Virus record (IMG/VR): IMGVR_UViG_3300013137_000010
Span: 19,241-83,240 of that record
DNA from: a virus
Reading direction: 5' to 3' (one strand)
DNA: 64,000 bases
Below are positions 1 through 64,000 of this stretch, piece after piece. Each line of letters begins with the position of its first letter. The stretch's first letter is position 1. Position numbers and translations under genes: made by a program. The notes beneath the pieces were generated by a model. The model made no database searches. It was not told the origin of the DNA and worked only from the letters and a program-made list of their open reading frames with translations.

Positions 1-633
1 TATATTTTTGTCTCTAGTGTGTTCTTTTTCAAAAATTTTAAAAAATACTTTTTTAAACTCTCTCCACAAGTTAAATCTAGCTAGATAACCATTTGTGTCT
101 ATCGATCTATAATCAAAAATGAAACTTTTTAGACTATTTTGTTTAGGTGTTTCAGAAACGGTATCATCACCAACGAATAATGGTGAATCCTCATCAAAGA
201 ATAACTCAAATGATGGATAAAAGGGGTCTTCGTACCAATAATCAGTCTGTCTATATCCGCCCAATTCTGGATTAGAATATAAACCTCTTTTAAACACATC
301 TGTATCCCTATCATATTGTCGTTGAATTATTTTACCATCTGTTTTTTTATCACCCGAATACCAAAATTCTTCCTTCTTAGCATCTGATGTATGATAAGGA
401 TCATATTTGTCTAGTTGCTTATTCTCTATACCCATTGCTCTTCTAAAAAGATCCAAACTCATATTGGGATCTATTTTATTTGCTAAGGCTTCAATAGCAC
501 TTTGTTCAGCATAACCTCTGACATATTTTGCAATATTTTGATTTTTCTTTTTAATAACTTTTGAAAAATCACCGGTTGTGAGTGCATCGGCTAGTTGATT
601 GGTGTCTATAATATTTCTAAAACTTGCTGGCAT
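1..633 (-). CDS. Tail/baseplate-region protein, C-terminus outside window
   Basis: An open frame runs from an ATG at 633 leftwards to the window edge without a stop (at least 211 codons). It starts MPASFRNIIDTNQLADAL and is rich in charged and aromatic residues; no motif is recognised. It lies 8 bp after the end of the hub-like gene (642-2078) on the same strand, so it probably belongs to the same baseplate operon. Function is inferred only from position. Confidence 0.7.
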   Translation of the reverse strand, partial: MPASFRNIIDTNQLADALTTGDFSKVIKKKNQNIAKYVRGYAEQSAIEALANKIDPNMSLDLFRRAMGIENKQLDKYDPYHTSDAKKEEFWYSGDKKTDGKIIQRQYDRDTDVFKRGLYSNPELGGYRQTDYWYEDPFYPSFELFFDEDSPLFVGDDTVSETPKQNSLKSFIFDYRSIDTNGYLARFNLWREFKKVFFKIFEKEHTRDKNI

Positions 634-641
634 ATTTTATA

Positions 642-2078
642 TTATTTTGATAATTTTCTTAAATCACTTTTCTGGTCGTTTCCTTTACCATAATCTATAC
701 TCAAATCTCTTCTCATAAGAGTTATTTCTTGTTCAGCACCACCGCTTCTTTTATATATGTAATTTATACCTGTAACAAACCAAAAACCAGATAATCTACT
801 ATTTATATTGTCTGAAGGTTTATTTGTATCTCCGGCATTAGAAGATGTTATATCTTGTGGATTATATATATCTACTCTAATATTTTGAAACCTTTTAATT
901 GAAAAATTGATTTGGTTTAACGTAACAATCATTTTCATTTTTTCCAGATTATCCAGATTATACTTATTAAGAAGTTTAGCAAATGCATAATTCTTATGAA
1001 CGTTGTTCTGTGTATCAATTTTACCTATGAAATATTCATCGTTTAAATTTCTAACAAATAAAGTGGATTCTTTATCGTAAAGTTGTCTTAGTGTACCCTC
1101 ATCTTTTTGGAGCTTTTGATCATCATTCTCTAAATGTTTTAATAATTTCTTTATTACTGTGTTATCATTCTTATCATACCAAGTACCTTTCATTTTATAA
1201 AATTTCTGTAAATTGACTTTAAAAGATTGATTAACAAGATTGAATCTGCTAATGAATTTATTTGACATTGTAAAAGCTCTATTATTAGTTAAATATTGTG
1301 TAACAACTTTTTCTTCCGCATCTTTATCTATTTTCTTATCTGTTATAGTTCCTTTCTCATCTCTATTAAATTCATTCATTTCTTTTTGAACATCTACATA
1401 ATTTAGATTATAATAAAAATCTATAAATGTCCATATAAAAGAATCTTCTGAAATATATGCATATTTAGTTATATCTTTAATAAATTCTAAATTGGTATTA
1501 CTAGGATTAATCCAGGTCATTTCGTCATCACTAGATTGAATGTTAGAGGCGAAACCAAGACTCATTGATAATGCCAGATCTTGTAATATTTTATAACTTG
1601 TACCTCTATATGAATTATAATTTGTATAATGCAAATCGTCGACATTCAATATACCTTTGATAAGATATTTAAATATGTCTTTATTTTCATCTGGTTTAAC
1701 AGTTTCATATTCAGTAACCCTGAAATCCATTCTTATAGGCATAGTGATTTCTGAATTTGATTTTATAAAAATACATAAAAGAGTATCATGATCAAAAGGA
1801 TATAAATCGTTAAATAGTATACCTTTTGAATCATAACAGTATAATTCTATTTCTGGTAAAAACCTACTATTAAACAATTTCACATAAATAACATCTCTTG
1901 GATCAATAGATGTACCGTCTATCGGAGGTGAATTTATAGTATCATTAACTTTTTTAATATATAAATATGGAACATAATCAAATGATTGTACCATTAAATC
2001 TACGGATTCTTTGTCATTTAATTTAAAAGCGATTGGCTCTGTTTTAATTTTAGATGCTGATATAACTTCAATTGCCAT
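642..2078 (-). CDS. Baseplate hub-like protein (gp27/late-control D type), tentative
   Basis: 478 residues. The N-terminal 130 residues are beta-rich and read like the first barrel of gp27/VgrG hub proteins. The end (about residues 430-470, with GFWFVTGINYIYKRSGG then EITLMRRDLS) matches the closing pattern of hub proteins, where a last strand pair is followed by an arginine-rich stretch. The middle is long, charged and predicted helical, longer than in T4 gp27. It sits directly downstream of the gp53-like gene on the same strand, as expected in a baseplate cluster. The assignment rests on pattern and context only. Confidence 0.45.
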   Translation of the reverse strand: MAIEVISASKIKTEPIAFKLNDKESVDLMVQSFDYVPYLYIKKVNDTINSPPIDGTSIDPRDVIYVKLFNSRFLPEIELYCYDSKGILFNDLYPFDHDTLLCIFIKSNSEITMPIRMDFRVTEYETVKPDENKDIFKYLIKGILNVDDLHYTNYNSYRGTSYKILQDLALSMSLGFASNIQSSDDEMTWINPSNTNLEFIKDITKYAYISEDSFIWTFIDFYYNLNYVDVQKEMNEFNRDEKGTITDKKIDKDAEEKVVTQYLTNNRAFTMSNKFISRFNLVNQSFKVNLQKFYKMKGTWYDKNDNTVIKKLLKHLENDDQKLQKDEGTLRQLYDKESTLFVRNLNDEYFIGKIDTQNNVHKNYAFAKLLNKYNLDNLEKMKMIVTLNQINFSIKRFQNIRVDIYNPQDITSSNAGDTNKPSDNINSRLSGFWFVTGINYIYKRSGGAEQEITLMRRDLSIDYGKGNDQKSDLRKLSK

Positions 2079-2096
2079 TATTAATCTAAATGTTTT

Positions 2097-2585
2097 TTAT
2101 TCAAAGGTATTTATAATTTGAACACTATTATCATTACCAACTTTAATTTGTTCTAATCCTGATGGTTTGATAGTAGGTGCGAGAAGTTTATTTTTATCTC
2201 CAGCTGTAACTTCTCTTTTTGGTTTAGATGCCTTCATTAGTTCTTGACGTTTAATTTCATTCTGATCAGATAGTTCATCCCTAGTATATAAATTATATAA
2301 ATAATTTACATCACAATAATAAATATATTGACCTTCTTTTACAGAGTATGGACTAATAATATTATTTAATGTCATTAATTCTTCAACATAATCGGGTACA
2401 CCATATATATACTCAGATATTCTATCCAATCTCATTTCAAATTCTCTTGGAACAATATAAACATTTAACGGTATGGTCTGATTATTAACGATATTTTTTT
2501 GAAATACATCAAAAAGAGTTTCTTGTTTAGGATCTCTTTTTAATCTACTGTTAGCAATACTTGAATCAAATGAGTATATTTTCAT
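2097..2585 (-). CDS. Baseplate wedge protein, gp53-like with LysM-type domain
   Basis: 162 residues. Residues about 47-92 (PREFEMRLDRISEYIYG, then DYVEELMTLNNI and VKEGQYIYY) form a LysM-like unit: a start/positioning helix, a second helix with LNN, then a turn ending in a hydrophobic strand. T4 gp53, which joins wedges to the hub, is a LysM-like protein of similar length and this gene type sits next to hub and tube-cap genes in T4-like phages. The last 50 residues are polar. Spacing to the neighbours is about 20 bp on both sides, consistent with one operon. Confidence 0.6.
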   Translation of the reverse strand: MKIYSFDSSIANSRLKRDPKQETLFDVFQKNIVNNQTIPLNVYIVPREFEMRLDRISEYIYGVPDYVEELMTLNNIISPYSVKEGQYIYYCDVNYLYNLYTRDELSDQNEIKRQELMKASKPKREVTAGDKNKLLAPTIKPSGLEQIKVGNDNSVQIINTFE

Positions 2586-2607
2586 GTTTTAATCTATTTT
2601 TTTTTTA

Positions 2608-4200
2608 TTAAATTGGTCTACCATAAATATCGGTTTTAGTTTCCTGATCACTAGAATCTAGCGGTTCAGAATATGTCCTTCTATAAGTATTATTAAACAT
2701 TCTCATCAATTCTTGTTTACCTAATGATCTTGAAAATTCGCAGTTAAAAGTTGCTGTTATCCATTGAGGTTGATCGTTAAATGCTAATTCAGTACTAGTT
2801 TCAACATAACAACTTTTCACAATTATATGATTGGTTGATAACCAAGGTGAGTAAGGATTACCTATAGTTAAGTGCCAAGGTGTAGAACTATATTTACCAC
2901 CAACCATCAATTCCAATGTGCCTCTAGTTTGAAATCTGTATATGGATAGTGTACTGGTTAATAATGTTTGTAAGAAGCCTTTGGTTATTCCAATAAGTCC
3001 TTTACCTGCATCACTTTTTGCACCACTGACTGCATTTTGAACATTGTCAGCAATATTATTTAATGTGCTATTTTTATTTTCTTCTGTTTTTTGTGAAGAT
3101 TTAGATTCTTCTGCACTCTTTTTAGACTTTTCTACTACTTTTTCTATTTCTGTTCTTACGTCATTAAATAAATCTTTTAATCCTTCCCAAAAACTCTTCA
3201 AAACTTCTTGCATAAATTTCCACCAAGCAGCAGGACTATTAGCTTCACCACTATTTGCTATTCTTGCTTTGTTTATTATCGGAGATTCATCATTCCAATA
3301 AAATAACATATTCGATGTACCCATTGCAAAAATATTATCTATTATATCTAGCATGGCGGAACCAGGATCAACAGATCCTAATAATTTTTGTTCATATGTA
3401 GTTTTTAATTCAAATGTAAAATCAGATTGAATATTTTGACTAAATGGATCTCTATAAGGTGCTTCTTGTAACACATTTGGATCACCAACCGGTATATTAC
3501 TTAATCCCCAATTATCTCCTTGTAATTCACCACTATAACTTTCAATAACTTCATCTACGCTATCTTGATTATTACCACCAGCTAATCCAGCTCTTTTGTA
3601 GAATTCAAAAAGAATACCTTGTGCAAAGTCTGGTATTGGAACCATAGCCGATATATTAATACCTCCAAAATTTCTTTGAACCAATTCATTCAATAACACA
3701 TCAAATCTTTTGTTGGTTTTTGTCCAGGTTTCGTTAAAATTAATTTTACCGAAATTTTCATCAGCCTTAACCCAACCTACAATTGTTGATATTGGTGATG
3801 TATTCATTTCTTCTAAATTCTCTGTAACAAATGAACCTTCAGGAAATCTTCTTAATATAGCTAATCTATTTATAGGATATACTCCTAATTCTCTTAGATA
3901 GGCTAGATCAGCTGCATTGATTCTTAATCCTGGACTACTTTTGAAATCATCCAATAATCTTAGATAAGGATTTCTTTCTCCTCTATTTCCAGTGTTTTCT
4001 CTCTTATATATGGAATCACCTAGGTATTGTTTAATTTCATTTGTATTTGTATTTTTCTTATTCTTATACACAACATAATGATAATCATCACCTCTAACAA
4101 CATTAGATGTATTATCCATGCTATTAGCATCTAAAATTTGGGTTACACTTTCTGCACCTGAACCATCAAAAAGAAAAGACATTTCAGAGTAATGAGCCAT
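2608..4200 (-). CDS. Baseplate/tail-tube junction-like structural protein
   Basis: 530 residues. The C-terminal 100 residues (TIGNPYSPWLSTNHIIVKS, then ELAFNDQPQWITATFNCEFS) describe a beta-sandwich repeat typical of myovirus tube-initiator or tube-cap proteins, related in idea to T4 gp48/gp54. Residues about 330-395 are a long charged, Lys/Glu/Ser-rich helix and linker. It is the first gene of the minus-strand baseplate cluster; an AT-rich inverted repeat with a TATATAAATA box lies just upstream. Which T4 gene it replaces is not clear from sequence alone. Confidence 0.45.
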   Translation of the reverse strand: MAHYSEMSFLFDGSGAESVTQILDANSMDNTSNVVRGDDYHYVVYKNKKNTNTNEIKQYLGDSIYKRENTGNRGERNPYLRLLDDFKSSPGLRINAADLAYLRELGVYPINRLAILRRFPEGSFVTENLEEMNTSPISTIVGWVKADENFGKINFNETWTKTNKRFDVLLNELVQRNFGGINISAMVPIPDFAQGILFEFYKRAGLAGGNNQDSVDEVIESYSGELQGDNWGLSNIPVGDPNVLQEAPYRDPFSQNIQSDFTFELKTTYEQKLLGSVDPGSAMLDIIDNIFAMGTSNMLFYWNDESPIINKARIANSGEANSPAAWWKFMQEVLKSFWEGLKDLFNDVRTEIEKVVEKSKKSAEESKSSQKTEENKNSTLNNIADNVQNAVSGAKSDAGKGLIGITKGFLQTLLTSTLSIYRFQTRGTLELMVGGKYSSTPWHLTIGNPYSPWLSTNHIIVKSCYVETSTELAFNDQPQWITATFNCEFSRSLGKQELMRMFNNTYRRTYSEPLDSSDQETKTDIYGRPI

Positions 4201-4202
4201 TT

Positions 4203-4240
4203 TGAAATAATTTTTTATTTATATATAAAAAAATTATTTC
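4203..4240 (-). promoter_or_regulatory. Late-type promoter inside an AT-rich inverted repeat
   Basis: On the minus strand the 40 bases before the structural gene 2608-4200 contain TATATAAATA, like the T4 late-promoter box. The box sits in the centre of an inverted repeat whose arms (GAAATAATTTTTT and its complement) are 13 bp long. Similar TATATAWA boxes precede other virion genes in this window. Confidence 0.4.
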
Positions 4241-4244
4241 TCTG

Positions 4245-4646
4245 TTAGTAGTCTCTTATTATCTGAATAGCATCGAACAAAGAAATATTTGATAAAAGAT
4301 TTTCGTAAAGTTTTTGATTATCTTTAAAATCCTCAAAAAAGAACAAGAGATTAAAATTTATTTTTCCTATTAAATTTTCTTTTATTTGAAAAATATCATC
4401 AATATCTAAAGTATTTATTTTATTTAAATTGGGTATGTAATATACATCCTTATTCTTTCTAATAGTTTGTGTTATTTTAGTATAAATTATGAGATTAAAA
4501 TATTCTCTCCATTCAGAAACATCTTCTAAACCATGATCATCTAACTGTTGTTTTATATCAATAATGGTTTTGCTTCTTATTCTATTGATTTTTATGTACT
4601 TATCTAATTTTTTCCTATTTTTAACGAATACTATGTAGAAATCCAT
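4245..4646 (-). CDS. Hypothetical protein
   Basis: 133 residues, lysine- and isoleucine-rich, predicted mixed alpha/beta, with no signal peptide or membrane segment. The sequence includes LLFFFEDF near residue 100. No family recognised. It is divergent from the plus-strand recombinase gene and separated from it by about 200 bp of AT-rich DNA (4647-4849) that must hold promoters for both directions; two TATATTTG boxes (4659 and 4675) are visible there without a clear upstream box. Confidence 0.6.
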   Translation of the reverse strand: MDFYIVFVKNRKKLDKYIKINRIRSKTIIDIKQQLDDHGLEDVSEWREYFNLIIYTKITQTIRKNKDVYYIPNLNKINTLDIDDIFQIKENLIGKINFNLLFFFEDFKDNQKLYENLLSNISLFDAIQIIRDY

Positions 4647-4849
4647 ATATTAAAAGATTATATTTGAAATTATATATATTTGAAATTAAGTTTCCTACTA
4701 ATAATAAAAACTTTTTATTTTTTATTTTCTAAATAATAAGCATTAGTTTGAAATATATGAAAATATAGATTATATATTTAAAACTTTTTGTTATCTTTTA
4801 TTTATAATACATTATAGATAAAAGATTGTGCAAAAAATAATTAATTAGT

Positions 4850-6103
4850 ATGGCTAAAATTCAAAAAACTTCTCAAAAAAAGTCTAATGAATTTAATTTT
4901 TCTAATATATCAAATCTAATTGATAATATTTCTAAAAAAGATATTATTTCAATAGAAGATTTTGATAAAGAAAAAACTTTCATTTCAACCGGAATCCACG
5001 TATTGGACGCATTATTATCAAAAAGTATATTAAAAGGTGGAATTCCAAATAATAAAATTACAATTATTGCTGGTCCAAAACAGACTGGTAAATCATTTAT
5101 TTCATTGAATATAGCGAGAAATGCTCAAAAAATGGGATATAATATTGTTTGGATTGATACAGAATATTCAATTGAAAAAACGGATTTTGATATGTACGGT
5201 ATTGATACATCAAATCCTGATAAATTCATGCTAATCAGAACTAATATTGTAGAGAAAATTAAAATGTTTATGATGTCATTTCTGGATGCACTTCAAAAAT
5301 TAAAAGATACAGGTGTTGATGTTTCAAAAACAATTTTCTTTATTGATTCTATTGGTATGTTATCTTCTGAAAAAGAAAAAGAAGATACGCTTAAATTAAA
5401 TGTTAAGCAAGATATGACTCGTGCTAAACAGATTAAATCTCTTGTTAGACTTATTACAAATGATTTAGGATATCTAAATATTCCTTTAGTAGCAACCAAT
5501 CACGTTTACTTAACCCAAGATATGTTTCCACAAACTATTATGTCTGGTGGTGAAGGTTTATATTATGCAGCTAGTGTAATTTTATTATTAAGTGATGCAA
5601 AATTGAAAACTGGAGAAGAAGATGAAATGGATCTCGGAAGATCAGGTTCAATTATTACAGCAAAATCAGCAAAGAATAGACTAGCAAAACCTAAGAAGGT
5701 TAAATTTGAAATTGATTACAGCAAAGGTATTAATCCTTATAAAGGTTTAGATCTTTTCTGTACACCAGAAAATTTCGATAAAGTAGGTATAGCTCAGGTG
5801 AAAAAAGTTATAGATAAGGATACTGGTGAAATAACCTATCAACCATCTAATAGATGGTTTGTAAAACATTTAGATACAACACTTGCTGAGAAACAACTTT
5901 TTAATAGAAAGGTGTTTAATTCTGATGTATTAAAATCTATGGAGCCAATTATTTATGAATATTTTAAATATCCCTCTTATGATGAATGCTTACGCGAATT
6001 GGAAGATATTGATATGAGGTTGAATGAAATAGAAGATAAAGATTCAGATATGTTGTCTTCTGATGAATTTAATCTTAGTTCTGACGATAAACTTTTTGAT
6101 TAG
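4850..6103 (+). CDS. uvsX: RecA/UvsX-like recombinase
   Basis: 417 residues. ATP-dependent strand-exchange protein for recombination-dependent replication and repair. Walker A is AGPKQTGKS at about residues 74-82, Walker B is TIFFIDSIG at about 161-169, and a RecA-type loop region follows (NVKQDMTRAKQIKSL and ATNHVYLTQ with the MSGGEG segment). The C-terminal third has alternating acidic residues and ends in a Ser/Asp-rich tail, as in UvsX proteins. It is followed 43 bp later by the split helicase gene, so the pair forms a replication module. The family assignment is strong; UvsX rather than bacterial RecA is inferred from phage context and length. Confidence 0.9.
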   Translation: MAKIQKTSQKKSNEFNFSNISNLIDNISKKDIISIEDFDKEKTFISTGIHVLDALLSKSILKGGIPNNKITIIAGPKQTGKSFISLNIARNAQKMGYNIVWIDTEYSIEKTDFDMYGIDTSNPDKFMLIRTNIVEKIKMFMMSFLDALQKLKDTGVDVSKTIFFIDSIGMLSSEKEKEDTLKLNVKQDMTRAKQIKSLVRLITNDLGYLNIPLVATNHVYLTQDMFPQTIMSGGEGLYYAASVILLLSDAKLKTGEEDEMDLGRSGSIITAKSAKNRLAKPKKVKFEIDYSKGINPYKGLDLFCTPENFDKVGIAQVKKVIDKDTGEITYQPSNRWFVKHLDTTLAEKQLFNRKVFNSDVLKSMEPIIYEYFKYPSYDECLRELEDIDMRLNEIEDKDSDMLSSDEFNLSSDDKLFD

Positions 6104-6146
6104 TTTATTGTAACTTTTGTAAAAATATTTTATACAATAATTTCAT

Positions 6147-6869
6147 ATGGCAGAAGCAATGAATACAAATATGGAAAAGCACTACTTTATCCATATATTA
6201 GATAATCCAGAGCAGTTTTCTAAGGTTGAACCATTTTTCTTTAGAAATTCTGATATACAGTTTATATACACAGTTATTAGAGATGAGTATATCAAAAGCG
6301 AAAGCCATATAATACCCAGTCCACAGCAAATTTATTCAATGGTTAAACTTGCTGATCAAGATAATAAAATTAATGATAAAGTTATTAAGTTACTTCTTCA
6401 GTCAGATAATGCAGATATTAGCCAAGAATGGCTATCACCTAGATTTAAAGCGTGGAAAATCAAAAATCAATTAAAAGGCGATGCGTTAAAGATGATCGAT
6501 ATGATTCGTGGAATAGATGAGATTGATTATGATGATGTTACAGAAATTGCACAAAAAACCAAAACTATGTTTAATAATGTGCTTTTAGTTGATGATGATG
6601 ATCAAGATTTGGGTGAAGATTTTGATGATCCTGAATCACATAAACAACAAATAAGTAAAAATAGTATTCCAACTGGTTGGTCTAGTATAGATTCTATATT
6701 AGGTGGTGGTTGGAGTAAATCAACATTAAATGTGATAATGGGAGAAACTAATGTTGGTAAGTGCTCAAAATCAGATACTCCTATAAGAATTAAAAGCAAA
6801 AAAACAGGTGAAATAAAGGAAATTACTATCGGTGATTTTTTTAATTTAATGAAAAATAAAAAATCCTAA
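6147..6869 (+). CDS. Replicative helicase gp41/DnaB-like, N-terminal half fused to a short N-intein
   Basis: 240 residues. Residues 1-205 are the N-terminal domain, linker and start of the ATPase domain of a DnaB/gp41 helicase, ending exactly in Walker A (GETNVGK, 199-205). Residue 206 is Cys and starts an intein N-fragment of only 35 residues: CSKSDTPIRI, then GEIKEITIGDFF, after which the frame stops. This matches intein block A. The rest of the intein and helicase is at 8040-9116, beyond an endonuclease gene. Protein trans-splicing would restore the P-loop as GETNVGK-S. The helicase needs this to work, because neither half has a complete ATP site. Confidence 0.9.
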   Translation: MAEAMNTNMEKHYFIHILDNPEQFSKVEPFFFRNSDIQFIYTVIRDEYIKSESHIIPSPQQIYSMVKLADQDNKINDKVIKLLLQSDNADISQEWLSPRFKAWKIKNQLKGDALKMIDMIRGIDEIDYDDVTEIAQKTKTMFNNVLLVDDDDQDLGEDFDDPESHKQQISKNSIPTGWSSIDSILGGGWSKSTLNVIMGETNVGKCSKSDTPIRIKSKKTGEIKEITIGDFFNLMKNKKS

Positions 6870-6911
6870 ATTGGTCTCTCTTATTTTATATATAGAAATA
6901 AAAATATAGAT

Positions 6912-8030
6912 ATGAAATGTAAATTATGTGATAAAAAATTTGATTCTATTGTTGGTTTGTCTGTTCATTTATCTAAAGAACATAAAGAAGTATCTAAGAA
7001 AGATTATTATGATAAATATCTTAAAAAGGAAAACGAAGGTAAATGTTATTTTTGTGGAAATGATGCAATATTTAAAGATATATCTAATGGATATCACAGA
7101 ATATGTAAATCTAAAGAATGTTTAGGAAAAACAAGAGCAACTGGAACTCCAGAATTTTTAATGTATAAATATGGATTATCTAAAAAAGATGCCTTACTAT
7201 TAACAATTCAAAACGCAAAAGAACGAGGTGAAAAAATAAAAAAATCATTGGATCAAAGTTTTAGTAGAAATAAAAATTTTTTTAAGGAAAAATCTCATCA
7301 ATGTATTGAATTTTGGTTAAAAAGAGGATATACAGAAGAGGAGGCAAAGAAAAAAGTCGAAGATATTTTTAATGATATACATCAAAAAACTTGGAATAAA
7401 AGAAGGAATAATCCAGAATTATATCAAGATATAAATACAACTCAAATAGGATATTGGACTAAAAAAGGTCTTTCCGAAGATGATGCAAAAGAAAAAATAA
7501 AGGAAAGACAAAGAACTTTTACATTAAAAGGATGTATTGATAAATATGGTGAGGAAGAAGGATTAAAAATTTTTAATAATAGGCAGGATAAATGGAGTGC
7601 TAAGGTTGAAGATTTATATAAAAATGGAAAATTTACAAGATTTACTAAAGAACCATATTCTAAAAATGAAATAGAATTATTTGATTACTTATCAAATAAT
7701 TTAGATATAAAAGATAAAGTTCATTATGGTGATGATCAATTTTTCAGATATTTTTCAGATTTAGGCAGAACTTTTTCTTACGATTTTGTTTTTGGTAAAA
7801 AAATAATTGAATTCAATGGAGATTATTGGCATTGTAATCCTAATTATTATAATTCAAATTATTTTCATAAGTATCTTCAAATGTTTGCTTATGAAATTTG
7901 GGATAAAGATAAGTTAAGGATAAATTCTATTAAAAAAGTTGGATTTGATGTATTAATAATATGGGAAGACGATTTTAATAGAAAAAAACAACAAATTTTA
8001 CAGCAATGTATAGATTTTTTGAAAAATTAA
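6912..8030 (+). CDS. Homing endonuclease, Vsr-like fold, inside the fractured helicase gene
   Basis: 372 residues. It starts with a C2H2-type finger (CKLCDKKFDSIVGLSVHLS, with a downstream HKE) and a second CYFC/CKSKEC metal site at about 44-70. The middle is a chain of Lys-rich helical repeats. The C-terminal part (about 280-372) has a Vsr/PD-(D/E)xK-like core: YDFVFGKKIIEFNGDYWHC followed by DKDKLRINSIKKVGFDVLIIWEDD. Endonucleases with this kind of core are known between the two halves of fractured, split-intein genes of phages. It sits 42 bp after the first half and 9 bp before the second half, in the same orientation. Confidence 0.8.
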   Translation: MKCKLCDKKFDSIVGLSVHLSKEHKEVSKKDYYDKYLKKENEGKCYFCGNDAIFKDISNGYHRICKSKECLGKTRATGTPEFLMYKYGLSKKDALLLTIQNAKERGEKIKKSLDQSFSRNKNFFKEKSHQCIEFWLKRGYTEEEAKKKVEDIFNDIHQKTWNKRRNNPELYQDINTTQIGYWTKKGLSEDDAKEKIKERQRTFTLKGCIDKYGEEEGLKIFNNRQDKWSAKVEDLYKNGKFTRFTKEPYSKNEIELFDYLSNNLDIKDKVHYGDDQFFRYFSDLGRTFSYDFVFGKKIIEFNGDYWHCNPNYYNSNYFHKYLQMFAYEIWDKDKLRINSIKKVGFDVLIIWEDDFNRKKQQILQQCIDFLKN

Positions 8031-8039
8031 ATTAATAAA

Positions 8040-9116
8040 ATGATATTTGATAGAAAGTTTATAGATACAATAGAATTAGATGAATGGGAAGTTGAGACTG
8101 ATACTGGCTGGTCTGATATTAAAGCTATTGGTAAAACAATAGAGTATGATGAATGGTTGTTAAAAACCGATAAATTAGAACTAGTTTGTGCTGACACACA
8201 TATAGTTTTTGATGAATATTTTAATGAAGTTTTCATTAAAGATTTAAAAATTGGTGATAGAATAATAACTAAAAATGGAATAGAATCAGTTCAAATATGT
8301 TATAATACTAACATAAAGTCTAATATGTATGATTTACAATTAGACGATATAAATCATAGATTTTATACTAATGATATATTAAGTCATAATAGTATGTGGT
8401 TGCATAATATTGCAACTAATGCTGCAAATGCGGGTGCTAATGTTTTAGTAATAACATTAGAAATGGCAACAAGAAAGGTTATGAAAAGATTGGGTTCAAT
8501 GCGTCTTAAGATTAATTCAGATGAATATGATGAAAAATCTAAAGACGCAGTTTTTATGAAGCAAAGATTAAATAATCTTAAATCTCAGTCTAGTGTTGGA
8601 AATTTATTTGATTCTCAACCTGGTAAAATTTTTGTTAAGAAATACAATACTAGTGATTGTACTGTTACTGATATAGATAATTATGTTAAAAAATTTGAGG
8701 AAGTTAAAAGGATTAAAGTAGGAATGATTATTGTAGATTATATAAACATTATGGCAATTGAAAAAGGCTTTGATATTACTAATATGCTTTATTTAAAAGG
8801 AAAACATTTAGCAGAAGGTTTAAGAAAAATTGCAGATAAATATGAATGTGCAGTAGTAACTGCAACACAAACAGACAAAGCAGTTTGGGGTGCATCCGAT
8901 ATTAAACTTGGTGACATACCTGAAAGTAAAGCTATTGCTGATACAGCTGACTCTGTGTGGGGTATTATTAGAAATCCAGAAATGAAAAAGAATAACATAT
9001 ATAGATTAAAAATTTTAAAACTTAGAGATGGTGAACATCACGAAGAGCAAGTTAGATTTGATTTTAATACTAAATTTTTAACTATGGAAAATGATCAATT
9101 AGTTGGAACTAAATAA
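8040..9116 (+). CDS. C-intein fused to the C-terminal half of the gp41/DnaB-like helicase
   Basis: 358 residues. Residues 1-117 are the larger intein fragment: block B-like LVCADTHIVFD at about 48-58, DLKIGDRI at 68-75, block F YDLQLDDINHRFYTNDILS and the terminal His-Asn (116-117). The C-extein begins with Ser118 (SMWLHNIATNAANAG) and contains the rest of the RecA-type motor: TLEMATRKVMKRLGSMRL, Walker B-like VGMIIVDYINIM, and TATQTDKA. The spliced helicase would be 205+241 = 446 residues, close to T4 gp41 (475). The 35/117 split places the break near the intein start, unlike most natural split inteins. Confidence 0.9.
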   Translation: MIFDRKFIDTIELDEWEVETDTGWSDIKAIGKTIEYDEWLLKTDKLELVCADTHIVFDEYFNEVFIKDLKIGDRIITKNGIESVQICYNTNIKSNMYDLQLDDINHRFYTNDILSHNSMWLHNIATNAANAGANVLVITLEMATRKVMKRLGSMRLKINSDEYDEKSKDAVFMKQRLNNLKSQSSVGNLFDSQPGKIFVKKYNTSDCTVTDIDNYVKKFEEVKRIKVGMIIVDYINIMAIEKGFDITNMLYLKGKHLAEGLRKIADKYECAVVTATQTDKAVWGASDIKLGDIPESKAIADTADSVWGIIRNPEMKKNNIYRLKILKLRDGEHHEEQVRFDFNTKFLTMENDQLVGTK

Positions 9117-9142
9117 TATCTAAAAATTAACTTATTTAATTA

Positions 9143-9850
9143 ATGAAGAAAAAGGATGTAGATGAAATAGAAGATAATTTAGATAATGATTTGGAAGATG
9201 AGTTAAATGATATTGATGAAGTTATTATAGAAGATGAATATGTAGATGAATCTTCAGATGAATCTTCAGATGAAATAGATATAGCTGAGATAGATGAAGA
9301 AATAGAAGGTGAGGATGAAGAAGATGAAGATGATGATGATGATATCATGTTTAAGTTTAATACCAACAATCATAAACTTGAAGGTAAACATTCTCTTGCA
9401 AGAGATACTATTTTTAAAGGAAAATTAGAGGATAATGCAGAAGAATCAGAACATCTAATACATCAGGATGACTTTAATATAAGTGACGGACTACCTATAG
9501 AGATGGGAACCACTTATGAATTTGAAAGTAAATATCACGAAGAATATGTAAATAGATTGAATCTTCAAAAGGATGTTTATGATTTACTAAATGATAAGAC
9601 TGATTTAGATTTTTCTTCTAATAGAAGAAAACCGAACAGGCAGGCATTTAATGACTATTATAAAATGCTGCTAGATCATATCGGTAAAGATTATACCAAA
9701 TCAGAAATCTTTGTGGAACTTTCATATTATTTTACAGATAATATTTTTAATATGTTTAAACTACTTGATAAAGAATGTGCAACTCAAATAATAGTAGAGT
9801 TAAAGCAGAGTGGTTATTTAACTAATTTGAATAATATAAATTTTATATAG
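9143..9850 (+). CDS. Hypothetical protein with strongly acidic N-terminus
   Basis: 235 residues. Residues 1-70 are almost all Asp, Glu and Ser, with two DESSDESSDE-like units and a run of seven acids; the rest is a mixed, probably helical domain ending SGYLTNLNNINFI. No family recognised. It lies between the helicase and ribonucleotide reductase genes on the same strand (26 and 20 bp spacing), so a replication-linked role is possible. An acidic tail could mimic DNA or bind a basic partner; that is inference. Confidence 0.65.
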   Translation: MKKKDVDEIEDNLDNDLEDELNDIDEVIIEDEYVDESSDESSDEIDIAEIDEEIEGEDEEDEDDDDDIMFKFNTNNHKLEGKHSLARDTIFKGKLEDNAEESEHLIHQDDFNISDGLPIEMGTTYEFESKYHEEYVNRLNLQKDVYDLLNDKTDLDFSSNRRKPNRQAFNDYYKMLLDHIGKDYTKSEIFVELSYYFTDNIFNMFKLLDKECATQIIVELKQSGYLTNLNNINFI

Positions 9851-9870
9851 AAAAAATAATTAAAAACGGT

Positions 9871-12417
9871 ATGAATTATAAAAGAGACGATGTATATGAA
9901 GCAACGTTGAAATATTTTAAGGGTGATACTTTGGCAGCTGATGTTTGGGTAAATAAGTATGCTCTTAAGGAAACAGTGAATGGTGAAACTGTTTATCACG
10001 AATTAACACCAGATGATATGCATAGAAGAATTGCAAAAGAACTGAATAGAATTGAAAATAAATATGAAAATCCGCTTTCAGAAGATTTGATTTTTGATCT
10101 AATAAAAAACTTTGAATATATCATTCCTCAGGGTTCACCAATGTCAGGTATTGGTAATGATAAGCAAGTTGTATCTCTATCAAATTGTTTTGTTATTGGT
10201 AATCATCCATCTGATTCGTATGGTTCTATTATGCAAATTGATGAAGAACAAATACAATTAATGAAACGTAGAGGTGGTGTTGGACATGATCTTTCACATA
10301 TTAGACCTGCAGGTACACCAGTTAAAAATTCAGCATTAACATCAACTGGCTTAGTTCCTTTTATGACAAGATACTCTAACTCTACCAATGAAGTTGCACA
10401 AGGCGGACGAAGAGGTGCACTAATGCTAACTTGTTCTATTAAACATCCGGATTCAGAACATTTTATTGATGCAAAATTGGAACAAGGTAAAGTTACTGGT
10501 GCAAATATTTCAGTTAAAGTAACTGATGAATTTATGAAAGCTGCAATGAGCACCAAAGTATTTACTCAGCAATTTCCAATTGATTCTGATAATCCTTTGT
10601 TTAAAAAAGATATCGATGCACAAAAATTATGGAAAAAGATTATTCACAATGCTTGGAAATCCGCTGAACCAGGCGTGCTATTTTGGGATACTTTGATTAA
10701 TGAATCTGTACCTGATTGTTATCGGGAAGAAGGTTTTGAAACTGTATCAACAAATCCTTGTGGTGAATTGCCATTATGTCCATATGATTCTTGTAGATTA
10801 TTAGCTATTAATTTATATAGTTATGTAGTTAACCCATTTACAGATAAATCTTATTTTGATTGGAAAAAATTTAAACAGCATGTGATATATGCTGAAAGAT
10901 TTATGGATGATATAGTTGATTTGGAGTCTGAAAAAATTCAAATGATATTATCTAAAATTGAGTCTGATCCAGAGCCAGAAAATATTAAACGAGTAGAGAG
11001 AGAAACATGGAGTAAAATAATGGAAATGACATTAAAAGGTCGTAGAACTGGTTTAGGTGTAACATCAGAGGGTGATATGTTAGCTGCACTAGGTTTAAGA
11101 TATGGAACACCTGAAGCAACTGATTTTTCAACTGAAGTTCATAAAAATTTAGCTATTAGTGCATATAAATCATCAGCAATTATGGCTAAAGAAAGAGGAA
11201 CATTTTCAGTTTATAATTATGAAAAAGAACTAAATAATCCATTTATTCAAAGATTAAAAGAAGCAGATCCTGAATTAGACAGAATGCTTAAAGAATGTGG
11301 TAGAAGAAATATTGCATTGCTAACTATTGCGCCAACAGGCTCAGTTTCTATTCTAACTCAGACAACTTCTGGTATTGAGCCGGCATATCTTGTTTCATAT
11401 AAAAGAAGAAGAAAAATCAATCCAACCGATAAATCAGGTAGAATTGATTTTATAGATGCTGAAGGTGTGAAGTGGGAAGAATATAATGTCTTTCATCATA
11501 AATTTGAGACCTGGTTGAAAGTTAATGGTTATAATGTGAATGAAGTTAAAAATATGAAGGATTCTGAGTTAAAACCAGTCATTGAAAAATCACCATATTA
11601 TAAAGCTACATCAAACGATGTTGATTGGGTTGAAAAAGTTAGAATGCAAGGTATGATTCAAAAATTCGTTGATCATTCAATTTCAGTAACTGTTAATTTA
11701 CCAAATAATGTAACCGAAGAAATTGTATCTAAAGTTTATGAAACTGGTTGGTCGAGTGGATGTAAAGGTTTAACAATTTATCGTGACGGATCTCGCCAAG
11801 GTGTTATTATGTCAAATGAAGGTACTACTCAGAATGTTGTTAAAGAGCCTGAAGAAAATAATGCAAAACCAAGACCTAAGCGTCTTGAATGTGAGGTTGT
11901 TAGATTTACTAATAATAAAGAAAAGTGGGTTGGTTTCTTAGGATTAATGACTGATGATAAAGGTGAGAAATATCCATACGAACTTTTTACAGGTTTATTG
12001 GATGAATTTTACGTTCCACCAAGTGTAGAAAAAGGCGAAATTGTTAAATTTAAAGAGGGTGGTGAGAAAAGCAGATATGACTTTGTTTATAAGGATAAAG
12101 ATGGTTATCATGTAACAATGGAAGGCTTAAATAGAGCTTTTGATAGAGAATTTTGGAATGTTAGTAAATTTTTATCTGCATTTTTGAGACATAGAATACA
12201 TTTACCTAGTGTTATTAATCTTATAGATAGTCTCCAATTAAGTTCAGATGTTGCTGCGTTTGGAACCTGGAAAAGTGGGGTAAAAAGAATTATTAAGAAG
12301 TATATTAACTCAACAGTTGCCGGTGAATCGTGTCCTGAGTGTGGTTCTACAGATTTAAAATATGAAGCTGGCTGCAAAACTTGCAACAACTGTGGATGGA
12401 GTAAATGTTCTGATTAA
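9871..12417 (+). CDS. nrdJ: Class II (adenosylcobalamin-dependent) ribonucleotide reductase
   Basis: 848 residues in one chain. Reduces ribonucleotides to deoxyribonucleotides for phage DNA synthesis. The first redox Cys is in SNCFVIG (C106); the RRGGVGHDLSHIRPAG segment, the NPCGELPL loop (C297, finger-loop region) and LTIAPTGSVSIL are typical of the NrdJ family. The C-terminus (about 826-848) is a four-to-five-Cys tail, CPECGSTDLKYEAGC then CNNCGWSKC, matching the zinc/thioredoxin-exchange tail of NrdJ enzymes. No NrdB or NrdD/G partner is needed, and none is nearby. It needs cobalamin from the host. Confidence 0.93.
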   Translation: MNYKRDDVYEATLKYFKGDTLAADVWVNKYALKETVNGETVYHELTPDDMHRRIAKELNRIENKYENPLSEDLIFDLIKNFEYIIPQGSPMSGIGNDKQVVSLSNCFVIGNHPSDSYGSIMQIDEEQIQLMKRRGGVGHDLSHIRPAGTPVKNSALTSTGLVPFMTRYSNSTNEVAQGGRRGALMLTCSIKHPDSEHFIDAKLEQGKVTGANISVKVTDEFMKAAMSTKVFTQQFPIDSDNPLFKKDIDAQKLWKKIIHNAWKSAEPGVLFWDTLINESVPDCYREEGFETVSTNPCGELPLCPYDSCRLLAINLYSYVVNPFTDKSYFDWKKFKQHVIYAERFMDDIVDLESEKIQMILSKIESDPEPENIKRVERETWSKIMEMTLKGRRTGLGVTSEGDMLAALGLRYGTPEATDFSTEVHKNLAISAYKSSAIMAKERGTFSVYNYEKELNNPFIQRLKEADPELDRMLKECGRRNIALLTIAPTGSVSILTQTTSGIEPAYLVSYKRRRKINPTDKSGRIDFIDAEGVKWEEYNVFHHKFETWLKVNGYNVNEVKNMKDSELKPVIEKSPYYKATSNDVDWVEKVRMQGMIQKFVDHSISVTVNLPNNVTEEIVSKVYETGWSSGCKGLTIYRDGSRQGVIMSNEGTTQNVVKEPEENNAKPRPKRLECEVVRFTNNKEKWVGFLGLMTDDKGEKYPYELFTGLLDEFYVPPSVEKGEIVKFKEGGEKSRYDFVYKDKDGYHVTMEGLNRAFDREFWNVSKFLSAFLRHRIHLPSVINLIDSLQLSSDVAAFGTWKSGVKRIIKKYINSTVAGESCPECGSTDLKYEAGCKTCNNCGWSKCSD

Positions 12418-12578
12418 TTTTAAAATAATCCACATATTTTACATTTTTGACAACCAATATTTTACAAGGTGGTGAAAATGTTATAAATATAAAGATGTGC
12501 TGTTGAAAGAGCAGGTAAAAAATATTTATTGATTCTTGATAAAGATTATTCTGATTTTGAAAAAATTATGAATTTAAT

Positions 12579-13769
12579 ATGACACAATTTGTTACTAGAT
12601 TTAGAGATGATCACGTTTATTTAGAAATCGTAGGTGATGTAGATGATACAAATGAATATTTTGTTGAATTTATAGACGAAAATTCTGGAACGATTGAATA
12701 TTCCACCATAATTAAAGTTAATTATTGGTCAAAAATTAATACTAATGAAGATAAAAATATAACAATTAGAATAACATCTAATGATACAGTTATATTTGAG
12801 AGAAATCAAAATTACAAATATAATAGAGTCTATATTTTGATAGGTTCAACATCTCTCGGAGATAGCATTGCATGGATTCCTTGTGTTGAAGAATATAGAA
12901 AATTACATAATAATGTTAAAGTTGTATTATTTACATATCATAATTATCTATTTAACAAAGCATATCCTGATATTGAATTTACTAATGTATCTAATCCTGA
13001 TTATATCAACGATGTAGACAAGAAATTTAGGATTGATTATGGACCTGAACTTTATAGAGTTAATAATATTCTGGCTCCTGAGCTTTGGAAAGTGGCTAAT
13101 CAAAAGTATGATAATGTTATCAAATATTTTGATTATAGAACTTGTTCATTGCAATCTATAGGCAATATGATATTAGGTTTACCTAATATTGAAATTATAC
13201 CTAAGGTAAATATACCTGATGATAATGGTCCTAAGATAAAAGGTAAGTATGTTGTTGTTGCAATTCAATCTACATCTCAACTAAAATATTGGAATAATCC
13301 TTTTGGCTGGGAGAGGTTGTTTGATTTTTTAGGTAGAAATGGTTATAAGGTTGTTATTATTGATAAATATAAGAATTTCGGTGTAACTGGATATTTTAAT
13401 CAAGCACCTAAAAGTAAATATGTGATAGATAAAACTGGAGATTATCCACTAAGCGATAGAATAACAGATATTAAATATGCTGAAATGATGATTACAATTA
13501 GTTCTGGTTTGGCTTGGCTATCCTGGGCTGTTGGAACTTCTGTGGTTATGATAAGTGGATTCACCAAACCATCAAATGAGTTCCAGAGTAATATTATTAG
13601 AATTCATAATCCAAATGTTTGTAATGGATGTTGGAATGACACATCTATAACTTTTGATGCAGTAGATTGGTTATTTTGTCCTAGGAAGCAAGATTTTATT
13701 TGCTCTAAAGCTATATTACCTAAAGATGTGATAGATGCTGTTAAGAGATTTATGAAAAAAGAGAGCTAA
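12579..13769 (+). CDS. Glycosyltransferase, TibC/Aah autotransporter-heptosyltransferase type
   Basis: 396 residues. After an 80-residue beta domain, the GT9-like fold starts at YILIGSTSLGDSIAWIP (about 85-101), with a second Rossmann half from VVVAIQSTSQLKYWNNP (about 228). The end has CNGC (C348, C351), then C367 and C375, the spacing style of the iron-binding Cys cluster of bacterial autotransporter heptosyltransferases. It would transfer a sugar from an NDP-sugar to a protein or glycan. The 161 bp before it hold no complete gene but a readable 28-codon fragment without a start, perhaps a remnant. It overlaps the 3' end of the convergent membrane gene by 4 bp. Confidence 0.75.
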   Translation: MTQFVTRFRDDHVYLEIVGDVDDTNEYFVEFIDENSGTIEYSTIIKVNYWSKINTNEDKNITIRITSNDTVIFERNQNYKYNRVYILIGSTSLGDSIAWIPCVEEYRKLHNNVKVVLFTYHNYLFNKAYPDIEFTNVSNPDYINDVDKKFRIDYGPELYRVNNILAPELWKVANQKYDNVIKYFDYRTCSLQSIGNMILGLPNIEIIPKVNIPDDNGPKIKGKYVVVAIQSTSQLKYWNNPFGWERLFDFLGRNGYKVVIIDKYKNFGVTGYFNQAPKSKYVIDKTGDYPLSDRITDIKYAEMMITISSGLAWLSWAVGTSVVMISGFTKPSNEFQSNIIRIHNPNVCNGCWNDTSITFDAVDWLFCPRKQDFICSKAILPKDVIDAVKRFMKKES

Positions 13770-14149
13770 ATGGCTCTCTTTTCTATTTTATTGAGTTTAT
13801 CTATTCTGGTTTCTCTTAGATATCTTGGACGATCTACCTCTATTAGTATTTTATTTCTATTTTGAATATCTTTTGTGATCTGAATTTTATATTTTTTAAT
13901 AGATTTACGAGAAAAAAATAATCCCCAAGACCAAATAATGAAACAAAGATTCCATGAAATAAAATTAATAAGATTAATTGTATCTGATAGATCTTTGTTT
14001 ATGATAATCATTTTAATTATTAAAAATAAATAAAGCAGAGAAAATATTATAGAACAAATGAAATAAAGTTTCATTCTTTTTAACGCTTTTTTTGATCTTT
14101 TTATAGAATATTCATAATATTCTAATATTTCACTATTAAGTTTATTCAT
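13766..14149 (-). CDS. Hypothetical membrane protein, two transmembrane segments
   Basis: 127 residues. A basic N-terminal helix (about 1-27) is followed by two hydrophobic segments (about 28-50 and 65-82) and a basic C-terminal tail with an Arg-rich end. Such a layout fits a small inner-membrane protein with both ends in the cytoplasm. No family recognised. It overlaps the convergent glycosyltransferase gene by 4 bp. Confidence 0.6.
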   Translation of the reverse strand: MNKLNSEILEYYEYSIKRSKKALKRMKLYFICSIIFSLLYLFLIIKMIIINKDLSDTINLINFISWNLCFIIWSWGLFFSRKSIKKYKIQITKDIQNRNKILIEVDRPRYLRETRIDKLNKIEKRAI

Positions 14150-14170
14150 ATTTTTTGTTTTATAAGAGTA

Positions 14171-14205
14171 AAAAGTAAAGCCACCTTTAAGGTGGCTTTA
14201 CTTTT
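14171..14205. terminator. Bidirectional intrinsic terminator
   Basis: A 14-bp perfect stem (arms around AAAGCCACC and GGTGGCTTT, loop TTTAA) is bordered by A runs on one side and T runs on the other, so it can stop transcription in both directions. It ends the minus-strand ATPase gene 14219-15493. Confidence 0.85.
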
Positions 14206-14218
14206 TCTTTGTTAATGA

Positions 14219-15493
14219 TTATTTTTCATCATCATCAACATGCTTCATTATGGCATCACGGAATTTATTGAATCTCTTATCAGCCAAGAATTTTTCAGCT
14301 GCTTTGTTGTCTTTAGTATCCTCGGAGAGTGTATATTCAACATCAAGAACGTGAAGCAGGTAACCTACAATTTCATCATCAGAGATAGTCTGAAGGAACC
14401 TGACAAGGTTTTCCTGCTCTTTTGGTTTCAACTGAGAGATCTTCCTTTCTTTCATGTTAGTAAGAAGTTCGGATTTCTTATCACGGTTGAAGTTTTTAAT
14501 ATCATCTTCAATTTCATCAAACCTGTTAAGAACATCATCAAGAGTGATTTTGAGAGTATCTTCACAGTATCGGATAAATCGAGCGTTAGATGCACCAACA
14601 TAACCATGTCCGATTTCTTTAATATCGTTGATCCAGACACGAATATTCGGAAATTTCTTAATCATAATCGGAGCTTTGGTATTTTCATCAAGAATATCAT
14701 TTCCCCTCGGGTCTTTTTTAGTTACCCATTCGCCATAGTTTTCAAAGATATAATCTGAGAGAAAAGTCCAGGAACGAGGTGTTGCATAGGCTTTATTCCT
14801 CTGATTTCTTTCATCTGGTTTTTTGTAATAGTGTTCAGTGTGTGTTTTCAAAAACTGAACAATTACCGGACAAACATTTTCATTGGCATACTGCTCAACC
14901 CATTCTGGATAAGGCAAAGTATGTTCAATGTGGATCAGACGGTTGTTAAGAGCCTGGTCAAATTCTTCAACATCAGTACCATCTTCTTCACCAAGGTTAC
15001 CTGATGCACACATCATTACATTTGAATTAAATTTGAAGAAAGCACCGATTTCACGTTCAAGAAGCATCTGAAGTGCAGCGTTACGAACAGCAAGAGTGGA
15101 ACGGTTCAATTCCTCAAAGTGAATAATTGACGGTTTTTCATTTGCAATATAAGCCCATTTTGGTGCAACGTGAGCAAGCATTTTCTGCTTAACAATATTA
15201 CCTTCACTATTAGTGATGTCGCACTCATCAACAGCAGGAAATAGACCCACATCAGTTTCATCCACCATTGAAAGTCGAATATCAAAATACTGAAACCCCA
15301 TCTTATTTGCGATAGATCTCATAATTGCGGATTTAGCATATCCAGGAGCAGATTGAATGTAGAGAACACCACTTTTAGCATTCATCATCTTAAAATACCT
15401 TTTTTCTCTGTCGGAGAGAGATTCAAAACCTTTCGGGAACTTGTTCGCACCTTCGAAAGAAATACCTTTACCGATTTTGTTTTTAACTGCCAT
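14219..15493 (-). CDS. MoxR-like AAA+ ATPase
   Basis: 424 residues. Walker A is variant, SAPGYAKSA at about 48-56 (Ala in place of the last Gly before Lys); Walker B is IIHFEELN at about 123-130; sensor 1 is MCASGNLG. These are MoxR-type features. MoxR proteins act with VWA-domain partners as chaperones or remodelling machines; a VWA/metallopeptidase gene of the matching type lies at 19035-20645 on the same strand. It has its own host-like promoter (15528-15558) and terminator, so it is a single-gene unit. Target unknown. Confidence 0.85.
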   Translation of the reverse strand: MAVKNKIGKGISFEGANKFPKGFESLSDREKRYFKMMNAKSGVLYIQSAPGYAKSAIMRSIANKMGFQYFDIRLSMVDETDVGLFPAVDECDITNSEGNIVKQKMLAHVAPKWAYIANEKPSIIHFEELNRSTLAVRNAALQMLLEREIGAFFKFNSNVMMCASGNLGEEDGTDVEEFDQALNNRLIHIEHTLPYPEWVEQYANENVCPVIVQFLKTHTEHYYKKPDERNQRNKAYATPRSWTFLSDYIFENYGEWVTKKDPRGNDILDENTKAPIMIKKFPNIRVWINDIKEIGHGYVGASNARFIRYCEDTLKITLDDVLNRFDEIEDDIKNFNRDKKSELLTNMKERKISQLKPKEQENLVRFLQTISDDEIVGYLLHVLDVEYTLSEDTKDNKAAEKFLADKRFNKFRDAIMKHVDDDEK

Positions 15494-15527
15494 AATGAAT
15501 TATTATTTATGTTTCTTAATTAGATTA

Positions 15528-15558
15528 CAAATATACGGTTTTATTTTTTATCACCAAA
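15528..15558 (-). promoter_or_regulatory. Bacteroidota-type promoter for the MoxR-like gene
   Basis: On the minus strand TTTG (15558-15555) and TATATTTG (15535-15528) are separated by exactly 19 bp, the consensus of the housekeeping sigma factor in Bactero­idota. The start codon follows about 35 bp later. Confidence 0.75.
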
Positions 15559-15576
15559 ACAAATTATATATTTTTT

Positions 15577-16482
15577 TTATTTTTTTATGATTTTTCGAGC
15601 CTCATTATTGTTCACGATAATGAAATATAATCCTGATGAAATGTTCATGTTCATTTTATATTCTTTAGTTAGTTCATCTTTAAATGTTTTATAAACCAGG
15701 AGTTTACCAGTCGCATCAAAAATTTTAATATTTTCAATTGGATGCCCACTACTAATATTTAGCACACTCGTAACTGGATTTGGATAAAGATTGAGTGAAT
15801 TTTCTGCGATGTTATTCTCAATTCCTGTAAATGTTGATCTAATTGGTATTTGAGATATACCAATTACTTTTCTATTTGAATCCTCAATAATTATTGTTAA
15901 TTCACTATTATCAAGTGTCCAGTTACTTTTAAATGCGATAGAATATTTGATTTCAGTGCCATTATATAGTGTGTCATACATAATTTGTCGCATTACATGC
16001 ATATATTTCGTACCTGGAAAATTTTCCGTTACCATAGCAACAATATGCATCTCACCTGTATATATACCCGATAAATTAACATAAGTAGTAAAAACATTAA
16101 GAGGTGGATTCATATATGCAAACCTTTCTATTTTGCTTTTTACTGATGGTGTTATACAAAAACGAGTAGAAATAGAATCTATTTCTTTCCATTTATCTAA
16201 ACTCAATAGATCATTATCACTGAGTTTGTATCCTTTAATAAATACACTAGGAATAACATTTGCACCGAGTTGAGTCATACGTTTACTAACATCTGGATTT
16301 TTCAAAGTATCAGAACTCCAAAAATGATTCATGACATAAGCCATATTTAGGCTTGCACATAAAGTCTTAAGACTATCATATTCCTGTGTGAATTTATTTA
16401 CAAAGAACTCACCGAAACTTTGCTGAGCGAATGCTGATGTAATTGTCAAAAAAGCAATTACTGTTAAAAATACTTTTTTCAT
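15577..16482 (-). CDS. Secreted protein with T9SS type A sorting domain, Omp28-like body
   Basis: 301 residues. Residues 1-20 are a signal peptide (MKKVFLTVIAFLTITSAFA, then QQ). The last 70 residues form a T9SS type A sorting domain: LNLYPNPVTSVLNIS, then IKIFDATGKLL, then GLYFIIVNNNEARKIIKK. The middle (LGANVIPSVFIKGYKLS and later beta strands) resembles the thioredoxin-like Omp28 group, with low certainty. Such proteins cross the outer membrane through the T9SS machinery and are displayed or released. Finding one in a phage is odd and points to a gliding or T9SS-positive Bacteroidota host. It follows 16502-17527 with 19 bp spacing, likely one transcript. Confidence 0.85.
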   Translation of the reverse strand: MKKVFLTVIAFLTITSAFAQQSFGEFFVNKFTQEYDSLKTLCASLNMAYVMNHFWSSDTLKNPDVSKRMTQLGANVIPSVFIKGYKLSDNDLLSLDKWKEIDSISTRFCITPSVKSKIERFAYMNPPLNVFTTYVNLSGIYTGEMHIVAMVTENFPGTKYMHVMRQIMYDTLYNGTEIKYSIAFKSNWTLDNSELTIIIEDSNRKVIGISQIPIRSTFTGIENNIAENSLNLYPNPVTSVLNISSGHPIENIKIFDATGKLLVYKTFKDELTKEYKMNMNISSGLYFIIVNNNEARKIIKK

Positions 16483-16501
16483 GTTATTTATATTAAATTA
16501 T

Positions 16502-17527
16502 TTAATTGTTATCATTATTATCATTATCATTTTCTATATCATCATCTTCATTCTCTGAAGAAATTTTATCAATATATTCTTTTTCTTTTCTTTCTCTTTC
16601 TGCTTTAAATATCGGAACCAAATAGTCAATTACATAATTAAATCTATCAGTGCTATTTTTGAATTCCCATTCTGAAACATCAGATAAATCAACATCATAG
16701 AGATTTGCTAAAAATTCATAATCTGGCATACAGTTTGGTGTTTCATTCTTTTCGATTTTAATTACGTTTTCAGTAATCAAAACAGTTTTATCAAATCTTA
16801 GAATTGCAGTATATGAATGTTCGTTATTATCTGTTAAAAAAACATCTAATTTATCATTGTCAAGTGAAATAGGCTCAACTCTACACACAAAAGGATTATC
16901 ATTAACTTTAATCCAAGTATTTGGATCTATCAAATTCGAGATAATTCTTTCCAATACTTCTTCCAAATTAAAATCTCTCTTCTCATATTCAACAACACTT
17001 TCTAAATTATCTTTTAATAATTTAAATAGATTATTTTCATATTCTAAAAGAGCTTCTTCCCTTTTTTTCTTTTTACTATTCATTTGTTCAATCAATTCTC
17101 CCCATAACTCTTTCTGATGCTCTTCATGTTCTTTTTGTTTAGCATCCTCATAAGCTTCAGGATCTTTTTTATAAAGAAGAGAATCCTTTATCTCCAAAAT
17201 ACGATATTCATCTTTAATTTCTTCGATAAAAGAAGAAAAATCAGTATCTTCTGTCAATTTGTCATTAAGTTGATACTTGAGTTTTTCTGTATTCTCTTCT
17301 TCTGTAAAAAAGATACATGGTGCAAATTTTTCAATTTTTACATCACAACCCTTAATAAGATTTTCAGCAATCAGTGTAGGATAGAATTCATAAAGTTCCC
17401 TATCTAATTTAGAACCGTTCTTAATAAGATAGATTAAGTGTCCATTAGGTTCTTCTGTTTTAATAAGATGATAATTATATTTTACATCTTCTGTAAAAAG
17501 GTTCATTAGATTTTTTTTCTTGTTCAT
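16502..17527 (-). CDS. Hypothetical acidic cytoplasmic protein
   Basis: 341 residues. No signal peptide or membrane segment. A Lys/Glu-rich helical stretch spans about 125-175 and the C-terminus is an Asp/Asn run (about 328-341). No family recognised. It lies upstream of the T9SS cargo gene in the same apparent operon, which starts at the promoter near 17737. A role linked to that cargo is possible but not shown. Confidence 0.65.
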   Translation of the reverse strand: MNKKKNLMNLFTEDVKYNYHLIKTEEPNGHLIYLIKNGSKLDRELYEFYPTLIAENLIKGCDVKIEKFAPCIFFTEEENTEKLKYQLNDKLTEDTDFSSFIEEIKDEYRILEIKDSLLYKKDPEAYEDAKQKEHEEHQKELWGELIEQMNSKKKKREEALLEYENNLFKLLKDNLESVVEYEKRDFNLEEVLERIISNLIDPNTWIKVNDNPFVCRVEPISLDNDKLDVFLTDNNEHSYTAILRFDKTVLITENVIKIEKNETPNCMPDYEFLANLYDVDLSDVSEWEFKNSTDRFNYVIDYLVPIFKAERERKEKEYIDKISSENEDDDIENDNDNNDNN

Positions 17528-17602
17528 AATTTAATATTAATTATTATTCGTTAGCATGATATAAAATCATAGCACCAGATTCTAAAATTAGAGGTTCTTT
17601 AT

Positions 17603-17722
17603 TTAAACAGATATAACTTCAGTATAATGAAGATTCTCTAATTCTTTTCTCGCATCTTCTAGTGTTTCTGATAATGAAAGCAAAATTTCATATTCTGTTG
17701 TCCAGATATATAATTTTTTCAT
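17603..17722 (-). CDS. 39-residue ORF, reading continues in the -1 frame
   Basis: An ATG at 17722 opens MKKLYIWTTEYEILLSLSET and runs to a TAA at 17603. In the -1 frame, directly across the stop, a protein-like stretch (NKEPLILESGAMILYHANE) continues to a stop at 17544. The original gene was probably about 60 codons and has a single-base frameshift. A programmed shift is less likely, because the local TTTAAAT heptamer is not in the right phase. It is the first frame behind the promoter at 17737. Confidence 0.5.
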   Translation of the reverse strand: MKKLYIWTTEYEILLSLSETLEDARKELENLHYTEVISV

Positions 17723-17736
17723 ATTCTTATTTTTTA

Positions 17737-17744
17737 CAAATATA
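17737..17744 (-). promoter_or_regulatory. Host-like -7 box (TATATTTG)
   Basis: TATATTTG on the minus strand, with TTTT 19 bp upstream in place of TTTG. It lies 15 bp before the small ORF at 17722 and would drive the operon down to the T9SS cargo gene. Confidence 0.5.
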
Positions 17745-17780
17745 ATCATTTCTTTTTAATAAAAAAATTTTGGAAAGATT

Positions 17781-17838
17781 AAAAAAGATAAAAAAAGATA
17801 AAAAAAGATAAAAATGACTTTTAAATATTTATATATAA
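17781..17838 (+). promoter_or_regulatory. Tandem 10-mers and AAATATTTATATATAA box of an endonuclease module
   Basis: Three exact copies of the 10-mer AAAAAAGATA (17781-17810) are followed by the box AAATATTTATATATAA (17823-17838), five bases before a ribbon-helix-helix gene. The same box precedes the endonuclease modules at 30667, 41480 and 51779. Confidence 0.55.
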
Positions 17839-17842
17839 CATA

Positions 17843-17986
17843 ATGAGAAATTTAAAAAATATAAAAATAGATGAGAATTTGCATATAGAATTAAAGAAAT
17901 ATGCAAAGGAAAATTCACTTAAGTTGAATGAATGGATTGAGAAACTTATTAAAATGGAATTTGAAAAAATAAAGAATAAAGAATGA
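17843..17986 (+). CDS. Small ribbon-helix-helix (Arc/CopG-like) protein
   Basis: 47 residues. A short strand (NIKIDENLHIEL) is followed by two helices (KKYAKENSLKLNEWIEKLIK), the layout of a ribbon-helix-helix DNA-binding dimer. Its TGA overlaps the ATG of the endonuclease gene (ATGA, 4 bp), so the two are translationally coupled. A very similar pair occurs at 51779-52791. It may repress its own module. Confidence 0.65.
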   Translation: MRNLKNIKIDENLHIELKKYAKENSLKLNEWIEKLIKMEFEKIKNKE

Positions 17987-19005
17987 TAATAGATGAATAT
18001 GTTTTTGTTAAGCCAAACAATCATAGTATAATGCATTATATAAATAAAGGTTATGATGCAAAGTGTAGAAAAGAATTATTAATTAAAGTAGATGATTTGA
18101 CACCTTCATCTAGAGTGAAAGTTAATTGCAAATGTGAGAAATGTGGAAATATTAAAAGTATAAGATATCAAGATTATTATAAATGTTTAAAATTGAATAA
18201 TATATATTTATGTAGTAATTGCAAATTCGAAAAAACAAAAATTACAAATAATGAACGATATGGAAAAGATGATTCTTTTAATATGGAAAAAACGATTAGG
18301 ACTATGAATATTAAATATGGTTGTAATTATTCTTTACAAAATAAAGAAATAAAAAATAAAAAAGAAAATACTTGTGTAGAAAGATATGGTTATAAAAATG
18401 CTTCTGAAAATTACGATATTAAAAATAAAGTAAAACAAACTAATATTAGAATATTTTTAGATATGGATAAGAAACAGTCTATTTTAAATAAAAGAAAAGA
18501 AACATGTATAGAGAAATATGGTGTTGATAATTATAGTAAGACTGAAGAATATAAATTAAAATCAGAAAGTACTTGTATGAAAAAATATGGTTATAAACAT
18601 AATGGATCTGTACCAGAATTAATAAAAAAAAGATTAGAATCTAGAAATATAATTAATTCACAAGAACGAAGTTTATTTTTTTTGTATAAGAAAGATGTGA
18701 ATAAAATTAGTAGAAGGTTCAGTAAAAAATTACTTGAAGAATGGAATGGTTATGATTATTATGATGGAGAATTAATAATAAATAATTTTTTATTAAAGAA
18801 AAATTCAAGATTATATCCATCAATCGATCATAAGATTCCTATTTATTACGGATTTGTTAATAACATCAAACCAGAGATTATTGGTGAAATAGATAATTTA
18901 TGTATTACAAAAAAATATATAAATTCTAGAAAAAAGAATATGATATATGAGCCAAAATTATTAATTAAAATCAAATTGAAAATAGTTGATGATATAATTA
19001 AATAA
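17983..19005 (+). CDS. Putative HNH homing endonuclease with repeated KYGV modules
   Basis: 340 residues. CKCEKCGN and LCSNCK form a metal site at about 50-75. Three or more repeats of the type TCIEKYGVDNYSKTEEYK follow (about 90-210), a DNA-recognition repeat common in phage endonucleases. The C-terminal SIDHKIPIYYGF and NLCITKKYINSRK fit an HNH core with a His-Asp pair. It sits between the unrelated minus-strand operons, in opposite orientation, as expected of a mobile gene. Confidence 0.7.
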   Translation: MIIDEYVFVKPNNHSIMHYINKGYDAKCRKELLIKVDDLTPSSRVKVNCKCEKCGNIKSIRYQDYYKCLKLNNIYLCSNCKFEKTKITNNERYGKDDSFNMEKTIRTMNIKYGCNYSLQNKEIKNKKENTCVERYGYKNASENYDIKNKVKQTNIRIFLDMDKKQSILNKRKETCIEKYGVDNYSKTEEYKLKSESTCMKKYGYKHNGSVPELIKKRLESRNIINSQERSLFFLYKKDVNKISRRFSKKLLEEWNGYDYYDGELIINNFLLKKNSRLYPSIDHKIPIYYGFVNNIKPEIIGEIDNLCITKKYINSRKKNMIYEPKLLIKIKLKIVDDIIK

Positions 19006-19032
19006 AAAAGCCAGTTTTTAACTGGCTTTTTT
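19004..19032. terminator. Bidirectional terminator between convergent genes
   Basis: AAGCCAGTT and AACTGGCTT form a 9-bp stem with a TTT loop, extended by A and T runs on the two sides. It can end both the endonuclease gene and the VWA gene. Confidence 0.8.
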
Positions 19033-19034
19033 AT

Positions 19035-20645
19035 TTAATCTTGCTTATCTATGTCTGTAATTTGTTTAACACGACCATTATCGTGATCTATCGGACATTT
19101 ACTTGCGGTGGACAAAATCAAGGTTTTTGTTTTGATCTTACTGAAATTTAAAGAATCTGTATAGCCATCAGTAAGAATCACCGTGTTATACATATAGATT
19201 TTATTTTTCTTTTCCGCAATAAAATCAAGTCCTGGCATTAGGGAAGTCCCGCCCAATCCCCTGATCCTCATCTTTTCAAGCTCTTTTTTTTCTTTAATTT
19301 TAAGAACCTGCTGAATTTGAGCATCACACTGAATAAGATTAATCTGAATGTCATTCTGGAAGATATAAGAGAGAACTTTTTCAAAACTTCCCCCCATACT
19401 TCCACTAGTATCTAGAAGAACGTTAATTTCATTCTTATATTTTTTGTGACCTTTAAGACCAGAAATACCTCTACGGTTAGGACGAACGATGGTTTTTTCT
19501 TTCTTGGAGCCAAAGATATGATTACTCATAGTTCTTTTAATTTCTTTTAAGTAATCTTTTTTGGTTTTACGAAGTTTATTAAGAATAGATTCAACATCAC
19601 CAGAGTTTAAACCTCTATTTTTCAATTTAGTCATTGCATTCTCAACAATTTCTCTTTTTAATTCCTGAGGAATTTCATCACCAAGATGTGCATCAAGAGT
19701 ATTCTGTTCTTCACGTTCTTCACCTTCAAAAATGGTTTCTAACGAATAGCATTCGGCATCATTTTTACCATATTTACCATATCTATCATTACCTGAAGTA
19801 TCTTTCTGACCCTGACGAGATTTATTATTATGATTTTCGTGACCGCAATTTGGACATTTATTACTCTGGCTATTATCACCACTTTCACCGCCACTTCCAT
19901 CATTACCATTTTCATTATTTTCGTTAGATTTTTCTTTTCCTTTTCCTTTTCCTTTCTGATCTTTCTGATCTTTCTGTTCTTTACCCTCTCCCTCTCCATT
20001 TTCATCACCTGATTTATCTCCAGACTGATCACCTGGCTGATTCATTGGTGAACCACATTTTGGACATTTGTTCGATTCGTTGCGCATTTTCTGAATAGCT
20101 TCTTTATTTTTTTCCTGCCATTCACGTTTCTTATTAACATACCATTCATATAAATCTTCAAAGATTGCTTCACCTTTGTATTCTTTAGGAATAAATAAGG
20201 CACTGTTTCTTTTAAATTCATCTTTAGGAATACTAAGAAATGGCTTAGAACCCTGACCTAATCCCTGCTGCTTCATAATTTCATCATAAATAATTTGATT
20301 GATAATCATGTCTTGAACAATATTAGCAGAGCGTGCATCATAACCAACACTTCTTTTAACATGATCAAATAGAAGATGAAATTCCTCGTGAATTAAGAGG
20401 AAATTAATCTCAGATTGAGGTAATTTGTCAATAAATTTACGATCCCAATAGAAATTCATACCTTTTGATGTAACATTAACACCAGCAGTTGGAATATACG
20501 GATTATTTTTTGATTCGTAAAAATTGATGAACAAAGCAAATTCACCATAATAAGGTAAATTACCAGTCGCCATCATTGCTACTACGGCTTCTGTGAGCTT
20601 TTCGTGCATCTGTCCAGGAATCACATGTTTATAGAAATCAACCAT
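19035..20645 (-). CDS. VWA/metallopeptidase-like protein (DUF2201 type)
   Basis: 536 residues. N-terminal metallopeptidase-like domain with HEEFH (about 86-90) and a second-helix NIVQDMIINQI. A Gly/Lys/Asp/Asn-rich linker (about 190-300) contains two zinc ribbons (CPKCG and CPNCGHENH). The C-terminal VWA domain has a MIDAS motif DTSGSMGGS at about 412-420. This is the architecture of the VWA partner of MoxR-type ATPases, and such an ATPase is encoded at 14219-15493. Both genes have similar host-like promoters. The repetitive linker DNA produces long but meaningless frames on the other strand. Confidence 0.82.
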   Translation of the reverse strand: MVDFYKHVIPGQMHEKLTEAVVAMMATGNLPYYGEFALFINFYESKNNPYIPTAGVNVTSKGMNFYWDRKFIDKLPQSEINFLLIHEEFHLLFDHVKRSVGYDARSANIVQDMIINQIIYDEIMKQQGLGQGSKPFLSIPKDEFKRNSALFIPKEYKGEAIFEDLYEWYVNKKREWQEKNKEAIQKMRNESNKCPKCGSPMNQPGDQSGDKSGDENGEGEGKEQKDQKDQKGKGKGKEKSNENNENGNDGSGGESGDNSQSNKCPNCGHENHNNKSRQGQKDTSGNDRYGKYGKNDAECYSLETIFEGEEREEQNTLDAHLGDEIPQELKREIVENAMTKLKNRGLNSGDVESILNKLRKTKKDYLKEIKRTMSNHIFGSKKEKTIVRPNRRGISGLKGHKKYKNEINVLLDTSGSMGGSFEKVLSYIFQNDIQINLIQCDAQIQQVLKIKEKKELEKMRIRGLGGTSLMPGLDFIAEKKNKIYMYNTVILTDGYTDSLNFSKIKTKTLILSTASKCPIDHDNGRVKQITDIDKQD

Positions 20646-20673
20646 CTTGTTATAATTTTATTTGATTTGAGTA

Positions 20674-20681
20674 CAAATATA
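20674..20681 (-). promoter_or_regulatory. Host-like -7 box (TATATTTG) for the VWA gene
   Basis: TATATTTG on the minus strand about 30 bp before the start codon; the upstream position 19 bp away reads TTTT instead of TTTG. Confidence 0.5.
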
Positions 20682-20720
20682 CGATTAATAATTAAAATAA
20701 AAAAATATTTTCAATATTTT

Positions 20721-21446
20721 TTATGCTGTTTGAATAAGTTTTTTCTTTGACCAATATAACGTAATTAGATAACCACCAATCAATCCACCCAAATGTCCAA
20801 AGTGTCCGATTCCAAATCCTAATACTGGATCTATCAGAGATAGTATACCAAATATGAGTGAGAATAATGCAAATCCATAAACCAGACTCTTAACTTTTAC
20901 AGGTAATACAAAGAAAAGATATACTTTTGTTTCGGGTGAAATAAAAACAAAAGTGGATAATAGTCCACATAATGCTCCGGATGCACCAATAGCAGCACCA
21001 GTTCCAAATAACATCCAAAGAATACCAGATACTAATCCACTTACAAAGTAAATAAATAGAAACTTTCTAGTTCCAATAATTTGTTCAAGTGGGTTTCCAA
21101 ATGACCATAGCATTATCATATTAAATAGTATATGAATAATACCGGCATGAAGGAACATTGATGTTAGTGGCTGATAGAAGGCAAAGTTTTCATCTGAGAT
21201 ATTGTAACTAGCAAAGTTAGTTACAATTGAAGGTACTATATAGCTTATAATAAATATAAGAATATTAGAGAGAATTAAAAATCTAACTGTGTTGGTAGAA
21301 TTACCAATAGAAGTAACTTTATAAATATCTTCTTTTCTCTTCTGTTTTTTCTTCTGTTTTTCTCTATATTCTTGAAAGTCTGTAGTATTAAAAATATTTT
21401 TTATTTCATCTTTTTTTGACGAAAAATCATAATTTTTATTTTTCAT
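20721..21446 (-). CDS. Rhomboid-family intramembrane serine protease
   Basis: 241 residues. A basic, soluble N-terminus of about 50 residues precedes six hydrophobic segments. Catalytic pattern is complete: HILFNM (N109) on TM2, GASGALCG (S156) on TM4 and GHFGHLGG (H218) on TM6. Rhomboids cut membrane proteins within or near their transmembrane helices in the cytoplasmic membrane. Length and order match the minimal bacterial type. It has its own promoter at 21470. Phage-borne rhomboids are rare; possible roles are receptor shaving, superinfection exclusion or release of a host regulator. Confidence 0.9.
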   Translation of the reverse strand: MKNKNYDFSSKKDEIKNIFNTTDFQEYREKQKKKQKRKEDIYKVTSIGNSTNTVRFLILSNILIFIISYIVPSIVTNFASYNISDENFAFYQPLTSMFLHAGIIHILFNMIMLWSFGNPLEQIIGTRKFLFIYFVSGLVSGILWMLFGTGAAIGASGALCGLLSTFVFISPETKVYLFFVLPVKVKSLVYGFALFSLIFGILSLIDPVLGFGIGHFGHLGGLIGGYLITLYWSKKKLIQTA

Positions 21447-21469
21447 TTTATTATTTTTTAATGTGAATA

Positions 21470-21500
21470 CAAAGATAACGTTAATTTCTCATTTGAGAAA
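21470..21500 (-). promoter_or_regulatory. Host-like promoter for the rhomboid gene
   Basis: Minus strand TATCTTTG (21477-21470), with TTTC 19 bp upstream. The bases around the box (AACGTTATCTTTGT) are nearly identical to those of the promoter at 23461. Confidence 0.6.
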
Positions 21501-21501
21501 A

Positions 21502-21753
21502 TTAAATATCATTTCTATCAATTATAGTTTTTGCCGAAAATTTATGCATTTTACTTAATTCTACATGACGCTTTATATACTTCCACTCTTTATTAAGATC
21601 TTTTTTACTGCTTTCTTCAAGTTGCTTATCCAAGAGAAGTTCTATAAAAAAATTTACATTTATAAGATTTTTAAAATGAAGCAAGATAGCATATAAATAC
21701 CATCTTTGTCTCCATAATTTAACATACCATTTTGAACTTTCGTAAGAGATCAT
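21502..21753 (-). CDS. Small protein coupled to the sigma factor
   Basis: 83 residues, with many Trp/Tyr near the N-terminus (WYVKLWRQRWYLY) and a Lys/Glu-rich second half. Its ATG overlaps the end of the sigma factor gene by 4 bp, so it is co-translated with it. Anti-sigma factors are often placed like this, but it has no membrane segment or zinc motif and I recognise no family. Confidence 0.6.
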   Translation of the reverse strand: MISYESSKWYVKLWRQRWYLYAILLHFKNLINVNFFIELLLDKQLEESSKKDLNKEWKYIKRHVELSKMHKFSAKTIIDRNDI

Positions 21754-22385
21754 ATTTCATCTTCGTTACCGTTATGATCTATTTCTTGAAATTTCTTCAT
21801 TACTTTTTTCTTAATGATATTCCTACCTTTTTTTATCTGAGATTTAATGGTAGAAAGATTTATATTTAGCTCTTCTGAAATTTCTTTATAGGCCATACCT
21901 TCTATTTCTCTCATAATAAGAACTTTCTTATATTTAGAGTCTTTTTCTGATAAATTATAAATGGTTTCTTTTATAAGATTTGCTTTTTTTACAAAAATAT
22001 TATATTCATCATTATTTCTTTTACCATCATCGTATGGTATCAAGTTAGATAACTTGAAATTCTCTGCCATCTCTTTATCCAATGAGTTGGTTGGTATTCT
22101 TTCACTATCTTTATGTGCCTTTTTCACAATGTTTTCTGCGATCTTATATATCCAAGTGTTAACCTGTGCACCACCTTCTTCGGGTCTTTTGTATGTGTTA
22201 ATATTTAACAGGGCTTGGATGAAAGCATCTTCAACATGATCTTCAGCAATTTTCGTATCTTTAGTATATCTAGCAATATGCCACATTAATTTTGGTTTGT
22301 TATTTTTGTAAAAGTTTTGGAAATTCTGACCGGTGCGTTCTTCGAACCTAAGTTCGAGTTCATTGATTTTATCGTTTTTCTTCAT
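21750..22385 (-). CDS. ECF-type RNA polymerase sigma factor
   Basis: 211 residues. Region 2 (about 45-95, AEDHVEDAFIQALLNINTY then VNTWIYKIAENIVKKAHK) and region 4 (about 155-200, LIMREIEGMAYKEISEELN then STIKSQIKKGRNIIKK) are both clear; there is no region 1 or 3, as in ECF sigmas. It should direct host RNA polymerase to a subset of phage promoters. T4-like phages use gp55 for late genes, which is a divergent sigma; this protein could fill that role. Its own promoter is host-like (22487-22518), so it can be made early. Confidence 0.88.
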   Translation of the reverse strand: MKKNDKINELELRFEERTGQNFQNFYKNNKPKLMWHIARYTKDTKIAEDHVEDAFIQALLNINTYKRPEEGGAQVNTWIYKIAENIVKKAHKDSERIPTNSLDKEMAENFKLSNLIPYDDGKRNNDEYNIFVKKANLIKETIYNLSEKDSKYKKVLIMREIEGMAYKEISEELNINLSTIKSQIKKGRNIIKKKVMKKFQEIDHNGNEDEI

Positions 22386-22486
22386 ACTTGTTATTTGAAC
22401 TTATATATAGTAAATCTATAACATTTTGTTTATTATTTTTAATTCAAAAAGTTTAAGATTTTTATTTTTTTTTTTAATGCTTAATA

Positions 22487-22518
22487 CAAAGTTAATGCCC
22501 ATTTTTTTATTCTCCAAA
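22487..22518 (-). promoter_or_regulatory. Bacteroidota-type promoter for the sigma factor operon
   Basis: Minus strand TTTG (22518-22515), 20-bp spacer, TAACTTTG (22494-22487), about 100 bp before the sigma factor start. Confidence 0.6.
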
Positions 22519-22531
22519 TTATTTAAAAGAA

Positions 22532-22563
22532 AAAAAGTACTAATTCTAAAATTAGTACTTTTT
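22532..22563 (-). terminator. Intrinsic terminator of the gene at 22578
   Basis: GTACTAAT and ATTAGTAC arms, extended by A/T pairs, with a TCTAAA loop, followed on the minus strand by a T run. It also separates this gene from the sigma factor promoter. Confidence 0.8.
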
Positions 22564-22577
22564 CTGAGAATTTAGTA

Positions 22578-23450
22578 TCATAAACTATCAATAGCTTCTA
22601 TTACCCTTCTTGATTCTCTTGCGATAATAGAAGTGTCCGAATCTTTGAACAGTTCAATATAAGCGCTATAAATAGTTTTGGCATTAATTTCAAAATCATC
22701 AATTCTATCGATATTTGATGCTGTCATATTCATGAGAGTACTGTAGTTCTTTTTGAAACCATATTCATAATAAAGTTTTTTACCGAGTGCACGAAGTTTA
22801 AGTTCCATAGATTTAATTACCTTACCATCTTTATCAAAAAGAAGTGATTTGGCAAAATCAATAATAGAGAAATTTTTATTTTTCAAATCTTCAATAGTTT
22901 TAATATGAAAATCAATATCCATATTGAAATTGATGAGATTATCAGAAAAAGCCTTAATTTTATCAGGAAGAGATGCTTTATAATGTTTGTTACTGAAATT
23001 GGTGAGAATGGTATAGAACAGAGGTCTTTCACCTTTATTACATCTGATCAAGCCAACATTCATTGAAAGAGCTTTGGATTTGTCAGTTGAATTAACGATA
23101 CTAATCATTTTTTCATACCTTTCGTTATCGATATATAATTCATCACCAACAAGCCTAATTTCCTGTACACCACTAGCAGCCTTGAGTGCATATTTTTCAG
23201 GATTGAAATAATTCAGAATTTCAGAAACAATAGTTTTTGAAAAATTTGTAAAATCAAAATTATAATAAATTTTAGATACTTCAACTCTGCAAATTTCACG
23301 ACCATCATAACTAGTTATTAACCAACCGTCTTCAATTTTGTTGGAAAATTTATCAAGATCTTCGTTAATTTTAACTGAATCAAAAACTTTAGTGATTGCT
23401 ACTGACCTGTTGTAGAAGTAATTTTTTCTCATAGTTTTATTTTTTATCAT
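22578..23450 (-). CDS. DUF932-like phage protein, tentative
   Basis: 290 residues, cytoplasmic. The segment ERYEKMISIVNSTDKSKA then LIRCNKGERPLF resembles the NS.DGS...R..C pattern of DUF932 proteins, which are frequent in phages and plasmids and of unknown function. The rest is mixed alpha/beta with no other motif. A perfect host-like promoter and its own terminator make it a monocistronic early-type gene. Confidence 0.6.
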   Translation of the reverse strand: MIKNKTMRKNYFYNRSVAITKVFDSVKINEDLDKFSNKIEDGWLITSYDGREICRVEVSKIYYNFDFTNFSKTIVSEILNYFNPEKYALKAASGVQEIRLVGDELYIDNERYEKMISIVNSTDKSKALSMNVGLIRCNKGERPLFYTILTNFSNKHYKASLPDKIKAFSDNLINFNMDIDFHIKTIEDLKNKNFSIIDFAKSLLFDKDGKVIKSMELKLRALGKKLYYEYGFKKNYSTLMNMTASNIDRIDDFEINAKTIYSAYIELFKDSDTSIIARESRRVIEAIDSL

Positions 23451-23460
23451 TTTGATAACA

Positions 23461-23491
23461 CAAAGATAACGTTATTTTTTTATCTGGCAAA
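23461..23491 (-). promoter_or_regulatory. Bacteroidota-type promoter
   Basis: Minus strand TTTG (23491-23488), 19-bp spacer, TATCTTTG (23468-23461), 10 bp before the start codon at 23450. Both boxes match the consensus exactly. Confidence 0.75.
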
Positions 23492-23636
23492 ATTTAAATG
23501 GTATATCTTGCATGTTTTTTTAACTTTTTTTTTAAAAATAGAATTAATATATAATAGAAGTAAAAAGAAGCCAGCTAAAAATTGATTTTTTTTACAAAAA
23601 TATTTTAATATATACATAAAAAATAATTTTTAAATT

Positions 23637-26600
23637 ATGCCAATTAAAGACAAAGATTTCGGAAAATACAAAAGGCCAGGTGTTTTCATTAATGAGATTG
23701 ATGACAGTATTATAGAACTTCCAGTACAGGATGTTCTTATTAATCTTGTCCCAGGGTTTTCTAAAAAAGGACCTTTTAACGCACCAATTTATGTAACAAA
23801 TCCAACTGATTTTACTGCTATTTTTGGTGACGATGATAGACGATTAGAAAACAAAGGATCATTTTTTCACAAAACAGTAAAACAAATGTTGAAAAGTGGA
23901 CCAGTTTGGGCACTTAATCTCCTAGCAACCAATCCAAATAGAGATAAGGTTGAATGGCAAACTATTTCAGTTTCTTCTCAGTATCAGAATAGTGATGTTA
24001 AAAGCTCAGCTTACGAATCATTTTTCAATAGACAAGATTTCTGGGAAAGAGATCCAGATGCTTTTATGAATGTTGTAAAAGCTAATAACTATGGTGTTCA
24101 AGATAATCAAAGACTTTTACATATTACTAACATGGGTGATAAAGATATCACTGTTTTTATGTATAAGTCAGATATAACTGGTTTTGACGTAACCGCAGAA
24201 GAATGGTACGGTGATAGAACAAAAGTTCCAGCGTATATCGATTATAGAGAATGGATTTCAGATTATATGGTAACTGTGTTAGTGTTGGCTGGTGATTGGT
24301 CAGATTATAGAACCTTATCAAATGATACTACTTATGGTAACTATTTCAATAGAAATGGTTTAATTAAAACTGAGGTTGATAATTTTATCAATGAGAGAAC
24401 CGTAACCGTTCTTGCTAAATACGATTGTTCATTAATACCTTATTTCAAAGATTTGAACGATAGAGACATGTACATTAAAAATATCGTAAATAATAATACC
24501 GATAAAACTGGTTTATTCTGTACCTATAATGAAGACTCATTATTAGAAGCAGATTTCAAACTTGGTAACCTTGATATTATTGGTGATGTTTTAGTTGGAC
24601 AAGATATTAGTAGTATTAAATTTATGTCTTACGAAACTACACTTAAAGAAGAGTTAACATACTCACAAAAATATCTAGATTCAAGCAATAATGTTATTAC
24701 TAACGATATTAATAGCTATAATCAAGATTATTTAAATAGTGGTGTTAATGATAGATCTGGTGTATTCACTAATGGACATACATTTGATATATATTTTAAT
24801 TCTGGCTCAACCGTAACTGGAACGACAACTTGTACAATTGAATTCGCAGACGGTGGAACTGATACTTATTATGTTATTAATGGTTCCGTTGTTAGTGGAT
24901 TTACTACCACTTCAATTGAATTAAGTAGTGTAACATATACCGTTGGATCAAGATATGATGTTTTATATCTTACTAACGATAATTCTGTTAACATACTCTA
25001 CGGTACATCTTCTAATCTATATACTGGTGCAGTTAAACCAGATTACAATTATAGTTTAGCAAGTACTATTATATTAGGTTATGTACATCATCTTAAATCA
25101 GGTACAACCTATACTCTTGATTATTACCCAGTAACTGTTAATTCAACAGCAGGTTCAGCTTCATATGTAGCACTTGGTAAAACTACAGGTTACCAAACCA
25201 CTATAACAGATAGTTATGATACATTAGGAACCTATATGCTTATTGAGTTTCTTGGTACATCAGGACAAACAGGTGTATATAACGATTATGAATATCTCAG
25301 ACTAATGCAAGGTTTTACTGAAATTTATGATAATATCTCAACTCAGAGTGTTATGATTAAAACAACTGGTGGTACTTTTGATACTGGTGATAAGGTTCCA
25401 GTTGTTTCGGTAATTCCAATTGAGGCAACCACAACATCAAACTCAAAAATTAAAATTTATTGTGATACTCCATCTTCATGCTATTCAGGAACCTCATTCT
25501 TACTTTACTATGTTGATAATGAGTTCTTATTACATGATAGTGTTATAAATACAGATACATTATTAACCAGATATGATGTTTTAGGTACAACTACTAAAAA
25601 TGGTATCGTTGCAACTTATTCACAATTATATCAAGATTATTATAATGGTGTAATTAATAACTTGGATTATTTCTATGTAAATAACAATAGCGGAACTACT
25701 AATAAGGTATACTTAAAAATGTATCTTGATCAAAACAATCTTCTTACTGTTAACTTCTTATCAGCTTTAGATCCAGATGTTGCTTATGAAGTTATCCAGT
25801 CAGATTGGTCAGATGTAACCAAATATGATTACGATTTAATCTTACATTCAAATAAATCAAACTGGCAACAATCAGTAGAAATTGAAGAATGGTATGGTGA
25901 TGATCTTACAACTTGTCAACAAATTAAAGTTGATAAAAATAGATACTCAGAAGTTACTAAGGGTAGTTTCTTAGCTGCTTATTATGATGAATCATATTGG
26001 GCTGCACCTAGTGGACCAGGTTATCTTGAAGGATCAGTTCCAAGAAAATTCACTAGAGTAATCAAAGTACAAAACGATCCAACCGATGTTAACGCTAAGA
26101 TCCTTTATGCTGATGCTCCAATTAGAATTGTTGATTATAATATCGTAACTGGTACAACTGAAGTAGATTATCAAACATTCACATACCCATCAATTGATGT
26201 TTATGTTGATGAATATAAAGCTTTGGTAATTTCACCATTCGTTGTTCACACAGATTCAATTCCAAACGGTACAGATGAAAGACAAAATTCGATTCTTAAT
26301 GTTATCGCAAAAGATACAAATCTTGCTAAAGGCTTAGCTGATAAGAATAAAATATCTTGGAGATACCTTGTAGATTCTTTCGGTTTAGGACTTGTACCTA
26401 TGGACGGATTCGGTTCAAAACAACAACTTGCTGATATTTGCGGTATGAAAATGAACTGTTTAGGTTTCATCAATATGCCAAGTGCAAAAATATTCAGAGA
26501 GTCAACTAATCCATCGTTTACTAATGATGATGGTACTCTTAATCTTGAATATGTTAAAGATGGTGCCGATGATAGCAAAAACCCAGATTTCTACTATCAA

Positions 26601-27278
26601 TTTGCACAAAAACATGGTGAAATCAATGGTAGTAGCTGTGTTGGATACTTCTTCCCATATATTAAAATATATGACAATGGTATTCCAAAATGGGTTCCAC
26701 CAGCAATGTTCGCAGCAACAACTTATATGAATAAATTCGTATCTAATGTTGCTGGTATGTTGCCTTGGACAATTGCAGCAGGTATTACAAACGGTAGAGT
26801 TAATAATATAACTAAGACCGAAATGGACTTCACAAATACCGATCTTGAGAACTTACACGCAATGGGCGCTAACCCAATTGTATATAAGATTAATAACGGT
26901 TATTGTATTAATGACGAATCAACCGCTCAAATCTTTCCATATAGTTCACTTAGTTTCATGCATTCAAGAGAAGTTCTTATCGAACTTGAAAATAGACTGT
27001 ATGATATGTTATTGAAATATCAATGGAGCTTCAATACACCTGAGATTAGAGCCGAGATTAAATATCGCGCAGATAAAATCTGTAAAGATATGTTAGATAA
27101 CGACGCATTCTACGATTTCTGGAACGTTTGCGACGAAACCAATAACACAGATTATGTTATTGACCTACAGATGGGTGTGTTGGATACTTACGTGGAAATA
27201 ATAAAAGGAATGGGTATTATTGTAAATAATATCACAATCTTGAAAAAAGGTGATATTCAATCAATGGGATTTAGATAA
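23637..27278 (+). CDS. Tail sheath protein (gp18-like) with a large insertion
   Basis: 1213 residues; T4 gp18 has 659. The N-terminus (KRPGVFINEIDDSIIELPV, then LVPGFSKKGPFNAP) and the C-terminus (residues about 1050-1213, with NRLYDMLLKYQWSFNTPEIR, then DMLDNDAFYDFWNVCDE) are typical sheath polymerisation domains. The middle (about 340-830) is rich in Thr, Ser, Tyr and Gly and reads as beta domains inserted in the surface-exposed part. The sheath contracts to drive the tube through the envelope. A TATACATAAA box lies 25 bp upstream. The next plus-strand tail gene is the tube at 29990, after a mobile gene and the dNK gene. Confidence 0.88.
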   Translation: MPIKDKDFGKYKRPGVFINEIDDSIIELPVQDVLINLVPGFSKKGPFNAPIYVTNPTDFTAIFGDDDRRLENKGSFFHKTVKQMLKSGPVWALNLLATNPNRDKVEWQTISVSSQYQNSDVKSSAYESFFNRQDFWERDPDAFMNVVKANNYGVQDNQRLLHITNMGDKDITVFMYKSDITGFDVTAEEWYGDRTKVPAYIDYREWISDYMVTVLVLAGDWSDYRTLSNDTTYGNYFNRNGLIKTEVDNFINERTVTVLAKYDCSLIPYFKDLNDRDMYIKNIVNNNTDKTGLFCTYNEDSLLEADFKLGNLDIIGDVLVGQDISSIKFMSYETTLKEELTYSQKYLDSSNNVITNDINSYNQDYLNSGVNDRSGVFTNGHTFDIYFNSGSTVTGTTTCTIEFADGGTDTYYVINGSVVSGFTTTSIELSSVTYTVGSRYDVLYLTNDNSVNILYGTSSNLYTGAVKPDYNYSLASTIILGYVHHLKSGTTYTLDYYPVTVNSTAGSASYVALGKTTGYQTTITDSYDTLGTYMLIEFLGTSGQTGVYNDYEYLRLMQGFTEIYDNISTQSVMIKTTGGTFDTGDKVPVVSVIPIEATTTSNSKIKIYCDTPSSCYSGTSFLLYYVDNEFLLHDSVINTDTLLTRYDVLGTTTKNGIVATYSQLYQDYYNGVINNLDYFYVNNNSGTTNKVYLKMYLDQNNLLTVNFLSALDPDVAYEVIQSDWSDVTKYDYDLILHSNKSNWQQSVEIEEWYGDDLTTCQQIKVDKNRYSEVTKGSFLAAYYDESYWAAPSGPGYLEGSVPRKFTRVIKVQNDPTDVNAKILYADAPIRIVDYNIVTGTTEVDYQTFTYPSIDVYVDEYKALVISPFVVHTDSIPNGTDERQNSILNVIAKDTNLAKGLADKNKISWRYLVDSFGLGLVPMDGFGSKQQLADICGMKMNCLGFINMPSAKIFRESTNPSFTNDDGTLNLEYVKDGADDSKNPDFYYQFAQKHGEINGSSCVGYFFPYIKIYDNGIPKWVPPAMFAATTYMNKFVSNVAGMLPWTIAAGITNGRVNNITKTEMDFTNTDLENLHAMGANPIVYKINNGYCINDESTAQIFPYSSLSFMHSREVLIELENRLYDMLLKYQWSFNTPEIRAEIKYRADKICKDMLDNDAFYDFWNVCDETNNTDYVIDLQMGVLDTYVEIIKGMGIIVNNITILKKGDIQSMGFR

Positions 27279-27300
27279 GATCATCTAAATATGGTTAATA

Positions 27301-27328
27301 AAAAGAGGAAGATTAATCTTCCTCTTTT
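27301..27328. terminator. Bidirectional terminator after the sheath gene
   Basis: A perfect palindrome (AAAAGAGGAAGATT and its complement, no spare loop) bordered by A and T runs lies between the convergent sheath and endonuclease genes. Confidence 0.85.
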
Positions 27329-29050
27329 TTATTGCTTTTTCCAGATAAATTTAATCTGTCCTGAATCATATATTCTATAAATTTTTCTTTCCAACATTAT
27401 TTGATGTTCAGTTTTAGTAGGATCAAAACCATCATTAATAAGTTTATTTTTTCTATATGTAAAACGATGTTTTCTTATTTTATCCACAATGTAATAATAA
27501 TTTGGATTTGTAATGTGGGAATAATTAAAATTTAATTTTTTATATAAATTTCCATTTGAGTAACTTCTATTTGCGTATGTAATAATTTCATTTGGATTAT
27601 AATTAATTGTAAAATAATTAAATAATTTTGATGCCCCTCCAATAACATTAGTATTTAATTTATTACAAAATCTACTTAATTCCCATTCATTTTTTATATT
27701 TTTATCATTCATCACAATTCTTTTATTTCCAAATGTCATTAAACTAATTAATTCCTCATTGTAGTATAGACCTAAACCAATTTTATTTGTTATATAACCT
27801 TGAATATGATTTTTTTCTAAAAATTCCTTAATTACTTTATTATCTGATATTTCTTTTATTTTACATTTTCTGGCAAAAATTCTATTAGTTGTTTTATTTA
27901 ATTTGTTTAATATCATAGATTTAATAATATTTTTTTTATGAATCCAATCATCTTCCCATATGTGGATTAGCTGAATATTTTTTTCTACACATAGATTTGT
28001 TTTATCTAAATGATAGTTATCGGTTTTATTAATTTCATTGTGCCACCATAAACCATTAAATTCAAATGCTAGATTTAAATCGGGTAAATATATATCTAAT
28101 TCTTTACCAATAATATCTTTATCATTAAACGAAATTATTTTATTATAATTTTCTTGAATAAATTGTTTCATTTCAATTTCTAATCCAGAGATACCTTTAT
28201 TAATTGGATTACATTCTGTGCATATTAAAGTGCTGGTTTTTCTTCTAGAATTTAATAAAACGTAATCAATATCAAATATATGACCATTATCGCATTTCAT
28301 TGTATATTTTCTGTTTTTATTGTCAATATTTAATATATTATATTCTTTATAATATTCTTTAATATTTTTTGCTAATGTTAATAATTGATTTTCTTTTGAT
28401 TTAATTTTAATTTTTTCATTTTGTAAAGCATGTTCTACACCATATTTTAATAACATAGTTTCTTTAATTTTATTATTTATTTCTTTGCTTTTTTTTGGAT
28501 TATCAACGCCATAATTTTTCATTAATGTTTTTATTGATTTTATCCTTATTTCTTCTGATTTATTTGGATTATCAACGCCATAATTTTGTAATAAGGTATC
28601 TTTAGATTTCTTTAGTATATTTTCATTTTGCATTGGACTATTTGAACCATATTTTTTATTATTAGTTTTAATAATTTTAGCTTTGATATCACTGTTCATG
28701 GCAGGAGCCTTGGTGCCGTATTTTTCATAAGATTTATTTTCTTTAGTTTTTTTGATATTTGGATCACTACTTATGCAAGCTGTACAACAATATTTATAAT
28801 ATCCCAAAGTTGAATTTTTAAATTTTGTTGTATTATCACAATTTATATTTGCACATTTTACAATTTCTTGCAAATTATTAACATAATGATATACTTTTTC
28901 TTTAAAAGGCAAATCTGATAAATTATCTTTACAAAATTCAATAATATCATTAAATATATCAGGATAATTACTTTTTACATACTTTTCAACATACATCCTA
29001 CCAGATGGTCCATTTTCTTTTTTTATTATTTCTACGAAATTGTTTTTCAT
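27329..29050 (-). CDS. Homing endonuclease with KYGV repeats and Vsr-like nuclease core
   Basis: 573 residues. A Cys cluster (CANINCDN then CCTAC, about 65-95) is followed by five repeats of the type LLQNYGVDNPNKSEEIRIKS (about 105-225). The nuclease core is at about 310-365: ELDIYLPDLNLAFEFNGLWW with His, then LCVEKNIQLIHIWEDDW. The C-terminal 180 residues (LEKNHIQGYITNKIGLGLYY, ELSRFCNK) resemble a fused acetyltransferase-like DNA-binding module seen in such enzymes. It is opposite in strand to its tail-gene neighbours, and was inserted between sheath and dNK genes. Confidence 0.75.
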   Translation of the reverse strand: MKNNFVEIIKKENGPSGRMYVEKYVKSNYPDIFNDIIEFCKDNLSDLPFKEKVYHYVNNLQEIVKCANINCDNTTKFKNSTLGYYKYCCTACISSDPNIKKTKENKSYEKYGTKAPAMNSDIKAKIIKTNNKKYGSNSPMQNENILKKSKDTLLQNYGVDNPNKSEEIRIKSIKTLMKNYGVDNPKKSKEINNKIKETMLLKYGVEHALQNEKIKIKSKENQLLTLAKNIKEYYKEYNILNIDNKNRKYTMKCDNGHIFDIDYVLLNSRRKTSTLICTECNPINKGISGLEIEMKQFIQENYNKIISFNDKDIIGKELDIYLPDLNLAFEFNGLWWHNEINKTDNYHLDKTNLCVEKNIQLIHIWEDDWIHKKNIIKSMILNKLNKTTNRIFARKCKIKEISDNKVIKEFLEKNHIQGYITNKIGLGLYYNEELISLMTFGNKRIVMNDKNIKNEWELSRFCNKLNTNVIGGASKLFNYFTINYNPNEIITYANRSYSNGNLYKKLNFNYSHITNPNYYYIVDKIRKHRFTYRKNKLINDGFDPTKTEHQIMLERKIYRIYDSGQIKFIWKKQ

Positions 29051-29151
29051 TATATGTATCTTTTATTCCTATATATTAAAATATTTATATCATGTTTATC
29101 AACTATACATTAATTTTTTGATATATTTTTTATCAAAAATAATCCAATATT

Positions 29152-29826
29152 ATGCAAATTGCAATAGAATCCACAGTTGGCGCTGGCAAAACTACACTTG
29201 GAAAATTTCTCTCAGAATACACTAATATACAACTTTACGAAGAACTTACCAGTAACGACACCTCAGTTTTATTAGATAAATTTTATGCAGATCAAACCCG
29301 ATGGTCATTCGCACTTCAAATTCACTTTCTAAATGAAAGATTTAGAATGATTAAAGAAATTAATAAATTATCAGAAGGCATTCTAGATAGAAGTATATAT
29401 GGTGATAAAATATTCGCAGAAATGCTTTACGAAGATGAAAAAATGACAAAAGAAGAGTTCAATACCTATAAAACATTGTTCGATAATATGATACAACATA
29501 TTAAACCACCTCATCTTATGATATATCTAAAATGCTCAACTGAAACCGCAGTTCAAAGAATAGCAACCCGCAATAGAGGTATAGAAACTAGCGTACCTAT
29601 TAAATATTGGCTAAGATTAAACGATAAATACGAATCATGGTATAATAACTATAACCAATCTGAAAAAATGAGTTTAGATGTAGATAATTTTAATATTTAC
29701 GATGATAACCAGCGTAAAGACTTTTTAGATAAGATAGTAAATAAATTAGATAGTTTAAGATCACCGGAATATGTTAAAAGAAAGAAATTTGTTCAGGAAA
29801 TTTCTAAAAATATAAGATCATTTTAA
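29152..29826 (+). CDS. Deoxynucleoside kinase (dNK/dCK/dGK family)
   Basis: 224 residues. P-loop ESTVGAGKTT (6-15), the substrate-binding E-R area (LYEELTSN, WSFALQIHFLNERF), DRS motif LDRSIYGDKIFAE (about 78-90) and lid arginines in RIATRNRGIE. It phosphorylates a deoxynucleoside to the monophosphate, salvaging precursors for phage DNA. Which base it prefers cannot be told from sequence. It belongs functionally with the RNR and dUTPase in this window. Confidence 0.88.
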   Translation: MQIAIESTVGAGKTTLGKFLSEYTNIQLYEELTSNDTSVLLDKFYADQTRWSFALQIHFLNERFRMIKEINKLSEGILDRSIYGDKIFAEMLYEDEKMTKEEFNTYKTLFDNMIQHIKPPHLMIYLKCSTETAVQRIATRNRGIETSVPIKYWLRLNDKYESWYNNYNQSEKMSLDVDNFNIYDDNQRKDFLDKIVNKLDSLRSPEYVKRKKFVQEISKNIRSF

Positions 29827-29989
29827 AAACTGGTATATATAAATTTTTTTTAATCGTTTTTTGTATTTTTTGTTAAAAACCTTATTAAATGTGTTAAAAT
29901 TTAAGAAAAAAAGTTTTTCTTCTTAATTTTCAGAGGGAAAGGATATATTATTTATATATATAAAAAAATATAAAAAATAATATAAAAAT

Positions 29990-30553
29990 ATGCCATTAGC
30001 ACATTTCACTGCCATTGATTCTCACAGAGAAAAATGGGAACCCATTCACAAGAATCTATACGAAGTTACGATTATTTTACCAACCGTACTTCAAACGATT
30101 CACCCAAATGCAACTCATTTATTGATGGAGAATACCAAATCGGCTAAGTTCCCAACTTATCCAGATTTACAATCTCAAACACAAAGATTTAAATACTCAA
30201 CTAGAGTATTCGTCATGATGCCTGCACAAACTCACGTTGATGATTTAACTATGACATTCAATCTCAACCAGAATGATGACTATCAAATTTTTTGCTTCAA
30301 AATGCTTAAAGATTGGTATGATTTAGGATGGAACAATGAAACAGGTACACTTCATTACAAGAAAAATTTAGTTGGTGATATTATCATACACCTACACGAC
30401 AAAGAAGGTAAAGTTATCCGTAGAGTTACTTACCATAATGCAATGCTAAGACAATTTACAGGGTTTGAAGAAGTCAACTGGGACGATTCAACAGCAATCT
30501 TCGATCTTTCTTGTACTTGGGTAGCAGACTACTGGGAAGATTTCTACTATTAG
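29990..30553 (+). CDS. Tail tube protein (gp19-like)
   Basis: 187 residues. Reads as a single beta-sandwich tube subunit: LYEVTIILPTVL, then SAKFPTYPDLQSQTQRFKYS, the MTFNLNQNDDYQIFCFKMLK segment and the closing VTYHNAMLRQFTGFEEVNWD. T4 gp19 is 163 residues with the same layout. The 163 bp before it hold a possible terminator of the dNK gene (AAGAAAAA/TTTTTCTT) and a TATATATAAA late-type box. The gene has its own strong terminator downstream. Confidence 0.85.
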   Translation: MPLAHFTAIDSHREKWEPIHKNLYEVTIILPTVLQTIHPNATHLLMENTKSAKFPTYPDLQSQTQRFKYSTRVFVMMPAQTHVDDLTMTFNLNQNDDYQIFCFKMLKDWYDLGWNNETGTLHYKKNLVGDIIIHLHDKEGKVIRRVTYHNAMLRQFTGFEEVNWDDSTAIFDLSCTWVADYWEDFYY

Positions 30554-30581
30554 GCTATAATGCTTATAATCAATAGATTAC

Positions 30582-30613
30582 AAAAAAAGATACAAGAAAT
30601 TGTATCTTTTTTT
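30582..30613 (+). terminator. Intrinsic terminator of the tail tube gene
   Basis: AAAAAAAGATACAA and its complement form a 14-bp stem with a GAAA loop and a T run after it. Confidence 0.85.
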
Positions 30614-30637
30614 GTTTTTATGACTATTGGGAACGAT

Positions 30638-30660
30638 AAATATTTATATATACAAATAAA
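30638..30660 (+). promoter_or_regulatory. Endonuclease-module promoter box
   Basis: AAATATTTATATATA followed by CAAATAAA. The whole 23-base segment is identical to 41452-41474, before another HNH gene, which shows that the modules carry their own promoter. Confidence 0.6.
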
Positions 30661-30666
30661 AAGATT

Positions 30667-31368
30667 ATGGAAAAGCAATGTAGAATTTGTGGAAAAATTA
30701 AATATGTAAATGAATTTCACAAGAAGAAAGGAACATCTGATGGCTATAGAAATGAATGTAAAGAGTGTGTGAAAGATATCCAAAAAAAATATAAGGAAGC
30801 ACCTGGATTTAAAGAAAAACAAAAAGAATATGATAAGAAAAGATATGATGAAAATAGAGAAAGTGTTTTAGAAAGAAAAAAAGAGTATCATAAAGAAAAT
30901 AGAGAAAAAATATTAGTTCAAAAGAAGCAATATAGAAATGATCCTGATAATAAAGAAAGAATTAAGGAATATTTAAATGAATATAGGATTAATAATAAAG
31001 AAGAGTTGAAAGAGTGGAGAAAAAATAATCGACATATTTTAGCAAAGAACCAAGAAAATTATAGATTAAATAATCCTCATATAATCGCTTGGCGTTCTGT
31101 TTTATATTCAACTCTTAAACGACTTGATACTAAAAAACAAGGACATACCATAGATATGTTAGGTTATTCTGCATTAGAATTAAAGCATTATATTGAGAAA
31201 CAATTCACAGAGGGTATGACTTGGAAGAATCATGGTGAGTGGCATATTGACCATATACGTCCTGTAACTAAGTTTGCAACAACTGAAGATGTTAAAATTG
31301 TATGTGCTTTGGAGAATTTACAACCTTTGTGGGCGGATGAAAATTTACATAAAAATAATAAATTTTAA
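30667..31368 (+). CDS. HNH homing endonuclease
   Basis: 233 residues. An N-terminal zinc site (CRICGKIKYVNEF then CKECVK, about 5-38), a long Lys/Glu/Arg helical linker, and a C-terminal HNH domain: GEWHIDHIRPVTKF and ALENLQPLWADENLHKNN. The module is bounded by the tube terminator and a convergent gene whose end it overlaps by 4 bp. Confidence 0.85.
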   Translation: MEKQCRICGKIKYVNEFHKKKGTSDGYRNECKECVKDIQKKYKEAPGFKEKQKEYDKKRYDENRESVLERKKEYHKENREKILVQKKQYRNDPDNKERIKEYLNEYRINNKEELKEWRKNNRHILAKNQENYRLNNPHIIAWRSVLYSTLKRLDTKKQGHTIDMLGYSALELKHYIEKQFTEGMTWKNHGEWHIDHIRPVTKFATTEDVKIVCALENLQPLWADENLHKNNKF

Positions 31369-32003
31369 TAAACTCTAATTTCTGATATTAGAATATCTAA
31401 GGTATTGGGATACTTAATTTTCTCATTAATCCATGCTGAATAAAATGTTATATAAGCTGGTCCTGGTTTAAACCAGGAAATATCTATCATTGGATTACCT
31501 GTAGGTGGTATTCCCCCATAAAATTTAAGTATTCTTCCGTTTTTTATTTCAAACTTATAACTATTCGGATCTGTGATATATTTAGGTGAATGTCCAATTT
31601 GCTCGTATTGTGGTATTATTGTATATGTTTCTATAGTTGGCGTGTAGAGACCTCTGAATTCATTTATTTTTGGATTTTTATTTCCTAATATTTTCCATTG
31701 TGGACCGTGTTGATAATATAAATTATAATATTCTTTTTCGTCATCCGCATTTAATGTAAGGATACTAGAATTTATTGGTTCTATTTTTGTTGATACTTTT
31801 GGCATTAGTTGGCATACTATACTTGGTGAACCTTGTCCTGATATAATATGAAAAGGTGGTTCTACTGTCCATAGATATGAATTCTTTTTTGCACCCTCAT
31901 AATGTAATTTATAAAGAATTTGTGGTTGTGAATAGCCAGGTGGTTTATTTGGATAGGAATGCTCTAGTGTCGTGTTGGATATAAAATTTTCAGATATAAT
32001 CAT
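31365..32003 (-). CDS. Protein with PKD/Ig-like repeats, probable virion decoration
   Basis: 212 residues. Two segments fit the PKD-like pattern of a W/F-containing strand, G-G/Q-G turn and V-strand: YLWTVEPPFHIISGQGSPSI (about 43-62) and the region KFEIKNGRILKFYGG then IDISWFKPGPAYITF (about 145-190). No signal peptide. Ig-like domains of this kind are common on phage surfaces, where they bind host glycans. It is surrounded by tail genes but on the opposite strand. Assignment is tentative. Confidence 0.5.
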   Translation of the reverse strand: MIISENFISNTTLEHSYPNKPPGYSQPQILYKLHYEGAKKNSYLWTVEPPFHIISGQGSPSIVCQLMPKVSTKIEPINSSILTLNADDEKEYYNLYYQHGPQWKILGNKNPKINEFRGLYTPTIETYTIIPQYEQIGHSPKYITDPNSYKFEIKNGRILKFYGGIPPTGNPMIDISWFKPGPAYITFYSAWINEKIKYPNTLDILISEIRVY

Positions 32004-32097
32004 TTTAGCACATTTTCTTTTATATATTAATTAATTAATCTAATTTTTTTAAGGGGACGGGATTGTTTTAATATATAAATAAAAATAATATTTTAAT

Positions 32098-33057
32098 ATG
32101 AGTGATAATTTTAAAAATAAAAAAGAAGAAGATGCACTAAATTACTTAGAAAAAAATTTTGTTGGTGGTGAGCAAGATAATTCTATTGAGTCGGTTAAGA
32201 AAGTAGATTTATCTTATTTTGATAGTGTACCTTCTAATGAATATATTGCTATACCGTTGGATGTTTTACCGTGTGGTACATTTTATAAACAAGGAACAAA
32301 GATTAGTATTAGAGCCGCTAGAGTTCAAGAAGTTCAGGCTTATTCTGTTGTTGATGATAATAATTATCTAGATATAACTGAGAAGATGAATGGTATTTTG
32401 GCTTCTTGTATAAAATATTATTATCCTAATGGTATGCAAGGATCTTATAAAGATATTAAAGATGGTGATAGATTATTTTTAATTTTTATGATTAGAGAAT
32501 TAACTTTTCCTGGTGGTAAAAATTTATCGAAAGAAGTAACTTGTGGTAACTGTGGTAATGAATTTAAGATGGAATTAAGAGCCACTGGAACTGAAGCAAA
32601 TGGTAAAACTTTTGTTAATTATGAGATGCCAGAGAAACTTTTTAAATTTTTTGATCCTACTGAAAGAGTTTTTTCTTTTAATATAGAAGGTGCAGATTAT
32701 AAATTAGCACCTCCTACTATAGGTATACAGGAGATATTTTTCGGTGATATTAAGAATAAGATTCAGGTTGATAAAAATCCTAATGTTGCATTTTTAAAAG
32801 TTGCTTCATTTATGCTACATGATAGAAATAGAATCACCGAAGATGGTATTAAAGTTAAGGAGCAAGAATTTAAAAAATTGAGTATGTCAACTTTTCAAAT
32901 TTTGAATAGTGCTGTAAATCAGATGGTTTTTGGTATAAAGGAACTTAAGTGTAACTGTCCATCGTGTGGAGTGGAGGTCCGCACTGATATGTCCTTTCCC
33001 ACAGGAGCCTCAAATATTTTCGTTATTCCAGATGCCTTTGACGAATATTTTGGATAA
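32098..33057 (+). CDS. Baseplate hub assembly protein, gp26-like
   Basis: 319 residues; T4 gp26 has 208. The body follows the gp26 pattern: IPLDVLPCGTFYKQG, then ISIRAARVQEVQAY, ILASCIKYYY and DGDRLFLIFMIRELTFPGG. Two Cys pairs (VTCGNCGNEF at about 154-163 and CNCPSCGVEV at about 292-301) form a zinc site that other members share. It acts in assembly of the central baseplate hub. A TATATAAATA late-type box is about 20 bp upstream. Confidence 0.65.
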   Translation: MSDNFKNKKEEDALNYLEKNFVGGEQDNSIESVKKVDLSYFDSVPSNEYIAIPLDVLPCGTFYKQGTKISIRAARVQEVQAYSVVDDNNYLDITEKMNGILASCIKYYYPNGMQGSYKDIKDGDRLFLIFMIRELTFPGGKNLSKEVTCGNCGNEFKMELRATGTEANGKTFVNYEMPEKLFKFFDPTERVFSFNIEGADYKLAPPTIGIQEIFFGDIKNKIQVDKNPNVAFLKVASFMLHDRNRITEDGIKVKEQEFKKLSMSTFQILNSAVNQMVFGIKELKCNCPSCGVEVRTDMSFPTGASNIFVIPDAFDEYFG

Positions 33058-33070
33058 TAAATTTGGATTC

Positions 33071-33280
33071 ATGGATATTGATCATATTCCACCTAGATAT
33101 ATGAATGAATTGGCTTGGTGGGAATTTGAGGAATATGTTAAAAGACTGAATGATAGAATAGAAAGAGAAAATAAAGCGCATAAGGATTCTGAGAAAAATC
33201 AACCTAAGATACCTGATTATTCAAACAAAATACCGAATGTTGGTTCAATGATGAGCAATTTAGGAAAATATAAACCATAA
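33071..33280 (+). CDS. Small protein following the gp26-like gene
   Basis: 69 residues from the ATG at 33071 (MDIDHIPPRYMNELAWWEFE). An in-frame ATG at 33029 would lengthen it by 14 residues and overlap the gp26-like gene; the shorter start is preferred because the extension looks unlike coding sequence of this phage. Polar, no known family. Probably co-transcribed with the gp26-like gene. Confidence 0.6.
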   Translation: MDIDHIPPRYMNELAWWEFEEYVKRLNDRIERENKAHKDSEKNQPKIPDYSNKIPNVGSMMSNLGKYKP

Positions 33281-33287
33281 TCTTCAG

Positions 33288-33314
33288 AAAAGTTCACAAA
33301 ATGTGAACTTTTTT
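33288..33314 (+). terminator. Intrinsic terminator
   Basis: AAAAGTTCAC and GTGAACTTTT arms with an AAAAT loop, then T residues; ends the gp26-like operon. Confidence 0.8.
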
Positions 33315-33355
33315 GATTTTAAAATTAAATATATAAGAAAAAATAATTTAACACT

Positions 33356-33562
33356 ATGAAAAATATTAAGTCTTATAATGAATTTAATCAAACACCTGTA
33401 AATGAATCTTTTACAATAACATTAGATCAATTACCAAGCATTGGTGATATAGTAGATAAGGTAAGTTGGAGAGAGGGTGAGAAGATTGCGTTTATAGATT
33501 TTAAGGGAATTAAAAATATACCTGTTCAAATTACAAAAAAAGAATCAAGTTCAGAAATTTAA
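33356..33562 (+). CDS. Small protein with capsid-targeting-like N-terminus
   Basis: 68 residues. The N-terminus MKNIKSYNEFNQTPVNES resembles the T4 capsid-targeting sequence (MKTYQEFIAEA), which sends internal proteins into the prohead and is cut off after a Glu. The remaining residues predict a small beta-barrel. First of three genes (33356-34922) in one direction after a terminator. Confidence 0.6.
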   Translation: MKNIKSYNEFNQTPVNESFTITLDQLPSIGDIVDKVSWREGEKIAFIDFKGIKNIPVQITKKESSSEI

Positions 33563-33583
33563 GATTTAGAGACCGCCTAATTT

Positions 33584-34051
33584 ATGATTAGTTTTTATGA
33601 ATATATAATGGAAGCTGTAAGTCATCATAGACTTTCAGGTGTCGTACTTATTTATAATAATAAGATTTTATTGGTTAGACCTAAGAAATTTAGAAGAAAT
33701 ATGAGAAAATGGTCTATACCAAAGGGTCATATTGAGGCAAAGATGAATAAAATGGAAACTGCTCTAAAAGAATTAAGAGAAGAATCTAGAATAAAATTAA
33801 ATAAACAAAAACTAAAAAAGTCTGAAAAAATTACAATTAAATATTTTAAAGCTGGTTACAATAAAGAATTAACATGTTATGTTGTTAAAGTTGAAAGGTA
33901 TGAAATTAACGTTAGATTATTTAATGATATGATATTAAGTAATTTTTTAAAAGGTGAGACTGTGGAGGCTGGTTTTTTTAATAAAAATGATGCAAAAAGA
34001 ATTATAGAAAGACATCAATTACAATTATTGAATTTTTTAGATTATGAATAA
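33584..34051 (+). CDS. NUDIX-fold protein with capsid-targeting-like N-terminus
   Basis: 155 residues. After MISFYEYIMEA, the NUDIX fold is clear (GVVLIYNNKILLVRP, then KWSIPKGHIE). The NUDIX box (about 47-69, GHIEAKMNKMETALKELREE) keeps the ELREE metal-binding end but has Met where the first Glu is expected and Lys and Arg at two other consensus positions. Activity may be altered. The N-terminus fits the CTS-like motif of its neighbours, so it could be packaged in the head. It overlaps the HAD-like gene by 8 bp. Confidence 0.75.
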   Translation: MISFYEYIMEAVSHHRLSGVVLIYNNKILLVRPKKFRRNMRKWSIPKGHIEAKMNKMETALKELREESRIKLNKQKLKKSEKITIKYFKAGYNKELTCYVVKVERYEINVRLFNDMILSNFLKGETVEAGFFNKNDAKRIIERHQLQLLNFLDYE

Positions 34052-34922
34052 AGAAATTGCTTTTTTTGATTTGGATAATACTCTTTGGTTTATAAAGAGT
34101 GATATTTGGGTAATTGATAAGAATGATCCATCTAAACCGATTTTAAAAATTTCACCTATTGAATTTGCTCTTATTAAAAGTGGAATTTATGTTAAGGATG
34201 ATATTTTAATTGAATTCAATGGTGATAGTTTTTATATTTCTAAAGATATGGTTGAAAGAATTCAAAGAAAGAAAAATATTAGATTGGGTAATATTGGTAT
34301 TTCTTATGCTGAATTTTTTGATGAAGATATACTCAATAAGAAAGAGGTTCAATTGTTGCTTAATAATATTAGGCATTTAATAGGTAAAAATATTGAAATT
34401 GGTGTTTTAACTGCTAGAAGTGATAGAAAAAAGCATGCAAATTTACTTAATAAATTGAGATTAAAATTAAAAGAATATGGTTTCGAAATAAACAAGATAT
34501 ATTTTGTTTCTGAATCAATTAAATTGGTCGGACATTTAGATAAAGTTTTTTATGATAAAAATAAAATTCTATTAGAACATTTAGTTGGTTTAACAATTGA
34601 AAAAGATAGATTTGTACCCATTAAAAAAGAAGCATATAATACTGTTTATTTTTACGATGATATTAAATCAAATATAGTAAATGCTAATAATTTACAAGAG
34701 TATTTTGATATTTTAGTTAGGAATAGTGATGATGAGTGTCAGGAATATATAAATAATAGATTGGAAAATAACAAATTAATCTTGACTACCAATTTAATTA
34801 CTAATAATGAAGAAAATCCATTTGAAATAGAAACCATAGAATTAAAATTTCCTATTAAATTTCCTCTTAAAGTTTCAGATAATAAACTTACTATTAAATT
34901 TCAAGATTTCAAAAATAAATAA
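34044..34922 (+). CDS. HAD-superfamily phosphatase-like protein
   Basis: 292 residues. Motif I is FFDLDNTLW (7-15, nucleophile Asp and acid Asp), motif II LTARS (about 124-128), motif IV YFYDD (about 204-208). A C-terminal 80-residue extension has beta strands and no known match. HAD enzymes remove phosphate from small molecules or nucleic acid ends; T4 Pnkp-type 3' phosphatase is a HAD, but this protein lacks the kinase part. It is coupled to the NUDIX gene. Confidence 0.75.
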   Translation: MNKEIAFFDLDNTLWFIKSDIWVIDKNDPSKPILKISPIEFALIKSGIYVKDDILIEFNGDSFYISKDMVERIQRKKNIRLGNIGISYAEFFDEDILNKKEVQLLLNNIRHLIGKNIEIGVLTARSDRKKHANLLNKLRLKLKEYGFEINKIYFVSESIKLVGHLDKVFYDKNKILLEHLVGLTIEKDRFVPIKKEAYNTVYFYDDIKSNIVNANNLQEYFDILVRNSDDECQEYINNRLENNKLILTTNLITNNEENPFEIETIELKFPIKFPLKVSDNKLTIKFQDFKNK

Positions 34923-34923
34923 C

Positions 34924-36576
34924 TTATGGTGATGGTGTAGTTGTTGTAGTAGTTGTTCCACAAGCAAGAACACAACTAACATAACCAGTTAATAATGTAT
35001 GCTCTGGATAAGCTCCAGATGTTGTTGGACCTTGAATTTGTAATGCAACAGAGCCAGATAGATAATATTTACCATAATCACCAGGTGCCACATAATCTAA
35101 TGTTTTTATATCATAAGTGCTATTCAATGTACATCCTGGACAACTAAATTCTTTAACAGTATAATAATTATAAGGATCTGGTGCTGGTGTAGTAGTTGGT
35201 AATGATGTTGTTGGTGAAAATATGGTTGTAGTTGTTGTTGTTTCACCACCGTCTGTAGTAGTTGTTGTAGTTTCGGATGATCCTGTTGTTGTGGTTGTTG
35301 TCTCTGATGAACTTCCGGATGGACTAACACCGCTACTTCCGCTTGCTCCGCTTGTTCCACTTGTGCCAGGTTTTCCACTAGAACCGCTAGTACCACTAGT
35401 TCCAGATGCGCCTTTTTCTGGCATAGGTCTTATTTTAATTCTGACTGTTCCTTCTTTAACCTCGCCAGTAGTTTTATCTGTAACTTTAGCCGTATAGATT
35501 GTTGTTTTTTCAGGAGCTATACTAACATTTCTATCTGTTCCGATTACATTACCTTGATCATCAGTCCATTGATAATCATAATCCCAACTTCCACCACTTG
35601 GATATGCATCTAATTTTGTAGATTCACCTGGTTCTAAATTCGTATCACTTGCTCTTGGATCTACTTCTAGCTTCTGTTCATCTTTTTTCTTCATTAATTT
35701 TTTGAATGCTTCAACTACTTTATTTAATAATCCTAATATTGAAGTTAAAGAACCTATTATACCTAAAATTACAGTTATTACAGCGATAATTTGAGAAATT
35801 ATTGCTTGAGCTTGTTTTGAAAGTACTATACCTAATTTTTTTAATACACTTAAAAATGGTAATAATTCTGCTACCTTTTCTTGAAGTGCTTTAATAGTTC
35901 TAAATACTGTTTGAACAGCGGTTAATGCTGTCGGTACACCTGAACCTGGTGGTATTATGATTATTGAAGAAATTAGAGATAATAATGCAAGTACAATTTG
36001 AATAATAGCTTCAGGTAAAGCAAGTATGAATTCTGCAATTTTAATTGCCAATTGCTTTAAATCTTCCTTTAATCCTTTGACCAAATCTTTTGCATCTTTA
36101 AACATAGGATGCTTAGTATCCATAGGTGGCATATAATCTTCTTCACCAGGATGAGCAACACATTCTATATTACTATCATCATAATTTGCATTCTTATACC
36201 ATACCCATGCGGATCCTTCATAATCTTTGTCGTATAGCTTACCATCTTTATAAAAAACTTTACCATATACAATTAATTGTGCTCTTTCTTCATCAATCGG
36301 TTCTGCACCTGGAAACCAACCAGGATTGAATTTACTGCCTTGAATAATTAACATTTTTTTAGAGATCTGTCTAGGTGATAATAAAAATTTATCTTGGATT
36401 AATTTCCAAATCATATTTGCTACATCTTTAATTCCAGGTAGACCTATTTCTTGTAGTTTATTTATTTTATCTTTAGCATCATCAATAATTTTTTCAAAAT
36501 CATCCACATTGGGACTATTAAAATTTTCCTTGTCCAAAGGATTAGGAATTAATTGTTTTAAAAATTCGATTGGCAT
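34924..36576 (-). CDS. Virion surface protein with Ig-like domain, collagen-like and Thr-rich stalks
   Basis: 550 residues from the ATG at 36576 (MPIEFLKQLIPNPLDKEN); the frame is open for 40 more codons upstream but these overlap the divergent gene at 36665. Hydrophobic helices span about 180-290. An Ig/PKD-like domain follows (LEPGESTKLDAYPSGG, then YDYQWTDDQGN). Next come GTSGTSGSSG-type triplets and three runs of six Thr separated by SSE, DGGE and similar, then a Cys-containing end domain closed by another Thr run. Such mixtures are typical of phage fibres and fibritin-like appendages. The host probably glycosylates nothing here; Thr runs more likely form an extended stalk. Confidence 0.65.
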   Translation of the reverse strand: MPIEFLKQLIPNPLDKENFNSPNVDDFEKIIDDAKDKINKLQEIGLPGIKDVANMIWKLIQDKFLLSPRQISKKMLIIQGSKFNPGWFPGAEPIDEERAQLIVYGKVFYKDGKLYDKDYEGSAWVWYKNANYDDSNIECVAHPGEEDYMPPMDTKHPMFKDAKDLVKGLKEDLKQLAIKIAEFILALPEAIIQIVLALLSLISSIIIIPPGSGVPTALTAVQTVFRTIKALQEKVAELLPFLSVLKKLGIVLSKQAQAIISQIIAVITVILGIIGSLTSILGLLNKVVEAFKKLMKKKDEQKLEVDPRASDTNLEPGESTKLDAYPSGGSWDYDYQWTDDQGNVIGTDRNVSIAPEKTTIYTAKVTDKTTGEVKEGTVRIKIRPMPEKGASGTSGTSGSSGKPGTSGTSGASGSSGVSPSGSSSETTTTTTGSSETTTTTTDGGETTTTTTIFSPTTSLPTTTPAPDPYNYYTVKEFSCPGCTLNSTYDIKTLDYVAPGDYGKYYLSGSVALQIQGPTTSGAYPEHTLLTGYVSCVLACGTTTTTTTPSP

Positions 36577-36664
36577 TGATAAAAATATTTTATGATATAT
36601 ATTAAATTCTTTATTCTCAAAATGATTTTGAAAAATTAATATATAAAAAAAAATATTTAAACAA

Positions 36665-37696
36665 ATGAAGAATTTATATACAAGAAATGAGTTCAAAAAT
36701 CTTGAAAATTTAGATAAATTAAATGAAGGATTATTTCAATTCATGGGAAATATTTTTAAGAAAATCAATGCCGTCATTAATAAGGTTAAGGGTGCCAAAG
36801 AGGTTGATGTAATTTTCAAAGAATATCAAACAATTATAGATAACGAATTTAAGAAAAAATTTAATATTGATTTAGGTATAACAGCCGAAGAACAATTACA
36901 AGATATGAAAGATTCTGGAAAAAATCCAGTAAAGGAAGCTGTTGATACAGAACAAAAACAAACTACTCAACCTGATCAAACTGATAATACAGAAGAACAA
37001 GAAAAAAATACTAAATTATCATTAAAAACATTAAAAGAGAAACAGAAATTAATTCAAAATCTTATTAATCAATATCGAGATAAGGCTTTACTTAAAATGG
37101 ATAGAGTTTTACAAAAAATGGGAGGAAAAGAAAAAAATCCTAAATTGGCCTTGTATATAGAAACTAAAAAAGATGAATTTAGATTAATGTTTTTGAATGC
37201 TGAAATTTCTGCCCTTGAAAAAGGTGGTGATAAAACCACTGCATCTAAACTTGCGATAGAAAGAAATAAATTAGCTAAAGAAATAAATGCAAGACTTGAT
37301 AATATAGTAAAGAATAAGGATGTTGAGATAAATGTAGGTGGTAATTTATTTAGAGTTGGCGTTCCATATAGATACAAAAAGAAAGATGGTAGTATTGCAA
37401 TTATTAAAATTTCAGATAAAGCTAAAGATCCAGATGAAGTTATTGCTAGATATATTTCAGATGAAATGGGTAAGACTGAACTTCAGCCATTTAGAGCTGA
37501 AAATATAGATAAGGACTTTACTCCGGAGAAAGGTAAAGATTACAATTTTTATAATTCGAAAGGTGAGATAATTAAAGTAAAAGTAAAATCAGATAAACCA
37601 AACGATAAAGGACTAGTAACTGTTATTGGACCTAAAGGTGGAGGCGGATTTATGATTAATAAAAATACTTTAATGGATATAACTGAAGGTGCTTAA
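36665..37696 (+). CDS. Probable internal head/core protein with capsid-targeting-like N-terminus
   Basis: 343 residues. N-terminus MKNLYTRNEFKNLENLDK followed by LNEGLFQFMGNIF looks like a cleavable prohead-targeting peptide. The body is Lys/Glu-rich and helical with a Gln/Thr-rich linker (about 95-118); the last 120 residues are a beta-rich domain (VGGNLFRVGVPYRYKKKDGS). It starts a four-gene plus-strand operon with no gaps (36665-39255). No family recognised. Confidence 0.65.
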   Translation: MKNLYTRNEFKNLENLDKLNEGLFQFMGNIFKKINAVINKVKGAKEVDVIFKEYQTIIDNEFKKKFNIDLGITAEEQLQDMKDSGKNPVKEAVDTEQKQTTQPDQTDNTEEQEKNTKLSLKTLKEKQKLIQNLINQYRDKALLKMDRVLQKMGGKEKNPKLALYIETKKDEFRLMFLNAEISALEKGGDKTTASKLAIERNKLAKEINARLDNIVKNKDVEINVGGNLFRVGVPYRYKKKDGSIAIIKISDKAKDPDEVIARYISDEMGKTELQPFRAENIDKDFTPEKGKDYNFYNSKGEIIKVKVKSDKPNDKGLVTVIGPKGGGGFMINKNTLMDITEGA

Positions 37697-38533
37697 ATGA
37701 ATAATATAATTTCATATTACAATTTTTTAAATGAAGAATTATCTTCTGTGTCAAAGTTTTTAAAGACTTATTATAAAAACATTTTCAAAGAACCTAATCA
37801 ATCATTACATAATTTATTTGTTGATTTTACTAAAAAAGTAGATACAGATAAAAATGTTTCTAATCTATATCAAAGATATATCAAAGCTAATCAAACTAAT
37901 ATTCAAAATGAGATTAATCAAGCAGAATCTATTGATGCTGTTAATAAAATTGTTACAGATTCTTTAAAATATTTCTATTATTCTCTAAAACCGATAGTAA
38001 ATAAATTACAAAATGATGAATTTACTATGGATGAAATATTTAGTAGAGCAAGAGATAAAAGATTGAAAGTTTTAATGACATATCCAGAAGATCAATTTGC
38101 AAATGCCGCACCGGAGTATATTGGACAGGTTGCTGTACCACAAATAAAAGAATTATCTGGTCTGGATAAAGAAAAAGAAAACGAACCAGCTCAAACAGAG
38201 AATACAACTGAAAGAATAAAGTATAATATACAAAAGATATTAGAAGCTGATAATCCAAATGAACAGGCCGATTTAGTCGCATATAAAAAGGCAGCTACTA
38301 ATTGGATTAATACGACCTTATTTGATTTACTAAAACCTAAAATGCAATTATTAAATCAATTAGGTGCAAATACATCTAATGCAGTTGATCAAATATCGGA
38401 TCAGATAAAAGGCTCAGCTAATGATAATGCAAAAAAAATGATTCTTAATAAGATAATTAACATGAACGCAAAAGAATTACAAAATTTAGCTAAAACACTG
38501 GGCCTGTCTGAGGACGAAACGGGAAGAATATAA
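37697..38533 (+). CDS. Probable internal virion protein
   Basis: 278 residues. Starts MNNIISYYNFLNEELSS, again CTS-like with a possible cut after NEE. The rest is helical, with a conserved-looking stretch FANAAPEYIGQVAVPQI and a Gln/Asn/Thr-rich middle. Its ATG follows the stop of the previous gene directly (TAAATG). No known family. Confidence 0.65.
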   Translation: MNNIISYYNFLNEELSSVSKFLKTYYKNIFKEPNQSLHNLFVDFTKKVDTDKNVSNLYQRYIKANQTNIQNEINQAESIDAVNKIVTDSLKYFYYSLKPIVNKLQNDEFTMDEIFSRARDKRLKVLMTYPEDQFANAAPEYIGQVAVPQIKELSGLDKEKENEPAQTENTTERIKYNIQKILEADNPNEQADLVAYKKAATNWINTTLFDLLKPKMQLLNQLGANTSNAVDQISDQIKGSANDNAKKMILNKIINMNAKELQNLAKTLGLSEDETGRI

Positions 38534-38995
38534 ATGATGACGGAAAAAATTATACAAAAAATTATAAAATCAATAGGATCCACTGGTTCGTTGATAATTC
38601 ATTCTATAATATTTATTATAGCCTTTTTTCTATACTTTTCAGAAATATTTGATAAAAATACAATATTGCTAATCTTAACAACGATCGTATCATTAGAAGC
38701 AATTTATCTATCTATACTTATTCAAATGAGTGTAAATTTTCAATCCAAAAAATTTGAAGAAATTAAAAAAGATGTAGAAGATATACAAGAGAATGTTGAG
38801 GATATTCAAAAAGATGTTGAGGATATACAAGAGAATGTTGAGGATATACAAGAGAATGTTGAAGAAATCCAAGAAAATGTGGCGGAAGAAGATGAAGAGG
38901 ATGATGAGTATGAATCAGCATTAACAGAAGTTAGAGAAACGCTTAAAAAACTTTTGTTAAATTTCGATGAATTAAAAAACAAAAAGAAGAAATGA
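38534..38995 (+). CDS. Membrane protein with two TM helices and a heptad-repeat coiled coil
   Basis: 153 residues. Two hydrophobic helices (about 17-37 and 43-65) are followed by six 7-residue repeats of the form VEDIQEN/VEDIQKD (about 79-120) and an acidic tail. The layout resembles DUF1003-type and similar small inner-membrane proteins with a cytoplasmic coiled coil. Its ATG follows the previous stop directly and its end overlaps the next gene by 4 bp. Confidence 0.65.
   Translation: MMTEKIIQKIIKSIGSTGSLIIHSIIFIIAFFLYFSEIFDKNTILLILTTIVSLEAIYLSILIQMSVNFQSKKFEEIKKDVEDIQENVEDIQKDVEDIQENVEDIQENVEEIQENVAEEDEEDDEYESALTEVRETLKKLLLNFDELKNKKKK
38768..38893 (+). repeat. Six tandem 21-bp units coding for heptads
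   Basis: Units of 21 bp centred on GTTGAGGATATACAAGA encode KDVEDIQ, ENVEDIQ and ENVEEIQ. Two neighbouring units are nearly identical at DNA level, so the number can change by slippage or recombination. Confidence 0.8.
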
Positions 38996-39255
38996 AATAC
39001 TTAAATAAAATAAATGAGACAATAGAAAATAAAAAACTCGTAATAATTTCTGGAGATGATTGGGAAGGTATTTATATTGATGGTAAATTAATTGATGAAG
39101 GACATAGTATAGACTGGAGATTTGTATTAAAAGTATTGGGTTATAATATTAGTGGTACTTACATAGAGGATGAAGAATTTTGGGAGATTGGTAATTTACC
39201 AGATAAATTAGAAGATTTAGAAGTAATATTAAATTCTAAAAAATATAATTTATAA
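38992..39255 (+). CDS. Hypothetical small protein
   Basis: 87 residues, starting MKYLNKINETIENKKLVI, then a compact acidic domain with many Asp/Glu and Trp (GDDWEGIYIDGKLIDEGH). No family recognised. Overlaps the coiled-coil gene by 4 bp and ends the operon. Confidence 0.6.
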   Translation: MKYLNKINETIENKKLVIISGDDWEGIYIDGKLIDEGHSIDWRFVLKVLGYNISGTYIEDEEFWEIGNLPDKLEDLEVILNSKKYNL

Positions 39256-39409
39256 AAACACCGCAAAAAATAAACTTTTTTTATAAATTTGCGTATAAAA
39301 TAGAAATTAGAAAAAAACGACATTTTTTGAGTAATATATAAGAAAAGAAAAAAATTATAAAAATTATAAAAAAATTACATTTTTAGTTTTTTATTTCGGA
39401 AAATATTTT

Positions 39410-39417
39410 TATCTTTG
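39410..39417 (+). promoter_or_regulatory. Host-like promoter box before the stable-RNA region
   Basis: TATCTTTG. A matching arrangement at 42571 shares the upstream TTTTTTATTTC and RG at the same distance, so the two are copies of one promoter type. Confidence 0.55.
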
Positions 39418-39470
39418 TAAAAGATTAAAGATGATAAAACAGAAACAAAAATTTTTAATATATAAGTAAT

Positions 39471-39566
39471 ATGAAAAACTTTAGGAAAAATACAGCAGTA
39501 GCCACGACAACCCCCGTAACAGGAGGCAGACCAGTCGGATTATGCTCGGGCGTATACCTAAAGTGA
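39471..39566 (+). CDS. 31-residue ORF in its own transcription unit
   Basis: ATG at 39471 opens MKNFRKNTAVATTTPVTGG and ends VGLCSGVYLK before TGA. It lies 54 bp behind a promoter box (39410) and is followed by a strong terminator at 39592, so a roughly 200-nt transcript is made from here alone. The segment is clearly richer in GC than its surroundings. It may be a short peptide, a leader, or a small RNA that only happens to contain a frame. Confidence 0.4.
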   Translation: MKNFRKNTAVATTTPVTGGRPVGLCSGVYLK

Positions 39567-39591
39567 AGTATGTTTTATAGATTATAGGTAG

Positions 39592-39630
39592 AAACCCGAG
39601 GGCGCTAAGCGACTTCGGGTTTTGTTTTTA
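39592..39630 (+). terminator. Intrinsic terminator of the small unit
   Basis: AAACCCGA and TTCGGGTT arms, with an inner GCGC/GCG stem, are followed by TTGTTTTT. Confidence 0.8.
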
Positions 39631-39637
39631 ATAGTGT

Positions 39638-39645
39638 GTTCTTTG
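39638..39645 (+). promoter_or_regulatory. boxA-like element before tRNA-Pro
   Basis: TGTGTTCTTTG, 10 bases before the tRNA-Pro. GTTCTTTG(A) recurs before three other stable RNAs (40143, 46337, 62281 on the minus strand) and resembles the rRNA antitermination boxA. Confidence 0.5.
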
Positions 39646-39655
39646 TAGAAAATAT

Positions 39656-39730
39656 CTAGGTGCGATCCATGTGGTGTGGTTACCCGGCTTGGAACCGGGG
39701 TTATTGGAGGTTCGACTCCTCTCACTTAGA
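39656..39730 (+). tRNA. tRNA-Pro(UGG)
   Basis: Acceptor CTAGGTG/CACTTAG; anticodon stem CCCGG/CCGGG with loop CTTGGAA (anticodon TGG); T-arm GGAGG-TTCGACT-CCTCT. The D-stem ATCC/GGTT has one T-T mismatch. The CCA end is not encoded. Confidence 0.8.
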
Positions 39731-39735
39731 CAACT

Positions 39736-39812
39736 GGTCCTGTAATGGCGGAGTCTTCTAAACTCTATGTGCATAATGGATGAAAATGAGAGTTCGAATC
39801 TCTCCTGGATCA
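39736..39812 (+). tRNA. tRNA-like RNA, copy 1 (no canonical D-arm)
   Basis: Acceptor GGTCCTG/CTGGATC (one T-T mismatch) and T-arm GAGAG-TTCGAAT-CTCTC are clear. The middle allows two exclusive folds: stem GGAGT/ACTCT with loop CTTCTAA (Arg UCU geometry, but then no D-arm and a 20-nt variable region), or stem TCTAT/ATGGA with loop GTGCATA (Cys GCA geometry). Two further copies exist at 39819 and 42594. Confidence 0.5.
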
Positions 39813-39818
39813 CAAATT

Positions 39819-39898
39819 GGCCCTGTAATGGCGGAGTTTCCTAAACTCTATGTGCATAATTGGAATGAAAAATGAGAGTTCGAATCTCTTCTGGGTCA
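39819..39898 (+). tRNA. tRNA-like RNA, copy 2
   Basis: Acceptor GGCCCTG/CTGGGTC (T-T at the same place as copy 1), T-arm GAGAG-TTCGAAT-CTCTT. The hairpin GGAGT/ACTCT has loop TTCCTAA (CCT if read as anticodon). The alternative GCA fold needs a bulged T. Otherwise nearly identical to copy 1. Confidence 0.5.
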
Positions 39899-39912
39899 CA
39901 AAAATAAAGATT

Positions 39913-40134
39913 ATGAAAACAAAAAAAGTAGCAGTAAAAAAAGTAGAATCAAAAGTTTTAGCAGTAGAAATATTCTGTGAAAACTTAGAGAAAAATGTGA
40001 CTGTGGATATATCTAAGTTATATTTTTTGGGTAGTGAAAGTGAGTGTGAATTGTGTGGTTCACACGGTTCTGTGAATGTTTCAGTAAATTGTGAGTGTGG
40101 TAAAAATCACAGTATTGAATTGAGTAGTTGGTAA
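39913..40134 (+). CDS. Small Cys-rich protein, possible zinc knuckle
   Basis: 73 residues from ATG 39913 (MKTKKVAVKKVESKVLAVE). The frame is open further upstream, but that part is tRNA-like copy 2, so the later start is preferred. CELCGSHG and CECGKNH in the second half could bind one zinc ion. It sits between RNA genes; no family recognised. Confidence 0.6.
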   Translation: MKTKKVAVKKVESKVLAVEIFCENLEKNVTVDISKLYFLGSESECELCGSHGSVNVSVNCECGKNHSIELSSW

Positions 40135-40142
40135 GAGTAGTT

Positions 40143-40151
40143 GTTCTTTGA
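40143..40151 (+). promoter_or_regulatory. boxA-like leader before tRNA-Ala
   Basis: GTTCTTTGACATGTTGGA, 16 bases before the tRNA. The longer match is of the type seen in rRNA leaders and spacers of Bacteroidota. Confidence 0.55.
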
Positions 40152-40166
40152 CATGTTGGAAAATTA

Positions 40167-40239
40167 GGGGGCGCATGTACCAAGGCTGGCGAGAGACATT
40201 TGCAATGTTTCTGGGAGATTTCGATTATATTCGTCTCCA
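40167..40239 (+). tRNA. tRNA-Ala(UGC)
   Basis: Acceptor GGGGGCG/CGTCTCC, anticodon stem AGACA/TGTTT with loop TTTGCAA (TGC). The T-arm GAGAT-TTCGATT-ATATT has one mismatch and the D-arm is irregular, so the molecule may be divergent. Confidence 0.6.
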
Positions 40240-40318
40240 CTATTTTATTATAGGGTAAATATTATGATACTGAAATAAAAATATTTATAGATTTAAATGA
40301 ATTAAAAGAAATTTATAT

Positions 40319-40392
40319 GGGTTGTGTAGTGTAACCTGCTTAGCACGAAACACTTGCAATGTTTAAGAGGAGTTGAAATCTCACACGATCCA
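40319..40392 (+). tRNA. tRNA-Ala(UGC)-like, second copy
   Basis: Acceptor GGGTTGT/ACGATCC, D-stem GTGT/GCAC, anticodon stem AAACA/TGTTT with loop CTTGCAA (TGC). The T-stem has only three good pairs and its loop is TTGAAAT instead of TTCGAAT. The D-loop lacks the usual GG. Possibly degenerate. Confidence 0.5.
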
Positions 40393-40397
40393 CATAT

Positions 40398-40431
40398 CCG
40401 GGATGATCCTCTGTTGTATCGCAGAGCCCGG
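40398..40431 (+). other. Two-tier hairpin between tRNAs
   Basis: CCGGG/CCCGG outer stem and CTCTG/CAGAG inner stem with a one-sided ATGATC bulge and an 8-nt loop. There is no T run, so it is not a terminator. It may be a processing signal. Confidence 0.5.
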
Positions 40432-40436
40432 TCCAT

Positions 40437-40509
40437 GCGATTGTAGTTCAGTTGGTAGAATACTTCCTTGGTAAGGAAGAGGTCGTGAGATCGTAACTCA
40501 CCTTTCGCT
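40437..40509 (+). tRNA. tRNA-Thr(GGU)
   Basis: D-arm GTTC-AGTTGGTA-GAAT, anticodon arm CTTCC-TTGGTAA-GGAAG (GGT), T-stem GTGAG/CTCAC with an unusual ATCGTAA loop. The acceptor GCGATTG/CTTTCGC has two T-T mismatches. Confidence 0.75.
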
Positions 40510-40518
40510 CTAAGATAA

Positions 40519-40568
40519 AGAATACATACAGCAACAAAAAAATGCATGGTTAGCAAAAAAAGTATTCT
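40519..40568 (+). repeat. Hairpin motif AGAATAC...ACAGCAA...GTATTCT (copy 1)
   Basis: AGAATAC (40519-40525) pairs with GTATTCT (40562-40568); the loop begins ATACAGCAA. Three more copies of the motif occur at 40589, 46477 and 46815. The fourth base pair changes A-T to T-A between copies, which keeps the pairing. Confidence 0.6.
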
Positions 40569-40588
40569 GTTCTTAAAAAATTATCTAA

Positions 40589-40655
40589 AGATTACATACA
40601 GCAATCTTAAAAAAGGACCAAACTTGTAATTTGAAATTCTGAAAAAATGTAATCT
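40589..40655 (+). repeat. Hairpin motif AGATTAC...ACAGCAA...GTAATCT (copy 2)
   Basis: AGATTAC (40589-40595) pairs with GTAATCT (40649-40655), with the same ATACAGCAA loop start as copy 1. A shorter alternative, AAGATT/AATCTT, is also possible. Confidence 0.6.
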
Positions 40656-40665
40656 GTGATAAAAT

Positions 40666-40738
40666 GCGAATGTATATCAGCGGTAGATAGTCTGGTTGCC
40701 AACCAGAAGGTTCGTGGGTTCGAATCCCATCATTCGCT
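40666..40738 (+). tRNA. tRNA-Gly(GCC)
   Basis: Acceptor GCGAATG/CATTCGC, D-arm TATC-AGCGGTA-GATA, anticodon arm TCTGG-TTGCCAA-CCAGA, T-arm GTGGG-TTCGAAT-CCCAT. All arms are perfect. Confidence 0.92.
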
Positions 40739-40747
40739 CAGTAAATT

Positions 40748-40818
40748 GCGAAATGTAGCTTAACGGTAAAGTATCTGGCTTCCAACCAGAGGAAGGGGTT
40801 CGATTCCCACATTTCGCT
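40748..40818 (+). tRNA. tRNA-Gly(UCC)
   Basis: Acceptor GCGAAAT/ATTTCGC, anticodon arm TCTGG-CTTCCAA-CCAGA, T-loop TTCGATT. The D-stem is weak. Confidence 0.88.
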
Positions 40819-40822
40819 CCAT

Positions 40823-40900
40823 GCGAGCATAACTCAGTAGGTTCAGAGTACTTGTCTTACAAACAAGAAGTCGATGGTTCGACTCCATCTGTTCGCACCA
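40823..40900 (+). tRNA. tRNA-Val(UAC), CCA encoded
   Basis: Acceptor GCGAGCA/TGTTCGC, D-arm ACTC/GAGT, anticodon arm CTTGT-CTTACAA-ACAAG, T-arm GATGG-TTCGACT-CCATC, followed by ACCA in the DNA. Confidence 0.9.
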
Positions 40901-40902
40901 AT

Positions 40903-40986
40903 GCTGATGTAGTATAGCGGCTATTACACTGGCTTTGTAACCCAGCGTCTGAGAAGACATCGTGAGTTCGAGTCTCACCATCAGCT
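40903..40986 (+). tRNA. Class II tRNA with UGU in anticodon position
   Basis: Acceptor GCTGATG/CATCAGC, T-arm GTGAG-TTCGAGT-CTCAC and a long variable arm with GTCT-GAGA-AGAC. The anticodon arm CTGGC-TTTGTAA-CCCAG has a C-C mismatch next to the loop and reads TGT (Thr). A long variable arm is normal for Leu, Ser and Tyr, not Thr. A Tyr(GUA) reading would need a shifted loop. Confidence 0.65.
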
Positions 40987-40996
40987 CAAAATGAAT

Positions 40997-41163
40997 GGGA
41001 AATCAACGATGAAAAGGCGGATCGTACAGGCAACGAAAGTAATCCTGATTGGATAACGAATTGCGGATGCACCTATAGCGACCTTATTGAGGTGGTGAAA
41101 AAATGAGCAAGGGAAGCGCGTTACTAGTTACCAACGTCGCGGGTTCGAATCCCGCATTTTCCA
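40997..41163 (+). ncRNA. Structured RNA with tRNA-like ends (167 nt)
   Basis: Acceptor-like GGGAAAT/ATTTTCC and a perfect T-arm GCGGG-TTCGAAT-CCCGC close a 167-nt segment. A D-like stem ACGA/TCGT follows the first strand. The interior has ATCC-TGATT-GGAT and CACC...ACCT-TATTG-AGGT-GGTG hairpins. No normal anticodon arm can be drawn and no group I core is visible. It may be a tRNA with an unknown insertion or another tRNA-like RNA. Confidence 0.5.
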
Positions 41164-41208
41164 CAAAAAAATTAAAACTTTTTTTTTCATATTATAAAAG
41201 TAAATATC

Positions 41209-41279
41209 GAGGATATGGTGTAACCTGGTAACACGGGGCATTTGGGATGCTCAGAAGCCGTTCAAATCGGATATCTTCG
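41209..41279 (+). tRNA. tRNA-Pro(UGG), second copy
   Basis: Acceptor GAGGATA/TATCTTC, D-arm GTGT-AACCTGGTA-ACAC, anticodon arm GGGCA-TTTGGGA-TGCTC (TGG with G37, as in tRNA-Pro), short T-stem with TTCAAAT loop. Confidence 0.8.
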
Positions 41280-41306
41280 ACAACTCTGATAATCAGGTAT
41301 TTATAA

Positions 41307-41393
41307 GCCGAATTCCCATAGTGGTTGATTGGGCGTGACTTGTAATCACGAGGGTTTTTATACCCCGCACTGGTTCGAATCCAGTATTCGGCT
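41307..41393 (+). tRNA. Class II tRNA with UGU anticodon
   Basis: Acceptor GCCGAAT/ATTCGGC, perfect anticodon arm CGTGA-CTTGTAA-TCACG (TGT), long variable arm with GGG/CCC, T-arm ACTGG-TTCGAAT-CCAGT. As at 40903, the anticodon predicts Thr while the shape is that of Leu/Ser/Tyr tRNAs. Confidence 0.75.
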
Positions 41394-41412
41394 CTCATAC
41401 CTAATAAAAAAT

Positions 41413-41444
41413 AAAAATTCATTTCTCTCTCGAAATGAATTTTT
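41413..41444 (+). terminator. Intrinsic terminator of the tRNA group
   Basis: AAAAATTCATTTC and GAAATGAATTTTT, 13-bp stem with a TCTCTC loop, ending in T residues. Confidence 0.75.
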
Positions 41445-41451
41445 GACTTAA

Positions 41452-41474
41452 AAATATTTATATATACAAATAAA
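41452..41474 (+). promoter_or_regulatory. Endonuclease-module promoter box
   Basis: AAATATTTATATATA plus CAAATAAA, identical over 23 bases to 30638-30660. Confidence 0.6.
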
Positions 41475-41479
41475 AAAGT

Positions 41480-42151
41480 ATGAAGTGGTCTGAAGAAGAA
41501 GAAAATGATTTAATTTCTTTATTAGAAAATGGATTTACATATTTGGATATATCTATTAAATTAAATCGAACTAAAAAAAGTGTTAAAGAAAAAGCTAATA
41601 AGTGTGGACTTAATTTTAAGTCTTTCCTTAAAAAGGAGGCAAATAAATGCTTAGAGTGTAATAAAGATATTGAAAAAAATAAAAAATTCTGTTCATCATC
41701 ATGTTCTGCAAAACATAACAATAAAAAAAGAATTCACAAAGAATCAAATTGTATAGTTTGTGGAAACAAAACCAAAAAGTTTGGATACAAATTTTGTTCT
41801 AATAAATGTCAAATAGAACATCAATATGCTGTATATATTCAGAAGTGGAAAAATGATGAAGTTGATGGTGTGTCTGGTGAATATGGAACATCAAGATATA
41901 TAAAAAAATATTTATTTGAAAAGTTTAATGGAAAATGTACGAGATGTGGATGGGGTGAAAAAAATCAATATACAGGTAATATTCCATTAGAGATAGAGCA
42001 TAAAGATGGCAATAGTAAAAATAATAAAGAAGAAAATTTAACTCTATTATGTCCTAATTGTCATTCTTTAACAGAAACATATAAGGGTGCAAATAGAGGA
42101 AATGGTAGATATAATAGGCGAGAAAGATATAAAGATAAAAAATCATACTAA
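41480..42151 (+). CDS. HNH homing endonuclease adjoining an intron-bearing tRNA
   Basis: 223 residues. An N-terminal Myb/SANT-like helix-turn-helix (MKWSEEEENDLISLLENG), then two Cys4 sites (CLECNKDIEKNKKFCSSSC; CIVCGNK...FCSNKC), then an HNH core: CTRCGWGEKNQYTG, PLEIEHKDGNSKNN, ENLTLLCPNCHS. Its stop codon ends at 42151 and the intron-containing tRNA-Arg starts at 42152. The gene may have homed next to the tRNA or act together with the intron. Confidence 0.85.
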   Translation: MKWSEEEENDLISLLENGFTYLDISIKLNRTKKSVKEKANKCGLNFKSFLKKEANKCLECNKDIEKNKKFCSSSCSAKHNNKKRIHKESNCIVCGNKTKKFGYKFCSNKCQIEHQYAVYIQKWKNDEVDGVSGEYGTSRYIKKYLFEKFNGKCTRCGWGEKNQYTGNIPLEIEHKDGNSKNNKEENLTLLCPNCHSLTETYKGANRGNGRYNRRERYKDKKSY

Positions 42152-42432
42152 GGTCCCGTAGCTCAGCTGGATAGAGCAACAGCCTTCAAAAGGAGCTTCA
42201 TAGATGAAAATGTGTGTCGAATGGTGTAAATTCAAAGAATGCTTAACAGGTAATGCTGATGTTAACTTTGAGCGAAGTTCTTGTATAAGAAAACGTGCAG
42301 AGACTATAATCACCCACCTAAGATAGAAATATTAAGGTGAAGGCATAGTCCAGACCACAAACAATAATTGGCAGTGAAAACTGTAGTGGTAGGCTAAGCT
42401 GTGGGTCATAGGTTTGAATCCTATCGGGATCA
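42152..42432 (+). tRNA. tRNA-Arg(UCU) interrupted by a group I intron
   Basis: Exons 42152-42186 and 42394-42432. Joined, they give acceptor GGTCCCG/CGGGATC, D-arm GCTC-AGCTGGATA-GAGC, anticodon arm ACAGC-CTTCTAA-GCTGT (TCT) and T-arm ATAGG-TTTGAAT-CCTAT, a fully canonical tRNA. The intron sits between anticodon positions 34 and 35. Confidence 0.88.
42187..42393 (+). other. Group I intron (207 nt) in tRNA-Arg
   Basis: The 5' exon ends in T and the intron ends in G, as in group I introns. The core strands are visible: R-like GTGCAGAGACTATA and S-like AAGGCATAGTCC, whose AGACTA/TAGTCC-type pairing is P7, with a P8-like CACCT/AGGTG between them. A Q-like stretch (GAATGCTTAACAGGTAATGC) lies upstream. 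There is no reading frame inside, so it would be a minimal self-splicing intron. Confidence 0.85.
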
Positions 42433-42458
42433 CATATATTTTATATACATTTTATAAT

Positions 42459-42531
42459 GCCTTCTTAACTCAATTGGTAGAGTAGTTCTTTCGTAAAGAA
42501 CAAGTTATCGGTTCGAATCCGATAGTTGGCT
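42459..42531 (+). tRNA. tRNA-Thr(CGU)
   Basis: D-arm ACTC-AATTGGTA-GAGT, anticodon arm GTTCT-TTCGTAA-AGAAC, T-arm ATCGG-TTCGAAT-CCGAT. The acceptor GCCTTCT/AGTTGGC has two T-T mismatches, as in tRNA-Thr(GGU). Confidence 0.85.
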
Positions 42532-42570
42532 CTTAAAATTCCTTAATTTTTTTATTTCAGAGTTTTTCCT

Positions 42571-42578
42571 TATCTTTG
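42571..42578 (+). promoter_or_regulatory. Host-like promoter box before tRNA-like copy 3
   Basis: TATCTTTG with TTTTTTATTTC upstream at the same distance as at 39410. It lies 15 bases before the RNA at 42594. Confidence 0.55.
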
Positions 42579-42593
42579 TAGTATTAAAACAAT

Positions 42594-42670
42594 GCCCTTG
42601 TATTGGCGGAGTTTCCTAAACTTTGTGTGCATAATGGATTAAAATGTGGGTTCAAGTCCCATCAAGGGTA
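42594..42670 (+). tRNA. tRNA-like RNA, copy 3
   Basis: Acceptor GCCCTTG/CAAGGGT and T-arm GTGGG-TTCAAGT-CCCAT differ from copies 1 and 2 but pair well, showing compensatory change. The middle keeps GGCGGAGT, TTCCTAA and GTGCATAATGGAT. GGAGT/ACTTT pairs with two G-T pairs. Same ambiguity of fold as copies 1 and 2. Confidence 0.55.
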
Positions 42671-42716
42671 CAATTAAAAATTAAACAATTGGATTTTTTA
42701 TACTATAATATAGTAT

Positions 42717-50624: not shown

Positions 50625-51641
50625 TTATTTCTTAAATAGATTCGAAATTGATTCATTATTATTCATTCTCTGAATTGATTTAGATATTAAATCACTTACA
50701 CTCAAAACTTTTATTTTTTCTGATGTTATTGTTAATGGTATAGTATCAGTTACAATAATTTCTGTAATTTTTGATTTTTCAATTCTTTCTATGGCTGGAC
50801 CAGATAAAACTGCGTGTGGTATACAAGCCCTTACACTTTTTGCACCTTTTTTATTTATTAATATATCAGCAGCTGTTGTAATAGTTCCGGCAGTATCAAT
50901 AATATCATCTATAAAAACAACATCACAACCATTAACGTCTCCAATAAGTTCCATTTTACCTATCAAATTTGCTTCGATTCTTTCTTTATACATAAAAATC
51001 ATTCGAGTTTTGAAATACTCTGCATAAGGTTTAGTGCGTTTTCCAGAACCTTCATCTGGTGCTCCAAATATAAGATTTTTAAGATTTAGTGATTCTATAT
51101 ATGGCATAAAAATATAAGAACTATTGAGAGCATCTACTGGTATATTAAAAAATGCTTGTATTTGTTCAGCATGCAAATCAATTGTTATGATTCTTGTTGC
51201 TCCAGCGGCTTGAATGATATCTGCTAATAATTTTGCAGTAATTGGTACTCTTGGCTTATCTTTTCTATCAGCTCTAGCAAATCCAAAATATGGAATACAG
51301 GCAACAATATCTTTCGCTGATGCTCTTTTTGCAGCGTCAATAAGTTGTAAAAGTTCAAAAACACTTGATGAGGACGATATTAAGGTTTTTAATATTTTTT
51401 CTGCTTCTGGTTGTTTATCTTCTGGTATCAAGCCCAATATTTTTCTCATATCATTATAAAATGAGAATAATGATGCTACGATAAATACCTTTTGACCCCT
51501 AACATTATCTCCTAATCCGTGACAAAATTCACCGTCAGAAAAAATCTTGAATTGGCTAGCACTAACATTTGTTCCATAGCAATTTGCGATTTTGTTTGCT
51601 AACTCTGTTGATCGTGAAGCTGAAAAAATTTTTACACTCAT
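50625..51641 (-). CDS. prs: Ribose-phosphate pyrophosphokinase (PRPP synthetase)
   Basis: 338 residues. FKIFSDGEF (about 32-40), CIPYFGFARADRKDKPRVPI (flag and ATP loop, about 114-133), ITIDLHAEQIQAFF (about 150-163) and the PRPP-binding loop DVVFIDDIIDTAGTI (about 240-254). It makes PRPP from ribose 5-phosphate and ATP, feeding nucleotide and NAD synthesis. In phages Prs is often paired with a nicotinamide phosphoribosyltransferase to rebuild NAD; no such gene is in this window. It stands alone on the minus strand. Confidence 0.92.
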   Translation of the reverse strand: MSVKIFSASRSTELANKIANCYGTNVSASQFKIFSDGEFCHGLGDNVRGQKVFIVASLFSFYNDMRKILGLIPEDKQPEAEKILKTLISSSSSVFELLQLIDAAKRASAKDIVACIPYFGFARADRKDKPRVPITAKLLADIIQAAGATRIITIDLHAEQIQAFFNIPVDALNSSYIFMPYIESLNLKNLIFGAPDEGSGKRTKPYAEYFKTRMIFMYKERIEANLIGKMELIGDVNGCDVVFIDDIIDTAGTITTAADILINKKGAKSVRACIPHAVLSGPAIERIEKSKITEIIVTDTIPLTITSEKIKVLSVSDLISKSIQRMNNNESISNLFKK

Positions 51642-51713
51642 ATGTTGATAGTATTTTTATTTTTATAAGTATAAATATATTAAAAGTTTTTTAAAAAAAG
51701 AAAAACGACATTA

Positions 51714-51778
51714 AAATATTTATATATAATATAAAATAATATAAAACAATATAAAACAATATAAAACAATATAAAAAT
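51714..51778 (+). promoter_or_regulatory. AAATATTTATATATAA box and tandem repeats of the second RHH module
   Basis: The box AAATATTTATATATAA (51714-51729) is followed by four to five 10-bp units of the form ATATAAAACA up to the start codon. The first RHH module (17781-17838) has the same box with a different tandem repeat. Confidence 0.55.
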
Positions 51779-51931
51779 ATGAAAAAAGGTTTTAGCTTTA
51801 CTATTGAAGAGCAGGTTATTAAGGATTTAGATGAATTTTGCAAAGATGGATTGATAACCAAATCAAAGTTAGTTAATAAAATTTTAAAGGATTTTATTGA
51901 AAAAAATAAGAAAAAAAATGTTAATAAATGA
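51779..51931 (+). CDS. Small ribbon-helix-helix protein
   Basis: 50 residues: strand KGFSFTIEEQVIKDLDEFCK, then helices KSKLVNKILKDFIEKN. Like the 17843 gene it precedes and overlaps an endonuclease frame (14 bp). Probably a DNA-binding regulator of the module. Confidence 0.6.
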   Translation: MKKGFSFTIEEQVIKDLDEFCKDGLITKSKLVNKILKDFIEKNKKKNVNK

Positions 51932-52791
51932 TTCAATAGATATTATAGTTAATAGTATGGATGTTAAAAGATTATCAGAGATAAGTGATAAATATAAGAA
52001 TCTTCATAAAGGTGATATTATTAACATACTTGTTTCAGAATTATCAAAAAATAGTAAAAGAAAAATTAAAGTTAAGTGTGATATTTGTGGTAAAGAAAAA
52101 GAATTAAGTTATGATAAATATTTAAAGAATATAAATAATTGTGATTTTTATGCATGTTCGTCTAAATGTGCCCAAGAAAAAGTAAAAGGACGTGTGTAAT
52201 AAATTTTGGTGTTATGAATGCATCTTTTTCTGCTGAGAAAAAAGAAAAAAGAAGGCTTACTAATATAGAAAGATATGGAGTATCTAATGTTTTTGAAAAT
52301 GAAGATATACAAAATAAATTAAAAGAAATATCTAATATGGTGTTGATAATATTTTTAAATCAGATGAATTTAAGAAATATCTAAAATTTTATAATTTGCA
52401 ACGATACGGTGTTGAATATATTTCTCAAGTGTCTAAATTCTATATGAAACAGCAAAAATCCGGTTTTAGATTACACTTTCACGAAAATACACAATTATAT
52501 TATAGAGGAACATATGAAAGAGATTTTTTGGATTTTTGTTTTTCTAACAATATTATAGTTGAGCAAGGTAAGAGAATTAGTTATTACTTCAATGATTCTA
52601 ATCATTATTATTTTTCTGATTATTATATCATATCAAAAAATTTGATAGTTGAAATTAAAAGTTCTTGGACATATAATAAATATATTGATAAAAATTTAGC
52701 TAAACAAAGAACAACAATTGAATTAGGGTATAATTACATGTTTATAATTGATAAAAATTACGATGAGTTTAAAAAATATCTAAACATTTAA
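51918..52791 (+). pseudogene. Broken homing endonuclease gene (two frameshifts)
   Basis: Three frames together make one endonuclease of the KYGV-repeat type. Frame 1 (from ATG 51918) has a metal site CDICGKEKEL...CSSKC and stops at 52199. Frame 2 continues with NFGVMNASFS and IERYGVSNVFENEDIQ. Frame 3 takes over near 52335 with YGVDNIFKSDEFKKYL and runs to 52791 with a PD-(D/E)xK-like end (FSDYYIISKNLIVEIKSSW). Frameshifts lie near 52190 and 52335. It looks like a decayed copy whose RHH partner is still intact. Confidence 0.75.
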
Positions 52792-52813
52792 TACATTTTT
52801 TCATATCTTAATT

Positions 52814-52936
52814 ATGGAAAGTTTTACCGACGAAAACTATTTTTATAATCCTGGTGACGATGATTTTAATTTTGTAAAGAAAGAAGAGAATAAATCTACA
52901 AAAAGAAAAGCAGATTTGTCGAATAGTTGGAAATGA
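52814..52936 (+). CDS. Small hypothetical protein
   Basis: 40 residues: MESFTDENYFYNPGDDDFNF and a basic Lys-rich end. It is too short to classify. Its TGA overlaps the ATG of the next small frame (ATGA), which supports translation of both. Confidence 0.45.
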   Translation: MESFTDENYFYNPGDDDFNFVKKEENKSTKRKADLSNSWK

Positions 52937-52998
52937 TCAAGATTATTATAGATGATGCGAGATTATATTGTTATAAATGTGGTGAACCACTATATTAA
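52933..52998 (+). CDS. 21-residue frame with a CxxC pair
   Basis: MIKIIIDDARLYCYKCGEPL plus Tyr. Overlaps the previous frame by 4 bp. Could be a tiny zinc-binding peptide or a truncated zinc ribbon. Confidence 0.35.
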   Translation: MIKIIIDDARLYCYKCGEPLY

Positions 52999-53013
52999 AA
53001 AAAATAAAAATAT

Positions 53014-53424
53014 ATGAGAAATAGTAGTATAAATGTTTATGATCAAATTGAAGTTAGCTTTGATTATGAAGTAGAGATTGATGATATTTTAGATCTTGTT
53101 GAACAATGTGATAAAGATGAGAAAGCACGTATTGTTCAATTTATTAATGATTTTGATGATGATGGTAAGAGAAAAAGAAGAAAAGTATTATCAATAGAGG
53201 AATATGTCGACGTTGATTTTGAATATGATGTGGATTTTTATCAAGTTGTAGAGTTGGTCAGTAATTGTAGTGATCACGAAAAATTAAAGATAGTAGAAGA
53301 TATTAATTTTGATTCTGATATTGTTTTTAGAGCAGATAATCTTTATGATGAACAAAGAATTAAACTCTTATTTGATGCCTATAAAAAATATGATATTGAT
53401 GAATTGAAAGCTAGATTAGCTTAA
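53014..53424 (+). CDS. Hypothetical protein with internal duplication
   Basis: 136 residues. Two related units: EVSFDYEVEIDDILDLVEQC (about 13-32) and DVDFEYDVDFYQVVELVSNC (about 67-86), each followed by a D/E-K-x-K/R-I-V helix. Strongly acidic. No family recognised. Confidence 0.65.
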   Translation: MRNSSINVYDQIEVSFDYEVEIDDILDLVEQCDKDEKARIVQFINDFDDDGKRKRRKVLSIEEYVDVDFEYDVDFYQVVELVSNCSDHEKLKIVEDINFDSDIVFRADNLYDEQRIKLLFDAYKKYDIDELKARLA

Positions 53425-53442
53425 AAAATAATTAATGTTTTA

Positions 53443-54744
53443 GTGTTAGATACATTATTAGAAAAGATTAAGAATAATCAAGAAAAAGTTGGTATAATTG
53501 GTTTGGGTTATGTGGGATTACCTCTTGCTGTTGGTTTTGCTGAGGTTGGAATTAATGTTCTTGGATTTGATAAATCTGATAAAAAAGTTAATAAAATTAA
53601 TGCAGGTGAGAATTATATCAAGGATATAAGAGATGTGGTTCTCCGTGAGGTTGTAGATAAAGTTAAACTTAGTGCAACAACCGATTTTAGAAGATTATCA
53701 GAATGTGACGCTATTTTGATTTGCGTTCCGACACCACTAGATGTTTTCAAAAAGCCGGATATGACTTATATTCAATCTGCTTGTGAAGATATCGGAAAAT
53801 ATATGAAATCTGGTACTTTTATTTCCTTAGAAAGTACTACTTATCCAACTACTACTGAAGAGTTTGTTTTACCGATTGTTGAAAAAGAATCTAATTTTAA
53901 ACACGGTAAAGATTTTTGGTTAGTTTTTTCACCTGAAAGAGTAGATCCTGGAAATAAAAATTATCACACAAAAAATACAACTAAGGTGATTGGTGCTATT
54001 GATGAAAATGGTTTAGAATTAGGTATGATGATATATTCTAAAGCCATTAATGATCTTTATCCAGTAAGTTCACCTAGAGTTGCAGAAATGGTTAAAATTT
54101 TAGAAAATACTTATAGATTGGTAAATATAAGTTTAATAAACGAATTAGCTTTATTAGCTAATAAAATGAATATTAATATTTGGGAAGTAATCGAGGCTGC
54201 AAAAACAAAACCTTTTGGATTTCAAGCTTTTTATCCAGGCCCCGGTATTGGTGGTCACTGTATACCATTAGATCCTTTTTATTTGAAATATATTGCAAAA
54301 AAATATGATTTTGATTTAAGTATGATACACACAGCTGGTCATATTAATATGCGTATGCCACATTATATGCATATTAAAATATCAACGGCTTTGAATAGGA
54401 TGCAAAAATCTATTAGAGGAAGTAAAATATTATTCTTAGGTGTTGCATATAAACCAAATATTGATGATGAACGAGAATCTCCAGCATTAGAAATTATTGA
54501 TGAAATAATAAAAAAAGGTGGAATTGTTAGTTATAATGATCCATTTATTCCTGCTATTAAAACACATGATGATAATATATTATATTCAGTAGAATTAACA
54601 GAAGAGAGTTTATCAAAATCAGACGTTGTTGTTATTACAACTAATCATTCTATTTATAATCCAGATTTTATATTAGAACATTCTCAACTTATTGTTGACT
54701 TAAGAAATATGTTACCTCAACATAATAAAGTTTTTAAACTTTAG
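53443..54744 (+). CDS. UDP-sugar 6-dehydrogenase (UDP-GlcNAc/ManNAcA dehydrogenase type)
   Basis: 433 residues with a GTG start (no ATG in frame nearby). NAD-binding GLGYVGLPLAVGFA (about 20-33), CVPTPLD (about 92-98), and catalytic Cys in GPGIGGHCIPLDP (about 265-277). It oxidises a UDP-sugar to the uronic acid, for capsule or O-antigen type glycans. Length and the HCIPLDP motif fit the WecC/WbpA group better than UDP-glucose dehydrogenase. It may change host surface sugars together with the methyltransferases nearby. Confidence 0.9.
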   Translation: MLDTLLEKIKNNQEKVGIIGLGYVGLPLAVGFAEVGINVLGFDKSDKKVNKINAGENYIKDIRDVVLREVVDKVKLSATTDFRRLSECDAILICVPTPLDVFKKPDMTYIQSACEDIGKYMKSGTFISLESTTYPTTTEEFVLPIVEKESNFKHGKDFWLVFSPERVDPGNKNYHTKNTTKVIGAIDENGLELGMMIYSKAINDLYPVSSPRVAEMVKILENTYRLVNISLINELALLANKMNINIWEVIEAAKTKPFGFQAFYPGPGIGGHCIPLDPFYLKYIAKKYDFDLSMIHTAGHINMRMPHYMHIKISTALNRMQKSIRGSKILFLGVAYKPNIDDERESPALEIIDEIIKKGGIVSYNDPFIPAIKTHDDNILYSVELTEESLSKSDVVVITTNHSIYNPDFILEHSQLIVDLRNMLPQHNKVFKL

Positions 54745-54751
54745 ATGAACT

Positions 54752-56164
54752 ACTACTACACTAAAGATGTAGTAGTTTCGGGAACATAATGTTCCTTCTC
54801 TTTAAGCGTTTCATTGCTTTTGCCTAATTTTTTAGGTCTTATTTTTGCTCCACGCTCGTAATCAGACGTTCCATCTGATATATTTTTTCTATATCCTTCA
54901 TTAAGGATATTAGTTGCAGCATTTAAATCTCTATCGTGTTTTTCACCGCATTTAGGACAAATCCATTCCCTGTCTTTTAATGTTAATGAGTTATTGATCC
55001 AACCACACTTAAAACATGTCTTGCTTGAAGGAAAAAATCTATCAATATGTATAACCTGCTTGTCGTTCCAAGATGCTTTATATTCAAGTGTATCAATAAA
55101 TTTACCCCAACTAACATCAAGTATTGATTTATTCAATCCTGATTTTCTTGATTGACCATTAGGAATATATTTTCCATTTTCGTCTTGCTTTGCTTTACAT
55201 CTGTGAGACATTCCTTTTATATTAAGGTCTTCCAAGTAAATTGTATCAAATTGATTTATCAAAGAATTAGTGGTTTTGTGTATCAAATCCATCCTTGAAT
55301 TAGTAATCTTTTCGTATATTCTTGCTACTTTTATTCGTTGCTTTTCATAACGATTTGATTTAATTGTTTTTCTGGATAGAGATTGTTGATTTAGTTTTAA
55401 TTGACGTTCGTAGTGTTTTAAAAATCTATGGTTCTTGATTTTCGTTCCATTAGATAACACTAAAAAATCTTTTAATCCTAAATCTATTCCTACTGAAAAT
55501 CCTGTTTTACTAACTGGAGTGTATTCCATTTCAGTTAGAATTGATACAAAGTATTTTCCAGTAGGAGTTTTACTTATAGTACAATGCTTAATAGTTCCTT
55601 TAATTTTTCTTTCCATTATCATTTCTATACCTTTTCTAAACTTCGGTATGATAAGTTTATCTTTCTTTACAGAAACGAATTGTGGTATAGTAAATGAATT
55701 TTTTGATTTCCTTGATTTAAATTTAGGAAATCGTGTTCTTTTTTTAAAAAATCCATCATAAGCGGTGTCTAAACAATTTAAAGAAAATTGTAATGTTTGT
55801 GAGTTTATTTCCTTCAACCACTTTTTATCCTCTTGTTTTTTAATTTGGGTTAGTTCTTTTGCTTGGTCGTAGTAATCTAATGATTTTTTGTTATTAAGGT
55901 ATTCATTCTTCCTTTGATTAAGAAAATAATTATAAGTCCATCTAACAGAGCCAAAATGTTTATTCAGTAATATTTTTTGATCTTCTGTTGGTTTTAACCT
56001 GAACTTGTATGTATATTTAATTATTTTCATCTTTTATGTTAAAACTTTTTTCTAACATAACTATATATAATTAAAAATATATCACTTTTTTCTATTTTTA
56101 AAAATGGTTTGAATGATTAAAGAGTTTAGTGTCAAATTCATCAAACTACACTAAAGATGTAGTT
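54752..56164 (-). mobile_element. TnpB-only IS200/IS605-type element
   Basis: A tnpB gene without tnpA. Hairpins with the identical 9-nt loop ACTAAAGAT lie at both sides: ACTACTAC/GTAGTAGT at 54752-54776 and AACTAC/GTAGTT at 56144-56164. Such subterminal palindromes are expected of this family. There is no target duplication. The exact ends are not resolved; both hairpins overlap coding sequence (end of tnpB; start of the 56129 gene). Confidence 0.7.
54756..56030 (-). CDS. tnpB: TnpB RNA-guided nuclease
   Basis: 424 residues. N-terminal helix-turn-helix-like part (YKFRLKPTEDQKILLNKHFG), then a split RuvC domain with GIDLGLKDF (D183), YLEDLNIKGM (E267) and HDRDLNAATN (D368), and a zinc finger C339, C342, C358, C361. 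All catalytic residues are present. TnpB uses an RNA made from the 3' end of its own gene and the element end to cut DNA at a matching site next to a short motif. The guide here would come from the DNA left of about 54750, that is, the end of the UDP-sugar dehydrogenase gene. Confidence 0.92.
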   Translation of the reverse strand: MKIIKYTYKFRLKPTEDQKILLNKHFGSVRWTYNYFLNQRKNEYLNNKKSLDYYDQAKELTQIKKQEDKKWLKEINSQTLQFSLNCLDTAYDGFFKKRTRFPKFKSRKSKNSFTIPQFVSVKKDKLIIPKFRKGIEMIMERKIKGTIKHCTISKTPTGKYFVSILTEMEYTPVSKTGFSVGIDLGLKDFLVLSNGTKIKNHRFLKHYERQLKLNQQSLSRKTIKSNRYEKQRIKVARIYEKITNSRMDLIHKTTNSLINQFDTIYLEDLNIKGMSHRCKAKQDENGKYIPNGQSRKSGLNKSILDVSWGKFIDTLEYKASWNDKQVIHIDRFFPSSKTCFKCGWINNSLTLKDREWICPKCGEKHDRDLNAATNILNEGYRKNISDGTSDYERGAKIRPKKLGKSNETLKEKEHYVPETTTSLV

Positions 56165-56377
56165 GTTTTCTTTGACGGACAATATAAAATAAGAGATAGA
56201 AAAACTAATGGAAAATATTATGTTATAGATTGGGGTGGACTCACTGATGTTGAAAACATTTATAATTTTTTATATAAAGATGCAAAAACATATTTAGATA
56301 GAAAAAAAGAAAAATATGATAAGGCAATTGTAGTAAATTCTTTAAAAAATAGATATAGAAAAAATAAAACAAATTAA
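56129..56377 (+). CDS. Hypothetical small protein at the element border
   Basis: 82 residues with a GTG start. MSNSSNYTKDVVVFFDGQYK, then KYYVIDWGGLTDVENIYNFL. Its first codons lie in the border hairpin of the TnpB element; a related stretch (NYYYTKDVVV) occurs at the other border. The insertion may have replaced the original start. No family recognised. Confidence 0.55.
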   Translation: MSNSSNYTKDVVVFFDGQYKIRDRKTNGKYYVIDWGGLTDVENIYNFLYKDAKTYLDRKKEKYDKAIVVNSLKNRYRKNKTN

Positions 56378-56414
56378 ATCTAAAATTATAAATAAGTAAA
56401 ATAATTATAATTGT

Positions 56415-57431
56415 ATGGGAAAAACTTTCATGTCATATTTTGGTGGTAAGAGCAAATTTGAAGATTTCATTGTTCCGGTGATACCAAAAAATATAAAAAG
56501 ATATGTTGAACCTTTTTCTGGTTCATTTGCTATTTATTTTTTAGCGGATTTTAATGATGATGTAGAAATAATTTTTAATGATTTGAATAGGGATCAAGCT
56601 AATATTTTCGAATGTGCTAAAGATTATAAAAAATATTTAGAGAGAATTAAATATCATTTAGAAAATCCAGAAGGTAAGTTGTATTGTAAAGAAACTGATA
56701 AAGAATTGAAAAAACAATTTTATAAAGAACTTTATTATACCTATAAAAAATCAGATTTTTCTAGTCAGGAATTTGATATTCCTGATTATGATAGAGCGGC
56801 TGTTTATGCTTATTTATCAACATCAGCGTTTAATTCTTGTCATTTTACAGCCGCTGGTTTTAGTGGATTTAATAAAGATAGAATGAAATATCTTACTTTT
56901 ATTAATAAATTAGAAAATAAAGAATTACAAAAAAAATTTGAAAGAATAGATATTGTTGAAACTTTAGGTTTTAAAGAACTTATTGAGAAATATGATTCAG
57001 AAGATACTTTTATGTATTTAGATCCACCATATTATGAAGAAAAAGATAAACGTTCTGGTTGGTATGGAACAAAAGATGAATTTGGACAACAAGAGCACGT
57101 AGAATTATTAAAATTATTGAGAACTACAAAATGTAAGTGGGCTTTATCCTACTATTATTTTCCTATATTGGAAGAATATCTACCTAAGGATCAATATGTC
57201 TGGCTTGAGAGAGATTTTTTCCGTTCATCTGCTAGTTTCTCGGATAATAAAGAAACAAAAGGTACTGAACTTTTGATACTAAATTATAATCCTGGTGATG
57301 TAATAAAGGATAAAGGTCCCAAGATAAAAACAGAACCGAAAAAAGAAAAAGAACCGAAAGAAGAACCAGTTGAGGAGATTAAGGTTAATTTTAAGGTTGA
57401 AGAGGAAATTGACGATTTTTGGAATTCATAA
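56415..57431 (+). CDS. DNA adenine methyltransferase (Dam/D12 class)
   Basis: 338 residues. SAM motif SYFGGKSKFEDFIVP (7-21), PFSGSFAIYF (about 35-44), and catalytic DPPYYEE (about 206-212). The C-terminal 40 residues are a Lys/Glu/Pro tail. Methylates adenine N6 in a short target; phages use such enzymes against host restriction. No restriction partner is nearby. Confidence 0.9.
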   Translation: MGKTFMSYFGGKSKFEDFIVPVIPKNIKRYVEPFSGSFAIYFLADFNDDVEIIFNDLNRDQANIFECAKDYKKYLERIKYHLENPEGKLYCKETDKELKKQFYKELYYTYKKSDFSSQEFDIPDYDRAAVYAYLSTSAFNSCHFTAAGFSGFNKDRMKYLTFINKLENKELQKKFERIDIVETLGFKELIEKYDSEDTFMYLDPPYYEEKDKRSGWYGTKDEFGQQEHVELLKLLRTTKCKWALSYYYFPILEEYLPKDQYVWLERDFFRSSASFSDNKETKGTELLILNYNPGDVIKDKGPKIKTEPKKEKEPKEEPVEEIKVNFKVEEEIDDFWNS

Positions 57432-57450
57432 AATAAACTAAATAAAAAAT

Positions 57451-57972
57451 ATGAATGAAACAATAAATAGTTTAAAACAACAAGTTATTATAGATTATAA
57501 AGAAAAATTCAATTATGAAGTTTTAATAGAAACTGGAACCTATTTAGGTGATATGGTCGATTCTCAAAAAGATAGATTTAAGAAAATAATATCTATAGAG
57601 CTGAGTGAATTATTATATACCAGAGCAGTTGATAAATTCAAAGGTTATTCTAATATAAGAATAATTAAAGGAGATAGTGGTAAGATTCTACCTGAATTAT
57701 TAGATGAGATAAAAGAATCAGCAATTTTTTGGCTAGATGGACATTATTCTGGTGGTTCTACAGCTTTGGGTGAAAAGCAAACACCAATTTTAGAAGAATT
57801 AAGTGCCATATTCAAGCATAAAAATATGAAACATATTATTCTTATTGATGATGCAAGATGTTTTATAGGTGAGGATGATTATCCAACGATTTCAGAATTA
57901 CAAATATTACTTGAGAGTAATAATTATAATTTCGAAGTGCTTGATGATATAATTAGATGTGAGCCTTTATGA
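57451..57972 (+). CDS. SAM-dependent methyltransferase-like protein
   Basis: 173 residues. VLIETGTYLGDMVDSQ (SAM motif I type), IISIELSELLYTRA, IIKGDSGKILPEL, FWLDGHYSGGSTALG and HIILIDDAR. This pattern is that of small class I methyltransferases of sugar pathways. It overlaps the SGNH gene by 4 bp; the two may act on the same glycan. Confidence 0.75.
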   Translation: MNETINSLKQQVIIDYKEKFNYEVLIETGTYLGDMVDSQKDRFKKIISIELSELLYTRAVDKFKGYSNIRIIKGDSGKILPELLDEIKESAIFWLDGHYSGGSTALGEKQTPILEELSAIFKHKNMKHIILIDDARCFIGEDDYPTISELQILLESNNYNFEVLDDIIRCEPL

Positions 57973-58577
57973 AAATATACACACTTGGAGATTCTCATGC
58001 CTCTAAATCATATACTTTTGCTGGTATTGATTATGTTCATTGTAATTGGATCGGTCCAGTTACGATGGAAAGTGTAGGAAAAAGTAGAGGTAATCATTCA
58101 TCTTCAGAATTGTTAGATGAAATTTTACAAAGTTACAATATAGATGTTAATGATGTTGTTATTTTATGTTTTGGTGAAATTGATTCTAGATGTATAATAA
58201 ATCCAAGAATTGTAAATGGTGAAAATGAAGATGATGTAATTAATTCTTTAGTTTTAAATTTCATAAATACAATAATTAATTCAAATCATAAGATCTTTTG
58301 GATTTTGAGTATCACTCCGCCAGTATATAAAAATGTTGATTCTGAAAATACGGGATTTCCTTTTAGAGGAAAAGATGAGGAAAGATCAAGATATACAAAA
58401 AAAATGAATACAAAATTGAGAATGGAATGTGAAAGATTACACATACCATTTGTAGATGTATATGATTATTATACTGATGAATTGGGTATGTTAAGAGAAG
58501 AAATTATAAAAGATTATGTTCATATTGGTGATTCTGGTTATGTTAAGAATGTTCTTGATAAAATGATAAATGGATAA
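57969..58577 (+). CDS. SGNH/GDSL-like hydrolase
   Basis: 202 residues. Block I GDSHA (7-11, Ser nucleophile), block III-like CFGEID (about 65-70), and block V DYVHIGDSGY (about 182-191, Asp-x-x-His). Such enzymes remove or transfer acyl groups on sugars or lipids. No signal peptide, so cytoplasmic. Coupled to the methyltransferase gene. Confidence 0.75.
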   Translation: MKIYTLGDSHASKSYTFAGIDYVHCNWIGPVTMESVGKSRGNHSSSELLDEILQSYNIDVNDVVILCFGEIDSRCIINPRIVNGENEDDVINSLVLNFINTIINSNHKIFWILSITPPVYKNVDSENTGFPFRGKDEERSRYTKKMNTKLRMECERLHIPFVDVYDYYTDELGMLREEIIKDYVHIGDSGYVKNVLDKMING

Positions 58578-58599
58578 AATGAAAAAATAAAAGAAAAGT

Positions 58600-59034
58600 A
58601 TGGAAGTTAAAATAGTTAACAAATCAAATAATCCGTTGCCTGAATACGCAGAACCTTTTTCTGCTGGCATGGATTTAAGAGCAAATTTAGATGAACCAAT
58701 AGTATTAGAAAGTATGGAGCAAAAATTAATACCAACTGGTATCTATGTTGAATTACCTGAAGGTACATTTGGAATGATAACATCAAGAAGTGGTTTAGCC
58801 GCAAAATATGGAATTTCAATTGTTAATTCTCCTGGAATTCTCGATAGTTCATATAGAGGGGAAGCTAAAATAATATTAATTAATTTAGGTAAGAATCCTT
58901 TTAAAATTGAAAATGGAGATAGAATTGCACAATTTATTTTAATGAATTATCAAAAAATAGAATTTGAGAGTGTGGAAAAACTATCTGAATCAATTAGAGG
59001 TGAAGGTGGATTTAATTCGACTGGAGTTAAATAA
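58600..59034 (+). CDS. dut: dUTPase
   Basis: 144 residues. All five trimeric dUTPase motifs: SAGMDLRA, IPTGIYVELPEG, SRSGLAAKYGI, GILDSSYRGEAKIIL, and RGEGGFNSTG at the C-terminus. Splits dUTP to dUMP, keeping uracil out of DNA and feeding dTMP synthesis. Its stop overlaps the next start (TAATG). Confidence 0.95.
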   Translation: MEVKIVNKSNNPLPEYAEPFSAGMDLRANLDEPIVLESMEQKLIPTGIYVELPEGTFGMITSRSGLAAKYGISIVNSPGILDSSYRGEAKIILINLGKNPFKIENGDRIAQFILMNYQKIEFESVEKLSESIRGEGGFNSTGVK

Positions 59035-59286
59035 TGTTAAAAATTATTTGTCGAAATAACACCATTAGATACGCCAAAAGGTAAAATATTACAAACTATT
59101 AATAATAATGTATATTTTACTTTATCTCCATTGTCGATGGGAACTATTGATAGTAATAATTTTGTAAAGGTTGATAAATTAATCTCATTTTGTGTTAGTG
59201 TTGGTGTAGAAAATGATATGTTTTTATCAATATCGGATATTAGAAAAATGAAATTAGAAAAAATATATAAATATGAGATTTTATAG
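59034..59286 (+). pseudogene. Small gene with one frameshift in an A run
   Basis: ATG 59034 (sharing TAATG with dut) opens MLK and soon stops. Removing one A from the run at 59039-59043 gives an open frame MLKLFVEITPLDTPKGK through to a TAG at 59284, about 82 residues, with good coding character (VYFTLSPLSMGTIDSNNFVK). Either a recent frameshift, a sequence error or slippage on the A run. Confidence 0.55.
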
Positions 59287-59569
59287 TCCTGAAAACGAAC
59301 ATGAACTAAATATTATGAGAGAGAATTTTAATATCACGGATATTTTTGGCTCGGACGTTTATTTCGATTTAGATAAAAAGACATTAAGAAAAACTAAACT
59401 TTTAACTCTCAAAAATAATGAATTGTCTTCTATTATTATTAGAAGGATAATTAAGAATTCGAAAAAGGTAAACGCAGAAGAATATTTGACATCAAAATTA
59501 TCTTATGATTTATCTCAACAAATTGATAAAGAGATATTAAATAAATTAAAAAACGAATATAATTTATGA
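59273..59569 (+). CDS. Hypothetical protein
   Basis: 98 residues: MRFYSPENEHELNIMRENFN then a Leu/Lys-rich helical part. Overlaps the frames before and after it (14 and 4 bp), so part of a tightly packed operon. No family recognised. Confidence 0.6.
   Translation: MRFYSPENEHELNIMRENFNITDIFGSDVYFDLDKKTLRKTKLLTLKNNELSSIIIRRIIKNSKKVNAEEYLTSKLSYDLSQQIDKEILNKLKNEYNL

Positions 59570-64000: not shown

Follow-up and report, generated by a model that had tools for sequence, protein, structure and literature searches.

Genes fractured by split inteins are a known class in phages: in 2009, Dassa and colleagues (NAR 37:2560) reportedly described a replication gene of phages that a split intein interrupts, its two halves flanking a free-standing gene for a Vsr-related endonuclease, and the gp41 split inteins that they characterised are said to have their split close to the canonical C-terminal endonuclease site. 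The gp41-1 intein has such a canonical split and a long N-intein. Other characterised inteins have short N-inteins of 15-37 aa and are split after beta2 (S1) or after helix alpha1 (S2; PMC13014065). AceL-TerL (25 aa), GOS-TerL (37 aa) and the engineered Cat (30 aa), all from terminase, combine an S2 split with a short N-intein and a long C-intein, whereas VidaL (16-aa N-intein) is split earlier, at S1, such that its C-part keeps alpha1 (PMC13014065). Here we analysed a window of 64,000 nucleotides (positions 19,241 to 83,240 of IMG/VR virus record IMGVR_UViG_3300013137_000010) in which a split helicase gene with an endonuclease gene in the gap repeats the fractured-gene layout of Dassa and colleagues. 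Unlike their gp41 inteins, the window's is split after residue 35, as in the short-N-intein terminase systems, and unlike those it interrupts a replicative helicase. The locus is therefore not unique, and its assignment to the known class of atypically split inteins ('fractured genes') is well supported.

A comparable arrangement is present in a cultured phage, Vibrio phage vB_VmeM-32 (KU160494), whose gp41 locus encodes a 27-aa N-intein, a related endonuclease gene annotated as a hypothetical protein, and a C-intein of ~118 aa in an unannotated C-half. Its intein sits two residues further upstream in the P-loop (GVN/TGKS, the slash marking the insertion) with Thr at +1, whereas the window's lies at K/S with Ser at +1. 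The same phage carries a uvsX gene that is broken up by a SegG-like endonuclease and has a canonical C-intein of only about 35 aa (L106, KU160494.1, 1-1194), and one phage thus has both split types.

All features of the window's locus lie on the + strand. The upstream ORF (6147-6869, 240 aa) reads as a gp41/DnaB-like helicase up to the Walker A sequence GETNVGK, an N-extein of 205 aa (6147-6761) recognised by phrog_19 (DnaB-like helicase, E 1e-17) and by alignment to uninterrupted homologues, and then continues for 35 extra residues, CSKSDTPIRIKSKKTGEIKEITIGDFFNLMKNKKS, to a stop. The downstream ORF (8040-9116, 358 aa) opens with 117 residues ending in NDILSHN and proceeds from SMWLHNI as the C-terminal helicase part, a C-extein of 241 aa plus stop beginning with Ser+1 (8391-9116; Pfam DnaB_C, E 6.5e-18; phrog_19, E 8e-44). 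Both halves fall on the one PHROG profile (phrog_19 positions 156-366 and 368-579), and the spliced helicase computed from the ORFs is 446 aa long (205 + 241). In five loci (L010-L013 and L017), the helicase is uninterrupted, reads GETNVGK/SMWL and is 84-88% identical in protein to the window's, and no interruption is present in the helicase of a 735-kb phage genome (59% identical). Because these homologues read straight through, the insert is exactly the N-intein, the gap and the C-intein, from K to S. This clean empty site, in a host protein whose halves are separate ORFs, confirms that Walker A is broken between its K and S (GETNVGK/S), and bears out an earlier note, made from the sequence alone, that the helicase is broken after GETNVGK; the host gene is thus an essential helicase.

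The 35 residues at the end of the upstream ORF are an N-intein (6762-6869 including the stop), with the codon of the Cys1 nucleophile at 6762, the last residue ending at 6866 and the stop at 6867-6869. They are conserved in 18 helicase loci, where N-inteins range over 32-43 aa, and the window's falls within the 15-37 aa of atypically split inteins (PMC13014065). The C-intein (8040-8390, 117 aa) starts with Met at 8040, ends with His-Asn at 8390 and shows block B (CADTH), block F (YDL) and block G (SHN), so that the lengths and span (6762-8390) given in the earlier note were exact. Together the two parts hold the complete residues of a class-1 intein, namely C1, the block-B H54 in CADTH, D98, H116, N117 and Ser+1, with H54 and N117 invariant across an alignment of 65 C-inteins (the window's and 64 relatives). 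The AF2 model of the C-intein (pLDDT 93) is nearly all beta, begins with strands and has the HINT fold; compared with solved folds, its top match was VidaL (6vgv; E 6e-8, 1.1 A over 100 columns), then Cat (6dsl) and gp41-1 (6qaz). While the window's own C-intein had no significant match in Pfam or NCBIfam, and its assignment comes from family profile and fold, Pfam Intein_splicing was matched by 44 of the 65 family members. With the family profile, gp41-1, from a gp41 helicase by name as in the window and differing from it in its canonical split, was the best match (E 3e-15), followed by VidaL (5e-15) and CatC (5e-13). VidaL is thus the best structural match although it is split at S1.

That the halves belong together follows from contiguous relatives such as L163, a helicase-site intein in one ORF (GSPKTGK/CVLGNT...FHSMAKIRKNNWSLIKKFIE...NDILSHN/TTWL); these relatives have a variable connector at the place of the window's split. 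With alpha1 placed by alignment, the split appears to lie after this helix, at S2 as defined in PMC13014065. We dropped an assignment to the N35 site discussed in PMC6801210, since by alignment the split precedes N35 and falls within the alpha1-beta3 connector. The claim that the break lies near the intein start, unlike the usual split near the endonuclease site, stands in its first part and needs recasting in its second, as in this lineage the connector is itself the endonuclease's place and the canonical endonuclease site is empty.

Given this anatomy, we consider it very probable that a trans-splicing split intein restores the helicase while an EDxHD homing endonuclease occupies the gap. 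The helicase half-genes would be translated separately, and the basic 35-residue N-intein (first strands plus alpha1) would dock into the acidic 117-residue C-intein, completing a class-1 HINT active site from Cys1, the block-B His, the terminal Asn and Ser+1. Opposite charges were seen throughout the helicase loci (mean +3.1 for N-inteins, -10.6 for C-inteins) and could steer this assembly. Ligation would be traceless and yield a 446-residue enzyme with Walker A intact. The gap endonuclease, expressed from its own late-type promoter, would most likely cut intein-free helicase alleles of co-infecting phages at the Walker A codons, and repair would copy intein and endonuclease into the cut allele. 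Carriers would be spared because the insertion interrupts the cut site, and splicing would render the insertion nearly neutral.

The gap ORF (6912-8030, 372 aa) stands free between the helicase halves, with stops on both sides, and has an N-terminal zinc-finger-like part and a C-terminal nuclease domain. Its AF2 model (pLDDT 92, pTM 0.47) has confident domains in an uncertain arrangement, and its top two PDB folds were I-Bth0305I (3r3p; E 0.07, probability 1.00) and E. coli Vsr (1vsr; E 0.15, 0.90), matches with weak E-values that concern the catalytic domain only. The window's own protein had no significant match in Pfam or NCBIfam, and we assigned it through family profile and fold: TIGR00632 (vsr) was matched by 11 of 58 family members, and D291, E300, G303 and H307 of its catalytic motif, D291...E300-F-N-G-D-Y-W-H307 (7782-7832), were invariant in the 58-sequence alignment. 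From these folds, members and residues, the gap protein is of EDxHD type, which agrees with the Vsr-like gap endonuclease that had been proposed; I-Bth0305I, like Vsr grouped with it by fold and by the D...EFNGDYWH motif, differs in being a mobile-intron protein rather than one seated between split-intein halves. In PMC3943268 the EDxHD family is presented as homing endonucleases of phages whose contacts with DNA are extended and involve several domains.

About 25 nt before the endonuclease ATG lies the element TTATATATAGAAATAAAA (6886-6903). This 18-mer has 7 window matches at ≤2 mismatches (0.36 expected), and ATATATA occurs in the 60 nt ahead of 31 of the family's 59 endonuclease genes, mostly 15-30 nt before the ATG (3.6 in dinucleotide shuffles), compared with 1 of 73 C-intein ORFs. 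The related TATAAATA or TATATATA stands just upstream of 14 of 67 window ORFs (1.4 expected), including those of tail-like proteins and several endonucleases. We take the element to resemble a T4-type late promoter, and Dassa and colleagues reportedly also described control elements that come along with such endonuclease genes. Such a predicted promoter would uncouple endonuclease expression from that of the helicase. In a sigma-70 promoter scan, sites were no more numerous than in shuffles.

Evidence for movement of the cassette came from a relative, L004, in which DNA identity to the window is 0.69-0.83 over the N-extein, jumps to 0.96 at the intein start, stays at ~0.9 in the endonuclease and drops to 0.71-0.77 in the middle of the C-intein. 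The endonuclease tree joins the window and L004 (SH-aLRT 100), whereas the C-intein tree places the window with L003 and L006 (98/84) and L004 with L008 and L009 (100/96). The jump and the discordant trees show that N-intein and endonuclease passed from one lineage to another independently of the C-intein. Synonymous divergence points the same way (0.30 in the N-intein and 0.40 in the endonuclease against 1.1-2.1 in the exteins), with the contrasts being rough because it saturates low in the AT-rich endonuclease. This transfer bears on a reading in which trans-splicing works and the endonuclease does not home, being inherited passively or serving another role such as rival-phage exclusion. Two helicase loci (L005 and L006) lend it some weight, as their endonuclease appears from sequence to have been lost with the split kept, the gene being cut down to about 30-40 C-terminal residues while the N-intein stop and C-intein start remain. 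However, the sharp tract from the intein boundary, the discordant trees, purifying selection on the endonuclease (dN/dS 0.11 between window and L004) and catalytic residues invariant in the family make this reading improbable. Homing also predicts site specificity, which is matched by endonuclease lineages grouping by host gene: trees of C-intein and endonuclease both do so with few switches (for the endonuclease, 5 changes versus 23 when shuffled).

It is much less probable still that the endonuclease fractured the gene into two polypeptides that assemble non-covalently into a working helicase. A break plus an endonuclease alone would appear similar, and a phage ribonucleotide reductase in pieces offers a precedent (Friedrich 2007, as cited in PMC10448857). 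Against it, the P-loop is interrupted between its K and S, both halves in about 20 helicase loci have conserved intein sequence complete with the catalytic residues, and empty-site alleles differ from the window by exactly the intein insertion.

We rejected as hardly credible a decaying pseudogene whose work is done by another phage or host helicase, since, although the record is incomplete (83 kb) and in one relative (L002) a 115-bp stretch contains a stop and alters Walker A, extein dN/dS is only 0.06 and 0.04, the same architecture recurs in many diverged loci, the record contains a single helicase, and L002 looks misassembled. The low dN/dS values between window and L004, which for the N- and C-intein are 0.16 and 0.27, indicate that exteins, N-intein, endonuclease and C-intein are all under constraint. 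A second DnaB-like helicase, which if intact would overturn the earlier note's reading by its own terms, was not found in the 83,240-base record, which may be a fragment. L002 itself equals the window over 13 kb save 25 mismatches, all within 6628-6742 and including the stop; we rejected recombination on this confinement, and misassembly is likelier. An assembly artefact behind the split arrangement itself was ruled out by the same layout in independent, diverged contigs. Trans-splicing with a homing endonuclease in the gap remains our preferred reading.

Relatives revealed how widespread the architecture is. The endonuclease has 268 viral relatives, and nearly all of the best 80 of these, which we read, have a C-intein just downstream; their host genes are terminase large subunit, DnaB-like helicase, SbcC/gp46 and clamp loader, plus a lone UvsX intein, and the recognised N-parts end in GK. 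The C-intein has at least 474 viral relatives, with 14 more in bacterial assemblies, nearly all metagenome bins. Among the C-intein matches listed, we counted 77 distinct sites at which +1 is Ser or Thr. Of these, 42 were split around an endonuclease ORF, 11 around a fragment of one (in some cases truncated where the contig ends) and 8 around none; 7 were contiguous, at 1 the endonuclease and C-intein formed a single in-frame fusion, and 8 were unresolved. Judging from these sequences, a short N-intein, an EDxHD gene and a C-intein of ~115 aa in a P-loop are combined at hundreds of viral loci. The claim that short N-intein forms are few consequently holds for characterised proteins (15-37 aa; PMC13014065) and fails for sequence data, where most of the matches read have the arrangement.

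Several relatives depart from the pattern. L130 (around 2875-4003), with its endonuclease ORF in frame with the C-intein, is the single exception to separate ORFs. Terminase genes of eight loci (L186, 2342-4213; L177, 4000-5377; L158, L118, L126, L138, L181 and L194) hold two to four related inteins, some split and others contiguous; one of them sits at Walker A and the rest lie farther along the gene. In Caulobacter phage Cr30 (L107, KF301602.1, 2653-5371), an endonuclease relative lies just upstream of an uninterrupted terminase gene.

At least one contiguous intein, that of L133, appears to be re-fused and to carry an endonuclease scar: its connector corresponds to the final 75 nt of an endonuclease gene in another reading frame (RVREHDYNKDPQSQIRACLNFLTE and a stop, compared with RVREHDYNKDPQSQIHACLNFLTE and a stop where the full gene of L144 ends), and the DNA flanking a ~715-nt deletion can be aligned between the two loci on either side. 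As C and F in this tail hardly vary among the family's endonucleases, the scar is probably endonuclease-derived and the join secondary; L174 looks alike on thinner evidence. These cases led us to propose a large P-loop-specific lineage, the window's locus included, with EDxHD genes in the alpha1-beta3 connector, nearly always as separate genes, that would cycle from invasion with fracture through gene-conversion spread (N-intein and endonuclease apart from C-intein) and endonuclease decay with the split kept to occasional healing with an out-of-frame scar, a scheme to which we give about equal belief and doubt. If true, fracture makes the connector site usable by an endonuclease and is reversible. 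Beyer et al. 2019 (PMC6801210) found it puzzling that intein endonuclease domains always occupy one site, and argued that an endonuclease inserted at the symmetry-related position would collide with the host protein. A life cycle that sequences document at a non-canonical site bears on that single conserved site, and an endonuclease placed elsewhere, almost always by chain splitting, renders an idea of the Beyer type testable.

For practical work, the 18 helicase-type N-inteins of 32-43 residues are short enough for peptide synthesis. Since Pfam gives no score for the window's intein, such genes would escape standard annotation, and the helicase would be recorded as truncated. Elsewhere, the window encodes three further endonucleases, a phrog_3339 homing endonuclease with an FNGLWWH motif (27329-29050, -), an endonuclease VII-like protein (30667-31368, +) and an HNH protein (41480-42151, +), each preceded by an element of this TATATATA/TATAAATA type. 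A late-type element also precedes an ORF at 54756-56030 (-), presumably TnpB/IS605 OrfB-like by its start, and a cluster of ten tRNA genes with a tmRNA-like gene occupies 39656-42532 and 61894-62267.
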